Assembly (NCBI RefSeq): GCF_001424425.1
Contig: NZ_LMPT01000001.1
Coordinates: forward strand, 794,137-858,136
DNA length: 64,000 nucleotides
Reading direction: 5' to 3'
From: Acidovorax sp. Leaf191
GTDB taxonomy: Bacteria > Pseudomonadota > Gammaproteobacteria > Burkholderiales > Burkholderiaceae_C
A model generated the notes under the pieces. It did not search any database. It saw nothing but the letters and a program-made list of their open reading frames with translations, and had not been told where the DNA came from. Every line of letters starts with the position of its first letter. Positions within the stretch are counted from its first letter, which is position 1. Position numbers and translations under genes: made by a program. Positions 1 through 64,000 of this stretch are shown one piece after another.

Positions 1-2
1 GT

Positions 3-935
3 AAACCCACTTCCGGCCCTTTCGAGAAGACCGCTGGCTGGCTGGACTGGTACACCGGCCCGAGCCAGCCCCGGTTCCAGCTGCCCGCAGGCGCGGTGGA
101 TGCGCACTGCCACGTGTTCGGCCCCGGCGCCGAATTTCCTTACGCACCCGAGCGCAAGTACACGCCCTGCGATGCCTCCAAGGCGCAGCTGTTCGCGCTG
201 CGCGACCACCTGGGCTTCGACAAGAACGTGGTGGTGCAGGCCACCTGCCACGGCGCGGACAACCGCGCCATGGTCGATGCGCTCCAGGCCAGCGGCGGCA
301 AGGCCAAGGGCGTGGCCACGGTCAAGCGCAGCATCTCGGACGCCGAGCTGCAGGCGCTGCACGACGCCGGCGTGCGGGGCGTGCGCTTCAACTTCGTCAA
401 GCGCCTGGTGGACTTCACGCCCAAGGACGAGCTGATGGAGATCGCCGGCCGCATCCACAAGCTCGGCTGGCACGTGGTGATCTACTTCGAGGCGGTGGAC
501 CTGCCCGAGCTGTGGGACTTCTTCACCCAGCTGCCCACCACGGTGGTGGTGGACCACATGGGCCGCCCGGATGTGAGCAAGCCGGTGGATGGCCCCGAGT
601 TCGCGCTGTTCCTGAAATTCATGCGTGAGCACCCCAACGTGTGGAGCAAGGTCAGTTGCCCCGAGCGCCTGTCGGTGGCCGGCCCCAAGGCACTGAACGG
701 CGAGCAGGCGGCCTACCAGGACGTGGTGCCGTTTGCGCGCAAGGTGGTCGAGGAGTTCCCCGACCGCGTGCTCTGGGGCACCGACTGGCCGCACCCCAAC
801 CTCAAGGACCACATGCCCGACGACGGCCTGCTGGTGGACTTCATCCCGCACATCGCGCCCACGGCCGAGCTGCAAAAGAAGCTGCTGGTGGACAATCCCA
901 CGCGCCTGTACTGGCCCGAGTTGGCCCAGGGCTGA
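3..935 (+). CDS. ligI: 2-pyrone-4,6-dicarboxylate hydrolase LigI (5' end outside window)
   Basis: Amidohydrolase-superfamily lactonase that hydrolyses 2-pyrone-4,6-dicarboxylate to 4-carboxy-2-hydroxymuconate/oxalomesaconate in the protocatechuate 4,5-cleavage pathway; cytoplasmic. The reading frame is open from the left edge, and the segment before the GTG at 96 is clearly part of the protein (residues GWLDWYTGPSQPRF precede the first motif), so the true start lies outside the window. Family marks: DAHCH near the start, VVDHMGRPD in the middle and LWGTDWPHPN near the end, the last carrying the catalytic Asp typical of LigI. It is followed after 11 bases by ligA and reads as the upstream gene of a lig operon. 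The identification is firm; only the N-terminus is missing. Confidence 0.93.
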   Translation, partial: KPTSGPFEKTAGWLDWYTGPSQPRFQLPAGAVDAHCHVFGPGAEFPYAPERKYTPCDASKAQLFALRDHLGFDKNVVVQATCHGADNRAMVDALQASGGKAKGVATVKRSISDAELQALHDAGVRGVRFNFVKRLVDFTPKDELMEIAGRIHKLGWHVVIYFEAVDLPELWDFFTQLPTTVVVDHMGRPDVSKPVDGPEFALFLKFMREHPNVWSKVSCPERLSVAGPKALNGEQAAYQDVVPFARKVVEEFPDRVLWGTDWPHPNLKDHMPDDGLLVDFIPHIAPTAELQKKLLVDNPTRLYWPELAQG

Positions 936-946
936 AGGAGCACACC

Positions 947-2252
<1,306 letters not shown>

Positions 2253-2268
2253 CTTCAAGGAACCCGAC

Positions 2269-3222
2269 ATGACCATCAAAGTCGCACTCGCAGGCGCTGG
2301 CGCCTTCGGCATCAAGCATCTGGACGGCATTAAAAACATCGACGGCGTCGAAGTCATCTCCCTCATCAGCCGCGACCTGGCCAAGACCCAGGAAGTGGCC
2401 GACAAGTACGGCATCCAGCACGTCAGCACCGACCTGAACGATGCACTGGCCATCCGGGAGGTGGACGCCGTGATCCTGTGCACCCCCACGCAGATGCACG
2501 CCGAGCAGAGCATCGCCTGCCTGAAGGCCGGCAAGCACGTGCAGGTGGAGATCCCGCTGGCAGATAGCCTCAAGGGCGCGCAGGAAGTCGTCGCCACGCA
2601 AAAGGACAAAGGCCTGGTGGCCATGTGCGGCCACACGCGCCGTTTCAACCCCAGCCACCAGTACGTGCACCAGAAGGTCCAGGCAGGCGAGTTCAACATC
2701 CAGCAGATGGATGTGCAGACCTACTTCTTTCGCCGCACCAACACCAATGCGCTGGGCCAGGCCCGCAGCTGGACGGACCACCTGCTGTGGCACCACGCCG
2801 CGCACACGGTGGATTTGTTCGCGTACCAGGCGGGCAGCCCCATCGTCAAAGCCAACGCCATCCAGGGCCCCATCCACCCGGTGCTGGGCATTGCGATGGA
2901 CATGAGCATCCAGCTCAAGGCAGCGAACGGCGCCATCTGCACGCTGTCGCTGTCGTTCAACAACGACGGCCCGCTGGGCACGTACTTCCGCTACATCGGC
3001 GACACCGCCACCTACCTGGCGCGCTACGACGACCTGTACAACGGCAAGGACGAGAAGATCGACGTGAGCCATGTCGACGTGTCGATGAACGGCATCGAGC
3101 TGCAGGACCGCGAGTTCTTCGCCGCCATCCGCGAAGGCCGCGAACCCAACTCCAGCGTGGGCCGCGTGCTGGCGTGCTATGAGGTGCTGCACGGATTGGA
3201 GCAGCAGCTCAACGCGGGCTGA
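2269..3222 (+). CDS. ligC: 4-carboxy-2-hydroxymuconate-6-semialdehyde dehydrogenase
   Basis: NADP-dependent oxidoreductase of the Gfo/Idh/MocA fold (317 aa) that oxidises the LigAB product, as its hemiacetal, to 2-pyrone-4,6-dicarboxylate, the substrate of LigI. The N-terminal Rossmann motif is VALAGAGAFGIKHLDG, followed by the C-terminal substrate domain with the VAMCGHTRRFNPSHQYVH segment typical of LigC. Start ATG at 2269 follows AAGGAAC. With ligI, ligA and ligB this gives a consecutive set of three pathway steps. LigJ (hydratase) and LigK (aldolase), which finish the pathway to pyruvate and oxaloacetate, are not in the window. A palindromic element directly downstream may terminate the transcript. 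Confidence 0.93.
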   Translation: MTIKVALAGAGAFGIKHLDGIKNIDGVEVISLISRDLAKTQEVADKYGIQHVSTDLNDALAIREVDAVILCTPTQMHAEQSIACLKAGKHVQVEIPLADSLKGAQEVVATQKDKGLVAMCGHTRRFNPSHQYVHQKVQAGEFNIQQMDVQTYFFRRTNTNALGQARSWTDHLLWHHAAHTVDLFAYQAGSPIVKANAIQGPIHPVLGIAMDMSIQLKAANGAICTLSLSFNNDGPLGTYFRYIGDTATYLARYDDLYNGKDEKIDVSHVDVSMNGIELQDREFFAAIREGREPNSSVGRVLACYEVLHGLEQQLNAG

Positions 3223-3235
3223 AGCCCGGCTTTCA

Positions 3236-3300
3236 GGGGTTGAAAAAGACCCTGTCGCCCATTGGAAGAGCGCGAGCAGCTATCGATTCGATAGCTGCTC
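3236..3300 (-). repeat. Family-1 palindromic element, copy A (intergenic)
   Basis: A copy of the dispersed element described in the findings, oriented on the minus strand. The first hairpin is almost perfect (GCTATCG/CGATAGC). The GCTCGCGCT segment and a degenerate tail ending in TTTTTCAACCCC follow. It lies between ligC and map, and its palindrome doubles as the ligC terminator. Confidence 0.6.
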
Positions 3301-3308
3301 TTTCTTTT
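3274..3308 (+). terminator. Likely rho-independent terminator after ligC
   Basis: Palindrome with 13-base arms (GAGCAGCTATCGA and its complement, 3274-3300) followed on the plus strand by TTTCTTTT. It is formed by the family-1 repeat copy and lies 52 bases after the ligC stop. The minus strand lacks an equally good T tract, so action would be mainly on the lig transcript. Confidence 0.6.
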
Positions 3309-3356
3309 GGGTGCCCGGCTTCATACCTGCGCAGAGGCGTGGAGGGGCGCTGGTGT

Positions 3357-4148
3357 TCAGATCGGCGCGTAGCTGCCCGTGCCGCCCGGCCAGGCCGTGA
3401 GCACTTCGTACCCGTCGGGCGTCACCGCCACCATGTGCTCCCACTGGGCGGACAGCGAGCGGTCCTTGGTCACCACGGTCCAGCCGTCGGCCAGCTCCTT
3501 GGTTTCGCGGCCGCCGGCGTTGAGCATGGGCTCGATGGTGAAGACCATGCCGGCCTCCAGCGTGAGGCCGGTGCCGCGCTGGCCGTAGTGCAACACGTTC
3601 GGTACGTCGTGATAAATCTGCCCGATGCCGTGGCCGCAGTACTCGCGCACCACGCTGAAGCGCTCGCGCTGCGCCACCGTCTGGATCGCGTGACCGACGT
3701 CGCCCAGCGTGGCCCCGGGCCGCACCTGCCGGATGCCTGCGCACAGGGCTTCGTACGTCGTTTCCACCAGGCGCCGGGCGAGCGTGCTGGGCGCACCGAC
3801 GAAGTACATGCGGCTGGTGTCGCCGTACCAGCCGTCCTTGATCACGGCCACATCGATGTTGACGATGTCGCCCTTCTTCAGGATCTTGTCGTGCGACGGA
3901 ATGCCGTGGCAGACCACCTGGTTGACCGAGGTGAGGATGGTCTTGGGGTACCCCAGGTAACCCACGTTGGCCGGCACCGCGCCCTGTACGTTCACGATGT
4001 GATCGTGGCAGATGCGGTCCAGTTCTTCGGTGCTCACGCCGGGCACCACGTGGGGCTCGATCCTGTGCAGCACCTCGGCGGCCAGTTGCGCGGCGCGGCG
4101 CGACAGGGCCAGTTCGTCTGCCGACTTGATGGGGACGCTGCGCGCCAT
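3357..4148 (-). CDS. map: Type I methionine aminopeptidase
   Basis: Cytosolic dinuclear metalloprotease (263 aa) that removes the initiator Met from nascent proteins. The pita-bread fold signature is visible: NVGYLGYPKTILTSVN near residue 65, the metal ligands in NIDVAVIKDGWYGDTSR, YCGHGIG (His) and TIEPML (Glu). Length is normal for bacterial type I enzymes. It is not next to rpsB, the usual location of the housekeeping map, so it may be a second copy. The start overlaps the stop of the upstream ParD-like gene by one base (TGATG), implying translational coupling. Function is secure; whether it is the main or an auxiliary MAP is inference. Confidence 0.9.
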   Translation of the reverse strand: MARSVPIKSADELALSRRAAQLAAEVLHRIEPHVVPGVSTEELDRICHDHIVNVQGAVPANVGYLGYPKTILTSVNQVVCHGIPSHDKILKKGDIVNIDVAVIKDGWYGDTSRMYFVGAPSTLARRLVETTYEALCAGIRQVRPGATLGDVGHAIQTVAQRERFSVVREYCGHGIGQIYHDVPNVLHYGQRGTGLTLEAGMVFTIEPMLNAGGRETKELADGWTVVTKDRSLSAQWEHMVAVTPDGYEVLTAWPGGTGSYAPI

Positions 4149-4402
4149 CAGTGCTTCCCGTTGCCCACGGCGCGGGGTTTGTCCGGCAGGCCGTCCACCG
4201 CCATGGCGATGTCCAGGCCGCCCGCCATTTCGGCCCGCACCAGCAGCTGGCAGATCTCGCGGTGGTCGAGCTCGGGGTGCATCTCGGTCAGCATGCCCAC
4301 CCGCATCCAGTGCTCGGCCTGCGCGTTGATGGAGCGGCTCAGTGCCGTGCCTGCGACCCGCAGGTTCTCGTGCATCTGGTCGGAAATTTTGACGATACCC
4401 AT
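4148..4402 (-). CDS. ParD-like antitoxin-family protein
   Basis: 84-aa protein resembling the ParD_like family assigned to type II toxin-antitoxin systems. An N-terminal strand/helix pattern (MGIVKISDQMHENLRVAGTA) is followed by SRSINAQAEHWMRVGM, where antitoxins of the ribbon-helix-helix class carry their second helix. No toxin gene is next to it. Instead its stop codon overlaps the start of map, so the pair forms a two-gene operon. Two identical 12-base direct repeats lie 12-45 bases upstream of the start and fit autoregulation by a dimeric ribbon-helix-helix protein. Family membership is fairly sure; DNA binding is inferred, and the biological role with MAP is unknown to me. Confidence 0.75.
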   Translation of the reverse strand: MGIVKISDQMHENLRVAGTALSRSINAQAEHWMRVGMLTEMHPELDHREICQLLVRAEMAGGLDIAMAVDGLPDKPRAVGNGKH

Positions 4403-4413
4403 GGATTGGTCTC

Positions 4414-4447
4414 TATATAAAACGTATACGAATTATATATAAAACGT
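4414..4447 (-). promoter_or_regulatory. Operator-like direct repeats upstream of ParD-like/map
   Basis: The 12-mer TATATAAAACGT occurs exactly twice (4414-4425 and 4436-4447), 22 bases apart, two helical turns, with the palindrome CGTATACG between them. The segment is strikingly AT-rich for this genome and probably also contains the promoter. Direct repeats at a fixed helical phase are typical binding sites of ribbon-helix-helix antitoxins. Confidence 0.55.
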
Positions 4448-4558
4448 GTAGCGACGTCTTAAGATGACGCACAGCATGGGTTGACCACAATGGGCGGTCC
4501 GCCGTGCCGCTGCCTCTGCGGCCCACGCACGCCACCGCAACACCAGGACCAGCCACCC

Positions 4559-5584
4559 ATGGGTTCATCGCCTCCCGTGACCTTTCGCCCCTTCGCCGGG
4601 CCGTCGGATTTTCCGGCCATGGTCGCCTGCGCCAACGCCAGCTTTGCGCTCGATGAGACCCGGTTCTTCCGCACCGTGGACGACGTGGCGCGCGACTACG
4701 CCGCATTCACCGCGTGCGTGCCGCAGCACGACGTGTGGATCGCGCAGGCGGGAGACAACATCGCCGGCTATGTGCGCGCCTGGCACTGGGAGCAGGTCGA
4801 CGGGCTGCAGCTGTACGGGCAGTTCGCCGTGGTCGCACCGCCGTGGCGCCGGCGCGGCATCGGCACGCAACTGCATGCATGGCTGGAGGCGCGGCAGCGC
4901 GCCATGGCCGCGGCCCGGGGCCACCCCGGCCCGCATGCGCACCACGCCTTCGTCACCCAGGGCGAAAGCGCGCGCGCGGCGCTGCTGGAAAAATCCGGCT
5001 ACCGGCCCGAGCGCTACTTCTTCACCATGGTGCGCCCCACGCTGAACGACATCGCCAACTTCGCGCTGCCTGCCGGCGTGGAAGTGCGCGCGGTGCAGCC
5101 CGACCACTACCGCGCCATCCGCGAGGCGCACCACCGTGCGTTCCGGTCGCACTGGGGTGTCGCGCCGCCGGACGACAATGACTACGAACGCTGGCTGGAC
5201 AGCCCCGTCTTTCAGCCGCACCTGTGGCAGGTGGCCTGGGATGTGGCCACGAACGAAGTGGCTGGCCAGGTGCGCGCGTACATCGATGCGACGTGGAATG
5301 CGGGCAACGCACGCCAGCGCGGCTGGACGGAATTCATCAGCGTGGACGAGCGCTGGCGCCGCCGGGGCCTGGCGCGTGCGCTGATCGCGCGCAGCCTGCG
5401 GGCGCAGGCCGACGCGGGCATGCACGAGTCCGGGCTGGGCGTGGACAGCACCAACGCCCACGGCGCCCAGGGCATCTATGAAGACTGCGGATTCATCGTC
5501 GAGCAGCGCAACTGCGTGTTCCGCAAGCCCCTGCTCCTGGACCGCACGCACCAGCCGCGGAGCCCCGCCGCGCCCGCGCGTTAG
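4559..5584 (+). CDS. Tandem GNAT-family N-acetyltransferase
   Basis: 341-aa protein with two acetyl-CoA-binding GNAT folds in tandem. The first spans about residues 8-160, with motif A VAPPWRRRGIGTQL. The second spans about 175-320, with VDERWRRRGLARALI and the C-terminal GIYEDCGF typical of motif B. Both Gly-rich pyrophosphate loops look intact. The ATG at 4559 is preceded by AGGA and matches the domain boundary; an upstream ATG at 4481 would add a Pro/Cys-rich leader and is less likely. Substrate is not predictable from sequence; tandem GNATs of this type act on antibiotics, amines or amino acids. It stands alone, divergent from the ParD-like gene. Confidence 0.8.
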   Translation: MGSSPPVTFRPFAGPSDFPAMVACANASFALDETRFFRTVDDVARDYAAFTACVPQHDVWIAQAGDNIAGYVRAWHWEQVDGLQLYGQFAVVAPPWRRRGIGTQLHAWLEARQRAMAAARGHPGPHAHHAFVTQGESARAALLEKSGYRPERYFFTMVRPTLNDIANFALPAGVEVRAVQPDHYRAIREAHHRAFRSHWGVAPPDDNDYERWLDSPVFQPHLWQVAWDVATNEVAGQVRAYIDATWNAGNARQRGWTEFISVDERWRRRGLARALIARSLRAQADAGMHESGLGVDSTNAHGAQGIYEDCGFIVEQRNCVFRKPLLLDRTHQPRSPAAPAR

Positions 5585-6019
5585 TCAGTTCGACAAGTCC
5601 CTCGACAGCACGATGAGCCCCCACACCGCCACCACCAGCTGCACCAGGTTGAGCAGCAGCGCCGTGGCATGGATGCGGCGGAACTGCTGCACCGCCCCTG
5701 CATGGCCCGCTTCGATCCGGCTGCCCAGATGCAGCATCACCGGCAGCAGACGCCTGCGCAAGAGCGTGGCCGTGGCAGCCAGCACGGCGGCACCCACGGC
5801 AAACGCCCACCGGCCCCACAGCGCATAGCTGACCGCAGCGCCCAGTGCCACCCAGAAAGCGGCCTGGTAGTACACGTTGAAGAATCCGCGCACGAACCGG
5901 GCGTCCAGCGGCTCGTCGTGCCGCAGTATCAAAAGCGGCAGGCCCCCCAGCAGGAAGTAGCCCGTGTTGACCAGCATGGCCACGGTGAAGAACAGCGCGG
6001 GGTAGATCGCGGAGGGCAT
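5585..6019 (-). CDS. Four-helix membrane protein of unknown function
   Basis: 144-aa protein with four hydrophobic segments (about 6-27, 50-70, 74-90 and 118-138), so probably a polytopic inner-membrane protein. A charged loop with LRRRLLPVMLHLGSRIEAGH lies between helices three and four. The start at 6019 is supported by GGAGAAG eight bases upstream; longer reading frames give Cys/Arg-rich shadow peptides and are rejected. The stop codon abuts the convergent GNAT gene. I do not recognise a named family and do not assign a function. Confidence 0.7.
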   Translation of the reverse strand: MPSAIYPALFFTVAMLVNTGYFLLGGLPLLILRHDEPLDARFVRGFFNVYYQAAFWVALGAAVSYALWGRWAFAVGAAVLAATATLLRRRLLPVMLHLGSRIEAGHAGAVQQFRRIHATALLLNLVQLVVAVWGLIVLSRDLSN

Positions 6020-6170
6020 GGCACTTCTCCTGGGCAGGGCGGGCTCGCTGCGGCGGGGCGATGGGGCCGCGAACGGCCTTGCGTAATGTATCTCTGGCGG
6101 GCGCGCAGGGGTGCTGCCTGCGTGCTGCCCGCCTGTACAGGCGCGCAGATGTTGGCAACAATGGCCCGCC

Positions 6171-6773
6171 ATGCCAGCCCCCACTTTCTTCGCCACGCCC
6201 GCCGCCTTCCGCCGATGGCTGCAGCAGCACGCCGCGCAGTCCAGCGAGCTGCTGGTGGGCTTTCACAAGGTCGGCTCGGGCCGCCCCTGCATGACATGGT
6301 CCGAATCGGTGGACGAGGCGCTGTGCTTTGGCTGGATCGACGGCGTGCGCCGGCGCATCGACGAGCACAGCTATTCCATCCGCTTCACGCCACGCAAGCC
6401 ATCGTCCATCTGGAGCGCGGTGAATATCGCCAAGATGGAGCAGTTGCAGGCGGTTGGCCGCATGATGCCCGCGGGCCTGGCGGCCTTCAGCCACCGCAAG
6501 GCGGACAAGTCCGCCATCTACTCGCACGAGCAGGCCGCAGCCGCCGAGCTGCCCGCGCCGCAGTTGCGCGAGTTCCAACGCCACAAGAAGGCCTGGCAGT
6601 TCTTCGAGGCCGCACCGGCGGGATATCGCAAATCGATGCTGCACTGGGTGACATCGGCCAAGCGTGCCGAAACCCGCGATTCGCGGTTTGCGCAATTGCT
6701 GGCCGCTTCGCAAGCGGGCGAACGGATCGACCTGTGGACGGGGCGGGCCGCGGCATTGGCTGCCAAGGCTTGA
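6171..6773 (+). CDS. YdeI/OmdA-family protein
   Basis: 200-aa cytosolic protein of the YdeI/OmpD-associated family. The recognisable core is MTWSESVDEALCFGWIDG followed by RFTPRKPSSIWS near residues 40-80, and a C-terminal OmdA-like helical domain has AWQFFEAAPAGYRKSMLHWVTSAKRAETR. Members occur widely in bacteria without an established biochemical role. The ATG at 6171 directly precedes the conserved PTFFATPAAFRRWL start; no strong ribosome-binding site is visible. It precedes the aldo/keto reductase gene by 28 bases on the same strand and may be cotranscribed with it. Confidence 0.78.
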   Translation: MPAPTFFATPAAFRRWLQQHAAQSSELLVGFHKVGSGRPCMTWSESVDEALCFGWIDGVRRRIDEHSYSIRFTPRKPSSIWSAVNIAKMEQLQAVGRMMPAGLAAFSHRKADKSAIYSHEQAAAAELPAPQLREFQRHKKAWQFFEAAPAGYRKSMLHWVTSAKRAETRDSRFAQLLAASQAGERIDLWTGRAAALAAKA

Positions 6774-6801
6774 GGGCGCCTGCTTGTCGTAAGCTTGCGC
6801 C

Positions 6802-7821
6802 ATGCAACAAAGAAACCTTGGACCTTTCTCCGTCTCGGCCATCGGGCTGGGCTGCATGAACCTCTCGCACGCCTACGGCGCGCCGGTGTCGGCCGAGCAG
6901 GGCGAGCGCGTGCTGCTGGCCGCGCTCGATGCGGGCGTGACGCTGTTCGACACCGCCACGCTGTATGGCTTCGGCGCCAACGAAACACTGGTGGGCCGCG
7001 TGATGAAGAGCCACCGCAGCCGCTTCACCCTGGCGAGCAAATGCGGCATGCAGGGCGTGGACGTGGCCGGCGACGGCAAGCTGGTGCGCGTGATCGACGG
7101 CCGCCCCGCCACGCTGCGCCAGACCTGCGAAGACAGCCTGCGCCGCCTGCAGACCGACGTGATCGACCTGTACTACCTGCACCGCTGGGACAAGAAGGTG
7201 CCCATCGAAGACAGCGTGGGCGCACTGGCCGACCTGGTGCGCGCGGGCAAGATCCGCAGCATCGGCCTGTCCGAAGTGTCCGCCGCCACCCTGCGCCGCG
7301 CGCACGCGGTGCACCCCATCGCGGCGGTGCAGACCGAGTATTCGCTGTGGACCCGCAACCCCGAGATCGCCGTGCTCGACGCCTGCCGCGAGCTTGGCAC
7401 CGCCTTCGTCGCTTTCAGCCCGGTGGCGCGGGGTTTTTTGTGTGGCGAACTCACGGACGTGAGCACGCTGGACGCCAAGGACATCCGCCGAGCCATGCCG
7501 CGTTTTGCGCCCGATGCCTATGCTGCCAACCTGCAACTGCTGACCGGCTACCAGGCCATCGCGCGCGAGGTGGGCTGCACCCCCGCGCAACTGGCGCTGG
7601 CGTGGTTGCTGCACCGGGGCGAGCACATCATCCCCATCCCCGGAACGACGAGCGTGGAGCACCTGCTGGACGATGTGGGCGCGGCCGGTGTGCAGCTGGA
7701 TGCGGCGGTGATCGCACGGCTTGATGTGCTGATCAATGAGCGCACGGTGGTGGGCCCGCGGTACAGCGCGCAGAGTGCGGGTGAGGTGGATACCGAGACG
7801 TTCGAAAGCCGCGCGGCGTAG
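6802..7821 (+). CDS. Aldo/keto reductase
   Basis: NADPH-dependent (beta/alpha)8-barrel oxidoreductase (339 aa), close to the YghZ/AKR13-type enzymes acting on aldehydes. The catalytic tetrad is visible: Asp and Tyr in DTATLYGFGANE, Lys in FTLASKCG and His in YYLHRWD. The C-terminal cofactor segment IPIPGTTSVEHLLDDVGA contains the expected phosphate-binding residues. Substrate is unknown. The gene ends in a strong bidirectional terminator shared with the convergent OmpA-like gene. Confidence 0.9.
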   Translation: MQQRNLGPFSVSAIGLGCMNLSHAYGAPVSAEQGERVLLAALDAGVTLFDTATLYGFGANETLVGRVMKSHRSRFTLASKCGMQGVDVAGDGKLVRVIDGRPATLRQTCEDSLRRLQTDVIDLYYLHRWDKKVPIEDSVGALADLVRAGKIRSIGLSEVSAATLRRAHAVHPIAAVQTEYSLWTRNPEIAVLDACRELGTAFVAFSPVARGFLCGELTDVSTLDAKDIRRAMPRFAPDAYAANLQLLTGYQAIAREVGCTPAQLALAWLLHRGEHIIPIPGTTSVEHLLDDVGAAGVQLDAAVIARLDVLINERTVVGPRYSAQSAGEVDTETFESRAA

Positions 7822-7836
7822 CGGGTGCTGAAAAGA

Positions 7837-7870
7837 CAAGGGCCCGGAGCATCACTGCTCCGGGCCCTTG
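7837..7870. terminator. Bidirectional terminator
   Basis: Perfect 14-bp stem (CAAGGGCCCGGAGC and complement) with a six-base loop, between the convergent aldo/keto reductase and OmpA-like genes. It has no long T tract on either side (TTTGGG on plus, TTTTCAG on minus), but the stem is very stable. Confidence 0.7.
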
Positions 7871-7890
7871 CCTTTGGGTTACTGGAAGCC

Positions 7891-8811
7891 TCAACGTCCG
7901 CGCAGATTCCCCTTGTCATCCGCAATCACGATCTCCACGCGACGATTCATCGCGCGGCCCTCCGGCGATGCGTTGTCGGCCACGGGGTGGGCCTTGCCGT
8001 AGCCGCGGGCGGTGATGCGGCTGGTGTCCACGCCGCGCACCACCAGCGCGTCGCGCACGGCCTGGGCGCGACGGTCGGACAGGTCCTGGTTGTAGCTGTC
8101 GGAGCCCACGCTGTCCGTGTAGCCCTCGATCAGCAGCTTGCGGTCCGGGAACTGCTTCAAGAAGTTGGCCAGCTTTTCCAGGCGCGGTGCGGCCTGGGGT
8201 GAGAGCTCGGCCTTGTTGAAGGCGAACAGCACGTCGCCGAGCGTGACCAGCAGGCCGCGTTCGGTCTGCTGCGCTTCCATGTCGCGCAGCTGGGCTTCCA
8301 GCGCGCGCACGCGGTCCTGGGCGGCATTGGCCTGGGCCATGGCGGCGGTGGCATTGGCCTGCTGCTGGGCGGCGCGTTGCTCGGCGCTCATGGCCTGGGC
8401 CTGGGCCTGCTGGGCGCGCAGGCGGGCCTGGTCGGCCTCCTGGGTGCGGGCCTGCAGGCGGATGCGGTCGGCCTCGCTGCCGGCTTGCTGGATGTTGGCG
8501 TCGAGCTGGCGTGCGCGGGCGGTGTTGGTCGCGATCTCGGCACGCTGGCGGGCGATGTAGGCCAGGTGGTTGGTTTCCGATTCGTCGTGGTCGTCGGCCC
8601 ATTCACGGTCGGCGCGGGCCAGGGCGTCGGTGGCTTGCTTGAGCTCCACGGCGGCGTACTGGTTCACGGCGGGGTCGCCCGCAGCGGCGGTGACGGCAGA
8701 GCGGGCTTGCTCCAGGGCGGGCAGGGGTGCGGTGCTGGCACAGGCGGCGAGCAGGCCCACGGCGATCAGGCTGGAGCACAGGGCGGTGGTACGGTGGATC
8801 AATTGGCGCAT
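7891..8811 (-). CDS. OmpA-family lipoprotein with DUF4398 and coiled coil
   Basis: 306-aa outer-membrane-anchored protein. It has a lipoprotein signal (lipobox LAAC, Cys24), a DUF4398-like region to about residue 90, an Ala/Gln-rich coiled coil (about 90-185), then an OmpA C-terminal peptidoglycan-binding domain (LFAFNKAELSPQAAPRL, IEGYTDSVGSDSYNQDLSDRRA, MNRRVEIVI). It should link the outer membrane to the cell wall. The start at 8811 is favoured over 8829 because the upstream alternative contains the AAGGGA ribosome-binding site. It is the second gene after a small DUF4398 lipoprotein; the two are likely one operon. Confidence 0.88.
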   Translation of the reverse strand: MRQLIHRTTALCSSLIAVGLLAACASTAPLPALEQARSAVTAAAGDPAVNQYAAVELKQATDALARADREWADDHDESETNHLAYIARQRAEIATNTARARQLDANIQQAGSEADRIRLQARTQEADQARLRAQQAQAQAMSAEQRAAQQQANATAAMAQANAAQDRVRALEAQLRDMEAQQTERGLLVTLGDVLFAFNKAELSPQAAPRLEKLANFLKQFPDRKLLIEGYTDSVGSDSYNQDLSDRRAQAVRDALVVRGVDTSRITARGYGKAHPVADNASPEGRAMNRRVEIVIADDKGNLRGR

Positions 8812-8881
8812 GGTGGGATGTCCCTTCAAATGTCGTTCAGGCGGTCAGTGGTGAGGCGCGGCGCAAGGCGTGCGACGGCGC

Positions 8882-9259
8882 TCAGCGGGGAGACCGGCGG
8901 TTGATTTCTTCCTGCAGCGCACGGATGCTGTCCTGCACCTGGGCCAGGTTGGTGGCGTTGCGGGCCGCATCGGCGCGCGTCTCGGCCACGCGGGCATCGA
9001 CTTCTGCTTCGGCTGCCAGGCGGCGGGCGTTCTTGTAGTCGCCCTGGGTCATGGACTTCTCGGCCTGGATGAGCTTTTCCTGCGCACGCTGCAGGTCGAC
9101 CGGTGCATTGGCGGCCACGGTGGGCGCTGCCGCGACACGGTTGACCGTGGTGCGGGTCACGGCCATCTGCTCGGTGGGGGCGGGGGTGGAAGAGCATGCC
9201 GCCAGGGCGCCCAGCGCAAGGGCTGCAGCGGTGGTTCGGATGAGTGCGGTCGAGTGCAT
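8882..9259 (-). CDS. DUF4398 lipoprotein
   Basis: 125-aa predicted lipoprotein (lipobox LAAC, Cys22) whose mature part is one DUF4398 helical repeat (LQRAQEKLIQAEKSMTQGDY, ARRLAAEAEVDARVAETRAD) ending in a coiled coil. The same repeat forms the N-terminal half of the OmpA-like protein encoded 70 bases downstream, so the two may interact through their helical parts at the outer membrane. Function of DUF4398 is not established. Start chosen at the only ATG that gives a signal peptide; AGGAG lies seven bases upstream. Confidence 0.85.
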   Translation of the reverse strand: MHSTALIRTTAAALALGALAACSSTPAPTEQMAVTRTTVNRVAAAPTVAANAPVDLQRAQEKLIQAEKSMTQGDYKNARRLAAEAEVDARVAETRADAARNATNLAQVQDSIRALQEEINRRSPR

Positions 9260-9907
9260 GGTGTAGTGAACTCCTGCTGGAAGTGGTGTAGTGACGGTGG
9301 CCAGCGGCTGTGCCGCGAGGGCACGTTGTGCGGTGCTGGCACCGGAGACCAGGGGTGGCCCTGGTGTGCATGCATTGTTGGCGGCGGGCCGTGGAGGGGG
9401 CGTAGGTACTGCCTCTGTATTCCTGTGGGCGAAGTCTTACGAACTCTTGCAATTGCATGCGCTGCTGCATTCACATTTGCATTTGCGGCTTTGCGTTGAT
9501 GGGTGGCGCAGGAGTGCGCGGCTGAGTCCTACGGCTTGACGGGCATCAACATGGCACGCTAGTTACTTGGTAGCGAAGGTGTGGTGCGGGCGGCCAGCGA
9601 TGTGCCGCACCCAATCGTGCGCGGATCATGCTGAAAGCCGTGCCAGTGGGCTCGAAAGACCGTTGGCACTGTTTGTCAAACGGGCTTGTTCTGCACGCCA
9701 GCACCTGACGTCTCGGCCGGGCTTTCTTGCTGGACCATGCCGGTAGGTCGGCTGAGCCAGCCTGCGATGGCGCCGTGTGCGGTGTCTGGTGGTGGTGCTG
9801 GCAGTTGCGGGCGCTCTTCGCTTTTCGTGAACATCGGCCAAGTGCAGCGCTTGCAGCGCGTGCAGCGCGGGCCCTGTGCCGATCCAATGCAAGGAGCAGC
9901 GTTGAGC
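9260..9907. other. 648-bp non-coding interval
   Basis: Divergent control region between the DUF4398 lipoprotein and the MscS channel. Reading frames crossing it show no family resemblance and poor codon usage. A weak sigma-70-like pair (TTGACG near 9536, TAGTTA 18 bases on) points toward the channel gene. A run of partly repeated CATTTGCATTTGC lies near 9470-9485. I see no RNA gene and no clear hairpin terminator. Confidence 0.4.
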
Positions 9908-11095
9908 ATGCAAGATTTCCCCTTCATGACCTGGGTCCGCGAGACCACCGTCATCGGCATTCCGTTGTGGAGCCTGCTGCTGGCACTGGCCGCAGCCGTC
10001 ACCACCTACTTTGCGATCATGGTGGTGCTGCACCTGCTCACGCGGCGTGCCCGCAGCTGGGCCAGCCGCTCAGGTAGCGCCACCGCGCACACGGCGGCCG
10101 ATGTGCTCGCCGGCACCAGCCGGCTTCTGGTGTTGCTGGTCGCACTGCTGGTGGGGGCCAACTTTCTGGACCTGCCCCTGCGCTGGGAAACGCGGCTGAG
10201 CCAGCTGTGGTTCGTAGCGGTGGCGCTGCAGCTGGGCCTGTGGGGCATGCGCGCCATTGGCTTGGGTGTGGGCCGCTACGTGCAGCGGCACAGCTCCAGC
10301 GGCATGACGCAGGTCAGCGCTTCGGCCACGCTGCTGTCCTGGGGCCTGCGCACGCTGCTGTGGAGCGTGGTGGCGCTGGCCATCCTGTCCAACCTGGGGG
10401 TCAACATCACTGCCTTCATCGCCAGCCTGGGTGTGGGCGGCATTGCGGTGGCGCTGGCGGTGCAGAACATCCTGGGCGACCTGTTCGCATCGCTGGCCAT
10501 CGCGGTGGACAAGCCCTTCGAGGTGGGCGACTTCATCGTGGTGGGCAATGTGTCGGGCACGGTGCAGGTCATCGGCCTCAAGACCACGCGCATCCGCAGC
10601 CTGCAGGGCGAGCAGATCGTGATGTCCAACACCGACCTGCTCAAGCAGACCATCAGCAACTATCGCATGCTGGAGAAGCGGCGCATCGTCTTCCAGTTCG
10701 GCGTGTCGTACGCCACCACGCCCGAGCAGGCCGAGGCCATCCCCGGCGTGGTGCGCAGGCTCATCGAGGCGCACCCCGAGCTGCGCCTGGACCGCGTGCA
10801 CTTCAAGTCGTTCGGCGAGAGTTCTCTGCAATACGAAGTGGTCTACATCGTGCAGGACCCGGCGTTCAACCTGTACATGGACCTGCAGCAGTCCATCAAC
10901 CTGGCGCTGATGCGGGAGTTCAAGGCCATGGGGGTGGCGTTTGCGTTTCCGACGAGCACGGTCCACATTGCGCGAGACCGGCCTGCGGCTGCCGCGAGCG
11001 TGGCGGCAGAAGCGCGGCAGGCGGAACAGGTAGAGCATGTGGAGCCGGGAGGGGCCGGCGAGGTCCTCAGTCGTTCAACACAAAACCGATCCTGA
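9908..11095 (+). CDS. MscS-type mechanosensitive ion channel
   Basis: 395-aa inner-membrane channel that releases solutes on hypo-osmotic shock. Transmembrane segments fall at about residues 16-40, 66-84, 94-112 and 138-160, followed by the pore helix with a Gly/Ala-rich pattern (IASLGVGGIAVALAVQNILGD) and the MscS beta domain (PFEVGDFIVVGNVSGTVQVIGLKTTRIRS). A C-terminal cytosolic alpha/beta domain and a short Ala/Glu tail follow. The ATG at 9908 is preferred since AAGGAG precedes it; an in-frame ATG at 9686 would add a leader lacking membrane character. The 3' end overlaps the convergent small membrane gene by 29 bases. Confidence 0.88.
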   Translation: MQDFPFMTWVRETTVIGIPLWSLLLALAAAVTTYFAIMVVLHLLTRRARSWASRSGSATAHTAADVLAGTSRLLVLLVALLVGANFLDLPLRWETRLSQLWFVAVALQLGLWGMRAIGLGVGRYVQRHSSSGMTQVSASATLLSWGLRTLLWSVVALAILSNLGVNITAFIASLGVGGIAVALAVQNILGDLFASLAIAVDKPFEVGDFIVVGNVSGTVQVIGLKTTRIRSLQGEQIVMSNTDLLKQTISNYRMLEKRRIVFQFGVSYATTPEQAEAIPGVVRRLIEAHPELRLDRVHFKSFGESSLQYEVVYIVQDPAFNLYMDLQQSINLALMREFKAMGVAFAFPTSTVHIARDRPAAAASVAAEARQAEQVEHVEPGGAGEVLSRSTQNRS

Positions 11096-11537
11096 CCTCG
11101 CGACAGGGGCCGTGTGCTTCCACGCTGATATCGGCGCTCCACACATCGGGGTGCTCGCAGCGCATGTGGCGAAAGTGAGTCCCGGCGCCCGCAACCTGGG
11201 CCGGGTCTCCACTGCAAGCCAGTGGCGCCATGGCGGCAGCGTGCTTTAGCAACGCGACATCGGGGTCCATGTAACTGCCGTAGTCCATGGCGACATACGG
11301 CACGCCTTCGCCATCGCGCCCCTTCCAGTGAAAGCGCGCGGGGCGGCATTCTGCAAAGGTGGGCGTGGCATTGCGGACGCTTTCAGGCACGCCGACGTAG
11401 TACAGCGGCCATCCTGGCCTGACGTCGCTGACTTCGAACAGCATCCACAGGCCCAGCAGGGCAGTCGGCGGCAGGATCAGGCACGCGAGAACAAGGCCCT
11501 TCACCCATCCTGGCAGCTTCGGTGTTGGGTCATTCAT
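11067..11537 (-). CDS. Hypothetical single-span membrane protein
   Basis: 156-aa protein with one hydrophobic segment (about residues 12-35, VKGLVLACLILPPTALLGLWML) and a C-terminal extracytoplasmic domain of about 115 residues that has conserved-looking Cys residues (CRP, CSG, CEH, CRE), possibly disulphide-bonded in the periplasm. No family recognised. The start is uncertain: an ATG at 11567 would add ten Cys-rich residues, and neither start has a clear ribosome-binding site. It overlaps the end of the MscS gene tail to tail. Codon use fits the neighbouring genes, so I regard it as real. Confidence 0.6.
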   Translation of the reverse strand: MNDPTPKLPGWVKGLVLACLILPPTALLGLWMLFEVSDVRPGWPLYYVGVPESVRNATPTFAECRPARFHWKGRDGEGVPYVAMDYGSYMDPDVALLKHAAAMAPLACSGDPAQVAGAGTHFRHMRCEHPDVWSADISVEAHGPCREVRIGFVLND

Positions 11538-11565
11538 TACGGGGCACGAGCAGCTGCAGGGTTCC

Positions 11566-11601
11566 AAAAAAAGGCCGGCGACCCTTGCGGGTAGCCGGCC
11601 T
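11566..11601 (-). terminator. Rho-independent terminator after gap
   Basis: On the minus strand an AGGCCGGC/GCCGGCCT stem extended by CCC/GGG around a GCAA loop is followed by eight Ts. Textbook form, 56 bases past the gap stop codon. Confidence 0.9.
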
Positions 11602-11657
11602 GAACGGGTAGTTGCAGACTTAGCGCTTCTTTCTCAACCGGCTGTGTCCGTTTGCCA

Positions 11658-12662
<1,005 letters not shown>

Positions 12663-12749
12663 TCATCTCTCCAAGGTTGCAAAGTCGAAAAATCAGGAAT
12701 CTGCCGCAACGCGCCCCCCGGCGGCAGGGCGCGCAGCGGGCTGGACGGG

Positions 12750-14834
12750 TCAGCGTGCATTCTTGGCGGGCTTGAGCCGTGCGGCGCCGACGGCAACCAG
12801 CACCGCGTCGGCGACGTTCTCTTCGGTAAAGCCGAAGTGCTTGAACAGCACGGGCGCGGGAGCCGATTCGCCATAAGTGTCGATACCGACCACAGCAGCG
12901 CAGCCGTACTTCCACCAGCCGTCGGTCACGCCCATTTCCACCGCCACGCGGGGCATGCCGGCAGGCAGCACGCTGCTCTTGTACTTGGCATCTTCGCGGT
13001 CGAACGTGGTCGTGCTGGGCATGGAGACCACGCGCACAGCCACTTTCTTGTCGGCCAGCAGGCGCTGGGCCTTCAGGGCCAGTTGCACTTCGGAACCGGT
13101 GGCGATGATCACGGCCACGGCCTTCTTGTTCAGGCCCACGTCGGCGGGTTCGGACAGCACATACGCGCCGCGGCTGATGTCGCCCAGGTCGCGCTTGGGG
13201 GCGTAGGGCAGGTTCTGGCGCGACAGCAGCAGGGCGGTGGGCTTGTTGCGGTTGGACAGGGCCACGCTCCAGGCCACGGCGGTTTCGGCCGTGTCACCGG
13301 GGCGCCACACATCCAGGTTGGGGATCAGACGCAGGCTGGCGGCGTGCTCGATGGACTGGTGGGTGGGGCCGTCTTCGCCCAGGCCGATGGAGTCGTGCGT
13401 GAACACGTGGATCACGCGCTGCTTCATCAGCGCGGCCATGCGGATGGCGTTGCGGCTGTAGTCGCTGAAGGTCAGGAACGTGCCGCCGTAGGGGATGAAG
13501 CCGCCGTGCAGCGCGATGCCGTTCATGATCGCGGCCATGCCGAATTCGCGCACGCCGTAGTTGATGTGGCGGCCACCGATCTTCTGGCCGCCTTCGACTT
13601 CGGTCTGCACCACGTTGCCCTGCATGTCAAAGCGCAGGTTGGGCGTGCTCTTGGTGTTGGTGAGGTTGGAGCCGGTCAGGTCGGCGCTGCCGCCCAGCAG
13701 CTCGGGCAGGGCCGCGGTGAAGGCTTCCAGCGCCAGCTGGCTGGCCTTGCGGCTGGCCACGGTTTCGCCCTTGGTGTGGGCAGCGACCACGGTGTCCACG
13801 GCCACTTGCGCGAAGTTGGCGGGCAGGTTGCCTTCCATGCGGCGCGTCAGTTCTGCCGACAGCTCGGGGAACGCGGCGGTGTACGCGGCAAAGCGCTCGT
13901 TCCATTCGGCTTCGACGTTCTGGCCGTTGGCCTTGCCGTCCCAGTCGGCGTACACGTCTTGCGGCACGACGAAGGGCTCGCTGCTCCAGCCCAGGGCTTC
14001 GCGCGTGAGCTTGATTTCTTCGGCACCCAGCGGCTCGCCGTGGGCCTTGGCGGTGTTGGCGCGGTTGGGGCTGCCCTTGCCGATGTGCGTCTTGCACACG
14101 ATGAGGGTGGGGCGCTCGGTCTGCTTCTTGGCCTCGGCAATCGCGGCGGCCACCTTGTCGGCGTCGTGGCCGTCGATGGGGCCGATCACGTTCCAGCCGC
14201 TGGCCACAAAGCGCAGGGGGGTGTTGTCGGCAAACCAGGGGGCGACCTGGCCGTCGATGCTGATGCCGTTGTCGTCGTACAGGGCGATCAGCTTGTTGAG
14301 CTTCCAGGCGCCGGCCAGGGACACGGCCTCGTGGCTGATGCCTTCCATCAGGCAGCCGTCGCCCAGGAACACGTAGGTGTTGTGGTCCACCACCGCGTGG
14401 CCTTCGCGGTTGAACTCGCTGGCCAGCAGCTTTTCAGCCAGCGCAAAGCCCACGGCGTTGGTGATGCCCTGGCCCAGCGGGCCGGTGGTGGTCTCGACGC
14501 CGGCGGTGTAGCCCACTTCGGGGTGGCCGGGGGTCTTGCTGTGCAGTTGGCGGAAGTTCTTGAGTTCTTCGATCGGCAGGTCGTAGCCGGTCAGGTGCAG
14601 CAGCGCGTACAGCAGCATGGAACCGTGGCCGTTGGAGAGCACGAAGCGATCGCGGTCGAACCACTGGGGGTTGGCGGGGTTGTGCTTGAGGTGGCGGCCC
14701 CACAGTGCCGCTGCCATGTCGGCCATGCCCATGGGGGCGCCGGGGTGGCCGGAGTTGGCTTGTTGAACTGCGTCCATGGCCAATGCGCGGATTGCATTTG
14801 CCATCTGTTGGGATTGCTGCGGGGTATGGGCCAT
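12750..14834 (-). CDS. tkt: Transketolase
   Basis: Thiamine-diphosphate enzyme (694 aa) that moves two-carbon units in the pentose phosphate pathway. Domains in order: N-terminal ThDP domain ([26 protein letters not shown] with the GDG-N Mg/ThDP motif), central pyrimidine-binding domain ([30 protein letters not shown]) and C-terminal domain ([13 protein letters not shown]). Length is standard. The gene is followed by gap with a 93-base gap. A very long open frame exists antisense to it and is treated as a shadow of biased codon use. Confidence 0.96.
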
Positions 14835-14977
14835 GGGGTGTGCGGGTTCGGGTGGGAGGGGTGGGATTTCAGGGGGAAACCCGGCATTTTACCGGCCCTG
14901 CTTTCCCGCGCCCGAACCGGCAGGGCCGAACCCTTGGCGAAGCAGCGCCTGCGCTGCGATGCACTACAGTGCGGGCC

Positions 14978-15367
14978 ATGCAAGGACTGCACCTCACTGC
15001 CGATCTCCGGGACTGCCGCTGCGCCCCCGTGTGGCTGCTGGACGCCGCCGCGCTGGGCCAGGCCTGCGCCGACGCCGTGCGCCACGCCGGGCTGCAGCCC
15101 GTGGGCCAGGTATTTCATGAATTCCCGGCCACAGCGCACGGCCCGGGCGGGGTGACAGCTACGATTTTGCTAGCTGAGTCGCACTTGTGCGTGCACACCT
15201 GGCCCGAGCAGCGCGCCGTCACGCTCGATGTCTACGTGTGCAATTTCGGCGCCGACCATTCGGACAAGGCGCGGGCGCTGATGGATGCGCTGCTGGCGTT
15301 GTTCGAGCCTTCCTCGGTGCAGCGCCACGCGCTGCAACGGGGCACCGTGCCGGAGCTGGCGGCATGA
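14978..15367 (+). CDS. speD: S-adenosylmethionine decarboxylase proenzyme
   Basis: Small prokaryotic SpeD/SpeH-type enzyme (129 aa) giving the aminopropyl donor for spermidine synthesis. The self-processing site is LLAESHLCVHTWPE: cleavage before Ser68 forms the pyruvoyl group. C-terminal motif YVCNFGADHSDKARAL is typical. No spermidine synthase gene is adjacent. Its stop codon overlaps the start of the next gene (ATGA). The codons around the active site (60-71) are unusually AT-rich for this gene and resemble the family-1 repeat, but the encoded residues are normal for the family. Confidence 0.9.
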   Translation: MQGLHLTADLRDCRCAPVWLLDAAALGQACADAVRHAGLQPVGQVFHEFPATAHGPGGVTATILLAESHLCVHTWPEQRAVTLDVYVCNFGADHSDKARALMDALLALFEPSSVQRHALQRGTVPELAA

Positions 15368-16134
15368 GCGCGCTGAACCCGGCCGTCCCTTCCCAGGTCC
15401 CCGCGCTGCTGCTGGCCGCCGGCCGCGGCGAGCGCATGCGCCCGCTGACCGACACCACCCCCAAGCCGTTGCTCGCGGTGCAGGGGCTGCCGCTGCTGGA
15501 GTGGCACCTGCAGGCGTTGCAGGATGCGGGCGTGCAGCGGGCTGTCATCAACACCGCCTGGCTCGGGTCGCAGATCAGCGAGCGGTTTGCAGATGTTTTT
15601 GGCCTCCACCGCTTGCTGGACGGGCGCAAGCCGCTATCAATTTCATACTCCCACGAGGGTGTGGACTTCGGTGGTGCGCTTGAAACCGCCGGCGGCATCG
15701 CCCGCGCGCTGCCCCAGCTGGGGCCGGTGTTCTGGCTGGCGGCGGGCGATGTGTTTGCGCCCGACTTCGTGTTCGACAGCGGCGCAGTGCAGGCTTTTGC
15801 CGCCAGCGACCGCCTGGCGCACCTGTGGCTGGTGCCCAACCCGGCGCACAACCCGCGGGGCGACTTCGGCTTGTCGCCAGAGGGGCTGGCGCTGAACCTC
15901 GCACCCGGCGATCCTGCGCCCCGTTACACCTACAGCACCATCGCCCTGCTGCGCGCAGAGCTGTTCGCGCTGCCTTGGTGCGACATTCCGGCCGGCAACC
16001 CGCAGGGCATTCAGGCGCCGCTGGCCCCGCTGCTGCGCCGCGCCATGGACCAGGGCCGTGTCAGCGCAGAGATCTACCCCGGCCGCTGGACGGACGTGGG
16101 CACGCCCGAGCGGCTGGCAGAGCTCAACCGCTGA
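15364..16134 (+). CDS. Sugar-phosphate nucleotidyltransferase, MurU-like
   Basis: 256-aa GT-A-fold nucleotidyltransferase with the signature LLLAAGRGERMRPLTDTTPKPLL near residue 15. It resembles MurU, which makes UDP-MurNAc from MurNAc-1-phosphate in cell-wall recycling, and other mannose/glucose-1-phosphate transferases. The metal/sugar motifs GGALETAGGI and GDVF, and ending GRWTDVGTPERLAEL, support this. Residues about 78-96 (DVFGLHRLLDGRKPLSISYS) are encoded by a family-1 palindromic element lying in antisense orientation, probably an extra loop. Start overlaps the speD stop by four bases. The exact sugar substrate is inferred. Confidence 0.82.
   Translation: MSALNPAVPSQVPALLLAAGRGERMRPLTDTTPKPLLAVQGLPLLEWHLQALQDAGVQRAVINTAWLGSQISERFADVFGLHRLLDGRKPLSISYSHEGVDFGGALETAGGIARALPQLGPVFWLAAGDVFAPDFVFDSGAVQAFAASDRLAHLWLVPNPAHNPRGDFGLSPEGLALNLAPGDPAPRYTYSTIALLRAELFALPWCDIPAGNPQGIQAPLAPLLRRAMDQGRVSAEIYPGRWTDVGTPERLAELNR
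15595..15650 (-). repeat. Family-1 palindromic element, copy I, inside the nucleotidyltransferase gene
   Basis: Read on the minus strand it shows GTATGAAATTGATAGC, then a perfect CTTGC-N9-GCAAG stem and the tail GAGGCCAAAAAC, all in the order seen in the intergenic copies. The host gene reads through it in antisense, without a stop, between two conserved motifs. Confidence 0.65.
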
Positions 16135-16153
16135 CGCGGCGGCGCAGGCGCGG

Positions 16154-16912
16154 TCACTGCGTGGCCGTGGCGGGGCCGGAGTAGGCAGGCTGCACCGCAA
16201 TGGCAGGGCCATTTTCACACCCGCGAAACAGCCACTGGCTGGGCATGAAGCGCGCATCCGGGCCGTCGGGCGCGGGCTTGCCCACCTCCGCCTGCACGTC
16301 GTAGGGGATGTGCGGCACCTGGAACAGGGCCAGTTGGCCCTTCTTGCACGCCATGGCCGGAATGAGCTTGTGCGGCACCCATGCCTGGCTCGCGTTGTCG
16401 TACCGGTACAGCGGCCCGATCTGCTGGTCCTGGGCCAGCTCCACGCGCATCGGCACCACCTGCAGCGCGCTGGCCCAGACGGAGGCCACCTGCACCGGTT
16501 CCGCGAACCGCACGGCCTCCAGCCCGTAGAGCGCCAAAGGACGGCCCGGTGCGCCCTTGTCGAACGGGTCGTTGCGGTTGATGAGGCTGCCCGCAGGGAT
16601 CAGCAGTTCGCCATACTGAAAGTCCTGCGGCAGCACGAACTTCTCCCGGCTCGCACGCACCACCGCGCCATCCTGCCGCGCCTGCTTGGCGCTGTGCGAC
16701 AGGAAGAGCTGTGCTATCAGCAGCAGGTTGCAGGCTGCCGCCACCGCGCAGGCGATCACCAGGCCCCGGCGGGTGAGCAGCCACTTGTTCGGGATGTCGA
16801 CCCAGCGCACATACATCGCATAGATCAGCAGCGCACTCGTCAGCAGCAGGCCGAGCAGCGGCAGCAGGACGGCCACGATGAGGTGCAGCAGGGCATTGAG
16901 CAGGTTGAGCAT
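16154..16912 (-). CDS. Hypothetical membrane protein at end of PspA-flotillin operon
   Basis: 252-aa protein with two or three N-terminal hydrophobic segments (about 3-33 and 46-70) and a soluble C-terminal domain of about 170 residues, probably outside the cytoplasm, containing two Cys (MACKKG and FRGCENG). No family recognised. The start at 16912 gives a clean membrane N-terminus; an upstream ATG at 16996 is possible but neither has a good ribosome-binding site. It lies 149 bases after the flotillin gene on the same strand, so it may be the last gene of that operon or separately transcribed. Confidence 0.6.
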   Translation of the reverse strand: MLNLLNALLHLIVAVLLPLLGLLLTSALLIYAMYVRWVDIPNKWLLTRRGLVIACAVAAACNLLLIAQLFLSHSAKQARQDGAVVRASREKFVLPQDFQYGELLIPAGSLINRNDPFDKGAPGRPLALYGLEAVRFAEPVQVASVWASALQVVPMRVELAQDQQIGPLYRYDNASQAWVPHKLIPAMACKKGQLALFQVPHIPYDVQAEVGKPAPDGPDARFMPSQWLFRGCENGPAIAVQPAYSGPATATQ

Positions 16913-17061
16913 GGTTGCAGGGAAAGTGGCAGAGCAGGGCGCCTTCGAGACCATCACCCGGGGCGGCGGCGCATCGCGAGGCGTCGAGTCTGCCATGAGC
17001 CGCGGGCCGCCCGGCCTGTCGGTCGGCGGCGGGCAGCGTCCGCGGCTTCTGACCTTGCCGC

Positions 17062-18771
17062 TTACTCTGCAGGCCGGGCGGCAGCGCGCTCGGCCGTCGG
17101 CTGTCCGCCCAGCATGCCCGCCAGGCTCTGCGCCATGCCGGTGATGCCTTCGTTGGACAAGCCTGCGTCCTTCATCACCGCATCGACGATGGGCTTGGCG
17201 ATCTGGTACTGCAGGGCCGAGTTCATGACCTGCTCCGGGAAGGTGCCCTGCGCTCCATTGCCGCCTGCCGCTGAGCCCTGGCCGCCGTAGCTGCCGGGCA
17301 TGCCGCCCACCTGCACGATGCGGATCGAGTCGATCTTTTCCATGGGCCGCACGGCCTGCTCGATGATCTGCGGCAGTTGCTGCAGCAGCAGGCTGCGCAC
17401 CTGCAGGTCCACCTGCGCTGCAGACAAGGTGTTGAGCGCTTCGTTCAGAGCGCGCTTGCCTTCGGCCTCGGCCAGGGCCGCCGCCTGGCGGGCGCGGGCC
17501 TCGATGGTGATTGCTTCGGCGCGGTCCATCGCAGCTTCCTTTTCGGCCGACGCGGAAACGCGAACGGAAATGGCGTTCTGCTCGGCGTCTTTCGACGCCT
17601 CGATCAGCTGGATGCTCTTGTCGCGCTCGGCTACGGCCACCTGGCGCGCGGTGTTCACGGCTTCTTCGGCTTTCACGGCCTCGGCGCGCGCCAGGTTGGC
17701 GGCGGCGTCCGCGTCCGATTGTTCGCGCGACTTGGTCGCGATGGCGATCTGCGTGTCCTGGCGGGCGATTTCCACCTGCTTGCGCTGTTCGGCGCGCTTG
17801 GTTTCGGTGTGGCGCTCCAGTTCGATCTCGCGGGTCTGGATGACCAGGTTTTTTTCGATCTCGGCAGCCTTGATTTCGCGCTCGGCCTCGATGCGCTTTT
17901 GGCTTACCTGGCGCTCGGCTTCGATTTTGGCGGCCTCGGCCTCGCGGCTGCGCTCGGCTTGCTGCGTGGCGATCAGCGCGGCCTGCTCGGCGCGGGAGTT
18001 CTCGATCTCGCGCTTTTGCGACAGCGAGGCGAACTCCTGGTCCTTCTCGATGGTGAGCTTCTGGCGGGTGGCTTCCAGGTCCTTGGTGCGCACTTGCACT
18101 TCGGTGTCCTGCTCCACGTCGTTGCGCTGCTTGCGGCGTGCCTCGGTCTGCTCGGTCAGGCGCGTCAGGCCCTCGGCGTCGAAGGCGTTGTTGGGGTTGA
18201 AGAACTGCTTTTCGGTCTGGTCCAGGCTGGTCAGCGAGACGGATTCAAGCTCCAGGCCGTTCTTCTCCAGGTCTTCGGCCACGGCGTTCTGCACGGCCTG
18301 CACGAAGTCGCGGCGCTTGTCCTGCAGCTCCTGGATGGTCATGGTGGCGGCAGTTGCGCGCAGCGAGTCGACGAACTTGTCTTCCACCAGTGCCTTGAGT
18401 TCCTCGGGGCTCATGGTGCGGGCGCCCAGCGTCTGGGCGGCGATGCTCACGGCCTCTTCGGTCTGCTTGACACGCACGAAGAAGGCGGCGGTCACGTCCA
18501 CGCGCATGCGGTCCTTGGTGATCAGGCTTTCCTTGGCGCGGCGCACCACTTCGAGCTTCAGGGTGTTCATGTTCACCAGCACGCGCTCGTGAAACACCGG
18601 CAGCAGGATGGCACCGCCGTCCATGATGACCTTCTGGCCGCCCAGGCCCGTGCGCACGAAGGCAGTCTCTTTGGTGGAGCGCTTGTACAGGCGCGAAAAC
18701 ACGATGCCGATGGTCAGCAGGGCCAGCAAGGCAATGCCTGCGATGGTGCCCATTTCGATCAGGTTGGTCAT
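17062..18771 (-). CDS. Flotillin-family protein, YqiK-like
   Basis: 569-aa inner-membrane scaffold protein. A single N-terminal membrane segment (about residues 8-28) is followed by an SPFH/band-7 domain (about 40-220: KVIMDGGAILLPVFHERVLVNMNTLKLEV, FFVRVKQTEEAV). A long Glu/Ala-rich coiled coil (about 220-470) with many EAE/KAE repeats comes next, then a Gly-rich tail. Flotillins organise membrane microdomains and respond to envelope stress. It lies 52 bases downstream of the YqiJ-like gene, as in the yqiJ-yqiK pair of other Proteobacteria, here with pspA. Stop context TGGGC; no terminator immediately after. Confidence 0.9.
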   Translation of the reverse strand: MTNLIEMGTIAGIALLALLTIGIVFSRLYKRSTKETAFVRTGLGGQKVIMDGGAILLPVFHERVLVNMNTLKLEVVRRAKESLITKDRMRVDVTAAFFVRVKQTEEAVSIAAQTLGARTMSPEELKALVEDKFVDSLRATAATMTIQELQDKRRDFVQAVQNAVAEDLEKNGLELESVSLTSLDQTEKQFFNPNNAFDAEGLTRLTEQTEARRKQRNDVEQDTEVQVRTKDLEATRQKLTIEKDQEFASLSQKREIENSRAEQAALIATQQAERSREAEAAKIEAERQVSQKRIEAEREIKAAEIEKNLVIQTREIELERHTETKRAEQRKQVEIARQDTQIAIATKSREQSDADAAANLARAEAVKAEEAVNTARQVAVAERDKSIQLIEASKDAEQNAISVRVSASAEKEAAMDRAEAITIEARARQAAALAEAEGKRALNEALNTLSAAQVDLQVRSLLLQQLPQIIEQAVRPMEKIDSIRIVQVGGMPGSYGGQGSAAGGNGAQGTFPEQVMNSALQYQIAKPIVDAVMKDAGLSNEGITGMAQSLAGMLGGQPTAERAAARPAE

Positions 18772-18823
18772 TTTCTAGGTTCTCCCTCTTTGGATGTCTG
18801 TTGGATTTGGGTGAGCAGCGGGG

Positions 18824-19456
18824 CTACATCAGCGCTGGATGCGGGTTGGCGATGCAGCGGTAGAAGGCGCCCACCTTGCGCACGATGAGGATCTGCGCGC
18901 CTTCGTCGAAGACCTCGTCATCCACATCGGGCTCCACCATCAGGTAGTGGGTGCGGCCATGCGTGTCGCGCACGCGGGCCTGCGCGGCCAGGCCGCGGCG
19001 CGCCGCACCCGCAGAGACGACGCCCGGGCGGCCGATGAGCGACATCTCGCTCACGGCCGAGGTCTCGTCGCGCGGGATGATGTGGGCGATGAGCGCGCCC
19101 AGGCTGCGCACGGTCGCCATGCCCGGTGCCACGGCCGCAAGGCCTGCGACCCACACCGGCAGGTAAAACCCCAGCAGGCCGTGCGCGACCTTCTGCAGGC
19201 TGTATCCGAACACGGCGTAGCCCGCAAGGAACAGCACCATCAGCACCAGCGAAGGCACCTTGCCCAGGTGCAGCCAGCCCAGGACCCGGTCCAGGCCGCT
19301 TTCTCCATGCACGTCGGGCAGCAGGTCGTCGATCCAGTTGCTCGGGCTCAGCGAGATCAGCATGCCCAGGCCCTCGATCAGCGCAATGCCGACGATGAGC
19401 GCAAACGCCACGCCGAAGGGCCAGGTCTCCGGGGCGGTGAACAGGCCGACGATCAC
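18824..19456 (-). CDS. YqiJ-like membrane protein with NfeD-type OB fold
   Basis: 210-aa protein with three or four membrane segments (about 12-34, 66-88, 98-120) and a C-terminal OB-fold domain (SLIGRPGVVSAGAARRGLAAQARVRD, ILIVRKVGAFYRCI), the arrangement of the YqiJ/DUF1449 family that partners flotillins. The mature topology would place the OB domain near the SPFH domain of the YqiK-like protein encoded next. The start overlaps the stop of pspA by four bases (ATGA). Function is inferred from family association with flotillins. Confidence 0.85.
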   Translation of the reverse strand: MIVGLFTAPETWPFGVAFALIVGIALIEGLGMLISLSPSNWIDDLLPDVHGESGLDRVLGWLHLGKVPSLVLMVLFLAGYAVFGYSLQKVAHGLLGFYLPVWVAGLAAVAPGMATVRSLGALIAHIIPRDETSAVSEMSLIGRPGVVSAGAARRGLAAQARVRDTHGRTHYLMVEPDVDDEVFDEGAQILIVRKVGAFYRCIANPHPALM

Positions 19457-20124
19457 GGCTTGACGGCCCTCAGCTGTGCCATGCGCTCGGCGATCTTGTT
19501 GTCGCGCACCAGGTCATCGAGCTCCTTGAGCTTGGCCGCCTGGTCGAGCGTGTTGCTGCGGTCCGTGCCCGACAGGCCGGTCTGGCGGGCGTAGACGCGG
19601 TCGAACGCGCCAGCCACGGCGTCCATGCGCTGCGCCGGGTTGGCACCGCCGGGCTGTGCCGCCGCGGATGGCACGGCGCTGGCGCGGCTCTTGCGGAACG
19701 CTTCGAGCGCTTCCATCATCTCGCGCTGCTTGGCCAGCAGCGCGGCCACGTAGCCGGTGAGCTCGCTCTCCTGCCGCGCAAGTTCTGCCAGCGTGGTCTC
19801 CAGCACGGGGATCTGCGCCTCGATGTCGAGCTGCCGAGCCACCGCAGCGCGCGCCAGATCCTCGCGGCCGGCGGCCAGGGCCTGCTCGATCTGCTCGCCG
19901 AGCTTGCCGTGCTGGCCATTGAGATTGGCGTGTTGCTGCTGGGCCAGGTGCCGGTTGGCGCTGGCCAGGCCCAGCTCGTGGCGGACATCGCCGATGACGG
20001 CATCGGCCTCGCGCAGCGACTGCTCCATCACGGCCACGGGGGCCTGGTTCTCCAGGTGGTCCACCAGTGCGTGGACGCTGCCGGTGATCACGCGTCCAAC
20101 GCGGGTCTTCAGGGAATCTGCCAT
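19453..20124 (-). CDS. PspA/IM30-family membrane-stress protein
   Basis: 223-aa peripheral membrane protein of the PspA/Vipp1 (ESCRT-III-like) family. It has an N-terminal amphipathic helix (SLKTRVGRVITGSVHALVDHLE), then extended coiled-coil helices to about residue 150 (QALAAGREDLARAAVARQLDIE), a linker with Ala/Pro and a C-terminal helix (TLDQAAKLKELDDLVRD). Members polymerise on damaged inner membranes. ATG at 20124 is preceded by AAAGGAG, and the upstream stop is one base away. The context (NfeD-like and flotillin genes downstream) suggests a membrane-maintenance module; no pspF or pspBC is present. Confidence 0.87.
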   Translation of the reverse strand: MADSLKTRVGRVITGSVHALVDHLENQAPVAVMEQSLREADAVIGDVRHELGLASANRHLAQQQHANLNGQHGKLGEQIEQALAAGREDLARAAVARQLDIEAQIPVLETTLAELARQESELTGYVAALLAKQREMMEALEAFRKSRASAVPSAAAQPGGANPAQRMDAVAGAFDRVYARQTGLSGTDRSNTLDQAAKLKELDDLVRDNKIAERMAQLRAVKP

Positions 20125-20125
20125 C

Positions 20126-20638
20126 TCAAGCTCCTTTTGAAACAGGGGGGTGAATGGTGTGGGCCAGCTCCAGTGTCGCAGCCGCATGACGCTGCACGAC
20201 GGCTGGATCGTAGGCGCTGGCCTGGCTCGTGGTCGCCTGGCGCAGCAGCATCTCACTGAGCGCGAACCCCCGGCGCACCAGCAGGTCTTCCAGCCGGGCG
20301 GCTTCCTGCTCGGAGGCCGGGGCGTTGCTCACGATGATCGCCAGGCAGGTGGTGACGTGGTCCAGCATGGCGTTGAGCACATCGGAATGCCGCCCCGTCT
20401 GGCCTTCGGTGCGGACCAGCGACTCGCGCAGCCGCCCCGTGATATCCCGCGCCCAGGCATGGGCGGCGACATAGTCCAGCGCACCGTCGTGGTGGCGCTT
20501 GAGCTGGCCCAGCAGCACGCGCAGCTTGTCGCTGTTGGTGGTGGCGCCCTCGACCTGCAGTTGGGCCAGCCACAGGTAAAGGTCGCTCGGTATCCGGGCG
20601 GAGAGGGGCTCCATGGTGGTGGTCGGCGTGGCGGACAT
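20126..20638 (-). CDS. Ribbon-helix-helix-like protein heading the PspA-flotillin operon
   Basis: 170-aa protein. Residues about 9-46 show the strand-helix-helix pattern of ribbon-helix-helix DNA-binding proteins (LSARIPSDLYLWLAQLQ, then NSDKLRVLLGQLKR). The rest is helical (about 60-165) and unlike anything I recognise. It is the first gene of the operon, stop one base before the pspA start, and is preceded by a promoter overlapped by inverted TTGAAT/ATTCA repeats. A role as local repressor, perhaps sensing through the helical domain, is inference. An ATG nine codons later is an alternative start. Confidence 0.6.
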   Translation of the reverse strand: MSATPTTTMEPLSARIPSDLYLWLAQLQVEGATTNSDKLRVLLGQLKRHHDGALDYVAAHAWARDITGRLRESLVRTEGQTGRHSDVLNAMLDHVTTCLAIIVSNAPASEQEAARLEDLLVRRGFALSEMLLRQATTSQASAYDPAVVQRHAAATLELAHTIHPPVSKGA

Positions 20639-20657
20639 GTGTGGACCTCAGGCAGTG

Positions 20658-20694
20658 TTGAATGCGATGGTATTCATTTGAATTCGTTTGTCAA
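20658..20694 (-). promoter_or_regulatory. Promoter and operator-like repeats of the PspA-flotillin operon
   Basis: On the minus strand TTGACA (20694-20689), a 16-base spacer and TACCAT (20672-20667) form a good sigma-70 promoter 29 bases before the first start codon. Three half-sites lie across it: TTGAAT at 20658, ATTCA at 20672 and TTGAATTC at 20678, the outer two being 20 bases apart. This layout fits repression by the ribbon-helix-helix-like protein encoded just downstream. Confidence 0.55.
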
Positions 20695-20785
20695 CAACGA
20701 TGCGAAGTGGAGGATTTTTGGAATTGTTGGATCGGCCGATGTCACTGCCCCGCGTCCGGCCATGGTTTCGCGATAAAAATAGCGG

Positions 20786-22189
20786 ATGAGCTCAACGTCC
20801 TCGCATTCCATCTACGCCCAGCGCCGCGCGCGCCTTGCTGCCCAGTTGGGCGCCGGGGGCATCGCCATCATCCCCACGGCGCCCGAGCGGCCGCGCAACC
20901 GGGACACGGACTTTTTGTTCCGGCACGACAGCTATTTCTACTACCTCACCGGTTTCATCGAGCCTGGCGCCTGCCTCGTGGTGGCGGCGGATGGCCGCAG
21001 CACGCTGTTTTGCCAACCCAAGGACCTGGAGCGTGAGATCTGGGACGGCTACCGGCTGGGCCCTGCGGCGGCACCCGGTGCACTGGGCGTGGATGCAGCG
21101 CATTCCATTGCCGAGCTCGATGCCAAGCTGCCCCGGCTTCTGGAAAACCGCAGTTGCGTGTGGTACCCCTTTGCCACGCACGCCGGCCTGGCGGCGCGGG
21201 TGGAAGGGTGGCTGAACGCGGTGCGGGCGCGGGTGCGCTACGGCGCGCTGTGCCCGGCCGAGCAGAACGATGTGTGCACGCTGCTCGACGAGATGCGGCT
21301 CATCAAGGATGCGCACGAGCAGGACATCATGCGCCGCGCCAGCGACATCAGCGCCCGGGCGCACATCCGCGCGATGCAGCGCTCGGCCCGCATGCTGCGC
21401 GCCGGGCAGGACGTGCGCGAATACCACCTGGATGCCGAGCTGCTGCACGCGTTCCGCGACGAGGGCTCGCAGTACCCGGCGTACAGCTCCATCGTGGCGG
21501 CCGGGGCCAACGCCTGCGTGCTGCACTACCGCGCTGATGCCGCCCCGGTGCGCGACGGCGAGCTGGTGCTCATCGACGCGGGCTGCGAGTTCGACGGCTA
21601 CGCCAGCGACATCACCCGCACTTTCCCGGCCAATGGCCGCTTCACCGGGCCGCAGCGCGCGCTGTACGACCTGGTGCTGGCCAGCCAGGACGCGGCCGTG
21701 GCGGCCACCAAGGCGGGCGCGCGCTTCAACGACCCGCACGACGCCACCGTGGCCGTGCTGGCGCAGGGCATGCTGGACCTGGGCCTGCTGGACCGCAACA
21801 AGGTGGGCAGTGCGCAGGACGTGATCGACACGCGTGCGTACTTCCAGTTCTACATGCACCGCACCGGCCACTGGCTGGGCATGGACGTGCACGACTGCGG
21901 CAGCTACGTGGAGCCCGGCGAGGTGGGCCAGGTGAGCGAGCGCAGGGACCCGCTGTCCGGCGAGACCATCACCAATCGCCCGAGCCGCGTGCTGCGCCCG
22001 GGCATGGTGCTCACCATCGAGCCCGGCATCTACGTGCGCCCGGCCGACGGGGTGCCCGCGCAGTTCCACAACATCGGCATCCGCATCGAGGACGATGCGA
22101 TCGTCAATGACGCGGGCTGCGAGCTGATCACCCGCGGCGTGCCCGTGAAGGCCGACGAGATCGAAGCGCTGATGCGCGACAGCGCGTGA
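20786..22189 (+). CDS. pepP: Xaa-Pro aminopeptidase (aminopeptidase P)
   Basis: 467-aa dinuclear Mn-dependent peptidase releasing N-terminal residues from peptides with Pro in second position. The N-terminal AMP_N domain (YAQRRARLAAQLG, RHDSYFYYLTGFIEPG) is followed by the pita-bread catalytic domain. The metal ligands are in LVLIDAGCEFDGYASDITRTFP (two Asp), the His in HRTGHWLGMDVHD, TIEPGIY (Glu) and RIEDD (Glu). All ligands are present. The stop codon overlaps the GTG start of the CPBP protease gene (GTGA), so the two peptidase genes are coupled. Confidence 0.95.
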   Translation: MSSTSSHSIYAQRRARLAAQLGAGGIAIIPTAPERPRNRDTDFLFRHDSYFYYLTGFIEPGACLVVAADGRSTLFCQPKDLEREIWDGYRLGPAAAPGALGVDAAHSIAELDAKLPRLLENRSCVWYPFATHAGLAARVEGWLNAVRARVRYGALCPAEQNDVCTLLDEMRLIKDAHEQDIMRRASDISARAHIRAMQRSARMLRAGQDVREYHLDAELLHAFRDEGSQYPAYSSIVAAGANACVLHYRADAAPVRDGELVLIDAGCEFDGYASDITRTFPANGRFTGPQRALYDLVLASQDAAVAATKAGARFNDPHDATVAVLAQGMLDLGLLDRNKVGSAQDVIDTRAYFQFYMHRTGHWLGMDVHDCGSYVEPGEVGQVSERRDPLSGETITNRPSRVLRPGMVLTIEPGIYVRPADGVPAQFHNIGIRIEDDAIVNDAGCELITRGVPVKADEIEALMRDSA

Positions 22190-22992
22190 ACCCGCAACCG
22201 CTCGGCAGCACCGCGCGCGACGCCGTGCCGGCGAGCCCGCCGGAGCCGTCTTCGAAAGTCTCCAGGTGGCGGCTGGCCGGGGCCTTGTGGCTGCTGGGCG
22301 TACCCGGCGTAGTGGCCGTGGTGTGGGCGCTGCTGCCGCCCCTGGCCGCCAACGCGGCGATGTTTCCGCTGCCGCTGTGGGCCATCGTGCTGCTCAGCGG
22401 GCTGCAGACCGCGGTGCTGCTGGCGTTGGCCGTGGGCGTGGGCGTGTGGCTGGCGCCGCGTGTCGGGCTCACGGCACCGGCGGTATCGGCATGGCTGGCC
22501 GGGCAGCCCGTGGGCCCGGTGCTGCGCGCGCAGTGGCTGCCGGGCGTGCTGGGCGGTGTGGCCGGCGCCGCCTGGCTCTGGGCGCTGTCGCGGCTGGCGC
22601 CGGAAGCGCTCAAACCGTCGGACCCGGGCAGCGCGATGCCCCTGGTGGTCAAGCTGCTGTACGGCGGTGTGACCGAAGAGCTGCTGGTGCGCTGGGGGGT
22701 GATGACGCTGCTGCTGTGGCTGGGCTGGCGCCTGGCGCAGCGCGGACAGGGCCGGCCTGGCGCCGGCGTGGTGGGTGTTGCGGTGGTTGTCAGCGCACTG
22801 CTGTTTGCCATGGGCCACCTGCCTGCGGCGCAGGCCATGGCGGGGGCGCTGACCGTGCCGGTCGTCGCCTTCGTGCTGGTGGGCAACACGGCGTTCGGGC
22901 TGGTGGCGGGCTGGCTCTTTGCGCGCCGGGGCCTGGAGGCTGCGGTCATCGCGCACGTGCTGGCCCATCTGCTCTCGCACCCGCTGCTGTAA
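22186..22992 (+). CDS. CPBP-family intramembrane metalloprotease
   Basis: 268-aa polytopic inner-membrane protein (about seven hydrophobic segments) of the CAAX-protease/bacteriocin-processing (Abi) family. Catalytic motifs in order: EELLVR (EExxxR) near residue 165, FAMGH (FxxxH) near 205 and the C-terminal HVLAH near 258. All three are intact, so an active enzyme is plausible. Substrate unknown; bacterial members have roles in envelope maintenance or peptide maturation. It starts with GTG overlapping the pepP stop. Confidence 0.83.
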   Translation: MNPQPLGSTARDAVPASPPEPSSKVSRWRLAGALWLLGVPGVVAVVWALLPPLAANAAMFPLPLWAIVLLSGLQTAVLLALAVGVGVWLAPRVGLTAPAVSAWLAGQPVGPVLRAQWLPGVLGGVAGAAWLWALSRLAPEALKPSDPGSAMPLVVKLLYGGVTEELLVRWGVMTLLLWLGWRLAQRGQGRPGAGVVGVAVVVSALLFAMGHLPAAQAMAGALTVPVVAFVLVGNTAFGLVAGWLFARRGLEAAVIAHVLAHLLSHPLL

Positions 22993-23022
22993 CTCCGCAC
23001 GGCCCGGCGGGGGTTGCCGAGA

Positions 23023-23040
23023 GGTAACCGGCCTGTAACC
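23023..23040 (+). promoter_or_regulatory. Paired GTAAC direct repeat upstream of pyk
   Basis: GGTAACCGGCCTGTAACC: the pentamer GTAAC recurs with an 11-base period. Its complement (GTTAC, 11-base period) matches the repeat upstream of fba at 27972-27988. It is centred about 68 bases before the pyk start codon, close to where a promoter would be. Candidate binding site of a shared glycolytic regulator. Confidence 0.4.
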
Positions 23041-23098
23041 GCTTCGTGTGAGAATTGAAATTCGATTACATCCGCCACACCAAGAAAGAGACAAGCCC

Positions 23099-24538
23099 AT
23101 GCCCAGTACCCGCCGCGCCACCAAGATTGTTGCCACCCTGGGCCCCGCATCGAGCGACCCGGCACTGCTGGAGGCCATGATCCGCGCGGGCGTGAACGTG
23201 GTGCGGCTGAACTTCAGCCACGGCAAGGCGCAGGACCACATCGACCGCGCCGCCACGGTGCGCGCCGCCGCCCAGCGCGCCGGCCGCGAGGTCGCCATCA
23301 TGGCCGACCTGCAGGGCCCCAAGATCCGCGTGGGCAAGTTCGCCGAGGGCAAGGTGCAGCTCGAGCACGGCGCCAAGTTCGTGCTCGATGCATCGCGCAC
23401 CGAGCCGGGCGACATCGAAGGCGTGGGCCTCGACTACAAGGAGCTGCCGCGCGATGTGAAGGCGGGTGACCTGCTGCTGCTCAACGACGGCCTCATCGTC
23501 CTCACGGTGGATGCGGTGCGCGGCGAAGAAGTCCACACCACCGTGAAGGTGGGCGGCGAGCTGTCCAACAACAAGGGCATCAACAAGAAGGGCGGGGGCC
23601 TCACGGCGCCGGCCCTCACGGCCAAGGACATGGAGGACATCCGCACGGCGATGAGCTTTCAGGCCGACTACGTGGCCGTGAGCTTTCCGAAGAACGCGAC
23701 CGACATGGAGATGGCGCGCCAGCTGTGCAACGTGGCCGCGTCCGAGTACCGCCACAAGCCGGGCCTGATCGCCAAGATCGAGCGTGCCGAGGCCATCCCG
23801 CACCTGGAGTCCATCCTGCGCGTGAGCGACGGCATCATGGTGGCCCGCGGCGACCTGGCCGTGGAAGTGGGCAACGCGGCCGTGCCGGCGCTGCAAAAGA
23901 AGATGATCCGCATGGCGCGCGAGCTGGACAAGGTCGTGATCACCGCCACGCAGATGATGGAGAGCATGATCACCAACCCCGTGCCCACGCGCGCCGAGGT
24001 GAGCGACGTGGCCAATGCGGTGCTGGACGGCACCGACGCCGTGATGCTGAGCGCCGAAACGGCTGCCGGCCGCTACCCGCTCGAGACCGTGGAAGAAATG
24101 GCCACCATCTGCGCCGCCGCCGAAGCGGCCGAAGACCACCAGCTCGATGCCGACTTCACGGGCCAGACCTTTGGCCGGATCGACCAGTCCATCGCCATGG
24201 GTGCGCTGTTCACCGCGCATCACCTGGGCGCCAAGGCCATCGTGGCCATGACCGACAGCGGCGCCACGGCACTGTGGATGAGCCGCCACAGCATCGACAT
24301 CCCGATCTACGCACTGACGCCCAAGGTGGCCACGCAGCGCAAGATGGCCATGTACCGCAACGTGCGCCCGCTGCTCATGGACACGAGCGCAGACCGCGAC
24401 ACCGCGCTGGAGCAGGCCGAGCGCCACCTGAAGAACCGCAACATCGTGCAAAAGGGCGACGTGTACGCGATCACCTGTGGCGAGCCGATGGGCGCTCCTG
24501 GCGGGACCAATATGCTGAAAATCTGCGTGGCCGGTTAG
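23099..24538 (+). CDS. pyk: Pyruvate kinase
   Basis: Tetrameric glycolytic enzyme (479 aa) making pyruvate and ATP from phosphoenolpyruvate. Motifs: NVVRLNFSHG near residue 38, MADLQGPKIRVG at about 66, the Mg/substrate loop IAKIERAEAI near 225, TQMMESMI and GTDAVMLSAETAAG near 310. The C-terminal allosteric domain follows. ATG at 23099 follows AGAAAGAG and matches the family N-terminus PSTRRATKIVATLGP. Its last 68 bases overlap the convergent PAP2 gene. The upstream repeat shared with fba suggests common control. Confidence 0.96.
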   Translation: MPSTRRATKIVATLGPASSDPALLEAMIRAGVNVVRLNFSHGKAQDHIDRAATVRAAAQRAGREVAIMADLQGPKIRVGKFAEGKVQLEHGAKFVLDASRTEPGDIEGVGLDYKELPRDVKAGDLLLLNDGLIVLTVDAVRGEEVHTTVKVGGELSNNKGINKKGGGLTAPALTAKDMEDIRTAMSFQADYVAVSFPKNATDMEMARQLCNVAASEYRHKPGLIAKIERAEAIPHLESILRVSDGIMVARGDLAVEVGNAAVPALQKKMIRMARELDKVVITATQMMESMITNPVPTRAEVSDVANAVLDGTDAVMLSAETAAGRYPLETVEEMATICAAAEAAEDHQLDADFTGQTFGRIDQSIAMGALFTAHHLGAKAIVAMTDSGATALWMSRHSIDIPIYALTPKVATQRKMAMYRNVRPLLMDTSADRDTALEQAERHLKNRNIVQKGDVYAITCGEPMGAPGGTNMLKICVAG

Positions 24539-25058
24539 CAGGTCGCGGGGCTGCACCCAGCGCGTGCACGGCCCCTGCGCTGAGTGCGCCGGTGAGCATG
24601 CCCGCGAGCACGTCGAAGGGAAAGTGCACGCCCAGGCACACGCGGCTCCACGCGATGGCCAGCGCTGCCACCCAGCACAGTGCGGCGAGCCAGCGTGCGG
24701 GGCGCGAGGCCTGCAAGCTGGCCGCCAGGGCACAGGCCGCGGCCGTGTGCATGCCGGGAAACCCGGCGCGCGCCGCATGCTCGATCCATTGCACCCCTAT
24801 CCCCAGCTGGGCGGGCCGCGGCGCCGCGATGGCGTGCCTGAGCAACTGCACGCCCACCCAGGCCAGTGCCATCGAGAACAGCGCCAGCACCAGGTCACGC
24901 CGCTGGGCAGGGCTGCCGACCACAAGGCCGCCAGCCAGCACTCCCCCCATGGCGATGGGCAGCTCCTGGGACGCCCACCGCGCGGCGGTGACCACCGCAG
25001 GCCAGGTCGACGCGTCTGCATTGACCGCGTGGAACAGGGCCAGGTCAAGCGGAAGCAT
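24471..25058 (-). CDS. PAP2-family phosphatase
   Basis: 195-aa membrane phosphatase of the PAP2 superfamily (undecaprenyl-PP or phospholipid phosphatase class). Motif 1 is RHAIAAPRP with Arg in place of the usual Lys, motif 2 is GFPGMHT (usually PSGH) and motif 3 is SRVCLGVHFPFD, a perfect SRxxxxxHxxxD. The catalytic His residues are present. About five hydrophobic segments. ATG at 25058 is preferred; it overlaps the end of the upstream PAP2 gene by 14 bases. The 3' end runs 68 bases into the pyk coding region on the other strand, which is unusual but leaves motif 3 intact. Confidence 0.82.
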   Translation of the reverse strand: MLPLDLALFHAVNADASTWPAVVTAARWASQELPIAMGGVLAGGLVVGSPAQRRDLVLALFSMALAWVGVQLLRHAIAAPRPAQLGIGVQWIEHAARAGFPGMHTAAACALAASLQASRPARWLAALCWVAALAIAWSRVCLGVHFPFDVLAGMLTGALSAGAVHALGAAPRPANRPRRFSAYWSRQERPSARHR

Positions 25059-25797
25059 GGGGCGCCTCTTCGGGGGGAGTGCTGCACGCAAAGGACGGGA
25101 AACGGGGGCGCAACGCAGCGGCCGCCAGGTCGCACAGCCAGCCGGTGGTCCAGCACAACCAGCCCGTCCACAGCGTGTGGCTCATGAAATGCGCGCCGCG
25201 CACCTGCTGCGCCGCGCCCAGCACGAACCCCGCCAGCAGCGACCCCGCCAGCCACCAGCGCGCGGCCGCGGGTGCCTTGTGGCGCAGCGCGAAGTAGCCG
25301 CCCAGGAACGCAAAACCCGCGGACGCGTGGCCTGCGGGAAAACAGCGTCCGCTGCCACCGTCGAGCACTCCGAGCGCCCAGTGGGAGACGTGGCGGGCCA
25401 CGCCGCCGAACTGCGCCAGATCCCAGGGGCAACTGGTGGCGCTCAGGTTCTTGACGATGCTGATCAGCGCCAGTGCCAACAGGGCACTCACGGCCATCTG
25501 CAGCCGCTCCCTGGCGTCGATGCGCCGCAGGATGCCCTTAGGCCACCACACGCTCAGGGCCAGCAAGAGCACCAGCAGCCATCCCAGGCGGCGTGCGTCT
25601 TCATGGAGCACCTGGACGAAGAACCAATGGTCCCGCATCGGAAAACCCGCCGACGAGCCGAAGGCCTGGGCCCAGGCCAGGTCGCGCCCGCCTGCATCCC
25701 AGGCCACCACGCCCGCCAGCGCGGCGAGGGTCCAGAACAAGAGAGGGTGGTGCGGGCGCGGGGGTGTCGCAGGTGAAGGAGCCGGTCTGGAGAGCAT
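25045..25797 (-). CDS. PAP2-family (lipid A/phospholipid type) phosphatase
   Basis: 250-aa polytopic membrane protein with about six hydrophobic segments. PAP2 motifs are loose: KNLSATSCP (motif 1, Lys kept, RP changed to CP), FPAGHAS (motif 2, His kept) and VRGAHFMSHTLWTGW (motif 3). This pattern is that of PAP2 proteins linked to lipid A or phosphoethanolamine-transfer genes. It is divergently transcribed from a PmrAB/QseBC-like two-component system 76 bases away and overlaps a second PAP2 gene. Regulation by that system and a role in envelope modification are inferred from the arrangement. Confidence 0.8.
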   Translation of the reverse strand: MLSRPAPSPATPPRPHHPLLFWTLAALAGVVAWDAGGRDLAWAQAFGSSAGFPMRDHWFFVQVLHEDARRLGWLLVLLLALSVWWPKGILRRIDARERLQMAVSALLALALISIVKNLSATSCPWDLAQFGGVARHVSHWALGVLDGGSGRCFPAGHASAGFAFLGGYFALRHKAPAAARWWLAGSLLAGFVLGAAQQVRGAHFMSHTLWTGWLCWTTGWLCDLAAAALRPRFPSFACSTPPEEAPHASA

Positions 25798-25873
25798 GGC
25801 CGGCACGATAGGGCGCCGCACTTAACGTCGTCTTAATGGGGCGCAAGTCGATGGGCGCTGCGACAATGCCCGC

Positions 25874-26578
25874 ATGCGAATACTCGTGGTCGAAGACGAT
25901 GCAGGCATTGCCACCGGCCTGCGCAGCAACCTGCAGCAGCGGGGCTACGCGGTGGATGTCAGCGACGGCGTGGCCAGTGCCTGGAGTGCGCTGCGGGCCG
26001 AACGGTTCGATGCCGTGCTGCTGGATCTGGGCCTCGTGGACGGGGACGGCAGCGAGCTGCTGCGGCGGCTGCGGCTGAGCCCGGCAGCGAGCGCCGCTTC
26101 ACCAAGCGTGTTGCCCGACCCGGCCACCCCCGTGCTCATCGTCACCGCGCGTGATCAGGTCCACCAGCGCATCGCGGGGCTCGACCTGGGCGCGGACGAC
26201 TACCTCACCAAGCCGTTTGACGTGGACGAGCTGGATGCGCGCCTGAGAGCGCTGCTGCGGCGTGCGGCAGGCCGCGCATCGCCCACCATCCGCCATGGCG
26301 ATATCGAACTGGACCCGGCTGCGCGCACCGTGCGCCTGCAGGGGCGGCCGGTCGAGATGTCGCCCCGGGAGTTTTCGGTGCTGCTGGTGCTGCTGGAGGC
26401 GCGTGGCCGCGTCCTCTCGCGCCAGCAGATCGAGGAGCGCCTGTACAGCTGGGAGGCGGCCATCGAGAGCAATGCCGTCGAGGTCCACATCCACCACCTG
26501 CGCCGCAAGCTGGGCAGCGCCTGCATACAGACCATGCGGGGGGTGGGCTATTTCATGCCCCAGGAGATGCCCGGATGA
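25874..26578 (+). CDS. OmpR/PhoB-family response regulator
   Basis: 234-aa transcriptional regulator with an N-terminal receiver domain (acidic EDD near residue 7, phosphorylation site Asp51 in LLDLGLVDGDG, Thr91 and Lys113 in LTKPFD) and a C-terminal winged helix (MSPREFSVLLVLLEARGRVLSRQQIEERLY, VEVHIHHLRRKLG). It is nearest in style to PmrA/QseB. Between alpha-3 and beta-4 it carries an insertion of about 12 Ala/Ser/Pro residues (70-85), longer than usual. The stop overlaps the kinase start (ATGA). The divergent PAP2 genes are the obvious targets. Confidence 0.93.
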   Translation: MRILVVEDDAGIATGLRSNLQQRGYAVDVSDGVASAWSALRAERFDAVLLDLGLVDGDGSELLRRLRLSPAASAASPSVLPDPATPVLIVTARDQVHQRIAGLDLGADDYLTKPFDVDELDARLRALLRRAAGRASPTIRHGDIELDPAARTVRLQGRPVEMSPREFSVLLVLLEARGRVLSRQQIEERLYSWEAAIESNAVEVHIHHLRRKLGSACIQTMRGVGYFMPQEMPG

Positions 26579-27963
26579 ACGCGCCTGCCGAGTCTTTGCC
26601 ACGGCGGCCCCGCAGGCCATCGCTCACGCGGCAACTGCTGCTGTGGTCGCTGGGCGCGCTGGCGCTGGTGTGGGGCACCTTCGTGTTCATCGGCTACCAG
26701 ACGGGCGTGCACGAGGCGGACGAGCTGACCGACGGGCACCTGGCCAGCGTGGCGGCCTTGCTGCTCAACCTGCGGGCCACGGAGGTGATGGAGGGGCCGC
26801 AGGTCACCCCCCGGGCGCCCACCCCCTGGCTCAAGTCCCACGACTACCAGCAGTCCATCAGTGTCGTGCAGTGGGACGCGCAGGGGCGGCTGCTGTCGCT
26901 CAGCGGCACCACGTTGCCGCCGGAGTTCTCCGACGTGGAGGGTTTCGCCAACCTGACGCTCGGCCCGGACAAGGTGGTCTGGCGCAGCTTCTCGCAATGG
27001 GATGCGGCGCGGGCCCGCAAGATCATGGTGATGCTGCAGCTGCATGAGCGGGACGAACTGGCCGACGACATTGCCGGACAGATGATCGAGCCGGGCCTGT
27101 GGTTGCTGCCCGTGGTGTCCCTGGCCTTGGGACTGGCACTGTGGCGCGGGTTGCGGCCGCTGTACGCGTTGTCGGCGGATGTCGCTGCGCTGGACCCGGT
27201 CAGCACGCAGCGCCTGGCCTCGCGCCATGCCTGGAGCGAATTCGAGTCCGTGGTGGCCTCCATCAACACGCTGCTGGATCGTCAGCACACCGCCATGGTG
27301 CGCGAGCGCAGGCTGGCCAACGAGGTGGCCCATGAACTGCGGACGCCCTTGTCGTCCATTGCCCTGCAGGCCAGCGCCCTGTCCGGTGAGCTCGACGAAG
27401 ACGCCAAGGCCCAGGCGCTGGACCGCATCGGTCGGGATGCCCTGCGGGCGGGGCATGTGCTGAACCAGTTGCTGGCCCTGGCGAGGGCCAGCCGGGCCGA
27501 GCTGCATGAAGCCAAGCAGGCGGTGGACCTGGCCGCTTTGGTGCGCTCGGTGTGCGCCGACTACGCGCAGACGGCCTGGCAGCGCGGCGACGACATTGCG
27601 CTGCAGGCGCCGCCGGCGTTGATGGTCCAGGGCCATGCCTTGCTGCTCGACATCGCCACGCGCAACCTCGTGGAGAACGCGCTCAAGCACACGCCGCACG
27701 GAACCCATATCGCCGTGCAGCTGTGTGGGGACGGGCCCGAGGGCGCCTGGCTGCAGGTGTGCGACGACGGGCGGCGCACCGCACAAGACGACTGCGCAGC
27801 GCCGGTGGACCGGCCCCAAGACAGCCTGCACCTGGGCCATGAAATCCTGCGGCGCGTGGCCGACATCCACGGCGGCCGCTTCGGCGAGGCCCCGGCCCCG
27901 GCGCCCTTTACCACCTGCTACCGGCTGGATTTGCCGCCAACCCCTGTCACGCCGGCCGGTTAA
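26575..27963 (+). CDS. Sensor histidine kinase with degraded ATP-lid
   Basis: 462-aa membrane sensor: transmembrane segments at about 20-42 and 174-190 flank a periplasmic domain of about 130 residues. A short HAMP-like linker and the H box [12 protein letters not shown] (His253) follow, then the N box [12 protein letters not shown]. The G1 box reads CDDGRR instead of DxGxG, the F box is not recognisable, and G2 is HLGHEIL instead of GLGL. ATP binding or turnover may be altered. Partner is the response regulator encoded just before. The family is QseC/PmrB-like; signal unknown. Confidence 0.88.
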
Positions 27964-27971
27964 AATTACGA

Positions 27972-27988
27972 GTTACCAAGCGGTTACC
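27972..27988 (+). promoter_or_regulatory. Paired GTTACC direct repeat upstream of fba
   Basis: GTTACCAAGCGGTTACC: two GTTACC copies with an 11-base period, just after a TAAAAT element (27961-27966) that could be the -10 box. The complement of the pyk upstream site has the same repeat with the same period. A repressor bound here would sit at the transcription start. Confidence 0.4.
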
Positions 27989-28060
27989 ACCGCCCAGGCC
28001 CCCACCCTGGCCCCACCAGGCCGACTGCGACCCTCACCAACTTCAACGGACATCACGACC

Positions 28061-29125
28061 ATGCCCCTCGTTTCGATGCGCGAACTGCTCGACCATGCCG
28101 CCGCCCACAGCTACGGCATCCCTGCCTTCAACGTCAACAACCTGGAGCAGGTCCAGGCCGTGATGGCCGCCGCCGACGAAGTGGGCGCCCCGGTCATCCT
28201 GCAGGCCAGCGCCGGAGCCCGCAAGTACGCTGGCGAGCCTTTCATCAAGCACCTGATCCAGGCCGCGGTCGAAGCCTTTCCGCACATCCCGCTGGTCATG
28301 CACCAGGACCACGGCACCTCGCCCAAGATCTGCGCGGGCGCCATCGACCTGGGCTTCGGCTCGGTGATGATGGACGGCTCGCTCATGGAAGACGGCAAGA
28401 CGCCTTCGTCCTTCGAATACAACGTGGAAGTGACCCGCAAGGTCGTCGAGATGGCCCACAAGGTCGGTGTGACGGTGGAGGGCGAGCTCGGCTGCCTGGG
28501 CAACCTCGAAACCGGTGAAGCCGGCGAGGAAGACGGCATCGGCGCAGACGTGAAGCTCGACCACAGCCAGATGCTCACCGACCCCGAAGAGGCGGCCACG
28601 TTCGTCAAGGCCACCCAGCTCGATGCCCTGGCCATCGCCATCGGCACCAGCCACGGCGCCTACAAGTTCAGCCGCAAGCCCACGGGCGACATCCTGGCCA
28701 TCAGCCGCGTGAAGGAAATCCACCAGCGCATTCCCAACACCCACCTGGTGATGCACGGCTCCTCGTCGGTGCCTGCCGAGCTGCTGGCCATCATCAACCA
28801 GTACGGCGGCAAGATGAAGGAAACCTACGGCGTGCCGGTCGAGGAGATCCAGGAAGCCATCAAGTTCGGCGTGCGCAAGATCAACATCGACACCGACATC
28901 CGCCTGGCCATGACCGGCGCGGTGCGCAAGTTCCTGGCCGAGAACCCCGACAAGTTCGACGCGCGCGAATGGCTCAAGCCCGCCCGCGAAGCCGCCAAGC
29001 AGGTCTGCAAGGCACGCTACCTGGAGTTCGGCTGCGAAGGCCAGGGCCCCAAGATCAAGGGCCACAGCCTGCAAGACGTGGCCCGCCAGTACGCATCCGG
29101 CGCGCTGGCGCAGGTGGTGAACTGA
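28061..29125 (+). CDS. fba: Fructose-bisphosphate aldolase, class II
   Basis: Zn-dependent aldolase (354 aa) joining or splitting fructose-1,6-bisphosphate and triose phosphates. The zinc ligands and active-site segments are visible: [12 protein letters not shown] near residue 80, [12 protein letters not shown] near 140, [11 protein letters not shown] near 190 and VMHGSSSVP near 230. The C-terminal [21 protein letters not shown] is typical of the Cbb/class IIA type. ATG at 28061 follows ACGGA. Monocistronic, with a clear terminator after it. Pyk and fba carry the same upstream repeat, which suggests joint control. Confidence 0.96.
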
Positions 29126-29167
29126 CCGTGAACTGATCCACGAGCGCGGGCCTGCCCGCCGCAGGGG

Positions 29168-29201
29168 AGCCCGGTTGCACACAAGGCGGCCGGGCTTTTT
29201 T
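29168..29201 (+). terminator. Rho-independent terminator after fba
   Basis: AGCCCGG/CCGGGCT stem with a 15-base loop followed by six Ts, 43 bases after the fba stop. Confidence 0.85.
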
Positions 29202-29335
29202 ACGGCCGGTGCAGCCTGTTCCTTGGACGCCAACGGCAGGCTGTCGCGAATTAGCGTGCACACTCGGCACCTTGCGTGGCACGCGATCCTTGGCCTGGGT
29301 GGGGAGTTCCCTCTACATCAGACAAAGGCGACAGT

Positions 29336-29386
29336 CATGAGAAATTCTTCATGTAAGCTCGCGGTCAGTAAGTAATTCCACTGACC
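29336..29386 (+). promoter_or_regulatory. Two inverted repeats in the pntAA leader
   Basis: CATGA-N8-TCATG (29336-29353) and a perfect seven-base pair of arms GGTCAGT-N10-ACTGACC (29363-29386) occupy the region just before the GAGGAG ribosome-binding site of pntAA. They look like operators, or a hairpin in the 5' leader. No matching regulator is encoded nearby. Confidence 0.4.
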
Positions 29387-29403
29387 CTCACCGAGGAGAT
29401 GAC

Positions 29404-30519
29404 ATGCTGATTGGTGTGCCTGCGGAATCGATGGCAGGAGAGACCCGGGTGGCAGTGACGCCCGAGACGGTCAAGAAGCTGAAGGCGCAGGGCCACACCC
29501 TGCGCATCGAGTCGAGTGCGGGTGTGGCCGCCAGCGTCACGGACGCCGCGTACGAAGCCGCCGGCGCCGAGATCTCCGATGCCGCCGGCGCCTGGGGTGC
29601 CGACCTGGTGCTCAAGGTGCGCACGCCTTCGGACGCCGAAGCCCCCCGCCTGCGTGCGGGCGCCACCGTGGTGGGCATGCTCAATCCCTTCGACGTCGCA
29701 GGCCTGCAGCGGCTGGCCAGCGCGGGCGTCACGGCCTACGCCCTGGAGGCTGCGCCGCGCACCACGCGGGCCCAGAGCATGGACGTGCTCTCCTCGCAGG
29801 CCAACATCGCCGGCTACAAGGCCGTGATCATCGCCGCCGATCGCTACCAGCGCTTCTTCCCGATGCTCATGACCGCGGCGGGCACCGTCAAGGCCGCCCG
29901 TGTCGTGATCCTGGGCGTGGGCGTCGCGGGCCTGCAGGCCATTGCCACCGCCAAGCGGCTGGGGGCTGTCATCGAGGCCTCGGACGTGCGCCCCAGCGTG
30001 AAGGAACAAGTGGAGTCGCTGGGTGCCAAGTTCATCGACGTGCCCTACGAGACCCAGGAAGAAAAAGACGCGGCCGAGGGCGTGGGCGGCTACGCCCGCC
30101 CCATGCCGCAAAGCTGGCTCGACCGCCAGAAGGCCGAGGTGGCCAAGCGCGTGGCCCAGGCCGATGTGGTCATCACCACGGCGCTGATTCCCGGCCGCGC
30201 CGCACCGGTCCTGGTGACCGAAGACATGGTCCGGTCCATGAAGGCGGGCTCCGTCATCGTGGACCTTGCCGCCCCGCAAGGCGGCAACTGCCCGCTCACC
30301 GAAGCGGGCCAGACAGTGGTCAAGCACGGCGTCACGCTGGTGGGCGAGACGAATCTGCCGGCGCTCGTCGCCGCCGATGCGTCCGCGCTCTACGCGCGCA
30401 ACGTGCTCGACTTTCTCAAACTCATCATCAACAAGGAAGGTGCCCTGCACATGGACCTGCAGGACGACATTGTTGCCGCCTGCCTCATGGCACACGAGGG
30501 CACGGTAAAGCGCGCATGA
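29404..30519 (+). CDS. pntAA: NAD(P) transhydrogenase subunit alpha part 1
   Basis: Soluble NAD(H)-binding domain I (371 aa) of the proton-pumping transhydrogenase that reduces NADP+ with NADH. The alanine-dehydrogenase-like start IGVPAESMAGETRVAVTPE, QANIAGYKAVI and the NAD motif VILGVGVAGLQAIATAKRLGA near residue 165 are clear. RBS GAGGAG five bases before ATG. As in other split-alpha organisms the membrane part is a separate gene (pntAB), but here two further genes intervene. Its stop overlaps the start of the next gene (ATGA). Confidence 0.95.
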   Translation: MLIGVPAESMAGETRVAVTPETVKKLKAQGHTLRIESSAGVAASVTDAAYEAAGAEISDAAGAWGADLVLKVRTPSDAEAPRLRAGATVVGMLNPFDVAGLQRLASAGVTAYALEAAPRTTRAQSMDVLSSQANIAGYKAVIIAADRYQRFFPMLMTAAGTVKAARVVILGVGVAGLQAIATAKRLGAVIEASDVRPSVKEQVESLGAKFIDVPYETQEEKDAAEGVGGYARPMPQSWLDRQKAEVAKRVAQADVVITTALIPGRAAPVLVTEDMVRSMKAGSVIVDLAAPQGGNCPLTEAGQTVVKHGVTLVGETNLPALVAADASALYARNVLDFLKLIINKEGALHMDLQDDIVAACLMAHEGTVKRA

Positions 30520-31262
30520 GCCTGCTGAAGAATTTGCAAGAGATATTGTCCGCCACGCCCCGCCGCGGTGGCTGGCTGCTGGCCGCCTGTGGCGTGCTGG
30601 CCGTGAGCGGCTGCGCACCCATACCCGCCGGCCCTGCGGAGTTCAGCGCCGGCCGCACGCGCGTGGTGCTGCCCTCGGCGGCGTGGGAAGACCTGGGCGC
30701 GACGAACGAGGCGTTCCCGCTGCACCCGCTGCCCGGCGCCTTTCCACTGCAGACGCGCGCCGTGGCGCTGCGCGGCGCCAACCGCGAACTGCTGGCCGTG
30801 ATGCTGGTGCAGACCAACCGCACGGACATCCCGCGCGACCCCACGCTCTGGACGGGCAGCTGCCCTCTGCAGCAGGGCATGACCGTGGAAGACGCGACCA
30901 AGGGCAGCCCGGTGCGCATCGACTGCTTGCGGTTCAAGCGGTGGGCCAACAACGCCGACTGGATGGAGAAGAACCACCCCGGCGTGGTGCGCTGGATGGA
31001 TGAGCACAAGGCCACGCCGCTGCAGCCGTATTCGCACCTGAACTACCGCTTTGCGACGCAGGGCGGCTCGTATGTCGAGATCAACGCCATGGTCGACCAG
31101 CGCCTGCTGCGGCCCAAGACGAGCAACAACGAAGAGTTCCTGCGCGCGGGCTACCCGGCCCAGGAATGGAGCCACAAGGTGGCCGAGGCCGCCCGCGTGA
31201 GCACGGGCATGGCCGATGGCTTCTTCCCCGTGCCGCCGTTCCCCTTTGCCGTGCCCAACTGA
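30516..31262 (+). CDS. Hypothetical lipoprotein within the pnt operon
   Basis: 248-aa predicted lipoprotein: N-terminal segment with a delayed signal (residues 18-32) and lipobox VSGC (Cys33), then an extracytoplasmic domain with two further Cys (WTGSCPLQ and RIDCLRF) that could form a disulphide. I recognise no family. The start overlaps the pntAA stop by four bases, so it is translationally coupled to a transhydrogenase subunit; that is surprising for an envelope lipoprotein. Codon use is like its neighbours, so a recent insertion is not evident. Confidence 0.7.
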   Translation: MSLLKNLQEILSATPRRGGWLLAACGVLAVSGCAPIPAGPAEFSAGRTRVVLPSAAWEDLGATNEAFPLHPLPGAFPLQTRAVALRGANRELLAVMLVQTNRTDIPRDPTLWTGSCPLQQGMTVEDATKGSPVRIDCLRFKRWANNADWMEKNHPGVVRWMDEHKATPLQPYSHLNYRFATQGGSYVEINAMVDQRLLRPKTSNNEEFLRAGYPAQEWSHKVAEAARVSTGMADGFFPVPPFPFAVPN

Positions 31263-31327
31263 GCACGCAGCAAGCCCCCACTTACCGCGTTACCACCGCT
31301 CACCGCCCACCGACTGGAGTTCTCAAC

Positions 31328-31867
31328 ATGGGTGTCGTTCTGCAGATTCTGGGCCTGGTCATCACGTTCACCATGGCGATGGAGGCCTTGCGCCGCTTCG
31401 GCATCGACGTCGGCTGGCTCAATCCGTTGACATTCTTTCACCGCCGCGCCTGGCGCAAGAAGGTGCAGACGCCGCCGCTGTATGCGCTGGACCACCCGGT
31501 GGACGTGGTCGCCGTGCTGGCCCTGGCCACGGTGCAGACCACCGGCGCGATCACGGTGCAGCAAAAGGCCGGCGTCCAGGCCCTGCTGCGCGAACACCTG
31601 CAGCTCAGTGAATCGGATGCCGCCAACCTCTGGGTGGCCAGCGCGCATCTGCTGCGCAGCCGGGCGCTGGAGCTGCGCGAGCTGCCGGTGCTGCTGGAGC
31701 GCAGCGCCGACAAGTTCACCGACTACCACGTGCAGACGCTGCAGACCGTGATGCGCGCGGCCGCACAGATCGAGCCACCGCCCAACGCTGCGCAGCAGCA
31801 GCTCATCGGCGCGGTGGATGCTTACTTTGCCAAGAAGAAAGCGTCTTCTGGCCCCTGGTCTTCCTGA
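31328..31867 (+). CDS. Membrane-anchored TerB-like protein within the pnt operon
   Basis: 179-aa protein with one N-terminal hydrophobic segment (about 3-18) followed by a basic stretch and a helical domain (about 55-165). The pattern DVVAVLALATVQTTGAITVQQKAGVQ resembles the TerB/DjlA-N fold. The resemblance is modest. Start ATG at 31328 follows TGGAG. It sits between the lipoprotein and pntAB genes and is spaced by 24 bases from pntAB, so it is almost certainly in the pnt transcript. Function unknown; an assembly or regulatory role for the transhydrogenase is speculation from position. Confidence 0.65.
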   Translation: MGVVLQILGLVITFTMAMEALRRFGIDVGWLNPLTFFHRRAWRKKVQTPPLYALDHPVDVVAVLALATVQTTGAITVQQKAGVQALLREHLQLSESDAANLWVASAHLLRSRALELRELPVLLERSADKFTDYHVQTLQTVMRAAAQIEPPPNAAQQQLIGAVDAYFAKKKASSGPWSS

Positions 31868-31891
31868 AACGCACTGAACGAAGGACTCTCC

Positions 31892-32221
31892 ATGGACGCC
31901 GTCTCGCCCACCCTCATCAACCTCATCATCTTCGTGCTGGCCATCTACGTGGGCTACCACGTGGTCTGGACGGTGACGCCCGCGCTGCACACGCCGCTCA
32001 TGGCCGTGACCAACGCGATCTCGGCCATCGTGATCGTGGGGGCCATGCTGGCCGCCGCGCTCACCGAGACCACGCTGGGCAAGAGCATGGGGGTGCTGGC
32101 GGTGGCGCTGGCGGCGGTCAACGTGTTCGGGGGCTTCCTCGTCACACGGCGCATGCTCGAGATGTTCAAGAAAAAAGAAAAGAAGGTCGCCGCCCCCCAG
32201 GCTGAAGGAGGCCAGGCATGA
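31892..32221 (+). CDS. pntAB: NAD(P) transhydrogenase subunit alpha part 2
   Basis: Small membrane subunit (109 aa) contributing the first helices of the transhydrogenase membrane domain II. Three to four hydrophobic segments (about 8-30, 34-55, 60-85) with the family pattern VGYHVVWTVTPALHTPLMAVTNAIS. A charged C-terminus (KKKEKK) ends the protein. The stop codon overlaps the pntB start by four bases (ATGA). Confidence 0.94.
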   Translation: MDAVSPTLINLIIFVLAIYVGYHVVWTVTPALHTPLMAVTNAISAIVIVGAMLAAALTETTLGKSMGVLAVALAAVNVFGGFLVTRRMLEMFKKKEKKVAAPQAEGGQA

Positions 32222-33642
32222 GCATGAACCTCGTCACGCTGCTGTACCTGGTGGCCAGCGTCTGCTTCATCCAGGCGCTCAAGGGCCTGTCGCACCCCAC
32301 CACGTCGATCCGCGGCAACCTGTTCGGCATGACGGGCATGGCGATTGCCATCCTGACCACGGCCGCGCTCATCGTCGAGCTGTCGGGCGGCAAGGCCCAG
32401 GGCATGGTGTACGTGCTGGGGGCGCTGGTGGTGGGCGGCGCCGCGGGCGCCTTCATGGCCCAGCGGGTCGAGATGACCAAGATGCCTGAGCTCGTGGCCT
32501 TCATGCACAGCATGATCGGCCTGGCTGCCGTGTTCATCGCGGTCGCGGCGGTGGCCGAACCCTGGGCGTTCCAGATCGTGGCCAAGGGCCAGCCCATCCC
32601 GGCGGGCAACCGGCTCGAGCTGTTCCTGGGCGCGGCCATCGGCGCCATCACCTTCAGCGGCTCGGTCATCGCGTTCGGCAAGCTGTCGGGCAAGTACAAG
32701 TTCCGCCTGTTCCAGGGCGCGCCCGTGCAGTTCGCGGGGCAGCACATGCTCAACCTCGCGCTGGGTCTGGCCACCGTGGGTCTGGGCCTGCTGTTCATGT
32801 TCACCGAGAACTGGACGGCCTTCTTCGCCATGCTGGCGCTGTCGTTCGTGCTCGGCGTGCTCATCATCATCCCGATCGGCGGTGCCGACATGCCGGTGGT
32901 GGTGTCCATGCTCAACAGCTACTCGGGCTGGGCCGCGGCGGGCATCGGTTTTTCGCTCAACAACTCGATGCTGATCATTGCCGGATCGCTGGTGGGCAGC
33001 TCGGGCGCGATTCTGAGCTACATCATGTGCAAGGCCATGAACCGCTCGTTCTTCAACGTGATCCTGGGCGGCTTCGGCGGCGAGGCGGCGAGCGCCACCT
33101 CGGGCGCCAAGGAGCAGCGGCCCGTCAAGACCGGCAGCTCGGACGACGCGGCCTTCGTGCTGGGCAATGCCGAGACCGTGGTCATCGTGCCCGGCTACGG
33201 CCTGGCCGTGGCGCGCGCCCAGCATGCGGTCAAGGAGCTGGCGGCCAAGCTCACCGAAAAGGGCATCACCGTCAAGTACGCCATCCACCCCGTGGCGGGC
33301 CGCATGCCCGGCCACATGAACGTGCTGCTGGCCGAGGCCGAGGTGCCCTACGACCAGGTGTTCGAGATGGAAGACATCAACGGCGAGTTCGGTCAGGCCG
33401 ACGTGGCCATCATCCTCGGTGCCAACGACGTGGTGAACCCCGCCGCGCACACCAAGGGCAGCCCCATCTACGGCATGCCCATCCTGGAGGCCTACAAGGC
33501 CAAGACCGTGATCGTGAACAAGCGCTCCATGGCCGCGGGCTATGCGGGCCTGGACAACGAACTGTTCTACATGGACAAGACCATGATGGTCTTCGGCGAC
33601 GCCAAGAAGGTGGTCGAGGACATCGGCAAGGCGATCGAATAG
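32218..33642 (+). CDS. pntB: NAD(P) transhydrogenase subunit beta
   Basis: 474-aa subunit with about nine membrane helices forming the proton path (to about residue 270) and the NADP(H)-binding domain III (about 300-474: VVIVPGYGLAVARAQHAVKELA, YAIHPVAGRMPGHMNVLLAEAEVPY, ILGANDVVNPAA, VNKRSMAAGYAG). All domain III motifs are present. With pntAA and pntAB it makes the full enzyme that feeds NADPH to biosynthesis. It is the last gene of the operon; a bulged hairpin with GAAACC/GGTTTC arms lies at 33721-33756 but has no clear T tract. Confidence 0.95.
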   Translation: MSMNLVTLLYLVASVCFIQALKGLSHPTTSIRGNLFGMTGMAIAILTTAALIVELSGGKAQGMVYVLGALVVGGAAGAFMAQRVEMTKMPELVAFMHSMIGLAAVFIAVAAVAEPWAFQIVAKGQPIPAGNRLELFLGAAIGAITFSGSVIAFGKLSGKYKFRLFQGAPVQFAGQHMLNLALGLATVGLGLLFMFTENWTAFFAMLALSFVLGVLIIIPIGGADMPVVVSMLNSYSGWAAAGIGFSLNNSMLIIAGSLVGSSGAILSYIMCKAMNRSFFNVILGGFGGEAASATSGAKEQRPVKTGSSDDAAFVLGNAETVVIVPGYGLAVARAQHAVKELAAKLTEKGITVKYAIHPVAGRMPGHMNVLLAEAEVPYDQVFEMEDINGEFGQADVAIILGANDVVNPAAHTKGSPIYGMPILEAYKAKTVIVNKRSMAAGYAGLDNELFYMDKTMMVFGDAKKVVEDIGKAIE

Positions 33643-33795
33643 ACCCCGCGCGGTTTCCCGCGCCCGCGGTGGCAGGGCGGCCCGCAAAGCCCTCTGCGCC
33701 TAGGGAAACCACACACCCCCGAAACCAGCACCGGCAGGGACAATGCCGGGGTTTCATTGCATTCAGTTTCAAAAGAGTTTGGAGAGACAGACACC

Positions 33796-35475
33796 ATGAC
33801 CGACCGTCCCTGGCTGGCCGCCTATCCGCAAGGCGTACCTGCAGATATCGACCCCTCGCAATACCCGTCCCTCGTGGCGCTCATGGACGAAGCGTTCACC
33901 AAGTACGCCGACCGCGTGGCCTACAGCTTCATGGGCAAGGACGTGACCTATGCCCAGACCGACTCTCTCTCGAGCGCGTTCGCGGCCTATCTGCAGGGCC
34001 TGGGCCTGGTCAAGGGCGACCGTGTGGCCATCATGATGCCCAACGTGCCGCAGTACCCGGTGGCGGTGGCGGCCATCCTGCGCGCCGGCTTCGTGGTGGT
34101 CAACGTGAACCCGCTGTACACCCCGCGCGAGCTGGAGCACCAGCTCAAGGACTCCGGCTCCAAGGCCATCGTCATCATCGAGAACTTTGCGACCACGCTG
34201 CAGAACTGCATCGCCAACACGCCGGTCAAGCATGTGGTGCTGTGCGCCATGGGCGACCAGCTGGGCCTGCTCAAGGGCGCGCTGGTCAACTACGTGGTGC
34301 GCAACGTCAAGAAGATGGTGCCCGCTTACCACCTGCCCGGCGCCGTGCGCTTCAATGACGCGGTGGCCCAGGGCACGCGCGGCACGCTGAAGAAGCCCGA
34401 CATCAAGCCCGACGACATCGCGCTGCTGCAGTACACCGGTGGCACCACCGGCGTGAGCAAGGGCGCGGTGCTGCTGCAGCGCAACGTGATCGCCAACGTG
34501 CTGCAGTCCGAGGCCTGGAACGACCCGGTCATGAAGAAGGTGCCGGCCGGCGAGCAGCCCACCAGCATCTGCGCGCTGCCGCTGTACCACATCTTCGCGT
34601 TCACCGTGAACATGATGCTGAGCATGCGCACGGGCGGCAAGACCATCCTGATCCCGAACCCGCGCGACCTGCCGGCGGTGCTCAAGGAGCTCTCCAAGCA
34701 CACGTTCCACAGCTTTCCGGCCGTGAACACGCTGTTCAACGGACTGGCCAACCACCCGGACTTCAACACCGTCAACTGGAAGAACCTCAAGGTCTCCGTG
34801 GGCGGCGGCATGGCCGTGCAGGGCGCCGTGGCCAAGCTGTGGCTGGAGAAGACCGGCTGCCCCATCTGCGAAGGCTACGGCCTGTCGGAGACCAGCCCGT
34901 CGGCCAGCTGCAACCCGACCACCAGCACCGAGTACACCGGCACCATCGGCGTGCCCATCCCCGGCACCTGGATGAAGCTGCTGGACGATGAAGGCCGCGA
35001 GGTCACCACGCTCGGCCAGCCCGGCGAGATCGCCATCAAGGGCCCGCAGGTCATGGCCGGCTATTGGCAGCGCCCGGACGAGACGGCCAAGGTCATGACC
35101 GAGGACGGCTACTTCAAATCCGGCGACATCGGCGTGATGGACGCACGCGGCTTCTTCAAGGTCGTGGACCGCAAGAAGGACATGGTGCTCGTCTCGGGCT
35201 TCAACGTGTACCCCAACGAGGTCGAGGACGTGGTCGCGCAGATGCCCGGCGTGCTCGAATGCGCGGTGGTGGGCGTGCCCGACGAGAAGACCGGCGAAGC
35301 CGTCAAGCTCGTCATCGTCAAGCGCGACCCCACGCTCACCGAAGCCCAGGTCAAGGAGTTCTGCCGCGCCGAGCTCACCGGCTACAAGCAGCCCCGCGTG
35401 ATCGAGTTCCGCACCGAGCTGCCCAAGACCCCCGTGGGCAAGATCCTGCGCCGCGAGCTGCGCGACAAGAAGTAG
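33796..35475 (+). CDS. fadD: Long-chain fatty acid-CoA ligase
   Basis: 559-aa adenylate-forming enzyme that activates fatty acids to acyl-CoA for beta-oxidation. AMP-binding motif YTGGTTGVSKGA near residue 217, the linker/ATP motifs GYGLSETSP and GWMK-like region, YFKSGDIGVMDARGFFKVVDRKKDM near 445 and the catalytic Lys in PVGKILRREL at the end. ATG at 33796 is preceded by TTGGAGAG. Length is normal for proteobacterial FadD. It is monocistronic with a terminator after it. Confidence 0.93.
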   Translation: MTDRPWLAAYPQGVPADIDPSQYPSLVALMDEAFTKYADRVAYSFMGKDVTYAQTDSLSSAFAAYLQGLGLVKGDRVAIMMPNVPQYPVAVAAILRAGFVVVNVNPLYTPRELEHQLKDSGSKAIVIIENFATTLQNCIANTPVKHVVLCAMGDQLGLLKGALVNYVVRNVKKMVPAYHLPGAVRFNDAVAQGTRGTLKKPDIKPDDIALLQYTGGTTGVSKGAVLLQRNVIANVLQSEAWNDPVMKKVPAGEQPTSICALPLYHIFAFTVNMMLSMRTGGKTILIPNPRDLPAVLKELSKHTFHSFPAVNTLFNGLANHPDFNTVNWKNLKVSVGGGMAVQGAVAKLWLEKTGCPICEGYGLSETSPSASCNPTTSTEYTGTIGVPIPGTWMKLLDDEGREVTTLGQPGEIAIKGPQVMAGYWQRPDETAKVMTEDGYFKSGDIGVMDARGFFKVVDRKKDMVLVSGFNVYPNEVEDVVAQMPGVLECAVVGVPDEKTGEAVKLVIVKRDPTLTEAQVKEFCRAELTGYKQPRVIEFRTELPKTPVGKILRRELRDKK

Positions 35476-35523
35476 CAGCTTCTGCGCAGCAACAGCCCTG
35501 CCCCGCCAATCGGGGCGGCCACC

Positions 35524-35548
35524 AGGCGGCTTCGGCCGCCTTTGTTTT
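35524..35548 (+). terminator. Rho-independent terminator after fadD
   Basis: AGGCGGC/GCCGCCT stem closed by a UUCG tetraloop, followed by TTGTTTT. Confidence 0.9.
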
Positions 35549-35568
35549 GACCCCGAGAGTTCCACGCC

Positions 35569-36312
35569 ATGACCACCGCCATCCTCAGCGCCCTCCCCGA
35601 AGAACAGGCCGGCCTGGTCCACGCGCTGGCGCACCCCCAGCGCATCACCCGCGCCGGCCGCTCGTTCTGGCGCGGCGAGCTGCACGGGCGCTCTGTCGTG
35701 CTGGCGCTCTCGGGCATCGGCAAGGTGGCGGCGGCCACCACCGCCACGGCGCTCGTCGAGCACTTCGGCGTCGCGCGCATCGTGTTCACCGGCGTGGCGG
35801 GTGGCCTGGGTGACGGCGTGAACGTGGGCGACGTGGTGGTGGCGCAGAGCTACCTGCAGCACGACATGGACGCATCCCCGTTGTTCCCGCGCTGGGAGCT
35901 GCCCGGCTATGCACGCGCGGTGCTGGAGTGCGATGCACCATTGTCTGCTCTGCTTTTGATAGCTGCTCGCGATTGCCTGATGGGCGGTAGCGGCCATTGT
36001 TCTTCGCAATCTGAGGTCCGCAGCGTGCACCAGGGCCTGATCGCCAGTGGCGACCGCTTCGTCTCCAGCGCCCAGGAGTCGCAGCGCCTGCGCGACGCCC
36101 TGCGCGCCGCCGGCCACGAGGTCCTCGCCGTCGAAATGGAAGGCGCCGCCGTGGCCCAGGTCTGCCTGGACTACAACGTGCCCTTCGCCGCGATGCGCAC
36201 CATCTCCGACCGCGCCGACGACTCCGCCCACGTCGACTTCCCCCAGTTCATCCAAACCGTGGCGAGCCGGTACGCAGAGCACATCGTCGGCAAGTTGTTG
36301 CAGTTGCTATGA
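35569..36312 (+). CDS. mtn: 5'-methylthioadenosine/S-adenosylhomocysteine nucleosidase
   Basis: 247-aa purine-nucleoside phosphorylase-fold enzyme that hydrolyses MTA or SAH to adenine and the thio-sugar (methionine salvage, detoxification of methylation products). Motifs: SGIGKVAAATTATALVEHFG near residue 50, FTGVAGGLGDGVNVGDVVVA, the catalytic Glu in VEMEGAAVAQ and Asp in TISDRADDS. Residues about 126-148 (LLLIAARDCLMGGSGHCSSQS) are encoded by a family-1 repeat inserted in the sense orientation, just before the conserved VHQGLIASGDRFV. The stop codon itself lies in another copy of the same repeat. It should remain active since the insertion is in a surface region before the nucleoside-binding segment (inference). 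Confidence 0.88.
   Translation: MTTAILSALPEEQAGLVHALAHPQRITRAGRSFWRGELHGRSVVLALSGIGKVAAATTATALVEHFGVARIVFTGVAGGLGDGVNVGDVVVAQSYLQHDMDASPLFPRWELPGYARAVLECDAPLSALLLIAARDCLMGGSGHCSSQSEVRSVHQGLIASGDRFVSSAQESQRLRDALRAAGHEVLAVEMEGAAVAQVCLDYNVPFAAMRTISDRADDSAHVDFPQFIQTVASRYAEHIVGKLLQLL
35944..36012 (+). repeat. Family-1 palindromic element, copy B, inside the nucleosidase gene
   Basis: Shows TTGATAGCTGCTCGCGATTG, then CTGATGGGCGGTAGCGGCC and a TTCTTC tail, matching the order of the intergenic copies. The left arm of the first hairpin is partly decayed. Its codons (TTG ATA GCT, CAT TGT TCT) are unlike the surrounding GC-rich gene. Confidence 0.65.
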
Positions 36313-36368
36313 AATATGTAGCTACTGGCGCTTTATAGAAAAGCGGTAGAGGGTGCTTTGGCTTAAAA
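36306..36368 (+). repeat. Family-1 palindromic element, copy G (provides the mtn stop codon)
   Basis: GCTATGAAATATGTAGC hairpin, then GGCGCTTTATAGAAAAGCGG and the tail GAGGGTGCTTTGGCTTAAAA. The TGA of the nucleosidase gene is within the first arm (36310-36312). Confidence 0.65.
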
Positions 36369-36704
36369 ATTGAGTATTTTCATGAGGGGTGCGCCGCCGC
36401 CTTCATCCAGCAGCCGTCGACCTAGCTCACCCAAGACTCCAGTTAGCCCGCCTGCAGAAGGCACCCCATCGCCGGTACCCAGCCAGAGCGCAGCGAATGG
36501 CTCCCTCCATGTTCAGGGCACGCCGCCAGTTCACCCCCCGCCGCCATCGCCAGCGCCACCGTGGATCCGGCTTCGCCGGTCCACCGGAGGCTTCCCCCCT
36601 GGGGGGCTGAGGAACTGCGGCTCCGAGCCTGCCTGCGCAGGCTTGGACAGTTCCGAAGGGCTGACGCCTCTGGCGGCGGCGCGTAGGTCCGCGCTACAGG
36701 GGGG
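36313..36704. other. 392-bp non-coding interval with two repeat families
   Basis: Between mtn and corA (convergent). It holds family-1 copy G, then a Pro/Ser-coding open frame without family resemblance, and the family-2 palindrome near 36561. A C6/G6 hairpin lies just before the corA stop. I see no gene in it. Confidence 0.5.
36558..36612. repeat. Family-2 palindrome, copy 1
   Basis: CCGTGGATCCGGC-N3-GCCGGTCCACCGG palindrome followed by CCCCCCTGGGGGG and GCTGAGG. The same sequence, with few changes, recurs at 59486-59560. It lies downstream of the minus-strand corA gene, in the position of a terminator. Confidence 0.55.
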
Positions 36705-37694
36705 CTACTTCAACCAGCCGCGCTTGCGGAAGTACCACATGGGCCCGAGCGCACTCGCCAGCATCAGCCCGATCACATACGGATACGCCGCCGGCCCCAG
36801 CAGCTCCAGCTCCGGGAACTTCATGTTCATGCCGTAGACGCTCGCGATCAGCGTGGGCGGCAGCAGGGCCACGCTGGCCACCGAGAAGATCTTGATGATC
36901 TTGTTCTGGTTGATGTTGATGAAACCGACCGTGGCGTCCATCAAAAAGTTGATCTTGTCGAACAGGAACGCCGTGTGGTTGTCCAGCGACTCGATGTCGC
37001 GCAGGATCTGGCGGGCTTCCTCGAACTGCTCGGAGTTGAGCATCTTGCTGCGCATCATGAAGCTCACCGCGCGGCGGGTGTCCATCACGTTGCGGCGGAT
37101 GCGGCCGTTCAAGTCTTCCTGGCGCGCGATGGCGCCCAGCACTTCGCCGGCCAGTGCGTCGGTCACGTCGCCGGCCAGGACCTGCTTGCTCACCTTTTCG
37201 AGCTCGTCGTAGATGTTCTCCAGCGTGTCGGCCGAATATTCGGCGTCGGCGTCGAACAGCTTGAGCAGCACTTCCTTGGCGTCTTCGATCAGCCCGGGCG
37301 CACGGCGTGCGCGCATGCGCAAGAGGCGGAACACCGGCACGTCTTCATCGTGGATGGAAAACAGCACGCCACGGCTCTTGAGGTTGGCGTTGTGCTGGTT
37401 CAGGATGAAGGCCACGCGCACCGAGCGGGGGTCTTCATCGTCGTCGATCAGGAAGTCGCTGCGGATGTGCAGCTCGCCGTTGTCTTCCTCGTAGAAGCGG
37501 GCGGATTCCTCGATGTCCTCGTCCATCGCATCTTCGGGGATGGACAGGCCGTAGTGCTGCTTGATCCAGCGTTTTTCTTCGAGGGTGGGGGCTTCCAGGT
37601 CCACCCAGATCGGCTGGAAGCGGGTCAGCTCTTCCAGGGATTCGATTTCTTCCTGGACGAGCCGGCCATTGGCGAGCGAAAAGATGTTGAGCAT
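36705..37694 (-). CDS. corA: CorA-family magnesium/divalent cation transporter
   Basis: 329-aa channel: a long cytosolic N-terminal domain (to about residue 265) with acidic and coiled-coil parts (DNHTAFLFDKINFLMDATVGF), and two C-terminal membrane helices. The signature YGMNMKFPEL lies between them near residue 283. The loop reads MKFPEL rather than the MPE of classical CorA, which is a common variant. It assembles as a pentamer moving Mg2+, Co2+ or Ni2+. The upstream leader has several hairpins (37741-37821). Identification of the family is secure; ion preference is inferred. Confidence 0.92.
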   Translation of the reverse strand: MLNIFSLANGRLVQEEIESLEELTRFQPIWVDLEAPTLEEKRWIKQHYGLSIPEDAMDEDIEESARFYEEDNGELHIRSDFLIDDDEDPRSVRVAFILNQHNANLKSRGVLFSIHDEDVPVFRLLRMRARRAPGLIEDAKEVLLKLFDADAEYSADTLENIYDELEKVSKQVLAGDVTDALAGEVLGAIARQEDLNGRIRRNVMDTRRAVSFMMRSKMLNSEQFEEARQILRDIESLDNHTAFLFDKINFLMDATVGFININQNKIIKIFSVASVALLPPTLIASVYGMNMKFPELELLGPAAYPYVIGLMLASALGPMWYFRKRGWLK

Positions 37695-38065
37695 GGGCTC
37701 ACTCCCTGGTTATGTGGCATCTGCGGCGGTGGGGGGTCATGGGGTGCTTTCAGACCCCACGGCAGCAGGCCGGGGAGCTGAAAGCTACCAACTGGGGTAG
37801 GTTTCCAAGGAGCTTTCTCCGTCAATCAGTAAAAAATGGGCAAGCGGCGGATTATGGCACCGGACCTCGCGCCTGTCCGGGCTGCACAGGGGCTTCGGTG
37901 CGCGCATATCCGGCTTTCTGTGCAGGTTGTGCACCGCTTGGGGAAGACTTCGGTGGCGCGGCCAAGTTCCGGCCCGCACGGGCCTTGCCGGAAGCCGCCG
38001 CTGCGGTGGTGATGGCCCCACACAGACAGACAGCCCGCCCGCCAGCCAGCCCGCCGCGGCACCGC
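37695..38065. other. 371-bp interval upstream of corA
   Basis: Between the corA start and the stop of the UDG-like gene, both on the minus strand. It contains the structured corA leader (37741-37821) and a GC-rich remainder in which only weak shadow frames are open. No RNA gene or clear terminator seen; AAAAAATGGG near 37830 on the plus strand reads CCCATTTTTTAC on the minus strand. Confidence 0.4.
37741..37821 (-). promoter_or_regulatory. Structured leader candidate upstream of corA
   Basis: On the minus strand: a GGAG-AAAG-CTCC hairpin, then GAAACCTACC pairing with GGTAGCTTTC over a six-base loop (one mismatch), then a GGGGT/ACCCC hairpin. GGTAGCTTTC can pair instead with the earlier GAAAGCT (37817-37811), so two folds exclude each other. 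This is the sort of arrangement seen in regulatory leaders, but no known Mg2+ riboswitch consensus is recognised. Confidence 0.3.
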
Positions 38066-38851
38066 TCAGGCGTTCTGGCGCACGCGCACGGTGGCCAGCG
38101 CCCGGCACAGGTCGGCCCAGGCCGCGGCCTTGGTGTCCTGCGAGCGCAGCAGGAAGGCGGGGTCGTACGACACCACGGCCGGGCACCCGGCCAGCTGGTG
38201 CAGCTCGGCGCGCAGGCGGCCCAGCGGCTCGGTGCGGCCCAGGGCTGCGCGGGCGGCCACATGGCCCAGCACGAGCACCATCGAAGGCTGCAGCTGCGCC
38301 ACCGCCGCGGCCAGTTGCTCGGGGATGGCGTCGGTGCCGGGGCCTCCGGCGGCAGAGCGCTCCAGCGCGGTGATGAAGACGCGGGGGTGCCGGTGCAGCT
38401 GCATGGCCCGCAGCATGTTGTCGAGCAGCTTGCCGGCGTCGCCCGACAGGGGGTCGTGGGGTGCCGTGCTCTCGGCCACGATGAGCCAGCCTGCGCCCAA
38501 CTCTGCGGGAGCCAGGGCCGGGTCGGCCTGGGGGTAGAGCGCCTGCGGCGGATGCAGCCGCAGGGCGGCAGCGCCTGGACCGCCAGCAGCGGCGGTGGCG
38601 GTGGGTGCGCTGGGCCCCACCGCAGCGGGCGGGGCCACGGGGGGCGCCGCCCGGGGGGGTGGCGGCGGCGTCGCCGCCACGGCGGCGGGCGCCAGGGCAG
38701 GAGCCGGCGGGGCCGCCGCCATCGGCACGGCGGGGGCCGTGCCGGCCCGCACGGTCACGGTGGCCGCGGCGGGGCGGGATGGTGGGCCCCACACGGTGAC
38801 GCCCATTTCCTGCAGCATGGCGCGCTGGCGCGCATCGAGGTCGAGGGTCAT
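38066..38851 (-). CDS. Uracil-DNA glycosylase-superfamily protein
   Basis: 261-aa protein. An N-terminal third is a low-complexity Ala/Pro-rich linker (about 25-85). The C-terminal part is a UDG-like domain: LIVAESTAPHDPLSGDAGKLLDNMLRAM in the place of the GEAPG...G.AG.LLD motif, and MVLVLGHVAARAALG in the usual position of the central strand. The four iron-sulfur Cys of family 4 enzymes are absent, and the first catalytic motif is altered, so base-excision activity is doubtful. It lies 28 bases after rimI in a tsaB-rimI-udg order. Start at 38851 is chosen over 38890. Confidence 0.72.
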   Translation of the reverse strand: MTLDLDARQRAMLQEMGVTVWGPPSRPAAATVTVRAGTAPAVPMAAAPPAPALAPAAVAATPPPPPRAAPPVAPPAAVGPSAPTATAAAGGPGAAALRLHPPQALYPQADPALAPAELGAGWLIVAESTAPHDPLSGDAGKLLDNMLRAMQLHRHPRVFITALERSAAGGPGTDAIPEQLAAAVAQLQPSMVLVLGHVAARAALGRTEPLGRLRAELHQLAGCPAVVSYDPAFLLRSQDTKAAAWADLCRALATVRVRQNA

Positions 38852-38879
38852 AGACAGATCAGGCGCAAGGTGCCCGGGT

Positions 38880-39359
38880 TCATAGCGCAAAGCTCATGAC
38901 CACCGCGTCTTCGCGTTGGCCGTCGGCGGCGGGGTAGTAGCGCTTGCGTTCGCCCACGCGGCGAAAGCCATAGGCCAGGTAGATGCCGTGGGCGCGCAGG
39001 TTGCTGGTGCGCACCTCCAGCCACAGCCACTGCGCGCCGCGCCCGCGCGACCACAGGGCCAGCGCATCGAGCAGCACGCGCGCCCAGCCCTGGCGCTGGT
39101 ACTCGGGCGTGACGGTGATGTTCAGCAGGTGCACCTCGTCCACGCCCAGCATGGCGACGAAGTAGCCCAGCATGTGGTCGCCCGCCATCAGCACCTGGGC
39201 CTGGTAGCCCGAGGCCAGGGCGTCGGTGAAGTTGCCGCGCGTCCAGGGGTGGGTGTACGCCTGCACCTCCACGTCCAGCACGGCGTCCAGCCGCGCGAGC
39301 GTGAGGTTTTCAAAGCGTGCCTCCAGCGCGGATGTGGGGGGGGTGGGCAGGGCGCTCAT
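38880..39359 (-). CDS. rimI: Ribosomal protein S18 alanine N-acetyltransferase
   Basis: 159-aa GNAT enzyme acetylating the N-terminal Ala of ribosomal protein S18. Motif A is NITVTPEYQRQGWARVLLDAL, with the downstream LEVRTSNLRAHGIYLAYGFRRVGERKRYYP typical of RimI. Catalytic Glu region VLDVEVQAYTHPW is present. The start overlaps the tsaB stop by four bases (ATGA). The tsaB-rimI pair is conserved in many bacteria. Confidence 0.9.
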   Translation of the reverse strand: MSALPTPPTSALEARFENLTLARLDAVLDVEVQAYTHPWTRGNFTDALASGYQAQVLMAGDHMLGYFVAMLGVDEVHLLNITVTPEYQRQGWARVLLDALALWSRGRGAQWLWLEVRTSNLRAHGIYLAYGFRRVGERKRYYPAADGQREDAVVMSFAL

Positions 39360-40075
39360 GGTGGCGTGGTGGTCGTGGTGGCAGCCACGCGCTCTGCAGC
39401 GCGCTCGGCCGTGGTTTTCGCCACTTTATCGCGGATGTAGCGCGGCAGTGCATCGGTGGCGGGCACCGCGCCGCCAGCGGCCAGCAGGGCAGGCGCCAGG
39501 CGCAGCAGGGCGGCGGCGGTGGGCAGGGCTGCGGCGTGCGGTGCGGCCGGTGCCAGGCGCTCGCCGTAGGGCGCCAGCGCATTGCCCGCCACGGTCCAGC
39601 CGGGCGGGGCCTGCACGGTTTCGGGCGCGCCCAGGCCGAAGTCGGCGTCGGCCTGCCAGCGGCCTTCGGCGGGCTGCCATTCGCAGCGGGCGTGGTAGAC
39701 CTCGTCCATGCGCGCATCCAGCACGGCCACCACCTGGGTGCAGCCGTGCTGCGCCCGGGCCTCCTCGGCCACGGCCAGCAGCGTGTCCACCGGCAGCACC
39801 GGGATGCCCTGGCCACCGCGTGCGCCGAAGGCCAGCCCCTGGGCCACGGCGCAGGCGGTTCGCAGTCCGGTGAAGGAGCCCGGCCCGCGGCTGAAGACCA
39901 GCGCGTCCAGCGTGTCGAACGTCAGGCCCGCCTGCGCCAGCAGGCTGCGCACGGCCGGGATCAGCGTGGCCGACGCCTGCGAGCCGCCCGGACCATGGTG
40001 CAGCCACACGGCATCGCCGTGCTGCACGGCGATGGAGATGACGTCGGTGCTGGTGTCGAAAGCAAGCAAATTCAT
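39356..40075 (-). CDS. tsaB: tRNA threonylcarbamoyladenosine biosynthesis protein TsaB
   Basis: 239-aa ASKHA-fold partner of TsaD in forming N6-threonylcarbamoyladenosine at position 37 of ANN-decoding tRNAs. N-terminal phosphate-1 like motif LAFDTSTDVISIAV, LVFSRGPGSFTGLRTACAVAQGLAFG near residue 65, and LDARMDEVYHARCEW near 125 are typical of TsaB. Length is normal. The sua5-type enzyme for the first step of the pathway is encoded 10 kb away in this window (49855-50871). Confidence 0.92.
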   Translation of the reverse strand: MNLLAFDTSTDVISIAVQHGDAVWLHHGPGGSQASATLIPAVRSLLAQAGLTFDTLDALVFSRGPGSFTGLRTACAVAQGLAFGARGGQGIPVLPVDTLLAVAEEARAQHGCTQVVAVLDARMDEVYHARCEWQPAEGRWQADADFGLGAPETVQAPPGWTVAGNALAPYGERLAPAAPHAAALPTAAALLRLAPALLAAGGAVPATDALPRYIRDKVAKTTAERAAERVAATTTTTPP

Positions 40076-40113
40076 GGGCTGGGGCCGGTCGCGCGAGAAG
40101 AAAGGATTCGGGG

Positions 40114-41124
40114 TCACGGGGCCGTGCGGCCCGGTGCGGATGCGGTGGAGGTACCCGGTGGGGAGGCCGCCGCCGGCGGGGCCCGGCGCAGCACCCCCAG
40201 CAGGATACCCCCGGTCACGAGCAGCAGCCCGGCCACCAGGTTCCAGTGCAGGGGCTCGCCCAGGAACATCACCGCGCCGATGGCCGACAGGCCGGGCACC
40301 AGCGCCGTGATCATGGTCGAGCGCACGGGGCCGTAGTGCTGGATCATGCGCGTGAAGGCAATGCCCGAGATCACCACCGAGCCCCCGCCCTGGAACGCCA
40401 GCTGGAACAGGATCTCGCTCCCGGGTGCGAGTGCCAGACGGCTGGCGACCCCGCCCAGGCCCGCCAGCAGCGCATAGGACGGCACGTACACCAGGCAGGC
40501 AAAGGCCGTGATGGCGATGGTGGCCTGCACCGCGTCCACCGCGTGGCGCCGCGCCATCACGCTGTAGGCGGCCCAGCAGGCGGCGGCGGACATGAACAGC
40601 AGGTCGCCCTTCCAGACGTCTCCGCCCGCGAACGCGGCCAGCAGGCTGCTGCCGCCCACCAGCAGGTCGCCCGCCACGATCAGCGCGAGCCCCGCGGCGC
40701 GCAGCGGCGTGATGCGGTCGTGCAGCAGCAGGGCCGCCAGCAGGGCGGTCCACAGCGGCAGGCTGCCGGGCATGAGCACCGCCGCATGCGTGGCCGGTGC
40801 GTGGAAGAAGCCTGCATACGCCAGCATGGCGTACAGCAGCCCGCCCAGCGTGCCCAGCAGCACCGTGGTGCGCAGGGGCAGGGGCGAGATGCCCGCAAGG
40901 CTCGATGGTGGCGCTGCGCTGCCCAGGGCGGCCTTGCGCCGCCGCACCATCCACCAGCCCCAGGGCAGCAGGACCAGGCTGGCGCCCACGATGCGCAAAA
41001 AGGCGATGTCGAACGGTGTGAGGGTGCGCTGTGCCGAGGCGCGGGCGATGACGATGAAGCCCGTCCAGATGGTGACCGTCACGACAGCCGCCAGCAGGCC
41101 CATGGCACGAGGGGAAAAGCGCAT
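40114..41124 (-). CDS. EamA/DMT-family transporter
   Basis: 336-aa inner-membrane protein with about ten hydrophobic segments in two EamA repeats, drug/metabolite transporter superfamily. Segments such as FDIAFLRIVGASLVLLPWGWWMV in the first repeat and LVPGLSAIGAVMFLGEPLHWNLVAGLLLVTGGILL in the second repeat are typical. An Ala/Pro-rich C-terminal tail follows. Substrate is not predictable. ATG at 41124 removes an unlikely leader; 38 bases before tsaB on the same strand. Confidence 0.85.
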   Translation of the reverse strand: MRFSPRAMGLLAAVVTVTIWTGFIVIARASAQRTLTPFDIAFLRIVGASLVLLPWGWWMVRRRKAALGSAAPPSSLAGISPLPLRTTVLLGTLGGLLYAMLAYAGFFHAPATHAAVLMPGSLPLWTALLAALLLHDRITPLRAAGLALIVAGDLLVGGSSLLAAFAGGDVWKGDLLFMSAAACWAAYSVMARRHAVDAVQATIAITAFACLVYVPSYALLAGLGGVASRLALAPGSEILFQLAFQGGGSVVISGIAFTRMIQHYGPVRSTMITALVPGLSAIGAVMFLGEPLHWNLVAGLLLVTGGILLGVLRRAPPAAASPPGTSTASAPGRTAP

Positions 41125-41287
41125 GGGGGGATTATCCGGTGGCGCGGGCCCGCACCGGGCCGGGCAGGTGCTGCCTGGGGGGCAGGCCAGCGACATCCCG
41201 GGCGCTGGTTGCGCCACCGTGTGCGAGGAAGGTGCCCGAAAGGTGCCCGGCAGGCGGCTGGTAAGCCTCAGGCTGCGCAACAGGCGC

Positions 41288-43078
41288 TCAGAAGGATTCC
41301 CAATCGTCGTCGCCGCCCTTTGGCGCGCTGCGCGGGTCGGGGCGTGGGGCGGCCGGCTGCGCGAGGGCCGGGGCTGCAGGCCGGGCCGCTGCGGGCGATG
41401 GGGCCCGGGCGATGGCGGCTTTGGCCAGGGGTTTGGCAGGGGCCTGGGCCACGGCCGCCGGCCGTGCGGGCGCGGGGCGGGCCTGGGGGGCCGGGGCTTT
41501 GGCCGGGGCCATGGCGGGGCGCGACTGGTCGCCGGAGAGCTTGAACACCGCCACCACCTGCACCAGGTCGTGCGCCTGGTTGCGCAGGCTGCTGGCGGCA
41601 GCGGCCATTTCTTCCACCAGCGCGGCGTTTTGCTGCGTGGCCTGGTCCATCGAGGTGACGGCCTCGCCGACCTGGGCGACGCCGGCGCTCTGCTCGCCGC
41701 TGGCCGCGCTGATCTCGCCCATGATGTCCGTGACGCGGCGGATGCTGCTCACCACTTCGCTCATGGTCTCGCCCGCCTTGTCGACCAGCGCCGTGCCGTG
41801 CTCGACCCGCTCCACGCTCGCGTGGATCAGGTTCTTGATCTCCTTGGCGGCCTCGGCGCTGCGGCCGGCCAGGCTGCGCACTTCCGATGCCACCACGGCA
41901 AAACCGCGGCCCTGCTCGCCCGCGCGGGCGGCTTCCACCGCGGCGTTGAGCGCCAGGATGTTGGTCTGGAAGGCAATCCCGTCGATGACGGCGATGATGT
42001 CGCTGATCTTGCGGCTGGCGTCGTTGATGCCCTTCATGGTCTCCACCACGTCGCCCACCACCGCGCCGCCCTGGGCGGCCACGCTGGAGGCCGTCATCGC
42101 CAGCTGGTTGGCCTGGCGGGCGTTGTCGGCGTTGTTGCGCACGGCGGAGTTCAGCTGCTCCATGCTGGCGGCCGTCTGCTGCAGCGCGCTGGCCTGGTGT
42201 TCGGTGCGGGAGCTCAGGTCGGTGTTGCCCTGGGCGATCTCGGAGCTGGCATTGGAGACGGACTCCGCGCCGTGCCGCACGTTGTTCACCACGCTGGCCA
42301 GGTTGGCCTGCATGAGCGCCAGGGACTCCATGAGCGCGCCGACCTCGTCCTTGCCATGCTGCGGCACGGTGGCGGTCAGGTCGCCGGCGGCCACCCGGCG
42401 GGCCAGGTCCGAAGCCTGCCCCAGCGGCACGGTGACCGAGCGGGACAGCACCCACGAGAACAGCGCGGCCACCGCCACGCTCAGCACACCCAGCGCGATC
42501 AGCAACTGCCGGCTGGTCTGGCGGTTCTCTTCGACGGCACGCCCCAGGGCATCCACCTGCTCGCGCTGGTTGTTCAGCAACTCGTCCATCTTGGCGGCAT
42601 AGTTGGCCGCCTCGGGCATGAACTGCTTGACCAGCATGGCATTCGCTTCGTCCACCTTGCCCTCTTTCTTGAGCGCAAAGATGTCGTCGCGGTTCTTGAG
42701 ATAGATCGTGCGCAGCGTGCCGATTTCTGCAAAGAGCTTCTTCTCGGAGTCGAGGAACATCAGCGCCTCGACCGCTTTTTGCAGCTCGCCCGAACTCTTG
42801 GACGAGGCCTTGCTGTCCTCGGCAAAGAAGTCCGCCAGCGCCGGGTCGCTGCTGCGCGCCACGGCGGCGGTGCGCGTGATGCCGGTGCGCAGGTTGCGCG
42901 ACCAGTCACTCACCAGGCGTTCGGTCTTGATGGGGTTCTGCACCATCTCCAGCGTGGCATCGGCCACCGCGTTCAGGCGCGAGATGCTCAGCGCAATGGC
43001 ACCGATCAGCAGCAGGAGCACCAGGGAAAATCCCAGCGCAAGGCGCTTGGCGACGGAGAGGTCGGAGAGTCGGCTCAT
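41288..43078 (-). CDS. Methyl-accepting chemotaxis protein
   Basis: 596-aa chemoreceptor. First membrane helix at about 11-32, a periplasmic four-helix ligand domain (MCP_4HB type, about 33-190), second helix about 191-212, HAMP (about 213-265) and a signalling domain whose tip reads GIAFQTNILALNAAVEAARAGEQGRGFAVVASEVR near residue 390. A long Ala/Pro linker (about 520-580) leads to the C-terminal DDDWESF, which fits the xWxxF tether bound by CheR/CheB. Adaptation enzymes may thus dock on it. The ligand is unknown. Open frame extends far upstream of 43078 but only as a shadow of the divergent PBP4 gene. Confidence 0.93.
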   Translation of the reverse strand: MSRLSDLSVAKRLALGFSLVLLLLIGAIALSISRLNAVADATLEMVQNPIKTERLVSDWSRNLRTGITRTAAVARSSDPALADFFAEDSKASSKSSGELQKAVEALMFLDSEKKLFAEIGTLRTIYLKNRDDIFALKKEGKVDEANAMLVKQFMPEAANYAAKMDELLNNQREQVDALGRAVEENRQTSRQLLIALGVLSVAVAALFSWVLSRSVTVPLGQASDLARRVAAGDLTATVPQHGKDEVGALMESLALMQANLASVVNNVRHGAESVSNASSEIAQGNTDLSSRTEHQASALQQTAASMEQLNSAVRNNADNARQANQLAMTASSVAAQGGAVVGDVVETMKGINDASRKISDIIAVIDGIAFQTNILALNAAVEAARAGEQGRGFAVVASEVRSLAGRSAEAAKEIKNLIHASVERVEHGTALVDKAGETMSEVVSSIRRVTDIMGEISAASGEQSAGVAQVGEAVTSMDQATQQNAALVEEMAAAASSLRNQAHDLVQVVAVFKLSGDQSRPAMAPAKAPAPQARPAPARPAAVAQAPAKPLAKAAIARAPSPAAARPAAPALAQPAAPRPDPRSAPKGGDDDWESF

Positions 43079-43312
43079 AAGAAAAATGCCTTGTTGTGTA
43101 GCGTTGTGGTGGCAACCGTGGGCGCGATGGCCGCCCTGCCGCGCAGATCCACGGTGCGCCGTGGGTGCGCCCGCACTGTCCCGGGTGCGGGGGGTGATGT
43201 TGCATAGTGTAAGTACGCCGCTTGCCGATTGCACGCACTGCATGCAGGTCGGCCGCGTGCCCTTGGCCGCTGCCAGGTCGGCGGGTGCACGGTCCTCCTC
43301 TAGACTTCCTGC

Positions 43313-44779
43313 ATGATGAAGAATCGATCGAGAACCCCCCTGTGCCTGCGATGGGCGCGGGCCGTGTGGTTGGCCGGCGTGTTGTGCGCGGCCGCTGTCC
43401 CCTCTGTGCAGGCCCAGTCCACGGCGGCGCCTGTGGCCCTGCCCCCCGAGGTGGAAGCTGCGCTGGCCCGCGCCAAGCTGCCGCGTGAATCCCTGAGCGT
43501 GATGGTCACCGACGCGCAAGGCACAGCCCGCATGCAGCCCCGCCTGGCGCACCGTGCCCAGGTGCAGGTCAACCCCGCCTCGGTCATGAAGCTGGTGACC
43601 ACCTACGCGGCGCTGGAGCAGCTGGGCCCTGCCTACGTCTGGAACACGCCCGTGTACGTGCAGGGCACGGTGCAGGACGGCAGCCTGCGCGGCAATGTGT
43701 ACATCCAGGGCCAGGGCGACCCCAAGATGGTGATGGAGCGGCTGTGGCTGCTCATGCGGCGCCTGCAGGCGCAGGGCATCCAGGTGATCGTGGGCGACAT
43801 CGTGCTGGACCGCACCGCGTTCGACGTGCCCGAGCACGATCCGGCCCGCTTCGACGGCGAGCCGCTGCGGCCCTATAACGCGTCGCCCGACGCGCTGCTG
43901 CTCAACTACAAATCGTCGGTGATGACTTTCGTGCCCGACGTGCCGGCAGGGCTGGCACGCATCCAGTACGACCCGCCGCTGGCCGGCGTGCAGCGCCAGG
44001 CCTCCGTGGCGCTGGCGGCGGCCGGCACCGACTGCGGCGACTGGCGCGGCGCGCTGCGGGCCGAGCTGGCCGACCCTGCCAAGGTGGTGTTCCAGGGCGT
44101 GTACCCGGCCGCGTGCGGCGAGCGTGTGTGGCCCGTGGCCGCGGCCGACCCGCGCGGTTTTGCGGCGCGGGCCGTGGAGGGCATGTGGCGCGAGCTGGGT
44201 GGCAAGCTCACCGGCAGCGTGCGCGACGGCAAGGTGCCGGCGGGGCTCAAGCCCGCGTTCGTGTCCACATCGCCCGCGCTGGCCGAGGTGGTGCGCGACG
44301 TGAACAAGTACAGCAACAACGTGATGGCCCAGCACGTGTTTTTGACGATGGCGCTGCAAAAGAACGGCGTGGCCACGTTCGACGGTGCACGCGAGGCCCT
44401 GCGCCAGTGGTGGCAGGCGCGTGTGGGCGATGCCGAGCTGCCCCAGGCCGACAACGGCGCGGGGCTCAGCCGCGACGCGCGCCTCACGGCCCAGGCCCTG
44501 GCCCGCATGCTGCAGGTGGCCTGGCAGTCGCCCGTCATGCCGGACCTGGTGGCATCGCTGCCCATGTCGGGCGTGGACGGCACGCTGCGCCGCAGCCAGA
44601 GCCGCGCGTCCGCCCACCTCAAGACCGGCAGCCTGCGCGACGTGATGGCGGTGGCAGGCTACGTGCACGCCGCCAGCGGCCGGCGCTATGTGCTGGTGGC
44701 GGTGGTCAACCATGCCAACGCCGGGGCGGCCCGGCCGGTGCTGGACGCCCTGGTGGACTGGGCGGCGCGCGACCAGTGA
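43313..44779 (+). CDS. dacB: D-alanyl-D-alanine carboxypeptidase/endopeptidase (PBP4)
   Basis: 488-aa periplasmic class C penicillin-binding protein. Signal peptide about residues 1-35 (AVWLAGVLCAAAVPSVQAQ). Active-site motifs: SxxK at 90-93 (NPASVMKLVT), SxN in KYSNNVMAQH near 335 and KTG in HLKTGSLRD near 440, all intact. It trims or hydrolyses peptidoglycan crosslinks. Two adjacent ATGs (43313 and 43316) are equivalent. It is divergent from the chemoreceptor gene and 43 bases upstream of the SemiSWEET gene. Confidence 0.93.
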   Translation: MMKNRSRTPLCLRWARAVWLAGVLCAAAVPSVQAQSTAAPVALPPEVEAALARAKLPRESLSVMVTDAQGTARMQPRLAHRAQVQVNPASVMKLVTTYAALEQLGPAYVWNTPVYVQGTVQDGSLRGNVYIQGQGDPKMVMERLWLLMRRLQAQGIQVIVGDIVLDRTAFDVPEHDPARFDGEPLRPYNASPDALLLNYKSSVMTFVPDVPAGLARIQYDPPLAGVQRQASVALAAAGTDCGDWRGALRAELADPAKVVFQGVYPAACGERVWPVAAADPRGFAARAVEGMWRELGGKLTGSVRDGKVPAGLKPAFVSTSPALAEVVRDVNKYSNNVMAQHVFLTMALQKNGVATFDGAREALRQWWQARVGDAELPQADNGAGLSRDARLTAQALARMLQVAWQSPVMPDLVASLPMSGVDGTLRRSQSRASAHLKTGSLRDVMAVAGYVHAASGRRYVLVAVVNHANAGAARPVLDALVDWAARDQ

Positions 44780-44822
44780 ATAATCCGCGCTGGCCCTGGC
44801 ACTTCTCCCTCACCCCCGCTCC

Positions 44823-45092
44823 ATGCCCCTCTCCGAGCTCATCGGCTACCTGGCCGCGTTCCTCACCACCTGCAGCTTCGTGCCGCAGGCCCTGCACACC
44901 TTCCGGACGCGCGATGTCGGGGGCATCTCGCTGGGCATGTACAGCGTGTTCACCGCGGGCGTGGCGCTGTGGCTGGTCTACGGGCTGGTGCTCGGGGCCT
45001 GGCCCATCGTGGTGGCCAATGCGATCACGCTGGCGCTGGCCGGCACCATCCTGGGCATGAAGATGGTCTACGGGGCGCGCGGCGGGCGCTGA
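44823..45092 (+). CDS. SemiSWEET sugar transporter-like protein
   Basis: 89-aa membrane protein with three helices (about 5-25, 35-57, 63-83), one triple-helix unit of the SWEET/PQ-loop superfamily that works as a dimer. The PQ motif is CSFVPQALHTFRTRD near residue 22. The family exports or imports sugars in bacteria by an alternating-access mechanism; sugar is unpredictable. ATG at 44823 gives a complete first helix. It follows dacB closely and may be cotranscribed. Confidence 0.85.
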   Translation: MPLSELIGYLAAFLTTCSFVPQALHTFRTRDVGGISLGMYSVFTAGVALWLVYGLVLGAWPIVVANAITLALAGTILGMKMVYGARGGR

Positions 45093-45262
45093 GCGCCTTG
45101 TGGCGCCCTGCACCGGGCGCCGCCTCTGGAGGCAGGGCGGGCCCTTCGCCACTGTCGCCCAGGTGTCAAATCTGCCCGGCCAGGCACTCGTTAACCCGGA
45201 TGCTGCTGCAGTGCAGGTAAGCGCACGATCCTTCGTTCCTTACCCACCGGAGGTCTCCACCC

Positions 45263-46561
45263 ATGACGTATTTTCGCTTGACCTGTGTTGCCGCTGCGGC
45301 GGTCCTGCTTGTGGCCTGCGGGGGCTCGGACGACCCCGCCCGCGGCGCCCTGATCGACCCGCCGGCGGTGCTGGCCACGCTCACGGCCGCGCAGATCGAT
45401 GCCGGCACGGCCAGCAGCGGCCTGCAGCCCATCAGCGGCAAGGCCAAGTGCGACGTGAAGGTGGTGTCGCTCAACTACGCCACCGCAGGCGCCAAGGGCG
45501 GTGAGATGACCAACGCCTCGGGCGTGATGCTGGTGCCCGCCGGCAGCTGCACCACGGCCGCGCCGCTGCTGGCGTATGCCAAGGGCACCGACGTGCAAAA
45601 GCCCCGCACCCTGGCCAACCCGCAGGACAGCGAGACCTTCCTGCTCGCCGCGATGTACGCCGCGCAGGGCTATGCGGTGGTCGCCACCGACTACCTGGGC
45701 TTTGCCAAGTCGGGCTACAGCTACCACCCCTACCTGCATGCCGATTCGGAAGCCACCTCGGTGATCGATTCGGTGCGCGCCGCGCGCAATGCCGCGGGCA
45801 CGGTGGGCGCCAACCTGTCGGGCAAGGTCATGTTCACCGGCTACTCGCAGGGCGGGCACTCGTCGATGGCCGCGCAGCGCAGCGCAGAGCGCGACTACGG
45901 CAGCGAATTCAACGTGGTCGCGGGCGCGCACCTGGCCGGGCCGTACAACCTGTCCGGCTCGCTGCGCATTCCGGATGCGATCGCGGGCGTGCAGTTCTTC
46001 GTGCCGTACCTTGTCACCGCCTGGCAGAAGGTCTACGGCGATGTGTATACCGACGTGAAGCAGGTCTTCAAGGCGCCGTATTCGGGCTACATCGAGACCC
46101 TGTTGCCCAACCCCACGATGAACTACACCACCCTGGTCACCTCCGGCACGCTGCCGGCGGGCACGCCCAACCAGGCCCGCGACGCGCTGTTCCAGCCGGA
46201 CTTCATCAAGGGCTCGCAGACCAGCACCACCCATCCGCTGTACCTGGCGGCCAAGAAGAACGACCTGCTGGGCTGGACGCCCAAGGCCCGCGTGCTACTG
46301 TGCGGCGGCGCGGGCGACCCCACGGTGCCACCCTCCATCCACCAGCAGGTGATGAAGGCCGACTTCGACAGCCGGGGCGTGACCAACGTGGCGTCGGTGG
46401 ACGTGGACGCCGCCATCCAGGCTACGTTCGGCACCGGCGGCAAGGCGCCCACCGACCCGGCGTCCGCCGCGTTCGCTACCTACTACGGCTCCTACCACGG
46501 CACGTACGAGCCCCCGTTCTGCCATGCCCAGGCGCGGGCGGTGTTCGACACCGTGAAGTAA
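45263..46561 (+). CDS. Secreted lipase/esterase-like lipoprotein (alpha/beta hydrolase)
   Basis: 432-aa protein with a lipoprotein signal (lipobox LVAC, Cys19) and an alpha/beta-hydrolase domain similar to secretory lipases. The nucleophile elbow is FTGYSQGGHSS near residue 195, preceded by VVATDYLGFAKSGYSYHPYLHAD. A catalytic Asp region GGAGDPTVPPSIHQQ and a C-terminal His (SYHGTYEPPFCHAQ) follow. Likely anchored in the outer membrane or released. A strong terminator follows. Physiological substrate unknown. Confidence 0.85.
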   Translation: MTYFRLTCVAAAAVLLVACGGSDDPARGALIDPPAVLATLTAAQIDAGTASSGLQPISGKAKCDVKVVSLNYATAGAKGGEMTNASGVMLVPAGSCTTAAPLLAYAKGTDVQKPRTLANPQDSETFLLAAMYAAQGYAVVATDYLGFAKSGYSYHPYLHADSEATSVIDSVRAARNAAGTVGANLSGKVMFTGYSQGGHSSMAAQRSAERDYGSEFNVVAGAHLAGPYNLSGSLRIPDAIAGVQFFVPYLVTAWQKVYGDVYTDVKQVFKAPYSGYIETLLPNPTMNYTTLVTSGTLPAGTPNQARDALFQPDFIKGSQTSTTHPLYLAAKKNDLLGWTPKARVLLCGGAGDPTVPPSIHQQVMKADFDSRGVTNVASVDVDAAIQATFGTGGKAPTDPASAAFATYYGSYHGTYEPPFCHAQARAVFDTVK

Positions 46562-46634
46562 GTACACGGGCCTTTGCGCGGGCTGCACCCGGCCGCGCCC
46601 TGGCTCGGCAGGGGCCAGGCACGCCCTTCGAACC

Positions 46635-46658
46635 GCCGGCCTTCGGGCCGGCTTTTTT
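46635..46658 (+). terminator. Rho-independent terminator after the lipase gene
   Basis: GCCGGCC/GGCCGGC stem closed by a UUCG loop and followed by six Ts. Confidence 0.92.
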
Positions 46659-46803
46659 GTGGGCGGGTGTCTGGAGAGGGGTGTGTAAAGCCCGGTGCGG
46701 GCTCGGTATTTTCCCGGGCGGGCAAGCCGGGAACTCGGGGGTACCATGGAGATGCGAAAAAAGCACGGTCGTTCTTTTTGGCAGTTTTCAACTGGAGAAT
46801 CCC

Positions 46804-47949
46804 TTGAATTCACAACAATGCAAAGCCTCCCTGTCGGCGTTGGTCGCGGCCTGCCTGCTGGCCGCCTGTGGCGGCGGCGGCTCGGATACCGCGCCCTCGG
46901 CACCTGTCACGTCCGTCAAGGTGGCCGGCGACAGCCTCGCTGACAGCGGGACTTTTGGCTACAAATTCACCGTCCAGGGGTCGGCCGCCACCGGCGTGGG
47001 CTCCACGGCCATCTGGCCCGAGCGCGTGGCGACGAGCTACGGCCAGTCGCTGTGCGCCTACTACCGGTTCAACGGTTCGGCGTTCGGCACCAATGCGGCC
47101 TGCACCAACTACGCAGTGGGCGGCGGGCGCATCAACAACGCCACCGCGCCCACATCGCCGGTGTCCATCACGCAGCAGATCAAGGACATGGGCGCGCGCG
47201 GCTACAGCGCCAGCGACCTGGTGCTGATCGACGGCGGCGGCAACGACGCGGCCGACCTGATCGGCGCCTACCTGCGCGCCTCCACCGACAGCGGCCAGGC
47301 CTATGCGGCCCTGTTGAGCAGCGTGCTGCCCCAGGCCACCGTCAGCGCCGCGCTGGCGGGCGGGGCCAATGGCCTCGCGCAAGTGGGCGGCGCCTACATG
47401 CAGGCCCTGGCCCGCAACTTTGCCGACACCATCAAGGCCAACACGGTCGCCAAGAACGCACCGCGCGTGGCCGTGCTCAATGCCCCCGGCGTCACGCTGA
47501 CGCCGCGCTTCCGACTGGTGCTGGCGTCCATCAGCGCCACCCGCGGCGCAGCCGCTGCCACGCAGGCCGAGGCCTTGTTCGATGGCTGGATCCAGGCCTT
47601 CAATGCACAGCTGGCGACCAGCCTGGCTGGCGACACCCGCATCGCGGTGGTGGACTTCTACACGTCGTTCAAGGACCAGGCGACCAACCCTGCGCAGTAC
47701 CAGCTCACCAATACCACCACGCCGGCCTGCCCGGCCACGGGCGTGGGCGCGGATGGACTGCCGACCTACACCTTCCCCACCTGCACCGCCACGGCGCTGT
47801 CGGCCATGACCCCGCCCGCGGGTGCCACGGGCGGCGCCGACTGGTGGAAGAGCTACGGCTTTGCCGACAGCTTCCATCCCACGCCGTACGGCCACCAGCT
47901 GGTGGGCCAACTGGTGTCGCGTTCGCTGTCCCGCGCTGGCTGGCTGTGA
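46804..47949 (+). CDS. GDSL/SGNH-family esterase lipoprotein (TTG start)
   Basis: 381-aa secreted hydrolase. The best start is a TTG at 46804, seven bases after GGAG; it gives a 21-residue lipoprotein signal (lipobox LAAC, Cys22), while no ATG does. SGNH blocks are intact: GDSLADSG (Ser44), NYAVGGGRIN, IDGGGNDAADL and FADSFHPTPYGHQL with Asp and His. Related to the phospholipase/lecithinase group of COG3240. It is followed by ompW after 35 bases, probably in one transcript. A degenerate relative is encoded at 48770-49723. Confidence 0.87.
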   Translation: MNSQQCKASLSALVAACLLAACGGGGSDTAPSAPVTSVKVAGDSLADSGTFGYKFTVQGSAATGVGSTAIWPERVATSYGQSLCAYYRFNGSAFGTNAACTNYAVGGGRINNATAPTSPVSITQQIKDMGARGYSASDLVLIDGGGNDAADLIGAYLRASTDSGQAYAALLSSVLPQATVSAALAGGANGLAQVGGAYMQALARNFADTIKANTVAKNAPRVAVLNAPGVTLTPRFRLVLASISATRGAAAATQAEALFDGWIQAFNAQLATSLAGDTRIAVVDFYTSFKDQATNPAQYQLTNTTTPACPATGVGADGLPTYTFPTCTATALSAMTPPAGATGGADWWKSYGFADSFHPTPYGHQLVGQLVSRSLSRAGWL

Positions 47950-47984
47950 GCCGGCTGCACATGCTTCCATCCAAGGAGTTCTTC

Positions 47985-48656
47985 ATGCACGCATTTTCCA
48001 AGGCTGGCCTGGCGGCAGCGGCGCTGTTTCTCGGCACGGGCGCCATGGCGCAGGTCGCCGGCACATTGAGCGTCCGCGCGGGCTTCACCCACATCGCTCC
48101 GCAGGTCAAGAGCGGCAACCTGAGCGCCCCGGCGTTCCCCAACACCAAGGTGGACGTGGACGCCGCCACGTCGCTGTCGGGCGGTGTGAATTACATGCTG
48201 ACCGACCACTGGGCGGTGGACGTGCCGCTGTCCCTGCCTTTCAAGCACGACATCGTGGGCGACGGCGCCATCGCCGGTGTGGGCAAGCTGGCCGAGACCA
48301 AGGTGCTGCCCGTCACGGTGTTCGCGCAGTACCGCTTTGGCGAGGCCGAGGCGCGGTTTCGCCCCTATCTGGGCGTGGGAGTGACCTATGGCCGGTTCTT
48401 CAAGACCCGCACCACGGCCACGCTCAGCGGCCTGACGGGCGGCACGCCGGCAAACCCCACCACCGCATCGGTCGACAACAAGTGGGGCATCACGCCCCAG
48501 GTCGGCTTCGTGTGGAAGATCAACGACCGCTGGTTCGTGGATGCTGCCTACTACAAGAGCTTCCTCAAGACCACCTCGCACCTCTCGTCGGGCCAGTCGA
48601 TCTCCAAACGGCTGAACCCCGATGTGATCGCCGTGGGCGTGGGCTACCAGTTCTGA
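47985..48656 (+). CDS. OmpW-family outer-membrane protein
   Basis: 223-aa outer-membrane beta-barrel precursor. Signal peptide residues 1-23 (AGLAAAALFLGTGAMAQ), then the OmpW features: TLSVRAGFTHIAPQ at the mature N-terminus, WAVDVPLSLPFKHDI, RPYLGVGVTYGRFF and a terminal FxF-like YQF ending with Phe needed for barrel assembly. OmpW barrels form a narrow hydrophobic channel for small non-polar molecules. ATG is preceded by AAGGAG. Downstream is a bidirectional terminator. Confidence 0.9.
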   Translation: MHAFSKAGLAAAALFLGTGAMAQVAGTLSVRAGFTHIAPQVKSGNLSAPAFPNTKVDVDAATSLSGGVNYMLTDHWAVDVPLSLPFKHDIVGDGAIAGVGKLAETKVLPVTVFAQYRFGEAEARFRPYLGVGVTYGRFFKTRTTATLSGLTGGTPANPTTASVDNKWGITPQVGFVWKINDRWFVDAAYYKSFLKTTSHLSSGQSISKRLNPDVIAVGVGYQF

Positions 48657-48710
48657 TGGCGGGTTGAGGTAAGGGGTGGGGACAAGAGACTTGCCCCGCC
48701 CCTCGCCATG

Positions 48711-48736
48711 AAAAAGGCCGCCCGGGGGCGGCCTTT
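48711..48736. terminator. Bidirectional terminator between ompW and the SGNH-like gene
   Basis: AAAAAGGCCGCC-CGGG-GGCGGCCTTT: seven-bp GC stem with A5 on the left and T3 on the right, between convergent genes. Confidence 0.85.
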
Positions 48737-48769
48737 GTGTCTGTGCGCGGTCCTTGCTGGAAGAACCGA

Positions 48770-49723
48770 TTACCAGCGCGCGCGCAGGCGGTCGTACGCG
48801 TAGGTGCCGAACTGCCGCTGCGCCGACGGCGTGAGGTACACCTGGTCCGCGAACACGAAGGAGTCCGGGCTCGCACCCGCCACCAGCGTGGAGGTGTTGC
48901 ACAGCGACGAGTTGACCTTGCCCGTGCCGATGCCGATGCCGTTGTTGGCGTCCACCGACGTGCATATCGGCGCGATGGCGTTGTTGAAGCCGTAGTTGGC
49001 AGGAACGCCGGTGTACAGGTTCACGTAGTAGGCGGAGTCGACATACAGCACGTTGGCGCCCAGGTCGACGATGTTCACGAGCAGGCCGTCGTTGAAGCGG
49101 GTGCTGGCATCGGCCAGCAGGGCTTCGCGGTTGATGGACTTGGCCCAGGGGCTCTTGCTCAGGTCGTAGGTACCGGTCACCACCACGTACTTGGCACCGG
49201 CGGTGACCAGGCGGCGCACCTGCGCGGCCAGGTCCTCGCCGGCCTGGCGGGCGGCGGCCACCATGGCGGCCTCGGTCTGGGTGCCGGCCTGCACGGCGGC
49301 CATGCCGGCGATCACTTCGCTCACGCCCCCGTTGATGAACACCACATCGCTGCCGCCGAAGGTGTTGCTGGCCAGGAAGGTGTCGATCTGCTCAGTGATG
49401 GTCGGGGTGCTGGCGTTGCCTGCGGCGTCGGGCTTGGCCTTGACGCGGGCGTTGCCCACGGCGTAGCTCTTGCCGCCCGCCGATGCGGCCGTCAGGGGCC
49501 TGCCGTAGTTGGCGGCCACCTGCAGGGTCCAGTTGTTCACGCTGCCGTCATTGACGGTGTAGCGCGTGCCCTTTTGGCCGATGTCGCTGTAACCATCGCC
49601 GAACGCGATGAAGCGCTCGGGGGTGATGGCCGACTCGGTGGTACTTGAACCGCAGGCCGCGAGCAACGCGGCCGACGCACATGCGGCGACCAGAACGGTG
49701 CGGCGGATCCAATTTGCTGCCAT
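48770..49723 (-). CDS. SGNH/GDSL-like lipoprotein lacking catalytic residues
   Basis: 317-aa predicted lipoprotein (lipobox LAAC, Cys24) with the SGNH fold pattern. The nucleophile block reads FGDGYSDIGQ, with Gly44 where GDS should carry Ser. The Asn block reads NGGVSEV instead of GGND, and the final block reads FADQVYLTPSAQRQFG, with Tyr where DxxH needs His. Three of the four catalytic positions are therefore lost, while the frame is open and conserved in style. It is probably a pseudoenzyme, perhaps a binding protein, related to the intact enzyme encoded 0.8 kb away on the other strand. It is not a decaying pseudogene by codon pattern. Confidence 0.8.
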   Translation of the reverse strand: MAANWIRRTVLVAACASAALLAACGSSTTESAITPERFIAFGDGYSDIGQKGTRYTVNDGSVNNWTLQVAANYGRPLTAASAGGKSYAVGNARVKAKPDAAGNASTPTITEQIDTFLASNTFGGSDVVFINGGVSEVIAGMAAVQAGTQTEAAMVAAARQAGEDLAAQVRRLVTAGAKYVVVTGTYDLSKSPWAKSINREALLADASTRFNDGLLVNIVDLGANVLYVDSAYYVNLYTGVPANYGFNNAIAPICTSVDANNGIGIGTGKVNSSLCNTSTLVAGASPDSFVFADQVYLTPSAQRQFGTYAYDRLRARW

Positions 49724-49854
49724 GTATTTCTCCAGAAAAGTGGGGCATAGTTTAGCGGGGCCGTGTCAAGCCATGTAAAGCCGGACCTGCAACGGCATGT
49801 TGCAGGCAGGGCCTGCCCTGCCGCCGGGGGCCGTCGAGCCTCCCGGCAGGTGCC

Positions 49855-50871
49855 TCAGGCCGCGGCAGCCCGCTGCAGGCGGTCTCGCACGCCTTCCCAG
49901 TCGGGGCTGGCGGGCGGGGTTTCGATCCAGATCAGTTTCACGCCGTCGTCGTCGAAGCCGCGCAGCACGGCGAACAGTTGCTGGGCGGTGGCGGCCGCAT
50001 CGTCGGGCATGCGGCGCATGACCAGCCGCGACGACTTGGTGCGCAGCACGGCGCGGGCGTACACCGCAATGTTGGCGGCCTCGGCGCCCAGCAGGTCCAG
50101 GCCGGTCTGCAGCGCCTTGGCATCCATCAGGCGCACCTTGGCGTTGGGCGCGTAGTGGGCCTCCAGCGTGCCCGAGGCGCGGGGCGTGTGGTCGGGCAGG
50201 TCTTCCTTGGACAGGGGGGCCGTGCCGCAGGCTGCCGTGATCTGCTCGCGGGTGATGGCGCCGGGGCGCAGCAGCACCGGCACGCCGCGGGTGCAGTCCA
50301 CGATGGTGCTCTCGATGCCCACGGCGCAGGCGCCGCCGTCGAGCACCAGCAGGTCGGCGCCCAGCTCATCGCGCACGTGCTGCGCGGTGGTGGGGCTTAC
50401 GCGGCCGAAGCGGTTGGCGCTGGGGGCCGCCACGCCCCACACCGGCGGTCCACCGGCCTGGGCGTCGTCGCCCGGGGCCGCGCAGGCCACGAGCAGGGCG
50501 TGCGCCACCGGGTGTGCCGGGCAGCGCAGCCCCACGCTGTCCTGGCCGCCGGTGGCGGCGGTGGCCACGCCGGGCAGGCGCGGCAGGATGAGCGTGAGCG
50601 GGCCGGGCCAGAACGCGTCGACCAGCGCCCGGGCGAACGGCGGCACGCTGCTGGCAAAGTGGCGGATGCCGTCCGCGTTGGCCACGTGCACGATCAGCGG
50701 ATGGTCGCTGGGCCGCCCCTTGGCGGCAAAGATCTGCGCCACGGCGGCATCGCTGCTCGCGTCGGCCGCCAGGCCGTACACGGTTTCGGTGGGCAGGCCC
50801 AGCAGCGCGCCGCTGCGCACCGCGCGGGCCGCAGCGGCGATGGCCTGGGGGTCGTTGCCGTCGAGGATCAT
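49855..50871 (-). CDS. L-threonylcarbamoyladenylate synthase, Sua5 type
   Basis: 338-aa enzyme making threonylcarbamoyl-AMP from Thr, CO2 and ATP for tRNA t6A37. N-terminal YrdC-like domain (about 1-205) with GLPTETVYGLAADASSDAAVAQIFAAKGRPSDHPLIVH, PGPLTLIL and SANRFGRVSPTTAQHV, then the extra C-terminal Sua5 domain (about 230-338) that separates Sua5 from the short TsaC. It starts five bases after the purK stop on the same strand. Together with tsaB it covers two components of t6A synthesis in this window. Confidence 0.92.
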   Translation of the reverse strand: MILDGNDPQAIAAAARAVRSGALLGLPTETVYGLAADASSDAAVAQIFAAKGRPSDHPLIVHVANADGIRHFASSVPPFARALVDAFWPGPLTLILPRLPGVATAATGGQDSVGLRCPAHPVAHALLVACAAPGDDAQAGGPPVWGVAAPSANRFGRVSPTTAQHVRDELGADLLVLDGGACAVGIESTIVDCTRGVPVLLRPGAITREQITAACGTAPLSKEDLPDHTPRASGTLEAHYAPNAKVRLMDAKALQTGLDLLGAEAANIAVYARAVLRTKSSRLVMRRMPDDAAATAQQLFAVLRGFDDDGVKLIWIETPPASPDWEGVRDRLQRAAAA

Positions 50872-50876
50872 GGTGG

Positions 50877-52046
50877 TCAGAACGGGGCTATGCCCAGCAG
50901 GGCGGCCGCCTGCAGCGCCGTGGCGCGTGCGGCTTCGGGCGTGGGACCGGTCACGTTGAGGTGGCCCATCTTGCGGCCGCGCTTGGCGTCGCGCTTGCCG
51001 TACAGGTGCAGATGGGTGCCGGGCAGGGCCAGCACCTCGGCCCAGGGCGGGGTCTGCGCGGCGTCGCCGTGCGCGAACCACAGGTCGCCCAGCAGGTTCA
51101 GCATCACGGCGGGGCTGTGCTGGCGCGGCGGGGTCAGCGGCAGGCCCGCCATGGTGCGCACCTGCAGCTCGAACTGCGACACGTCACAGGCGTTCTGGCT
51201 GTAGTGGCCGCTGTTGTGCGGGCGCGGGGCGATCTCGTTGACCACCAGGCTGCCGTCCTGCAGCACGAAGAACTCGACGCACAGCACACCCACGTACTGC
51301 AGGCCTTCTGCTACAGATTTTGCAGCTGCCACCGCTTGTGCAGCAAGCGGTAGGGGCAGATTCTGTTCATGAACCTCGGTCACGGCCAGGATGCCGTCGC
51401 GGTGCAGGTTGCGCTGCACCGGCAGGTGCACCATGGCGCCGTCGGCTCCGCGCGCCACGATCACCGAGCATTCGAGCGCCAGCGGCAGCATCTTCTCCAG
51501 CACGCACGGGACCTTGCCCACGGCATCCCAGGCGGCGGCCAGCTCGGCGGCGGTCTTCACACGCACCTGGCCCTTGCCGTCGTAGCCCATGCGGGCGGTT
51601 TTGAGAATTCCTGGAAGCAGGTCTTCGGACACGGCGCCCAGTTGCTCGGCCGTCTCGATCACCGCATACGGCGCGCAGGGCACGCCGCAGCCGACGAAGT
51701 GCGCCTTCTCGCGGGCGCGGTCCTGCGCCACCGACACGGCGCTGGCTGCGGGCGACACCGGGCGCTGTGCGGCCAGCGTGGCCAGCGCAGCAGCGGGCAC
51801 GTTCTCGAACTCGGTGGTCACCGCGTCGGACACGCGGGCCAGCTCGGCCAGGCCCGCCGGGTCTTCGTAGCCGGTCTGGATGTGGTGGTGGCTCACCAGG
51901 CCGGCAGGGCTGTCGGGGTCGGCGTCGAGCACGGCCGTGAAGTAGCCCATGGCCTGCGCCGCGTGCACGAACATGCGGCCCAGCTGGCCGCCGCCCAGCA
52001 CGCCCAGCGTCGCGCCAGGAAGGAGAGGCGTTGTAGACGCGGTCAT
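50877..52046 (-). CDS. purK: N5-carboxyaminoimidazole ribonucleotide synthase
   Basis: 389-aa ATP-grasp enzyme that makes N5-CAIR from AIR, bicarbonate and ATP in purine synthesis. Motifs: [20 protein letters not shown] at the N-terminus, [13 protein letters not shown] in the ATP loop, and [30 protein letters not shown] near residue 255. Residues about 227-247 are encoded by a family-1 repeat read in antisense; protein length is normal, so it replaces rather than adds residues. It overlaps purE by four bases and is followed by the sua5 gene. Confidence 0.94.
51308..51368 (+). repeat. Family-1 palindromic element, copy C, inside purK
   Basis: On the plus strand CTGCTACAGATTTTGCAGC, then a perfect ACCGCTT-N7-AAGCGGT stem and the tail GGGGCAGATTCTG. 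The purK frame crosses it in antisense with codons such as AAA TCT GTA GCA that are rare in the neighbourhood. Confidence 0.6.
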
Positions 52047-52537
52047 GCGGCAGGGGGCAGGGTCATGTTGCGCGCCACCTCCGTCTGCTCGGCGCGGAAG
52101 GCTTCCAGGCGCGTACGCAGCTCGGGGTTCTCGCTGGCCAGCAGCGCCACGGCGAACAGCGCCGCATTGGCAGCCCCGGCCGTGCCGATGGCGAACGTGG
52201 CCACCGGGATGCCCTTGGGCATCTGCACGATGCTGTGCAGCGAATCCACGCCCTGCAGGTGCCGGCTGGCCACCGGCACGCCCAGCACGGGCACGGTGGT
52301 CTTGGCAGCGATCATGCCGGGCAGGTGGGCTGCGCCGCCCGCACCGGCGATGATGGCCTTGAGGCCCCGGCCCGCGGCGGCTTCGGCGTAGGCGAACATG
52401 TCGTCGGGCATGCGGTGGGCCGAGACCACGCGGGCCTCGTGCGCGATGCCGAACTGTTCAAGAATCTGCACTGCATGCTGCATGGTGTCCCAGTCGCTGC
52501 TGGAGCCCATGACCACGCCGATCTGGATGGGTTTCAT
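52043..52537 (-). CDS. purE: N5-carboxyaminoimidazole ribonucleotide mutase
   Basis: 164-aa octameric class I PurE that converts N5-CAIR to CAIR. Clear motifs: [17 protein letters not shown] at the start, [14 protein letters not shown] near residue 42 and [16 protein letters not shown] near 68, with the catalytic His in AHRMP. It is followed directly by purK with a four-base overlap, which processes the preceding step. purC, for the next step, lies 2 kb away on the same strand and not in the same operon. ATG at 52537. Confidence 0.95.
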
Positions 52538-52698
52538 GGTGGTAGGGGGTGCGCGGCGGCGGGTTGCGCCCGCTGCACGGCTGTAGGTGGAACCCGCGAT
52601 TTTACTTTTTGCGCTCCCCTTCCCGGAGCCGGGACATGTCGATGGGCCAAAATAGCGCGAACCCACCAGCTGCGCCGGCCTCTCCCGGCCTCCCCATC

Positions 52699-53607
52699 AT
52701 GATTGACGTCACCGTAGAAAACTTTGAAGCCGAGGTGGTTGCCGCCTCCATGGATGTGCCCGTCCTGGTGGACTTCTGGGCGCCCTGGTGCGGGCCCTGC
52801 AAATCGCTCGGTCCGGTGCTGGAAAAGCTGGAGACCGAATACGCCGGCCGCTTCAAGCTCGCCAAGGTCGACTCCGACCAGGAGCAGCAGCTCGCGGGCA
52901 TGTTCGGCATCCGCAGCATCCCCACCTGCGTGCTGCTCATGAACGGCCAGCCCGTGGATGGCTTCATGGGCGCGCTGCCCGAGGGCCAGGTGCGTGCCTT
53001 CCTCGACAAGCACGTGCCCACCGAAGACCAGCTCACGGCCGAAGCCGAAGAGGAAGAAGCCTTCGAAGCCCTGGCCGAAGGCGACACCGACACGGCGCTC
53101 GAGAAGCTGCAGCATGCCGTCGTGACCGACCCCGCCAACGACGACGCCCGCTTCGACTACGTCAAGCTGCTGCTGCAGCTGGGCCGCGAAGACGACGCCA
53201 AGGTCGCCTTCGCCCCGGTGATCGCCAAGGCCCCGGGTTCGCGCAAGCTCGGTGCCCTCAAGACCTGGATGGATGCTATTGATTTCGTAGCTTTGAGCGC
53301 TTATGGAGAGAGCGCTGGAGCCGATTTTGATGCCAAGATCGCCGCCAGCAAGCGCGACTTCGACACCCGCTACGCGCGTGCCCGCTGGCTCATGGCCCGC
53401 CAGCGCTGGACCGACGCGATGGACGAATTGCTCGAAATCCTCATGCGCGACAAGGCCTGGGGCGAAGAAGCCGCCCGCAAGACCTATGTCGCCATCCTCG
53501 AAATCATCGAGCCGCCCAAGGTGAAGGTGGCCGACGGCCAGATCCCGCCCGACGACCCGGTGGTGGCCACCTACCGCCGCCGTTTGTCGAGCGTGGTGCT
53601 CAGCTGA
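52699..53607 (+). CDS. cnoX: Thioredoxin-TPR co-chaperone CnoX/YbbN-like
   Basis: 302-aa protein with an N-terminal thioredoxin domain (about 1-110, active site FWAPWCGPCKSLGP) and a C-terminal TPR-like helical domain (about 115-300). CnoX proteins hold oxidised proteins and hand them to GroEL or DnaK. The CGPC pair is present, unlike the redox-dead E. coli version. ATG at 52699 gives the family N-terminus IDVTVENFEAEVV; a start at 52636 would add 21 residues. A family-1 repeat encodes residues about 193-211 (AIDFVALSAYGESAGADFD) in sense orientation between two TPR helices. Confidence 0.88.
   Translation: MIDVTVENFEAEVVAASMDVPVLVDFWAPWCGPCKSLGPVLEKLETEYAGRFKLAKVDSDQEQQLAGMFGIRSIPTCVLLMNGQPVDGFMGALPEGQVRAFLDKHVPTEDQLTAEAEEEEAFEALAEGDTDTALEKLQHAVVTDPANDDARFDYVKLLLQLGREDDAKVAFAPVIAKAPGSRKLGALKTWMDAIDFVALSAYGESAGADFDAKIAASKRDFDTRYARARWLMARQRWTDAMDELLEILMRDKAWGEEAARKTYVAILEIIEPPKVKVADGQIPPDDPVVATYRRRLSSVVLS
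53275..53331 (+). repeat. Family-1 palindromic element, copy E, inside cnoX
   Basis: GCTATTGATTTCGTAGC followed by a perfect AGCGCT-N9-AGCGCT stem and the tail GGAGCCGATTTTGATGCC. Closest coding copy to the intergenic copy at 59243. Confidence 0.7.
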
Positions 53608-53644
53608 TTCCGGCCGGGTGGCTGGACGCGGCGGGTCGGGGGTG

Positions 53645-54478
53645 ATGGCGGTGCAGCGCGCCGGGCAGGGGCACCACCGCAGCCTCCGGGCAGGCCGGGG
53701 CCGCCTGTTGGCGTGCATGGCCGCTTGCCTGCTCGCTGCGGGCTGCGGCACGCGGCCGCCGGCACCGGATGCGGTGGTGACGGGCGTGGCCTTGTCCCGA
53801 GAGCGCGTCGTGCTGCCCCCCGAGGCCGTCTTCGAGGCCACGCTGCTGGACGTGAGCCAGCCCGACGCGCCCCCGGTGGTCCTGGGGCGCCAGCGCCGCG
53901 AGCCGGCGGGCCAGCCGCCCTATGCAGTGGCCATTGCGTACCCGTCCTCGCGGTTCGTGCCCAAGGGGCGCTACGAGGTGCGCGCCGCCGTCACCCTGGA
54001 AGGCCGGCTGCTGCTGGCCTCCGAGGCGCGCCACGCCGTCCCGCAGGATGCGGCCTACCGCCATGTGGACGTGCAGCTGCGGCGCCAGCCCCCGCTGACG
54101 GCCGTGGTGGAGGCCGGTGTGCCGCTGCTGCTGACGTACTGGCGCCTGGTGTCGATCGAGGAGGAGGCCGTGCCCCGCCCCGCGCAGGGCGGCACGCCGC
54201 CGCACCTGGTGCTGCAGTCCGACGAGGCGCGGGCCACAGGCTCGGGCGGCTGCAACCGGTACCTGACCGACTACCACCTCAACGGCGCGCAGCTGTTCTT
54301 CGGCCGGGTGGTGTCCAACATCGCCCTGTGCCTGGACCGCGGCGCGCTGGAGACGCGGTTCTTCAATGCCCTGGAAGGCGTGGCGAGCTTTCGCCAGCAG
54401 GGCACGCACCTGCAGCTGCGCGACGCGCAGGGCAAGCCGCTGCTCGGCTTCGAGGCCGCCGAGACGCTACTGGAATAG
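53645..54478 (+). CDS. Lipoprotein with YbaY-like and META domains
   Basis: 277-aa predicted lipoprotein. Lipobox AAGC (residues 31-34) follows an arginine-rich N-terminus. A YbaY-like domain (about 45-140: VVTGVALSRERVVLPPEAVFEATLLDVS) is followed by a META/HslJ domain (about 160-277: LTYWRLVSIEE, GSGGCNRYLTDYHLNGAQLFFGRVVSNIALC). Proteins with a META domain are linked to heat or novobiocin resistance, but the function here is unknown. Start uncertain: ATG at 53645, or GTG at 53618; a GGGGGTG precedes the ATG. Confidence 0.78.
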   Translation: MAVQRAGQGHHRSLRAGRGRLLACMAACLLAAGCGTRPPAPDAVVTGVALSRERVVLPPEAVFEATLLDVSQPDAPPVVLGRQRREPAGQPPYAVAIAYPSSRFVPKGRYEVRAAVTLEGRLLLASEARHAVPQDAAYRHVDVQLRRQPPLTAVVEAGVPLLLTYWRLVSIEEEAVPRPAQGGTPPHLVLQSDEARATGSGGCNRYLTDYHLNGAQLFFGRVVSNIALCLDRGALETRFFNALEGVASFRQQGTHLQLRDAQGKPLLGFEAAETLLE

Positions 54479-54599
54479 GCGCTGGAAGCGGCAGGCCGCA
54501 CGCACGGTCGGCCGTCGGGTCGCGTGCACGGCGGCGTGGCGGTTACCGCAGCCATGTAAGGCGTGCAGCCGTTCGTCATGCCGCTACGCCCTCACGCTA

Positions 54600-55520
54600 T
54601 CACGCCGTCAACCGCTCCAGCGCTTCGCGGTACTTGGCGGCGGTCTTCTCGATCACGTCGCGCGGCAGGCGCGGGGCCGGGGCGGTCTTGTCCCAGGGCT
54701 TGCCGTTGACCTGGGCCTGTTCCAGCCAGTCGCGCACGAACTGTTTGTCGTAGCTGGGTGGGTTCTCGCCGCGGGCCAGCGCGTCGGCATAGCCCTCGAC
54801 AGGCCAGTAGCGCGAGCTGTCGGGGGTGAGCACCTCGTCCATCAGCACCAGCGTGCCGTCGGGCGCGAGGCCGAACTCGAACTTCGTGTCGGCAATGATC
54901 ATGCCTTTGGCCAGCGAGATTTCGGCCGCCGCCTGGTAGATGGCGATGCTCAGGTCGCGGATGCGGGTGGCCAGATCCAGGCCGATCATCTCCACCGTGC
55001 GCTCGAAGGTGATGTTCTCGTCGTGCTCGCCCGCAGCGGCCTTGGCGGCGGGCGTGTAGATGGGCGTGGGCAGCTTGGCGGCGTTGGTCAGGCCCTCGGG
55101 CAGCGGCACGCCGCACACCGCGCGCGATTCCTGGTATTCCTTCCAGCCGCTGCCGGCCAGGTAGCCCCGCACCACGGCTTCCACCGGGATGGGCTTCAGG
55201 CGCTGGACCAGCATGGAGCGGCCGCGCACCTGGGCCACTTCTTCGGGGCTGACGACGCTCTCGGGCGCATCGCCCGTGAGGTGGTTGGGGCAGATGTGGC
55301 CGAGCTTGTCGAACCAGAACAGCGCCATCTGCGTGAGCAGCTCGCCCTTGCCGGGAATGGGCTCGCCCATGATCACGTCGAACGCCGACAGGCGGTCGCT
55401 GGCCACCATCAGGATGCGGTCATCGCCCACGGCGTAGTTGTCGCGCACCTTGCCGCGGGCCAGCAGGGGCAGCGACGTGAGGGCAGAGGTGTGCAGGGCG
55501 GTGGAGCTGGGCTGGGTCAT
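54600..55520 (-). CDS. purC: Phosphoribosylaminoimidazole-succinocarboxamide synthase
   Basis: 306-aa SAICAR synthetase that adds aspartate to CAIR using ATP. Motifs: [13 protein letters not shown] near residue 23, [22 protein letters not shown] near 42, [14 protein letters not shown] near 125 and [29 protein letters not shown] near 215. ATG at 55520 is favoured; the in-frame extension to 55580 adds a leader not seen in the family. It is divergent from the MFS gene and convergent with the META lipoprotein gene. Confidence 0.94.
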
Positions 55521-55855
55521 GGTGTCGGTGAGGCGGTCGATGGTGTCGCGTCCGCTGCCGGCAGGCCGGTGAACGCACAACGTAAAACACGTGCGGGAGC
55601 ATTCCGCGCAACCTGCGGATTTTACGCGCGGGGGCCGAGGCGGGTGGCGGGGCGGCGCCGGCCGGTGCCCGCGGCCGGGGCGTCAGGTCAGCCGGCGGCG
55701 ATGTGTGCACACCGAATGTCTCGCGTGTTGCACTATGTTGCGGCACACTGGGCGGCCCTCCTTCCCTGAGCCGCCGCGCGCGACTTTCCGTGCAGTCTTC
55801 CTCCTCTTCCTCGCCTGCTGCTTCGGCAGCCTCTGCCGCCGTTCCAGCCGCCCCC
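55521..55855. other. 335-bp interval between purC and the MFS gene
   Basis: Divergent control region. The MFS frame is open back to 55703 with Ser/Ala-rich codons, so part of it could be an N-terminal extension starting at GTG 55790. No convincing promoter boxes or hairpin seen. Confidence 0.35.
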
Positions 55856-57067
55856 ATGCTCACGCCGCGGCGCGAGTTCTGGCTGCTGCTCACCCTGGCC
55901 GGCATCCAGTTCACGCACATCCTGGACTTCATGATCATGATGCCGCTCGGGCCGCAATTCACGCGGCTCTTCGCCATCAGCGATGCGCAGTTCGGGCTGC
56001 TGGTGTCGGCCTATACGCTGTCGGCGGGCGCGTCGGGCCTGCTGGCCTCCACCTACATCGACCGCTTCGGCCGCAAGCGCCTGCTGCTCACGCTGTACGT
56101 GCTGTTCGGCCTGGCCACGCTGGCCTGCGGGCTGGCGCCCACGTACGGCTCGCTGATGGTGGCGCGCATCCTGGCGGGCGCGTTCGGCGGGGTGCTGTCG
56201 GCGCTGTCGCAGACCATCGTGGCCGACGTGGTGCCGTTCGAGCGGCGCGGCCGGGCGATGGGCATCGTGATGACATCGTTTTCGCTGTCCACCGTGGCGG
56301 GCGTGCCGCTCGGGCTGCTGCTGGCCCAGTACGGCGGCTGGCACCTGCCGTTCATCGCCATCGCGTCGCTGGTCGGCGTGCTGGCCATCTTCGCGGCCCG
56401 CACCATGCCGACGATGACGGCGCACCTGCAGGCCGCGCAGCGCCGCAGCACGTTCGGCGGCATCGCCCAGGTGCTGGGCGACGCCAACCACCGCTGGGCG
56501 TTCCTGTTCTCGGCGCTGATCATGTTCACCGGCTTCACGGTGATCCCCTACATCACGATCTACCTGCAGGCCAACGCCGGCGTGCGGCCCGACCAGGTCC
56601 CGCTGGTGTACCTGTGCGGCGGGGTGGTCACGCTGTTCACCGCTCGGCTGTTCGGCGTGCTGACCGACCGCTGGGGCAAGGTGGTGGTGTTCCGCTGCCT
56701 GGCGATCGCGGGAGCGTTTCCGCTGCTGGGGATCACGCTGGTGCGCGGCGTGCCGCTGTGGGGCGTGCTCACGGTGTCCACGCTGATGTTTGCGCTGATG
56801 AGCGGCCGCATGATCCCGGGCATGGCCATCATCTCGTCGGCGGCGCAGCCGTCGCTGCGCGGCACCTTCATGACGCTGAACGCATCGGTGCAGTCGGCGG
56901 CCATGGGCATGGCTTCATTTCTGGGCGGGTTGCTGATCAGCCGCGATGCGCAGGGGCTGGTGCAGAACTACTGGATGTCCGCCGCGGTGGGCATCACGGC
57001 CAGTGTGCTGTCGATGCTGGTGGTGGGGCGCCTGGTGCTGCACGGTGCAACACCGCAGGCCCGCTGA
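55856..57067 (+). CDS. Major facilitator superfamily transporter
   Basis: 403-aa (from ATG 55856) inner-membrane transporter with 12 predicted helices. The MFS motif A is STYIDRFGRKRLLLTLY between helices 2 and 3, and the repeat LFGVLTDRWGKVVVFRC between helices 8 and 9. Motif GAFGGVLSALSQTIVADVVPFERRGRAMG is of the DHA1 drug-efflux type (AraJ/YdhP-like). Substrate unknown. Start is uncertain, as a GTG 22 codons earlier is also possible and neither has a good ribosome-binding site. Confidence 0.85.
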   Translation: MLTPRREFWLLLTLAGIQFTHILDFMIMMPLGPQFTRLFAISDAQFGLLVSAYTLSAGASGLLASTYIDRFGRKRLLLTLYVLFGLATLACGLAPTYGSLMVARILAGAFGGVLSALSQTIVADVVPFERRGRAMGIVMTSFSLSTVAGVPLGLLLAQYGGWHLPFIAIASLVGVLAIFAARTMPTMTAHLQAAQRRSTFGGIAQVLGDANHRWAFLFSALIMFTGFTVIPYITIYLQANAGVRPDQVPLVYLCGGVVTLFTARLFGVLTDRWGKVVVFRCLAIAGAFPLLGITLVRGVPLWGVLTVSTLMFALMSGRMIPGMAIISSAAQPSLRGTFMTLNASVQSAAMGMASFLGGLLISRDAQGLVQNYWMSAAVGITASVLSMLVVGRLVLHGATPQAR

Positions 57068-57098
57068 CCGCATGGGGGGCGAGTACGCCGCCTGAAGA

Positions 57099-57122
57099 GA
57101 AGGGGCGCGCGAAGGGGCGCGC
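57099..57122 (+). repeat. Perfect 12-bp tandem repeat
   Basis: GAAGGGGCGCGC occurs twice in direct succession, 33 bases after the MFS stop codon. Short length and GC content point to slippage; no function evident. Confidence 0.5.
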
Positions 57123-57160
57123 AGGTCAACCGGATCATTGTGCGCGCTTTTGCGGCGCTT

Positions 57161-57174
57161 GGCACCTTCGCCGC
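57161..57174 (+). promoter_or_regulatory. Possible sigma-54 promoter upstream of hpf
   Basis: TTGGCACCTTCGCCGCC contains GG-N10-GC, the -24/-12 spacing of RpoN promoters. It is 153 bases before the hpf start. hpf-ptsN genes are often near rpoN, but rpoN is not in this window and the -12 half (CCGCC) is poor. Confidence 0.25.
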
Positions 57175-57326
57175 CATAACCCAGCAGTCAGGGGCGGTAT
57201 GGGATTGCTTTTCGGTGAGGGCAGGGGCATAGTGAACTCACGTCAACGGATGCATCCTCGTTCCCCAGCCGCTCCCCTGATCAAGGACGGCATTCTTTCA
57301 CCGAGAGTGTTACAGGAGACTTATCT

Positions 57327-57662
57327 ATGAACTTGACGATCAGCGGTCACCATCTCGAAGTTACCCCCGCCTTGCGCAGCTATGTCACCACCAAGCTGGA
57401 CAGGATCACCCGCCATTTTGACCAAGTTGTCGATGTCAAGGTACTGCTGACGGTAGAGAAGCAAAAGGAGAAGGAAAAGAGGCAGCGAGCGGAATGCAAC
57501 ATCCATGTGAAGGGCAACGACCTGTTCGCCGAAAGCTCGCATTCCGACCTGTACGCTGCGGTGGATGAACTGGTCGACAAGATGGACCGCCAGGTGGTCC
57601 GCCACAAGGACCGCCTGCAGGATCACCACCACGAAGCCGCCAAGCGCGAACTGCACGCGTGA
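57327..57662 (+). CDS. hpf: Ribosome hibernation-promoting factor (short form)
   Basis: 111-aa HPF/RaiA-type protein that binds the 30S subunit and helps form inactive ribosome dimers in stationary phase. Pattern [27 protein letters not shown] then [14 protein letters not shown] and [35 protein letters not shown] is diagnostic. A C-terminal His/Lys stretch is slightly longer than the E. coli form, but there is no long-HPF C-terminal domain. RBS ACAGGAG 11 bases before ATG. Upstream of ptsN and hprK in the usual betaproteobacterial order; a terminator after hpf separates it from them. Confidence 0.94.
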
Positions 57663-57690
57663 TGCGCCAGCCCTGAGCTTGGCACAGCAG

Positions 57691-57712
57691 CCGCCCACTG
57701 GGCGGTTTTTTT
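57691..57712 (+). terminator. Rho-independent terminator after hpf
   Basis: CCGCCC/GGGCGG stem with a three-base loop and seven Ts. It lies before the ptsN start, so ptsN-hprK must receive partial read-through or use their own promoter (CATAAT at 57754 is a possible -10). Confidence 0.88.
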
Positions 57713-57772
57713 GTTGCCTGACGCCCCGCGATCAGGGTTTTCGCCAAGATGTGCATAATTGTTACCTTGACC

Positions 57773-58240
57773 ATGAATCGACTCGCCTCCATCCTGCCCT
57801 CCGCCCAAGTGCTTGTGAGTGTTGACGCCACGAGCAAGAAGCGTGCTTTTGAAGAAGCGGGTCTCCTGTTCGAGAGCCAGCACGGCCTGTCGCGCGCGCT
57901 GATCACCGACAGCCTGTTTGCGCGCGAGCGCCTGGGCTCGACGGGCCTGGGCCATGGCGTGGCCATCCCGCACGGCCGCATCAAGGGGCTCAAGGCCCCG
58001 ATGGCGGCGGTGTTCCAGCTGCTGCACCCCATCGGGTTCGATGCGCCGGACGAGCAGCCCGTGGGCCTCCTGATCTTCCTGCTGGTGCCGGAAGCGGCGA
58101 CGCAAAAGCACCTCGAGATCCTGTCCGAGATCGCGGAACTGCTGAGCGACTCGGCCCTGCGCGAGCGGCTCAAGTCCTGCACCGACGCGGCCGAGCTGCA
58201 CGGCATGATCGCAGGCTGGCAGTCCACGCAGGCGGCCTGA
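57773..58240 (+). CDS. ptsN: PTS IIA-like nitrogen-regulatory protein PtsN
   Basis: 155-aa EIIA-Ntr protein of the nitrogen phosphotransfer system, phosphorylated by NPr on His67 ([11 protein letters not shown]). N-terminal [17 protein letters not shown] and [24 protein letters not shown] are typical. It controls potassium transport, PHB and stress responses in related bacteria. ATG at 57773 gives the family N-terminus; an earlier ATG at 57749 is rejected. It is followed by hprK after 37 bases. No EI or NPr gene is in the window. Confidence 0.94.
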
Positions 58241-58277
58241 GCCGCCCCGGCGCTGCACACCCAACCGCCAGCACCTT

Positions 58278-59234
58278 GTGAAACCCAATGTCGTCAGCGC
58301 CGACGTCCTCTTCGAGGAATTCCGCGCCGCTCTGAAATGGGAATGGGTCGCCGGGCTCGGCGCCTCCGAGCGCCGCTTCGACGAAGTGGCCGTGCGCTCC
58401 GCGCGCTCCGGGGCCGACCTCGTCGGCTACCTGAACTACATCCACCCCTACCGCGTGCAGATCCTGGGCGAGCGCGAGATCGCCTACCTGAGCAATGCGT
58501 CGCCCGACGACTGCAAGCGCCGCATCGCCCGCATCGTGACGCTGGAGCCGCCGGTGCTGGTGCTGGCCGACAACCAGACCGCGCCCGACGCGCTGGTCTC
58601 GATGTGCGAGCGCGCACAGATCCCGATGTTCTCGACGCACGAGTCCTCGGCGTTCGTCATCGACGTGCTGCGTGCCTACCTGTCCAAGCACTTTGCCGAC
58701 CGCACCACGATGCACGGCGTGTTCATGGACATCCTGGGGCTGGGAGTGCTCATCACCGGAGAATCGGGCCTGGGCAAGAGCGAGCTGGGCCTGGAGCTGA
58801 TCTCGCGCGGCAACGGCCTGGTGGCCGACGATGCGGTCGACTTCTACCGCATCAACCAGACCACCATCGAAGGCAAGTGCCCCGAGCTGCTGCAGAACCT
58901 GCTGGAAGTGCGCGGCATCGGCCTCCTGGACATCCGCGCCATCTTTGGCGAGACGGCGGTGCGCCGCAAGATGCGCCTCAAACTCATCGTGCACCTGGTG
59001 CGCAAGGAGACGCTGGAGCGCGAATACGAGCGCCTGCCGTACGAGCCGCTCACGCAGGACGTGCTGGGCGTGCCCGTGCTCAAGGTCGTGATCCAGGTGG
59101 TCGCCGGCCGCAACATCGCCGTGCTGGTCGAAGCCGCCGTGCGCAACACCATCCTGCAGTTGCGCGGCATCGATACCTACCAGGAATTCGTCGAGCGCCA
59201 CCGCCGCGCCATGGAACGTGACACGGGTGGTTAG
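58278..59234 (+). CDS. hprK: HPr kinase/phosphorylase
   Basis: 318-aa bifunctional enzyme that phosphorylates and dephosphorylates HPr-like proteins on Ser46. N-terminal domain to about 130, then the catalytic core with His146 ([10 protein letters not shown]), Walker A GESGLGKS (161-168) and the signature [15 protein letters not shown] near residue 210. All key residues are present. It starts with GTG. In Proteobacteria it sits next to ptsN and acts on the PTS-Ntr rather than in sugar repression. Confidence 0.94.
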
Positions 59235-59242
59235 GCCCGACT

Positions 59243-59305
59243 GCTATTGATTTGATAGCTGCTTGCGCTGGATGGATAAGCGGCAGAGCCTGTTTTGGCT
59301 CAAAT
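59243..59305 (+). repeat. Family-1 palindromic element, copy D (best intergenic copy)
   Basis: GCTATTGATTTGATAGC hairpin, TGCTTGCGCT-N6-ATAAGCGGC second hairpin and GAGCC-TGTTTT-GGCTC third hairpin. This is the copy used to define the family. Confidence 0.75.
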
Positions 59306-59485
59306 GGGGCCTGTGAAAGTACCTCGGCCCACCGACCCTCGTCCCGGGATTCGCGGACCCCGGGTACGCCTCACGCCAAGGCAAAGGGCCAAAGAGCTTC
59401 ACACCCCCGAACGCCCCCATCGTCACGGCCCACCAGAGTAGAGCCCCCAGACCGTAAACACTGGCGCTCCCCCAACGCCAGTGCA

Positions 59486-59560
59486 CCCGTGGAACCGGCT
59501 CCGCCGGGCCACCGCGTGCGTCCCCTGCAGGGGACGGCGCCGAAGGCGACTCAGGGGCGA
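59486..59560. repeat. Family-2 palindrome, copy 2
   Basis: CCGTGGAACCGGCTCCGCCG palindrome, then CACCGCG, TCCCCTGCAGGGGA and GGCGCCGAAGGC. Near identical in the first 28 bases to the copy at 36558. Lies directly before the fur stop. Confidence 0.55.
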
Positions 59561-59561
59561 G

Positions 59562-59978
59562 TTACTTGCTAGCGCAGGCCGCGCACTGGCCGTACAAGGC
59601 CATGGTGTGGTCGTGGACGACCCAGCCCTTGGCCTTGGCCACGGCCTGCTGGCGCTTTTCGATCTCCGCGTCGTAGAACTCTTCCACCTTGCCGCACGAG
59701 GTGCACACGAAGTGGTCGTGGTGCTGGCCTTCATTGAGCTCGTACACCGCCTTGCCGCTCTCGAAGTTGCTGCGGATCAGGATGCTGGCCTGCTCGAACT
59801 GGGTGAGCACGCGGTACACGGTGGCCAGGCCGATGTCCGAGCGCTCTTCCAGCAGCACGCGGAACACGTCTTCGGCCGTCATGTGGCGCTGTGCGCCCTT
59901 CTGGAAGATTTCCAGGATCTTCAGGCGGGGCAGCGTGGCCTTGAGTCCCGTGCTTTTGAGTTCGTCGATGTTGGTCAT
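59562..59978 (-). CDS. fur: Ferric uptake regulator
   Basis: 138-aa Fe(II)-dependent repressor. N-terminal winged helix ([37 protein letters not shown]) and C-terminal dimer/metal domain with [16 protein letters not shown] and the second Cys pair CAAC near the end, so the structural zinc site is complete. Start at 59978. It is divergent from bamE (omlA) by 90 bases, an order conserved in Pseudomonas and beta-proteobacteria. No clear 19-bp Fur box is seen between them. Confidence 0.95.
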
Positions 59979-60068
59979 GGCATGGTCTTTCGGGATGCCG
60001 GCCTGGGCCCCCGGGTCCGGGGGGCCTGCCGCTACAATGGGGCGATCATATCCTCAGCCCTTTTATCC

Positions 60069-60629
60069 ATGCCCGTCAAAGCCACTTGCAGCGCCCGCCT
60101 GGGCCTGGTCCTTTTGATCGGTGCTGGCGTCGCCACCCTGGCCGGATGCGGCAGCCTCAACGGCGCCAGCGACCGCATCGCCAACATCGTCACCCCCTAC
60201 AAGATCGACGTCGTCCAGGGCAATTTCGTCTCGCGCGAGCAGGTCGAAGCCCTGCAGCCCGGCATGAGCCGCCAGCAGGTGCGCGAGATCCTGGGCACGC
60301 CGCTGCTCACCAGCCTGTTCCATGCAGACCGCTGGGAGTACGTGTTCACGCTCAAACGCCCTGGCGAAGAAGCCCAGACCCGCAAGCTGACCGTGTTCTT
60401 CAAGGGCGATGCGCTCGAGCGCTCCGAGGGCGACACCATGCCCACCGAGACCGAGTTCGTCGCCACGCTGGGCTCCAAGGGGTCCAAGAGCAAGGTGCCG
60501 GTGCTGGAAGCCACGCCCGAGCAGCTGGCGCGGTTCCCCGCCTCGGCGCGGCCCACCACGCCGCCGACGGCCGCCCCGCTGGAGCCCGCCTCCGTCAGCT
60601 ACCCGCCGCTGGAAGCCCCCGCGCGCTGA
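60069..60629 (+). CDS. bamE: Outer-membrane assembly lipoprotein BamE (SmpA/OmlA)
   Basis: 186-aa lipoprotein subunit of the BAM complex that inserts beta-barrels in the outer membrane. Lipobox LAGC (Cys27). The SmpA/OmlA core is [48 protein letters not shown], then [18 protein letters not shown] Pro/Ala-rich C-terminal tail (about 150-186) is longer than in E. coli. ATG at 60069. Divergent from fur and followed by dapB after 64 bases. Confidence 0.93.
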
Positions 60630-60672
60630 CCCGGCCCGCCGCAGCGCGTGGCATGTCCGGCGCTGCACCCAC

Positions 60673-60700
60673 GATTTTCATGACAGGATTTTCATGACAG
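60673..60700 (+). repeat. 14-bp tandem duplication at the dapB start
   Basis: GATTTTCATGACAG occurs twice in succession (60673-60686, 60687-60700). The second ATG (60694) starts dapB. The first ATG (60680) is out of frame and opens a five-codon frame whose TGA overlaps the second ATG. Confidence 0.7.
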
Positions 60701-61527
60701 GGACTTCAACCCCCGCTGCCACCGCTCCGTGCCGCGTGGCCGTGGCTGGCGCCTCCGGCCGCATGGGCCGCATGCTCATCGAAGCCATCCGCGCCACGGA
60801 CGACCTGGTGCTCGCCGGTGCGCTCGATGTGCCCGCCAGCCCCGGCATCGGCTCCGATGCCACCGCCTTCCTGGGCCACGCCAGCGGCGTGGCCATCACG
60901 GCCGACATCGCCACCGGCCTGAAGAACGCCGACGTGCTGATCGACTTCACCCGCCCCGAAGGCACGCTGGCCCACCTGGCCGTGTGCAGCCGCCTGGGCG
61001 TGAAGGCCGTGATCGGCACCACGGGCTTCTCGGACGAGCAAAAAGCCGAGATCGCGGCCCACGCGCAGAGCACCGCCATCGTGATGGCGCCCAACATGAG
61101 CGTGGGCGTCAACGTCACGCTCAAGCTGCTGCAGATGGCCGCCAAGGCCATGGCCACCGGCTACGACATCGAGATCATCGAAGCCCACCACCGCCACAAG
61201 GTGGACGCCCCTTCGGGCACCGCGCTCAAGATGGGCGAAGTCATCGCCGACGCCCTGGGCCGCGACCTCAAGGACTGCGCCGTCTACGCCCGCGAAGGCG
61301 TGACCGGCGAGCGCGACCCGTCGAGCATCGGCTTTGCGGCCATCCGCGGCGGCGACATCGTGGGCGACCACACGGTGCTGTTCGCGGGCATCGGCGAGCG
61401 CATCGAGATCTCGCACAAGTCCTCCAACCGTGCCGGCTATGCCCAGGGCAGCCTGCGCGCCGTGCGCTTCCTGGCAGAGCGCAAGACGGGCATGTTCGAC
61501 ATGTTCGACGTGCTCGATCTGCACTGA
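60694..61527 (+). CDS. dapB: 4-hydroxy-tetrahydrodipicolinate reductase
   Basis: 277-aa enzyme of the lysine/diaminopimelate pathway, reducing the DapA product with NAD(P)H. Rossmann start [27 protein letters not shown], the catalytic [16 protein letters not shown] near residue 165 with its His pair and Lys, and [16 protein letters not shown]. Length is normal. The start is duplicated: a 14-base repeat creates a minicistron overlapping the true ATG, which would place dapB under translational coupling. The stop lies three bases before the exbB-like start. Confidence 0.94.
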
Positions 61528-61530
61528 TCC

Positions 61531-62229
61531 ATGGACGCGCTGCACTGGTGGCGCCAGGGCGATGCGGTGACGCAGGTCACCGCCTTGCTGCTGCTGGCCA
61601 TGTCGGTCGCGAGCTGGGTCGTGATTGTCTGGAAGCTGCGCCTGATGCGCCGCGCCAGCGCCGACGTGGCGCGCAGCACCGCCGCCTTCTGGCAGGCGCC
61701 GTCGCTCGACATGGCATCGCAACGCTTGCAGGCTTTTGACCGGGAAGCGCTGGTCCTGCCGCTCGTGGTTGCTGCAAATTCCATAGCAAGCTCCGCCACG
61801 GCCGCATCGGCCAGCCTGGCCACGCAGGGCAGCTTGGCCACGCAGCTCACCCGCGTGCTGCGCGACGCCCTGCACGGCGTGCTGGGGCGCCTGCAGTTCG
61901 GCCAGGTGATGCTGGCCACCGTGGGTTCCACGGCGCCCTTCGTAGGGCTGCTGGGCACCGTGTGGGGCATCTACCATGCGCTTACCGCCATGGCCGGGGC
62001 CGGGCAGATCACCATCGACCGCGTGGCCGGCCCCGTGGGCGAGGCGCTGATCATGACCGCCGCCGGCCTGGCCGTGGCCATCCCGGCGGTGCTGGCCTAC
62101 AACGTGTTCGGCCGGCTGATCGGGCGCATCGAAGCCGATCTGGAAGGCTTCGCACGCGATCTGCGCGAATTGCTGATCGACCAGGCGGTGGCGCGGGGGG
62201 CTTTGCCGCCCGCCGCAGGCGCGGCCTGA
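61531..62229 (+). CDS. MotA/TolQ/ExbB proton-channel family protein
   Basis: 232-aa inner-membrane protein with three hydrophobic segments (about 16-37, 122-146, 166-190), the layout of ExbB/TolQ. The family core is LQFGQVMLATVGSTAPFVGLLGTVWGIYHALTAMAG followed by VAGPVGEALIMTAAGLAVAIPAVLAYNVFGR. It works with the ExbD-like protein encoded next to energise TonB- or TolA-dependent outer-membrane processes. Residues 81-88 are encoded by a short stretch like the family-1 repeat (GCAAATTCCATAGC), probably a remnant. Upstream dapB is almost adjacent. Confidence 0.88.
   Translation: MDALHWWRQGDAVTQVTALLLLAMSVASWVVIVWKLRLMRRASADVARSTAAFWQAPSLDMASQRLQAFDREALVLPLVVAANSIASSATAASASLATQGSLATQLTRVLRDALHGVLGRLQFGQVMLATVGSTAPFVGLLGTVWGIYHALTAMAGAGQITIDRVAGPVGEALIMTAAGLAVAIPAVLAYNVFGRLIGRIEADLEGFARDLRELLIDQAVARGALPPAAGAA
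61771..61791 (+). repeat. Possible family-1 remnant, copy F
   Basis: GCTGCAAATTCCATAGCAAG resembles the first hairpin of the element, with the second hairpin missing. Too short to be sure. Confidence 0.25.
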
Positions 62230-62264
62230 GCCACACCCCGGCACCCTCACCAGGACACCCCGCC

Positions 62265-62759
62265 ATGGCTTTCGGACGGCTGGAACGCACCACGGGCCCG
62301 CAGCCCATGAGCGACATCAACATGACGCCGCTGGTCGATGTGATGCTGGTGCTGGTGGTCATCTTCATCCTGACCGCCCCGCTGCTGGCCAGCTCCATCC
62401 GGCTCGACCTGCCCCGCAGCGAAGGCGCCACCCCGGGCGCCGCGCCCCAGGCCATCACGCTGGTGGTCGATGCCAAGGGCCAGGCCTATCTGGACGACCA
62501 GCCCCTGAGCCAGCCCGCGCTGGCCGAGCGCCTGCGCCGCATCGGCGCCGAGCGCCCCGACACCGAGGTGCAGCTGCGCGCCGATGCCGCCGTGCCCTAT
62601 GGCCGCGTGGTCGAGGTCATGGGCGCGGCGCACCTGGCGGGCCTGCAGCGCATCGGTTTCGTGGCCGAACCGGCGCCACCTGCCGCGCCATCTACCGCGC
62701 CATCCGCCGGGCCAACCTCCACGCCGGCAACTGCCGCGCAGCCGCCCCGCACGCCCTGA
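62265..62759 (+). CDS. ExbD/TolR-family protein
   Basis: 164-aa inner-membrane protein with one N-terminal helix (about 22-42) carrying the essential Asp in MSDINMTPLVDVMLVLVVIFIL, and a periplasmic domain (about 50-145) with VVDAKGQAYLDDQPLS and VQLRADAAVPYGRVVEVMGAAHLAGLQRIGFV. The tail is Pro/Ala/Thr-rich. Partner of the preceding ExbB/TolQ-like protein; a TonB gene is not next to them, so whether they serve TonB or another process is open. Confidence 0.9.
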   Translation: MAFGRLERTTGPQPMSDINMTPLVDVMLVLVVIFILTAPLLASSIRLDLPRSEGATPGAAPQAITLVVDAKGQAYLDDQPLSQPALAERLRRIGAERPDTEVQLRADAAVPYGRVVEVMGAAHLAGLQRIGFVAEPAPPAAPSTAPSAGPTSTPATAAQPPRTP

Positions 62760-62813
62760 AATCGCGCCCGGCACGCCGTGCCGGCCCCGGTTGGCCATGG
62801 CGTGCTGCAATGA

Positions 62814-64000
<1,187 letters not shown>

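Follow-up and report, generated by a model that had tools for sequence, protein, structure and literature searches.

A coding copy of a two-hairpin repeat within mtnN of Acidovorax sp. Leaf191

The mtnN gene and its two repeat copies

The 64,000 nucleotides of Acidovorax sp. Leaf191 analysed here (the window) contain mtnN, which encodes an MTA/SAH nucleosidase, at 35569–36312 on the + strand (247 amino acids plus stop). The product is identified by profiles, by an AlphaFold2 model and by its fold. It matches the NCBIfam MTA/SAH nucleosidase family NF004079 with an E value of 4.8e-84 (281.5 bits against a cut-off of 169) as well as Pfam PNP_UDP_1, and the closest named relative of the protein is that of Acidovorax sp. 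Leaf78 (96%). The model, based on 30 aligned sequences, has a mean pLDDT of 90.1 and a pTM of 0.90. Its nearest fold is 4f1w_A (Z 34.4, rmsd 1.4, 228 of 231 residues aligned), and the E. coli MTAN structure 1jys_A matches with Z 33.3; the fold is that of MTAN. A first-pass annotation of this DNA had named the gene and its frame correctly and had described the enzyme motifs on both sides of an unusual segment as intact, which they are.

That segment is a copy of a 64-nt repeat, at 35947–36010 on the + strand, in sense orientation and translated with repeat position 1 as the first base of a codon. A covariance model, for whose training the mtnN open reading frames were masked, matches it full length (64 of 64 model positions) with 29.4 bits and an E value of 1.7e-7. 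A stricter profile of 40 copies, made by also dropping four in-gene training copies, gives 20.5 bits (E 1.7e-5 in 64 kb); its best match in the reversed window reaches only 6.8 bits (E 0.34). The copy is the lowest-scoring of the seven in the window with an E value below 1e-6, and its second stem, as drawn by the covariance model, has two broken pairs. Synonymous versions of its coding sequence did not reach the observed score in any of 3000 trials with the codon usage of the gene or in any of 3000 with uniform usage, and a repeat of this null gave 0 of 2000 with each. When the null was extended to 13 matching mtnN genes, the score of L013 was reached twice in 3000 by both nulls, and those of L020 and L059 once each in 3000 with uniform codons only. 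For the window gene, chance or codon bias as the source of the match is rejected on these nulls and on the stricter profile. The third codon positions are 45% G or C within the copy and 92% outside it, so the earlier description of the codons as foreign to the gene was right; its placing of a sense-strand copy at 35944–36012 was correct to within 3 nt.

The copy does not lie in a single structural element. Residues 123–139 of MtnN form one confidently predicted helix, and by the model and the family alignment the repeat-encoded residues 127–139 (35947–35985, + strand) fall within it. Mean pLDDT is 99 for residues 121–130 and 88 for 131–140. The repeat-encoded residues 141–148 (35989–36012, + strand) are the only run with pLDDT below 50, a predicted disordered loop. 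The shorter, repeat-free members L035, L078 and L084 have their helix in register with this one when the family is aligned, and the gaps come after it. Pairwise phmmer matches to solved nucleosidases instead put a gap at or near the repeat-encoded first half, and the net excess of MtnN there is 12–13 residues in the four matches listed; the repeat amounts to 21 codons. Since the structural alignment covers 228 of the 231 residues of 4f1w_A, there is little room for an unpaired helix. The segment had been taken for a discrete insert between two parts of the enzyme. The phmmer gap and the net excess agree with an insert and the structural alignment does so less well; as to position in the fold, the first half, being a helix end shared in register with shorter members, does not bear the proposal out as worded, and disorder is limited to 141–148. 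A discrete peptide insert peculiar to this lineage is rejected, as most of the genus has the copy and its first half lies in a predicted helix.

A second copy, at 36306–36369 on the + strand, contains the stop codon TGA of mtnN (36310–36312). It scores 63.8 bits (E 1.1e-18), though as a member of the training set. An alignment of ten genomes has CTATGA or CTATAA at the mtnN stop in nine, and a degraded version in one (G015). The repeat begins with CTA, and CTA stands directly before the stop (as CTATGA, CTATAA or CTATAG) in 32 of the 80 mtnN genes, out of a set of 81, that have the stop in reach, a count of sequence context and not of scored repeat matches. The supply of stop codons by repeats has already been described for GTAG REPs (PMC3733652).

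The repeat family and its copies in other genes

The profile of the repeat was seeded by an intergenic copy near 59243 and built from the window and fetched loci with mtnN coding sequences masked (63 rows). Its training set consists of 44 distinct copies above 25 bits, among them four in-gene copies from other genes and no internal mtnN copy. These align without gaps over 64 columns, the alignable unit being 54–64 nt. The consensus can fold into two hairpins: GCTAT(7)ATAGC, then two bases, a stem of 9 bp closed by a loop of 7 bases, and lastly GGCCnATTT. Standard pairs occupy 79.9% of paired cells, a share that falls to 51.3% or less if the partner columns are shifted, but covariation over and above column composition is weak (42 in 500 shuffles were as high). 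The GC content of 42 copies is 39–56%, with a mean of 48%.

By the covariance model there are seven copies in the window with E values below 1e-6 and 35 in 400 kb of other stretches at E <= 0.01. The genome holds at least 150 copies, and multiplying up from 35 per 400 kb gives about 500; in the genome scans scoring was limited to the top 150 or 88 candidates of each genome, and copy numbers from them are therefore lower bounds. The window copies at 3295, 15649, 36306, 51310, 53275 and 59243 were used in training and their covariance-model scores are therefore inflated, whereas the internal mtnN copy and the 35 of the 400-kb sample were not in the training set. Two of the window copies are intergenic: that at 59243–59306 (+ strand, 71.2 bits), 8 nt past the upstream gene, and that at 3232–3295 (− strand, 43.9 bits). 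In syntenic stretches of ten genomes, intergenic copies vary between species. Matches at E <= 1e-6 occur in 25 of 60 genomes of the bacterial family (one per genus, its own included). At the same threshold there were none, among the best 88 candidates each, in 58 genomes from other families of the order or in one further genome of the same family that was drawn in the order-wide scan. The window has no match to Rfam at gathering score, and a known Rfam RNA family was dropped as the identity of the repeat.

Presence within genes is not confined to mtnN. Over 464 kb, 11 of 42 copies (35 from the sample and 7 from the window) lie wholly inside predicted genes, seven antisense and four sense. The other 31 comprise 22 intergenic copies, five that overlap the 3′ end of a sense gene and four that partly overlap an antisense gene. 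(Gene context comes from a purpose-made gene caller that operates without a start-site or homology check.) A short palindromic repeat is, on these counts, a sizeable source of protein sequence. Each of the ten hosts other than mtnN has an NCBIfam or Pfam match at E <= 1e-10, several of them under the cut-off of the family. By profile they are PurK, a YbbN-like thioredoxin/TPR protein, a MurU-like protein (below cut-off), HscA, TilS, an NADH dehydrogenase-like flavoprotein (solved relative 9mqy), a CobU-like protein (below cut-off), TcuA, an amine-oxidase-like protein and a CitE/RipC-like protein (below cut-off). Three are in the window, where covariance model, strict profile, context and relatives all bear on the copy. 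The MurU-like uridylyltransferase gene (15364–16134, + strand) has an antisense copy at 15586–15649 (− strand), purK (50877–52001, − strand) has an antisense copy at 51310–51373 (+ strand), and the YbbN-like gene (52699–53607, + strand) has a sense copy at 53275–53338 (+ strand). Among same-genus loci (the best 30 of 60 genomes) the copy is present in 28 of 30 for PurK, 26 of 30 for YbbN and 29 of 30 for MurU. None of the 11 in-gene copies is equalled in score by recoding with the codon usage of its own gene (0 of 2000 trials for each). Uniform recoding reaches the HscA copy in 2 of 2000 trials and the CitE/RipC-like one (L131), a weak copy of 19.6 bits, in 6 of 2000. The sense copy in the HscA gene (L138, 4441–6303) has 31.9 bits by the covariance model and only 17.6 by the strict profile.

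All four sense in-gene copies use one shared frame, the YbbN-like gene having the same frame as mtnN. With in-gene copies removed, this frame is free of stops in 17 of 40 training copies. Of the remaining sense frames one is open in none of the 40 and the other in 10, and the antisense frames are open in 5, 18 and 19. The related peptide is detectable in otherwise unrelated proteins. In a ranking whose peptide set excluded in-gene copies, the repeat-encoded segment came first within its host protein in each case: 1 of 227 in MtnN, 1 of 600 in HscA, 1 of 282 in YbbN and 1 of 232 in the L008 protein. In L008 (1491–2249 of its locus, genome G000, contig C21) the copy seems, by eye, to encode most of a signal peptide, MKNTIVLIAACAVWTSVSA. 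The L008 protein has a marginal copper-binding Pfam match.

The mtnN copy among relatives

A set of 81 mtnN genes (that of the window and 80 relatives), which the profile never saw, shows how widely the internal copy is shared. It is present at the same codon with at least 10 bits in 25 of the 81, and as a weaker match in five more. The best orthologous copy, in L018, scores 34.3 bits (E 1.2e-9) and its hairpin is nearly perfect. The window copy has 17.4 bits by the same profile and is eroded. Among same-genus loci (the best 30 for each gene from 60 genomes searched, its own included) the mtnN copy recurs at this codon in 23 of 30, with a score of at least 10 bits in 21, and seven show none; these genomes overlap with the named relatives of the 81-gene set. 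Such sharing, in 23 of 30 same-genus loci and 25 of 81 genes, marks the copy as old and ancestral. On a tree of mtnN computed without the repeat segment, 24 of the 25 carriers at 10 bits or more are among the 49 rows of the Acidovorax side, the remaining one being Rhodoferax sp. KJN.1 (L060), and the carrier label requires nine changes. The mtnN of L076, on a contig filed as a Chitinophaga pinensis metagenome-assembled genome, groups as Malikia-like on this tree, so that a faulty bin or a misnamed one is probable.

Whether all relatives, including those free of the repeat, have the same segment and length, as would speak against the earlier proposal, has a mixed answer. Some that lack a DNA match have a protein of similar length (Delftia L041 249, Diaphorobacter L048 252 and Acidovorax L015 247 residues, compared with 247 here), and others a shorter one (Acidovorax Leaf160, L035, 240 residues; Variovorax, L078, 238). 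Given these mixed lengths, the source of the segments of non-carriers may be an ancestral repeat, since recoded in lineages of high GC content; alternatively the loop of MtnN may predate the repeat. No empty site beside a filled one was found for mtnN in syntenic stretches of ten genomes, so that the arrival of the copy is deduced rather than seen.

Conservation was assessed with pairs of orthologs whose DNA identity is under 93%. In mtnN, synonymous codon identity is 0.688 inside the copy and 0.662 outside (60 of 183 outside windows are as high), and amino-acid identity is 0.53 inside against 0.81 outside. The synonymous values inside and outside the copy are 0.709 and 0.711 for PurK and 0.630 and 0.704 for YbbN. 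For MurU the value is raised within the copy, 0.821 against 0.641, and none of 192 windows is as high. Amino-acid identity is lower inside the copy in all four genes. The two measures together point to an inherited, loosely constrained stretch in three of the four, MurU being the exception. Selection on the hairpin in mtnN is unsupported, its synonymous conservation not being raised.

Entry into genes and relation to known repeats

For seven of the eleven in-gene hosts the net length was measured against homologues, and in all seven the gain near the copy is below 21 codons. PurK gains 0 or +1 relative to six PurKs from other families, it aligns ungapped across the copy with Burkholderia PurK structures, and in 34 PurK rows this stretch is equally long whether or not the copy is present, L266 alone having three more residues. 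The gain is +4 to +6 for YbbN, +11 to +12 for MurU (4 of these after the copy), +4 to +6 for TilS, +6 to +7 for the NADH dehydrogenase-like protein and about +12 for the CobU-like one. Values below 21 codons fit a process in which host codons were overwritten, and equally an insertion that was trimmed afterwards.

The best explanation, at a probability of about 85%, is that the mtnN segment is an old, eroded copy of a two-hairpin repeat, which became coding ahead of most of the diversification within the genus and by now passes on by vertical descent and is tolerated. The interspersed repeat occurs in part of the bacterial family to which Acidovorax belongs. Tolerance would follow from three features: one sense frame is often stop-free, its peptide (about A-I-K-L-I-A-A-C-A-x-W-x-S-A-x-G-x-F) is helix-compatible, and the copy by prediction occupies a helix end and part of a variable loop. 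The peptide in MtnN would have no special function. The copy presumably arrived by ectopic spread of the repeat, with some host sequence lost then or later.

How host sequence was lost divides two accounts. Plain insertion, with 64–66 nt added to mtnN and host sequence trimmed only later, as the earlier proposal implies, is a serious possibility, if somewhat short of an even chance. The MtnN stretch is indeed longer than in the four solved nucleosidases listed, TilS, the NADH dehydrogenase-like and CobU-like proteins, YbbN and MurU are also longer than their homologues near the copy, and the phmmer gap suits insertion at least as well as it does replacement of the helix. However, not one of the seven measured genes has gained 21 codons, PurK has gained next to nothing and is ungapped against the Burkholderia structures, and no target-site duplication was seen in the syntenic stretches of ten genomes, where the flanks have diverged. 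In the other account, which must be thought unlikely, the repeat would enter genes by overwriting, host codons being exchanged for those of the repeat and kept where the translation fits the local fold. The route might be ectopic conversion or the annealing of a single-stranded repeat copy at the replication fork. PurK would be its clearest case, since its length shows no net change against outgroups and the helix encoded by the repeat keeps the register of the ancestral helix, and mtnN would be another.

It is improbable that the copy is kept for a selected function, its mRNA hairpin or its peptide serving to regulate or stabilise the message or the enzyme. Retention across much of the genus, the second copy at the stop codon and the raised synonymous identity in MurU would accord with a function. 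Set against them, synonymous conservation is not raised in mtnN, PurK or YbbN, the second stem of the window copy is broken at two pairs, and seven of the 30 same-genus loci show no copy. Coincidence, by which a variable loop with AT-rich codons merely resembles the repeat, can hardly be entertained. The window copy is weak in comparison with others, and shorter non-carriers also have a helix at the position of its first half, but neither observation meets the codon nulls (0 of 3000 and 0 of 2000), the E value of 1.7e-7 or the orthologous copies of up to 34.3 bits. Since the in-gene copies are old and common to many sequenced species with and without the repeat, the question of insertion versus replacement can be asked directly, as can that of the later adaptation of the protein sequence. 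A caution for this bacterial family is that some stop codons and the lengths of some loops may come from repeats.

Coding repeats that are in frame are already known, from the Rickettsia palindromic elements (RPE) and from intragenic REPs, and the Acidovorax repeat adds a further case. What is unusual is that the length gained is below the 21 codons of the repeat in the seven measured hosts, and about zero in PurK. RPEs are interspersed and occur in frame within genes that are not related to one another, where the peptide they encode is conserved; they are about 150 bp and form ten families in Rickettsia (PMC10969869). The in-frame copies in MtnN, HscA, YbbN and the L008 protein, with their related peptide, are like them. 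Unlike them, in a comparison by description only, the Acidovorax unit is 54–64 nt and belongs to another bacterial class. RPE-4 and RPE-6 have been equated with short CGTC repeats (PMC3733652), so that size alone cannot set the Acidovorax repeat apart from RPEs.

GTAG and CGTC REPs are high-copy hairpins of 20–40 bp with a GTAG or CGTC tag at one end, mostly near gene ends though some are wholly inside open reading frames (PMC3733652). The Acidovorax repeat resembles them in its high copy number, in having some copies within genes and in having one at a stop codon. It differs in its two hairpins and, on inspection of the consensus, in the absence of a GTAG or CGTC tag at the foot of the main stem, and by the features compared it appears not to belong to this class. 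The main text of PMC3733652 has no occurrence of Acidovorax, Delftia or Polaromonas. The beta-proteobacterial repeat element (BRE), known from Bordetella and Comamonadaceae, is likewise short and dispersed with some coding copies; it is about 90 bp, averages 69% GC in Bordetella and is tandem at some loci (PMC3110155). The GC content of 39–56% and the length of 54–64 nt set the Acidovorax repeat apart from BRE by description only. The repeat was not named in the literature searched, which lay outside most subscription papers, and six 16-base strings from it retrieved no paper in that search. A RAYT-driven REP, GTAG REPs being associated with a RAYT (Y1 transposase), is not favoured: the genome has one match to a Y1 transposase (PF01797), at 260704–260985 of contig C12 of G000, and no convincing copy of the repeat lies near, the best match in the 20 kb around it being a weak one of 11.3 bits (E 0.051).
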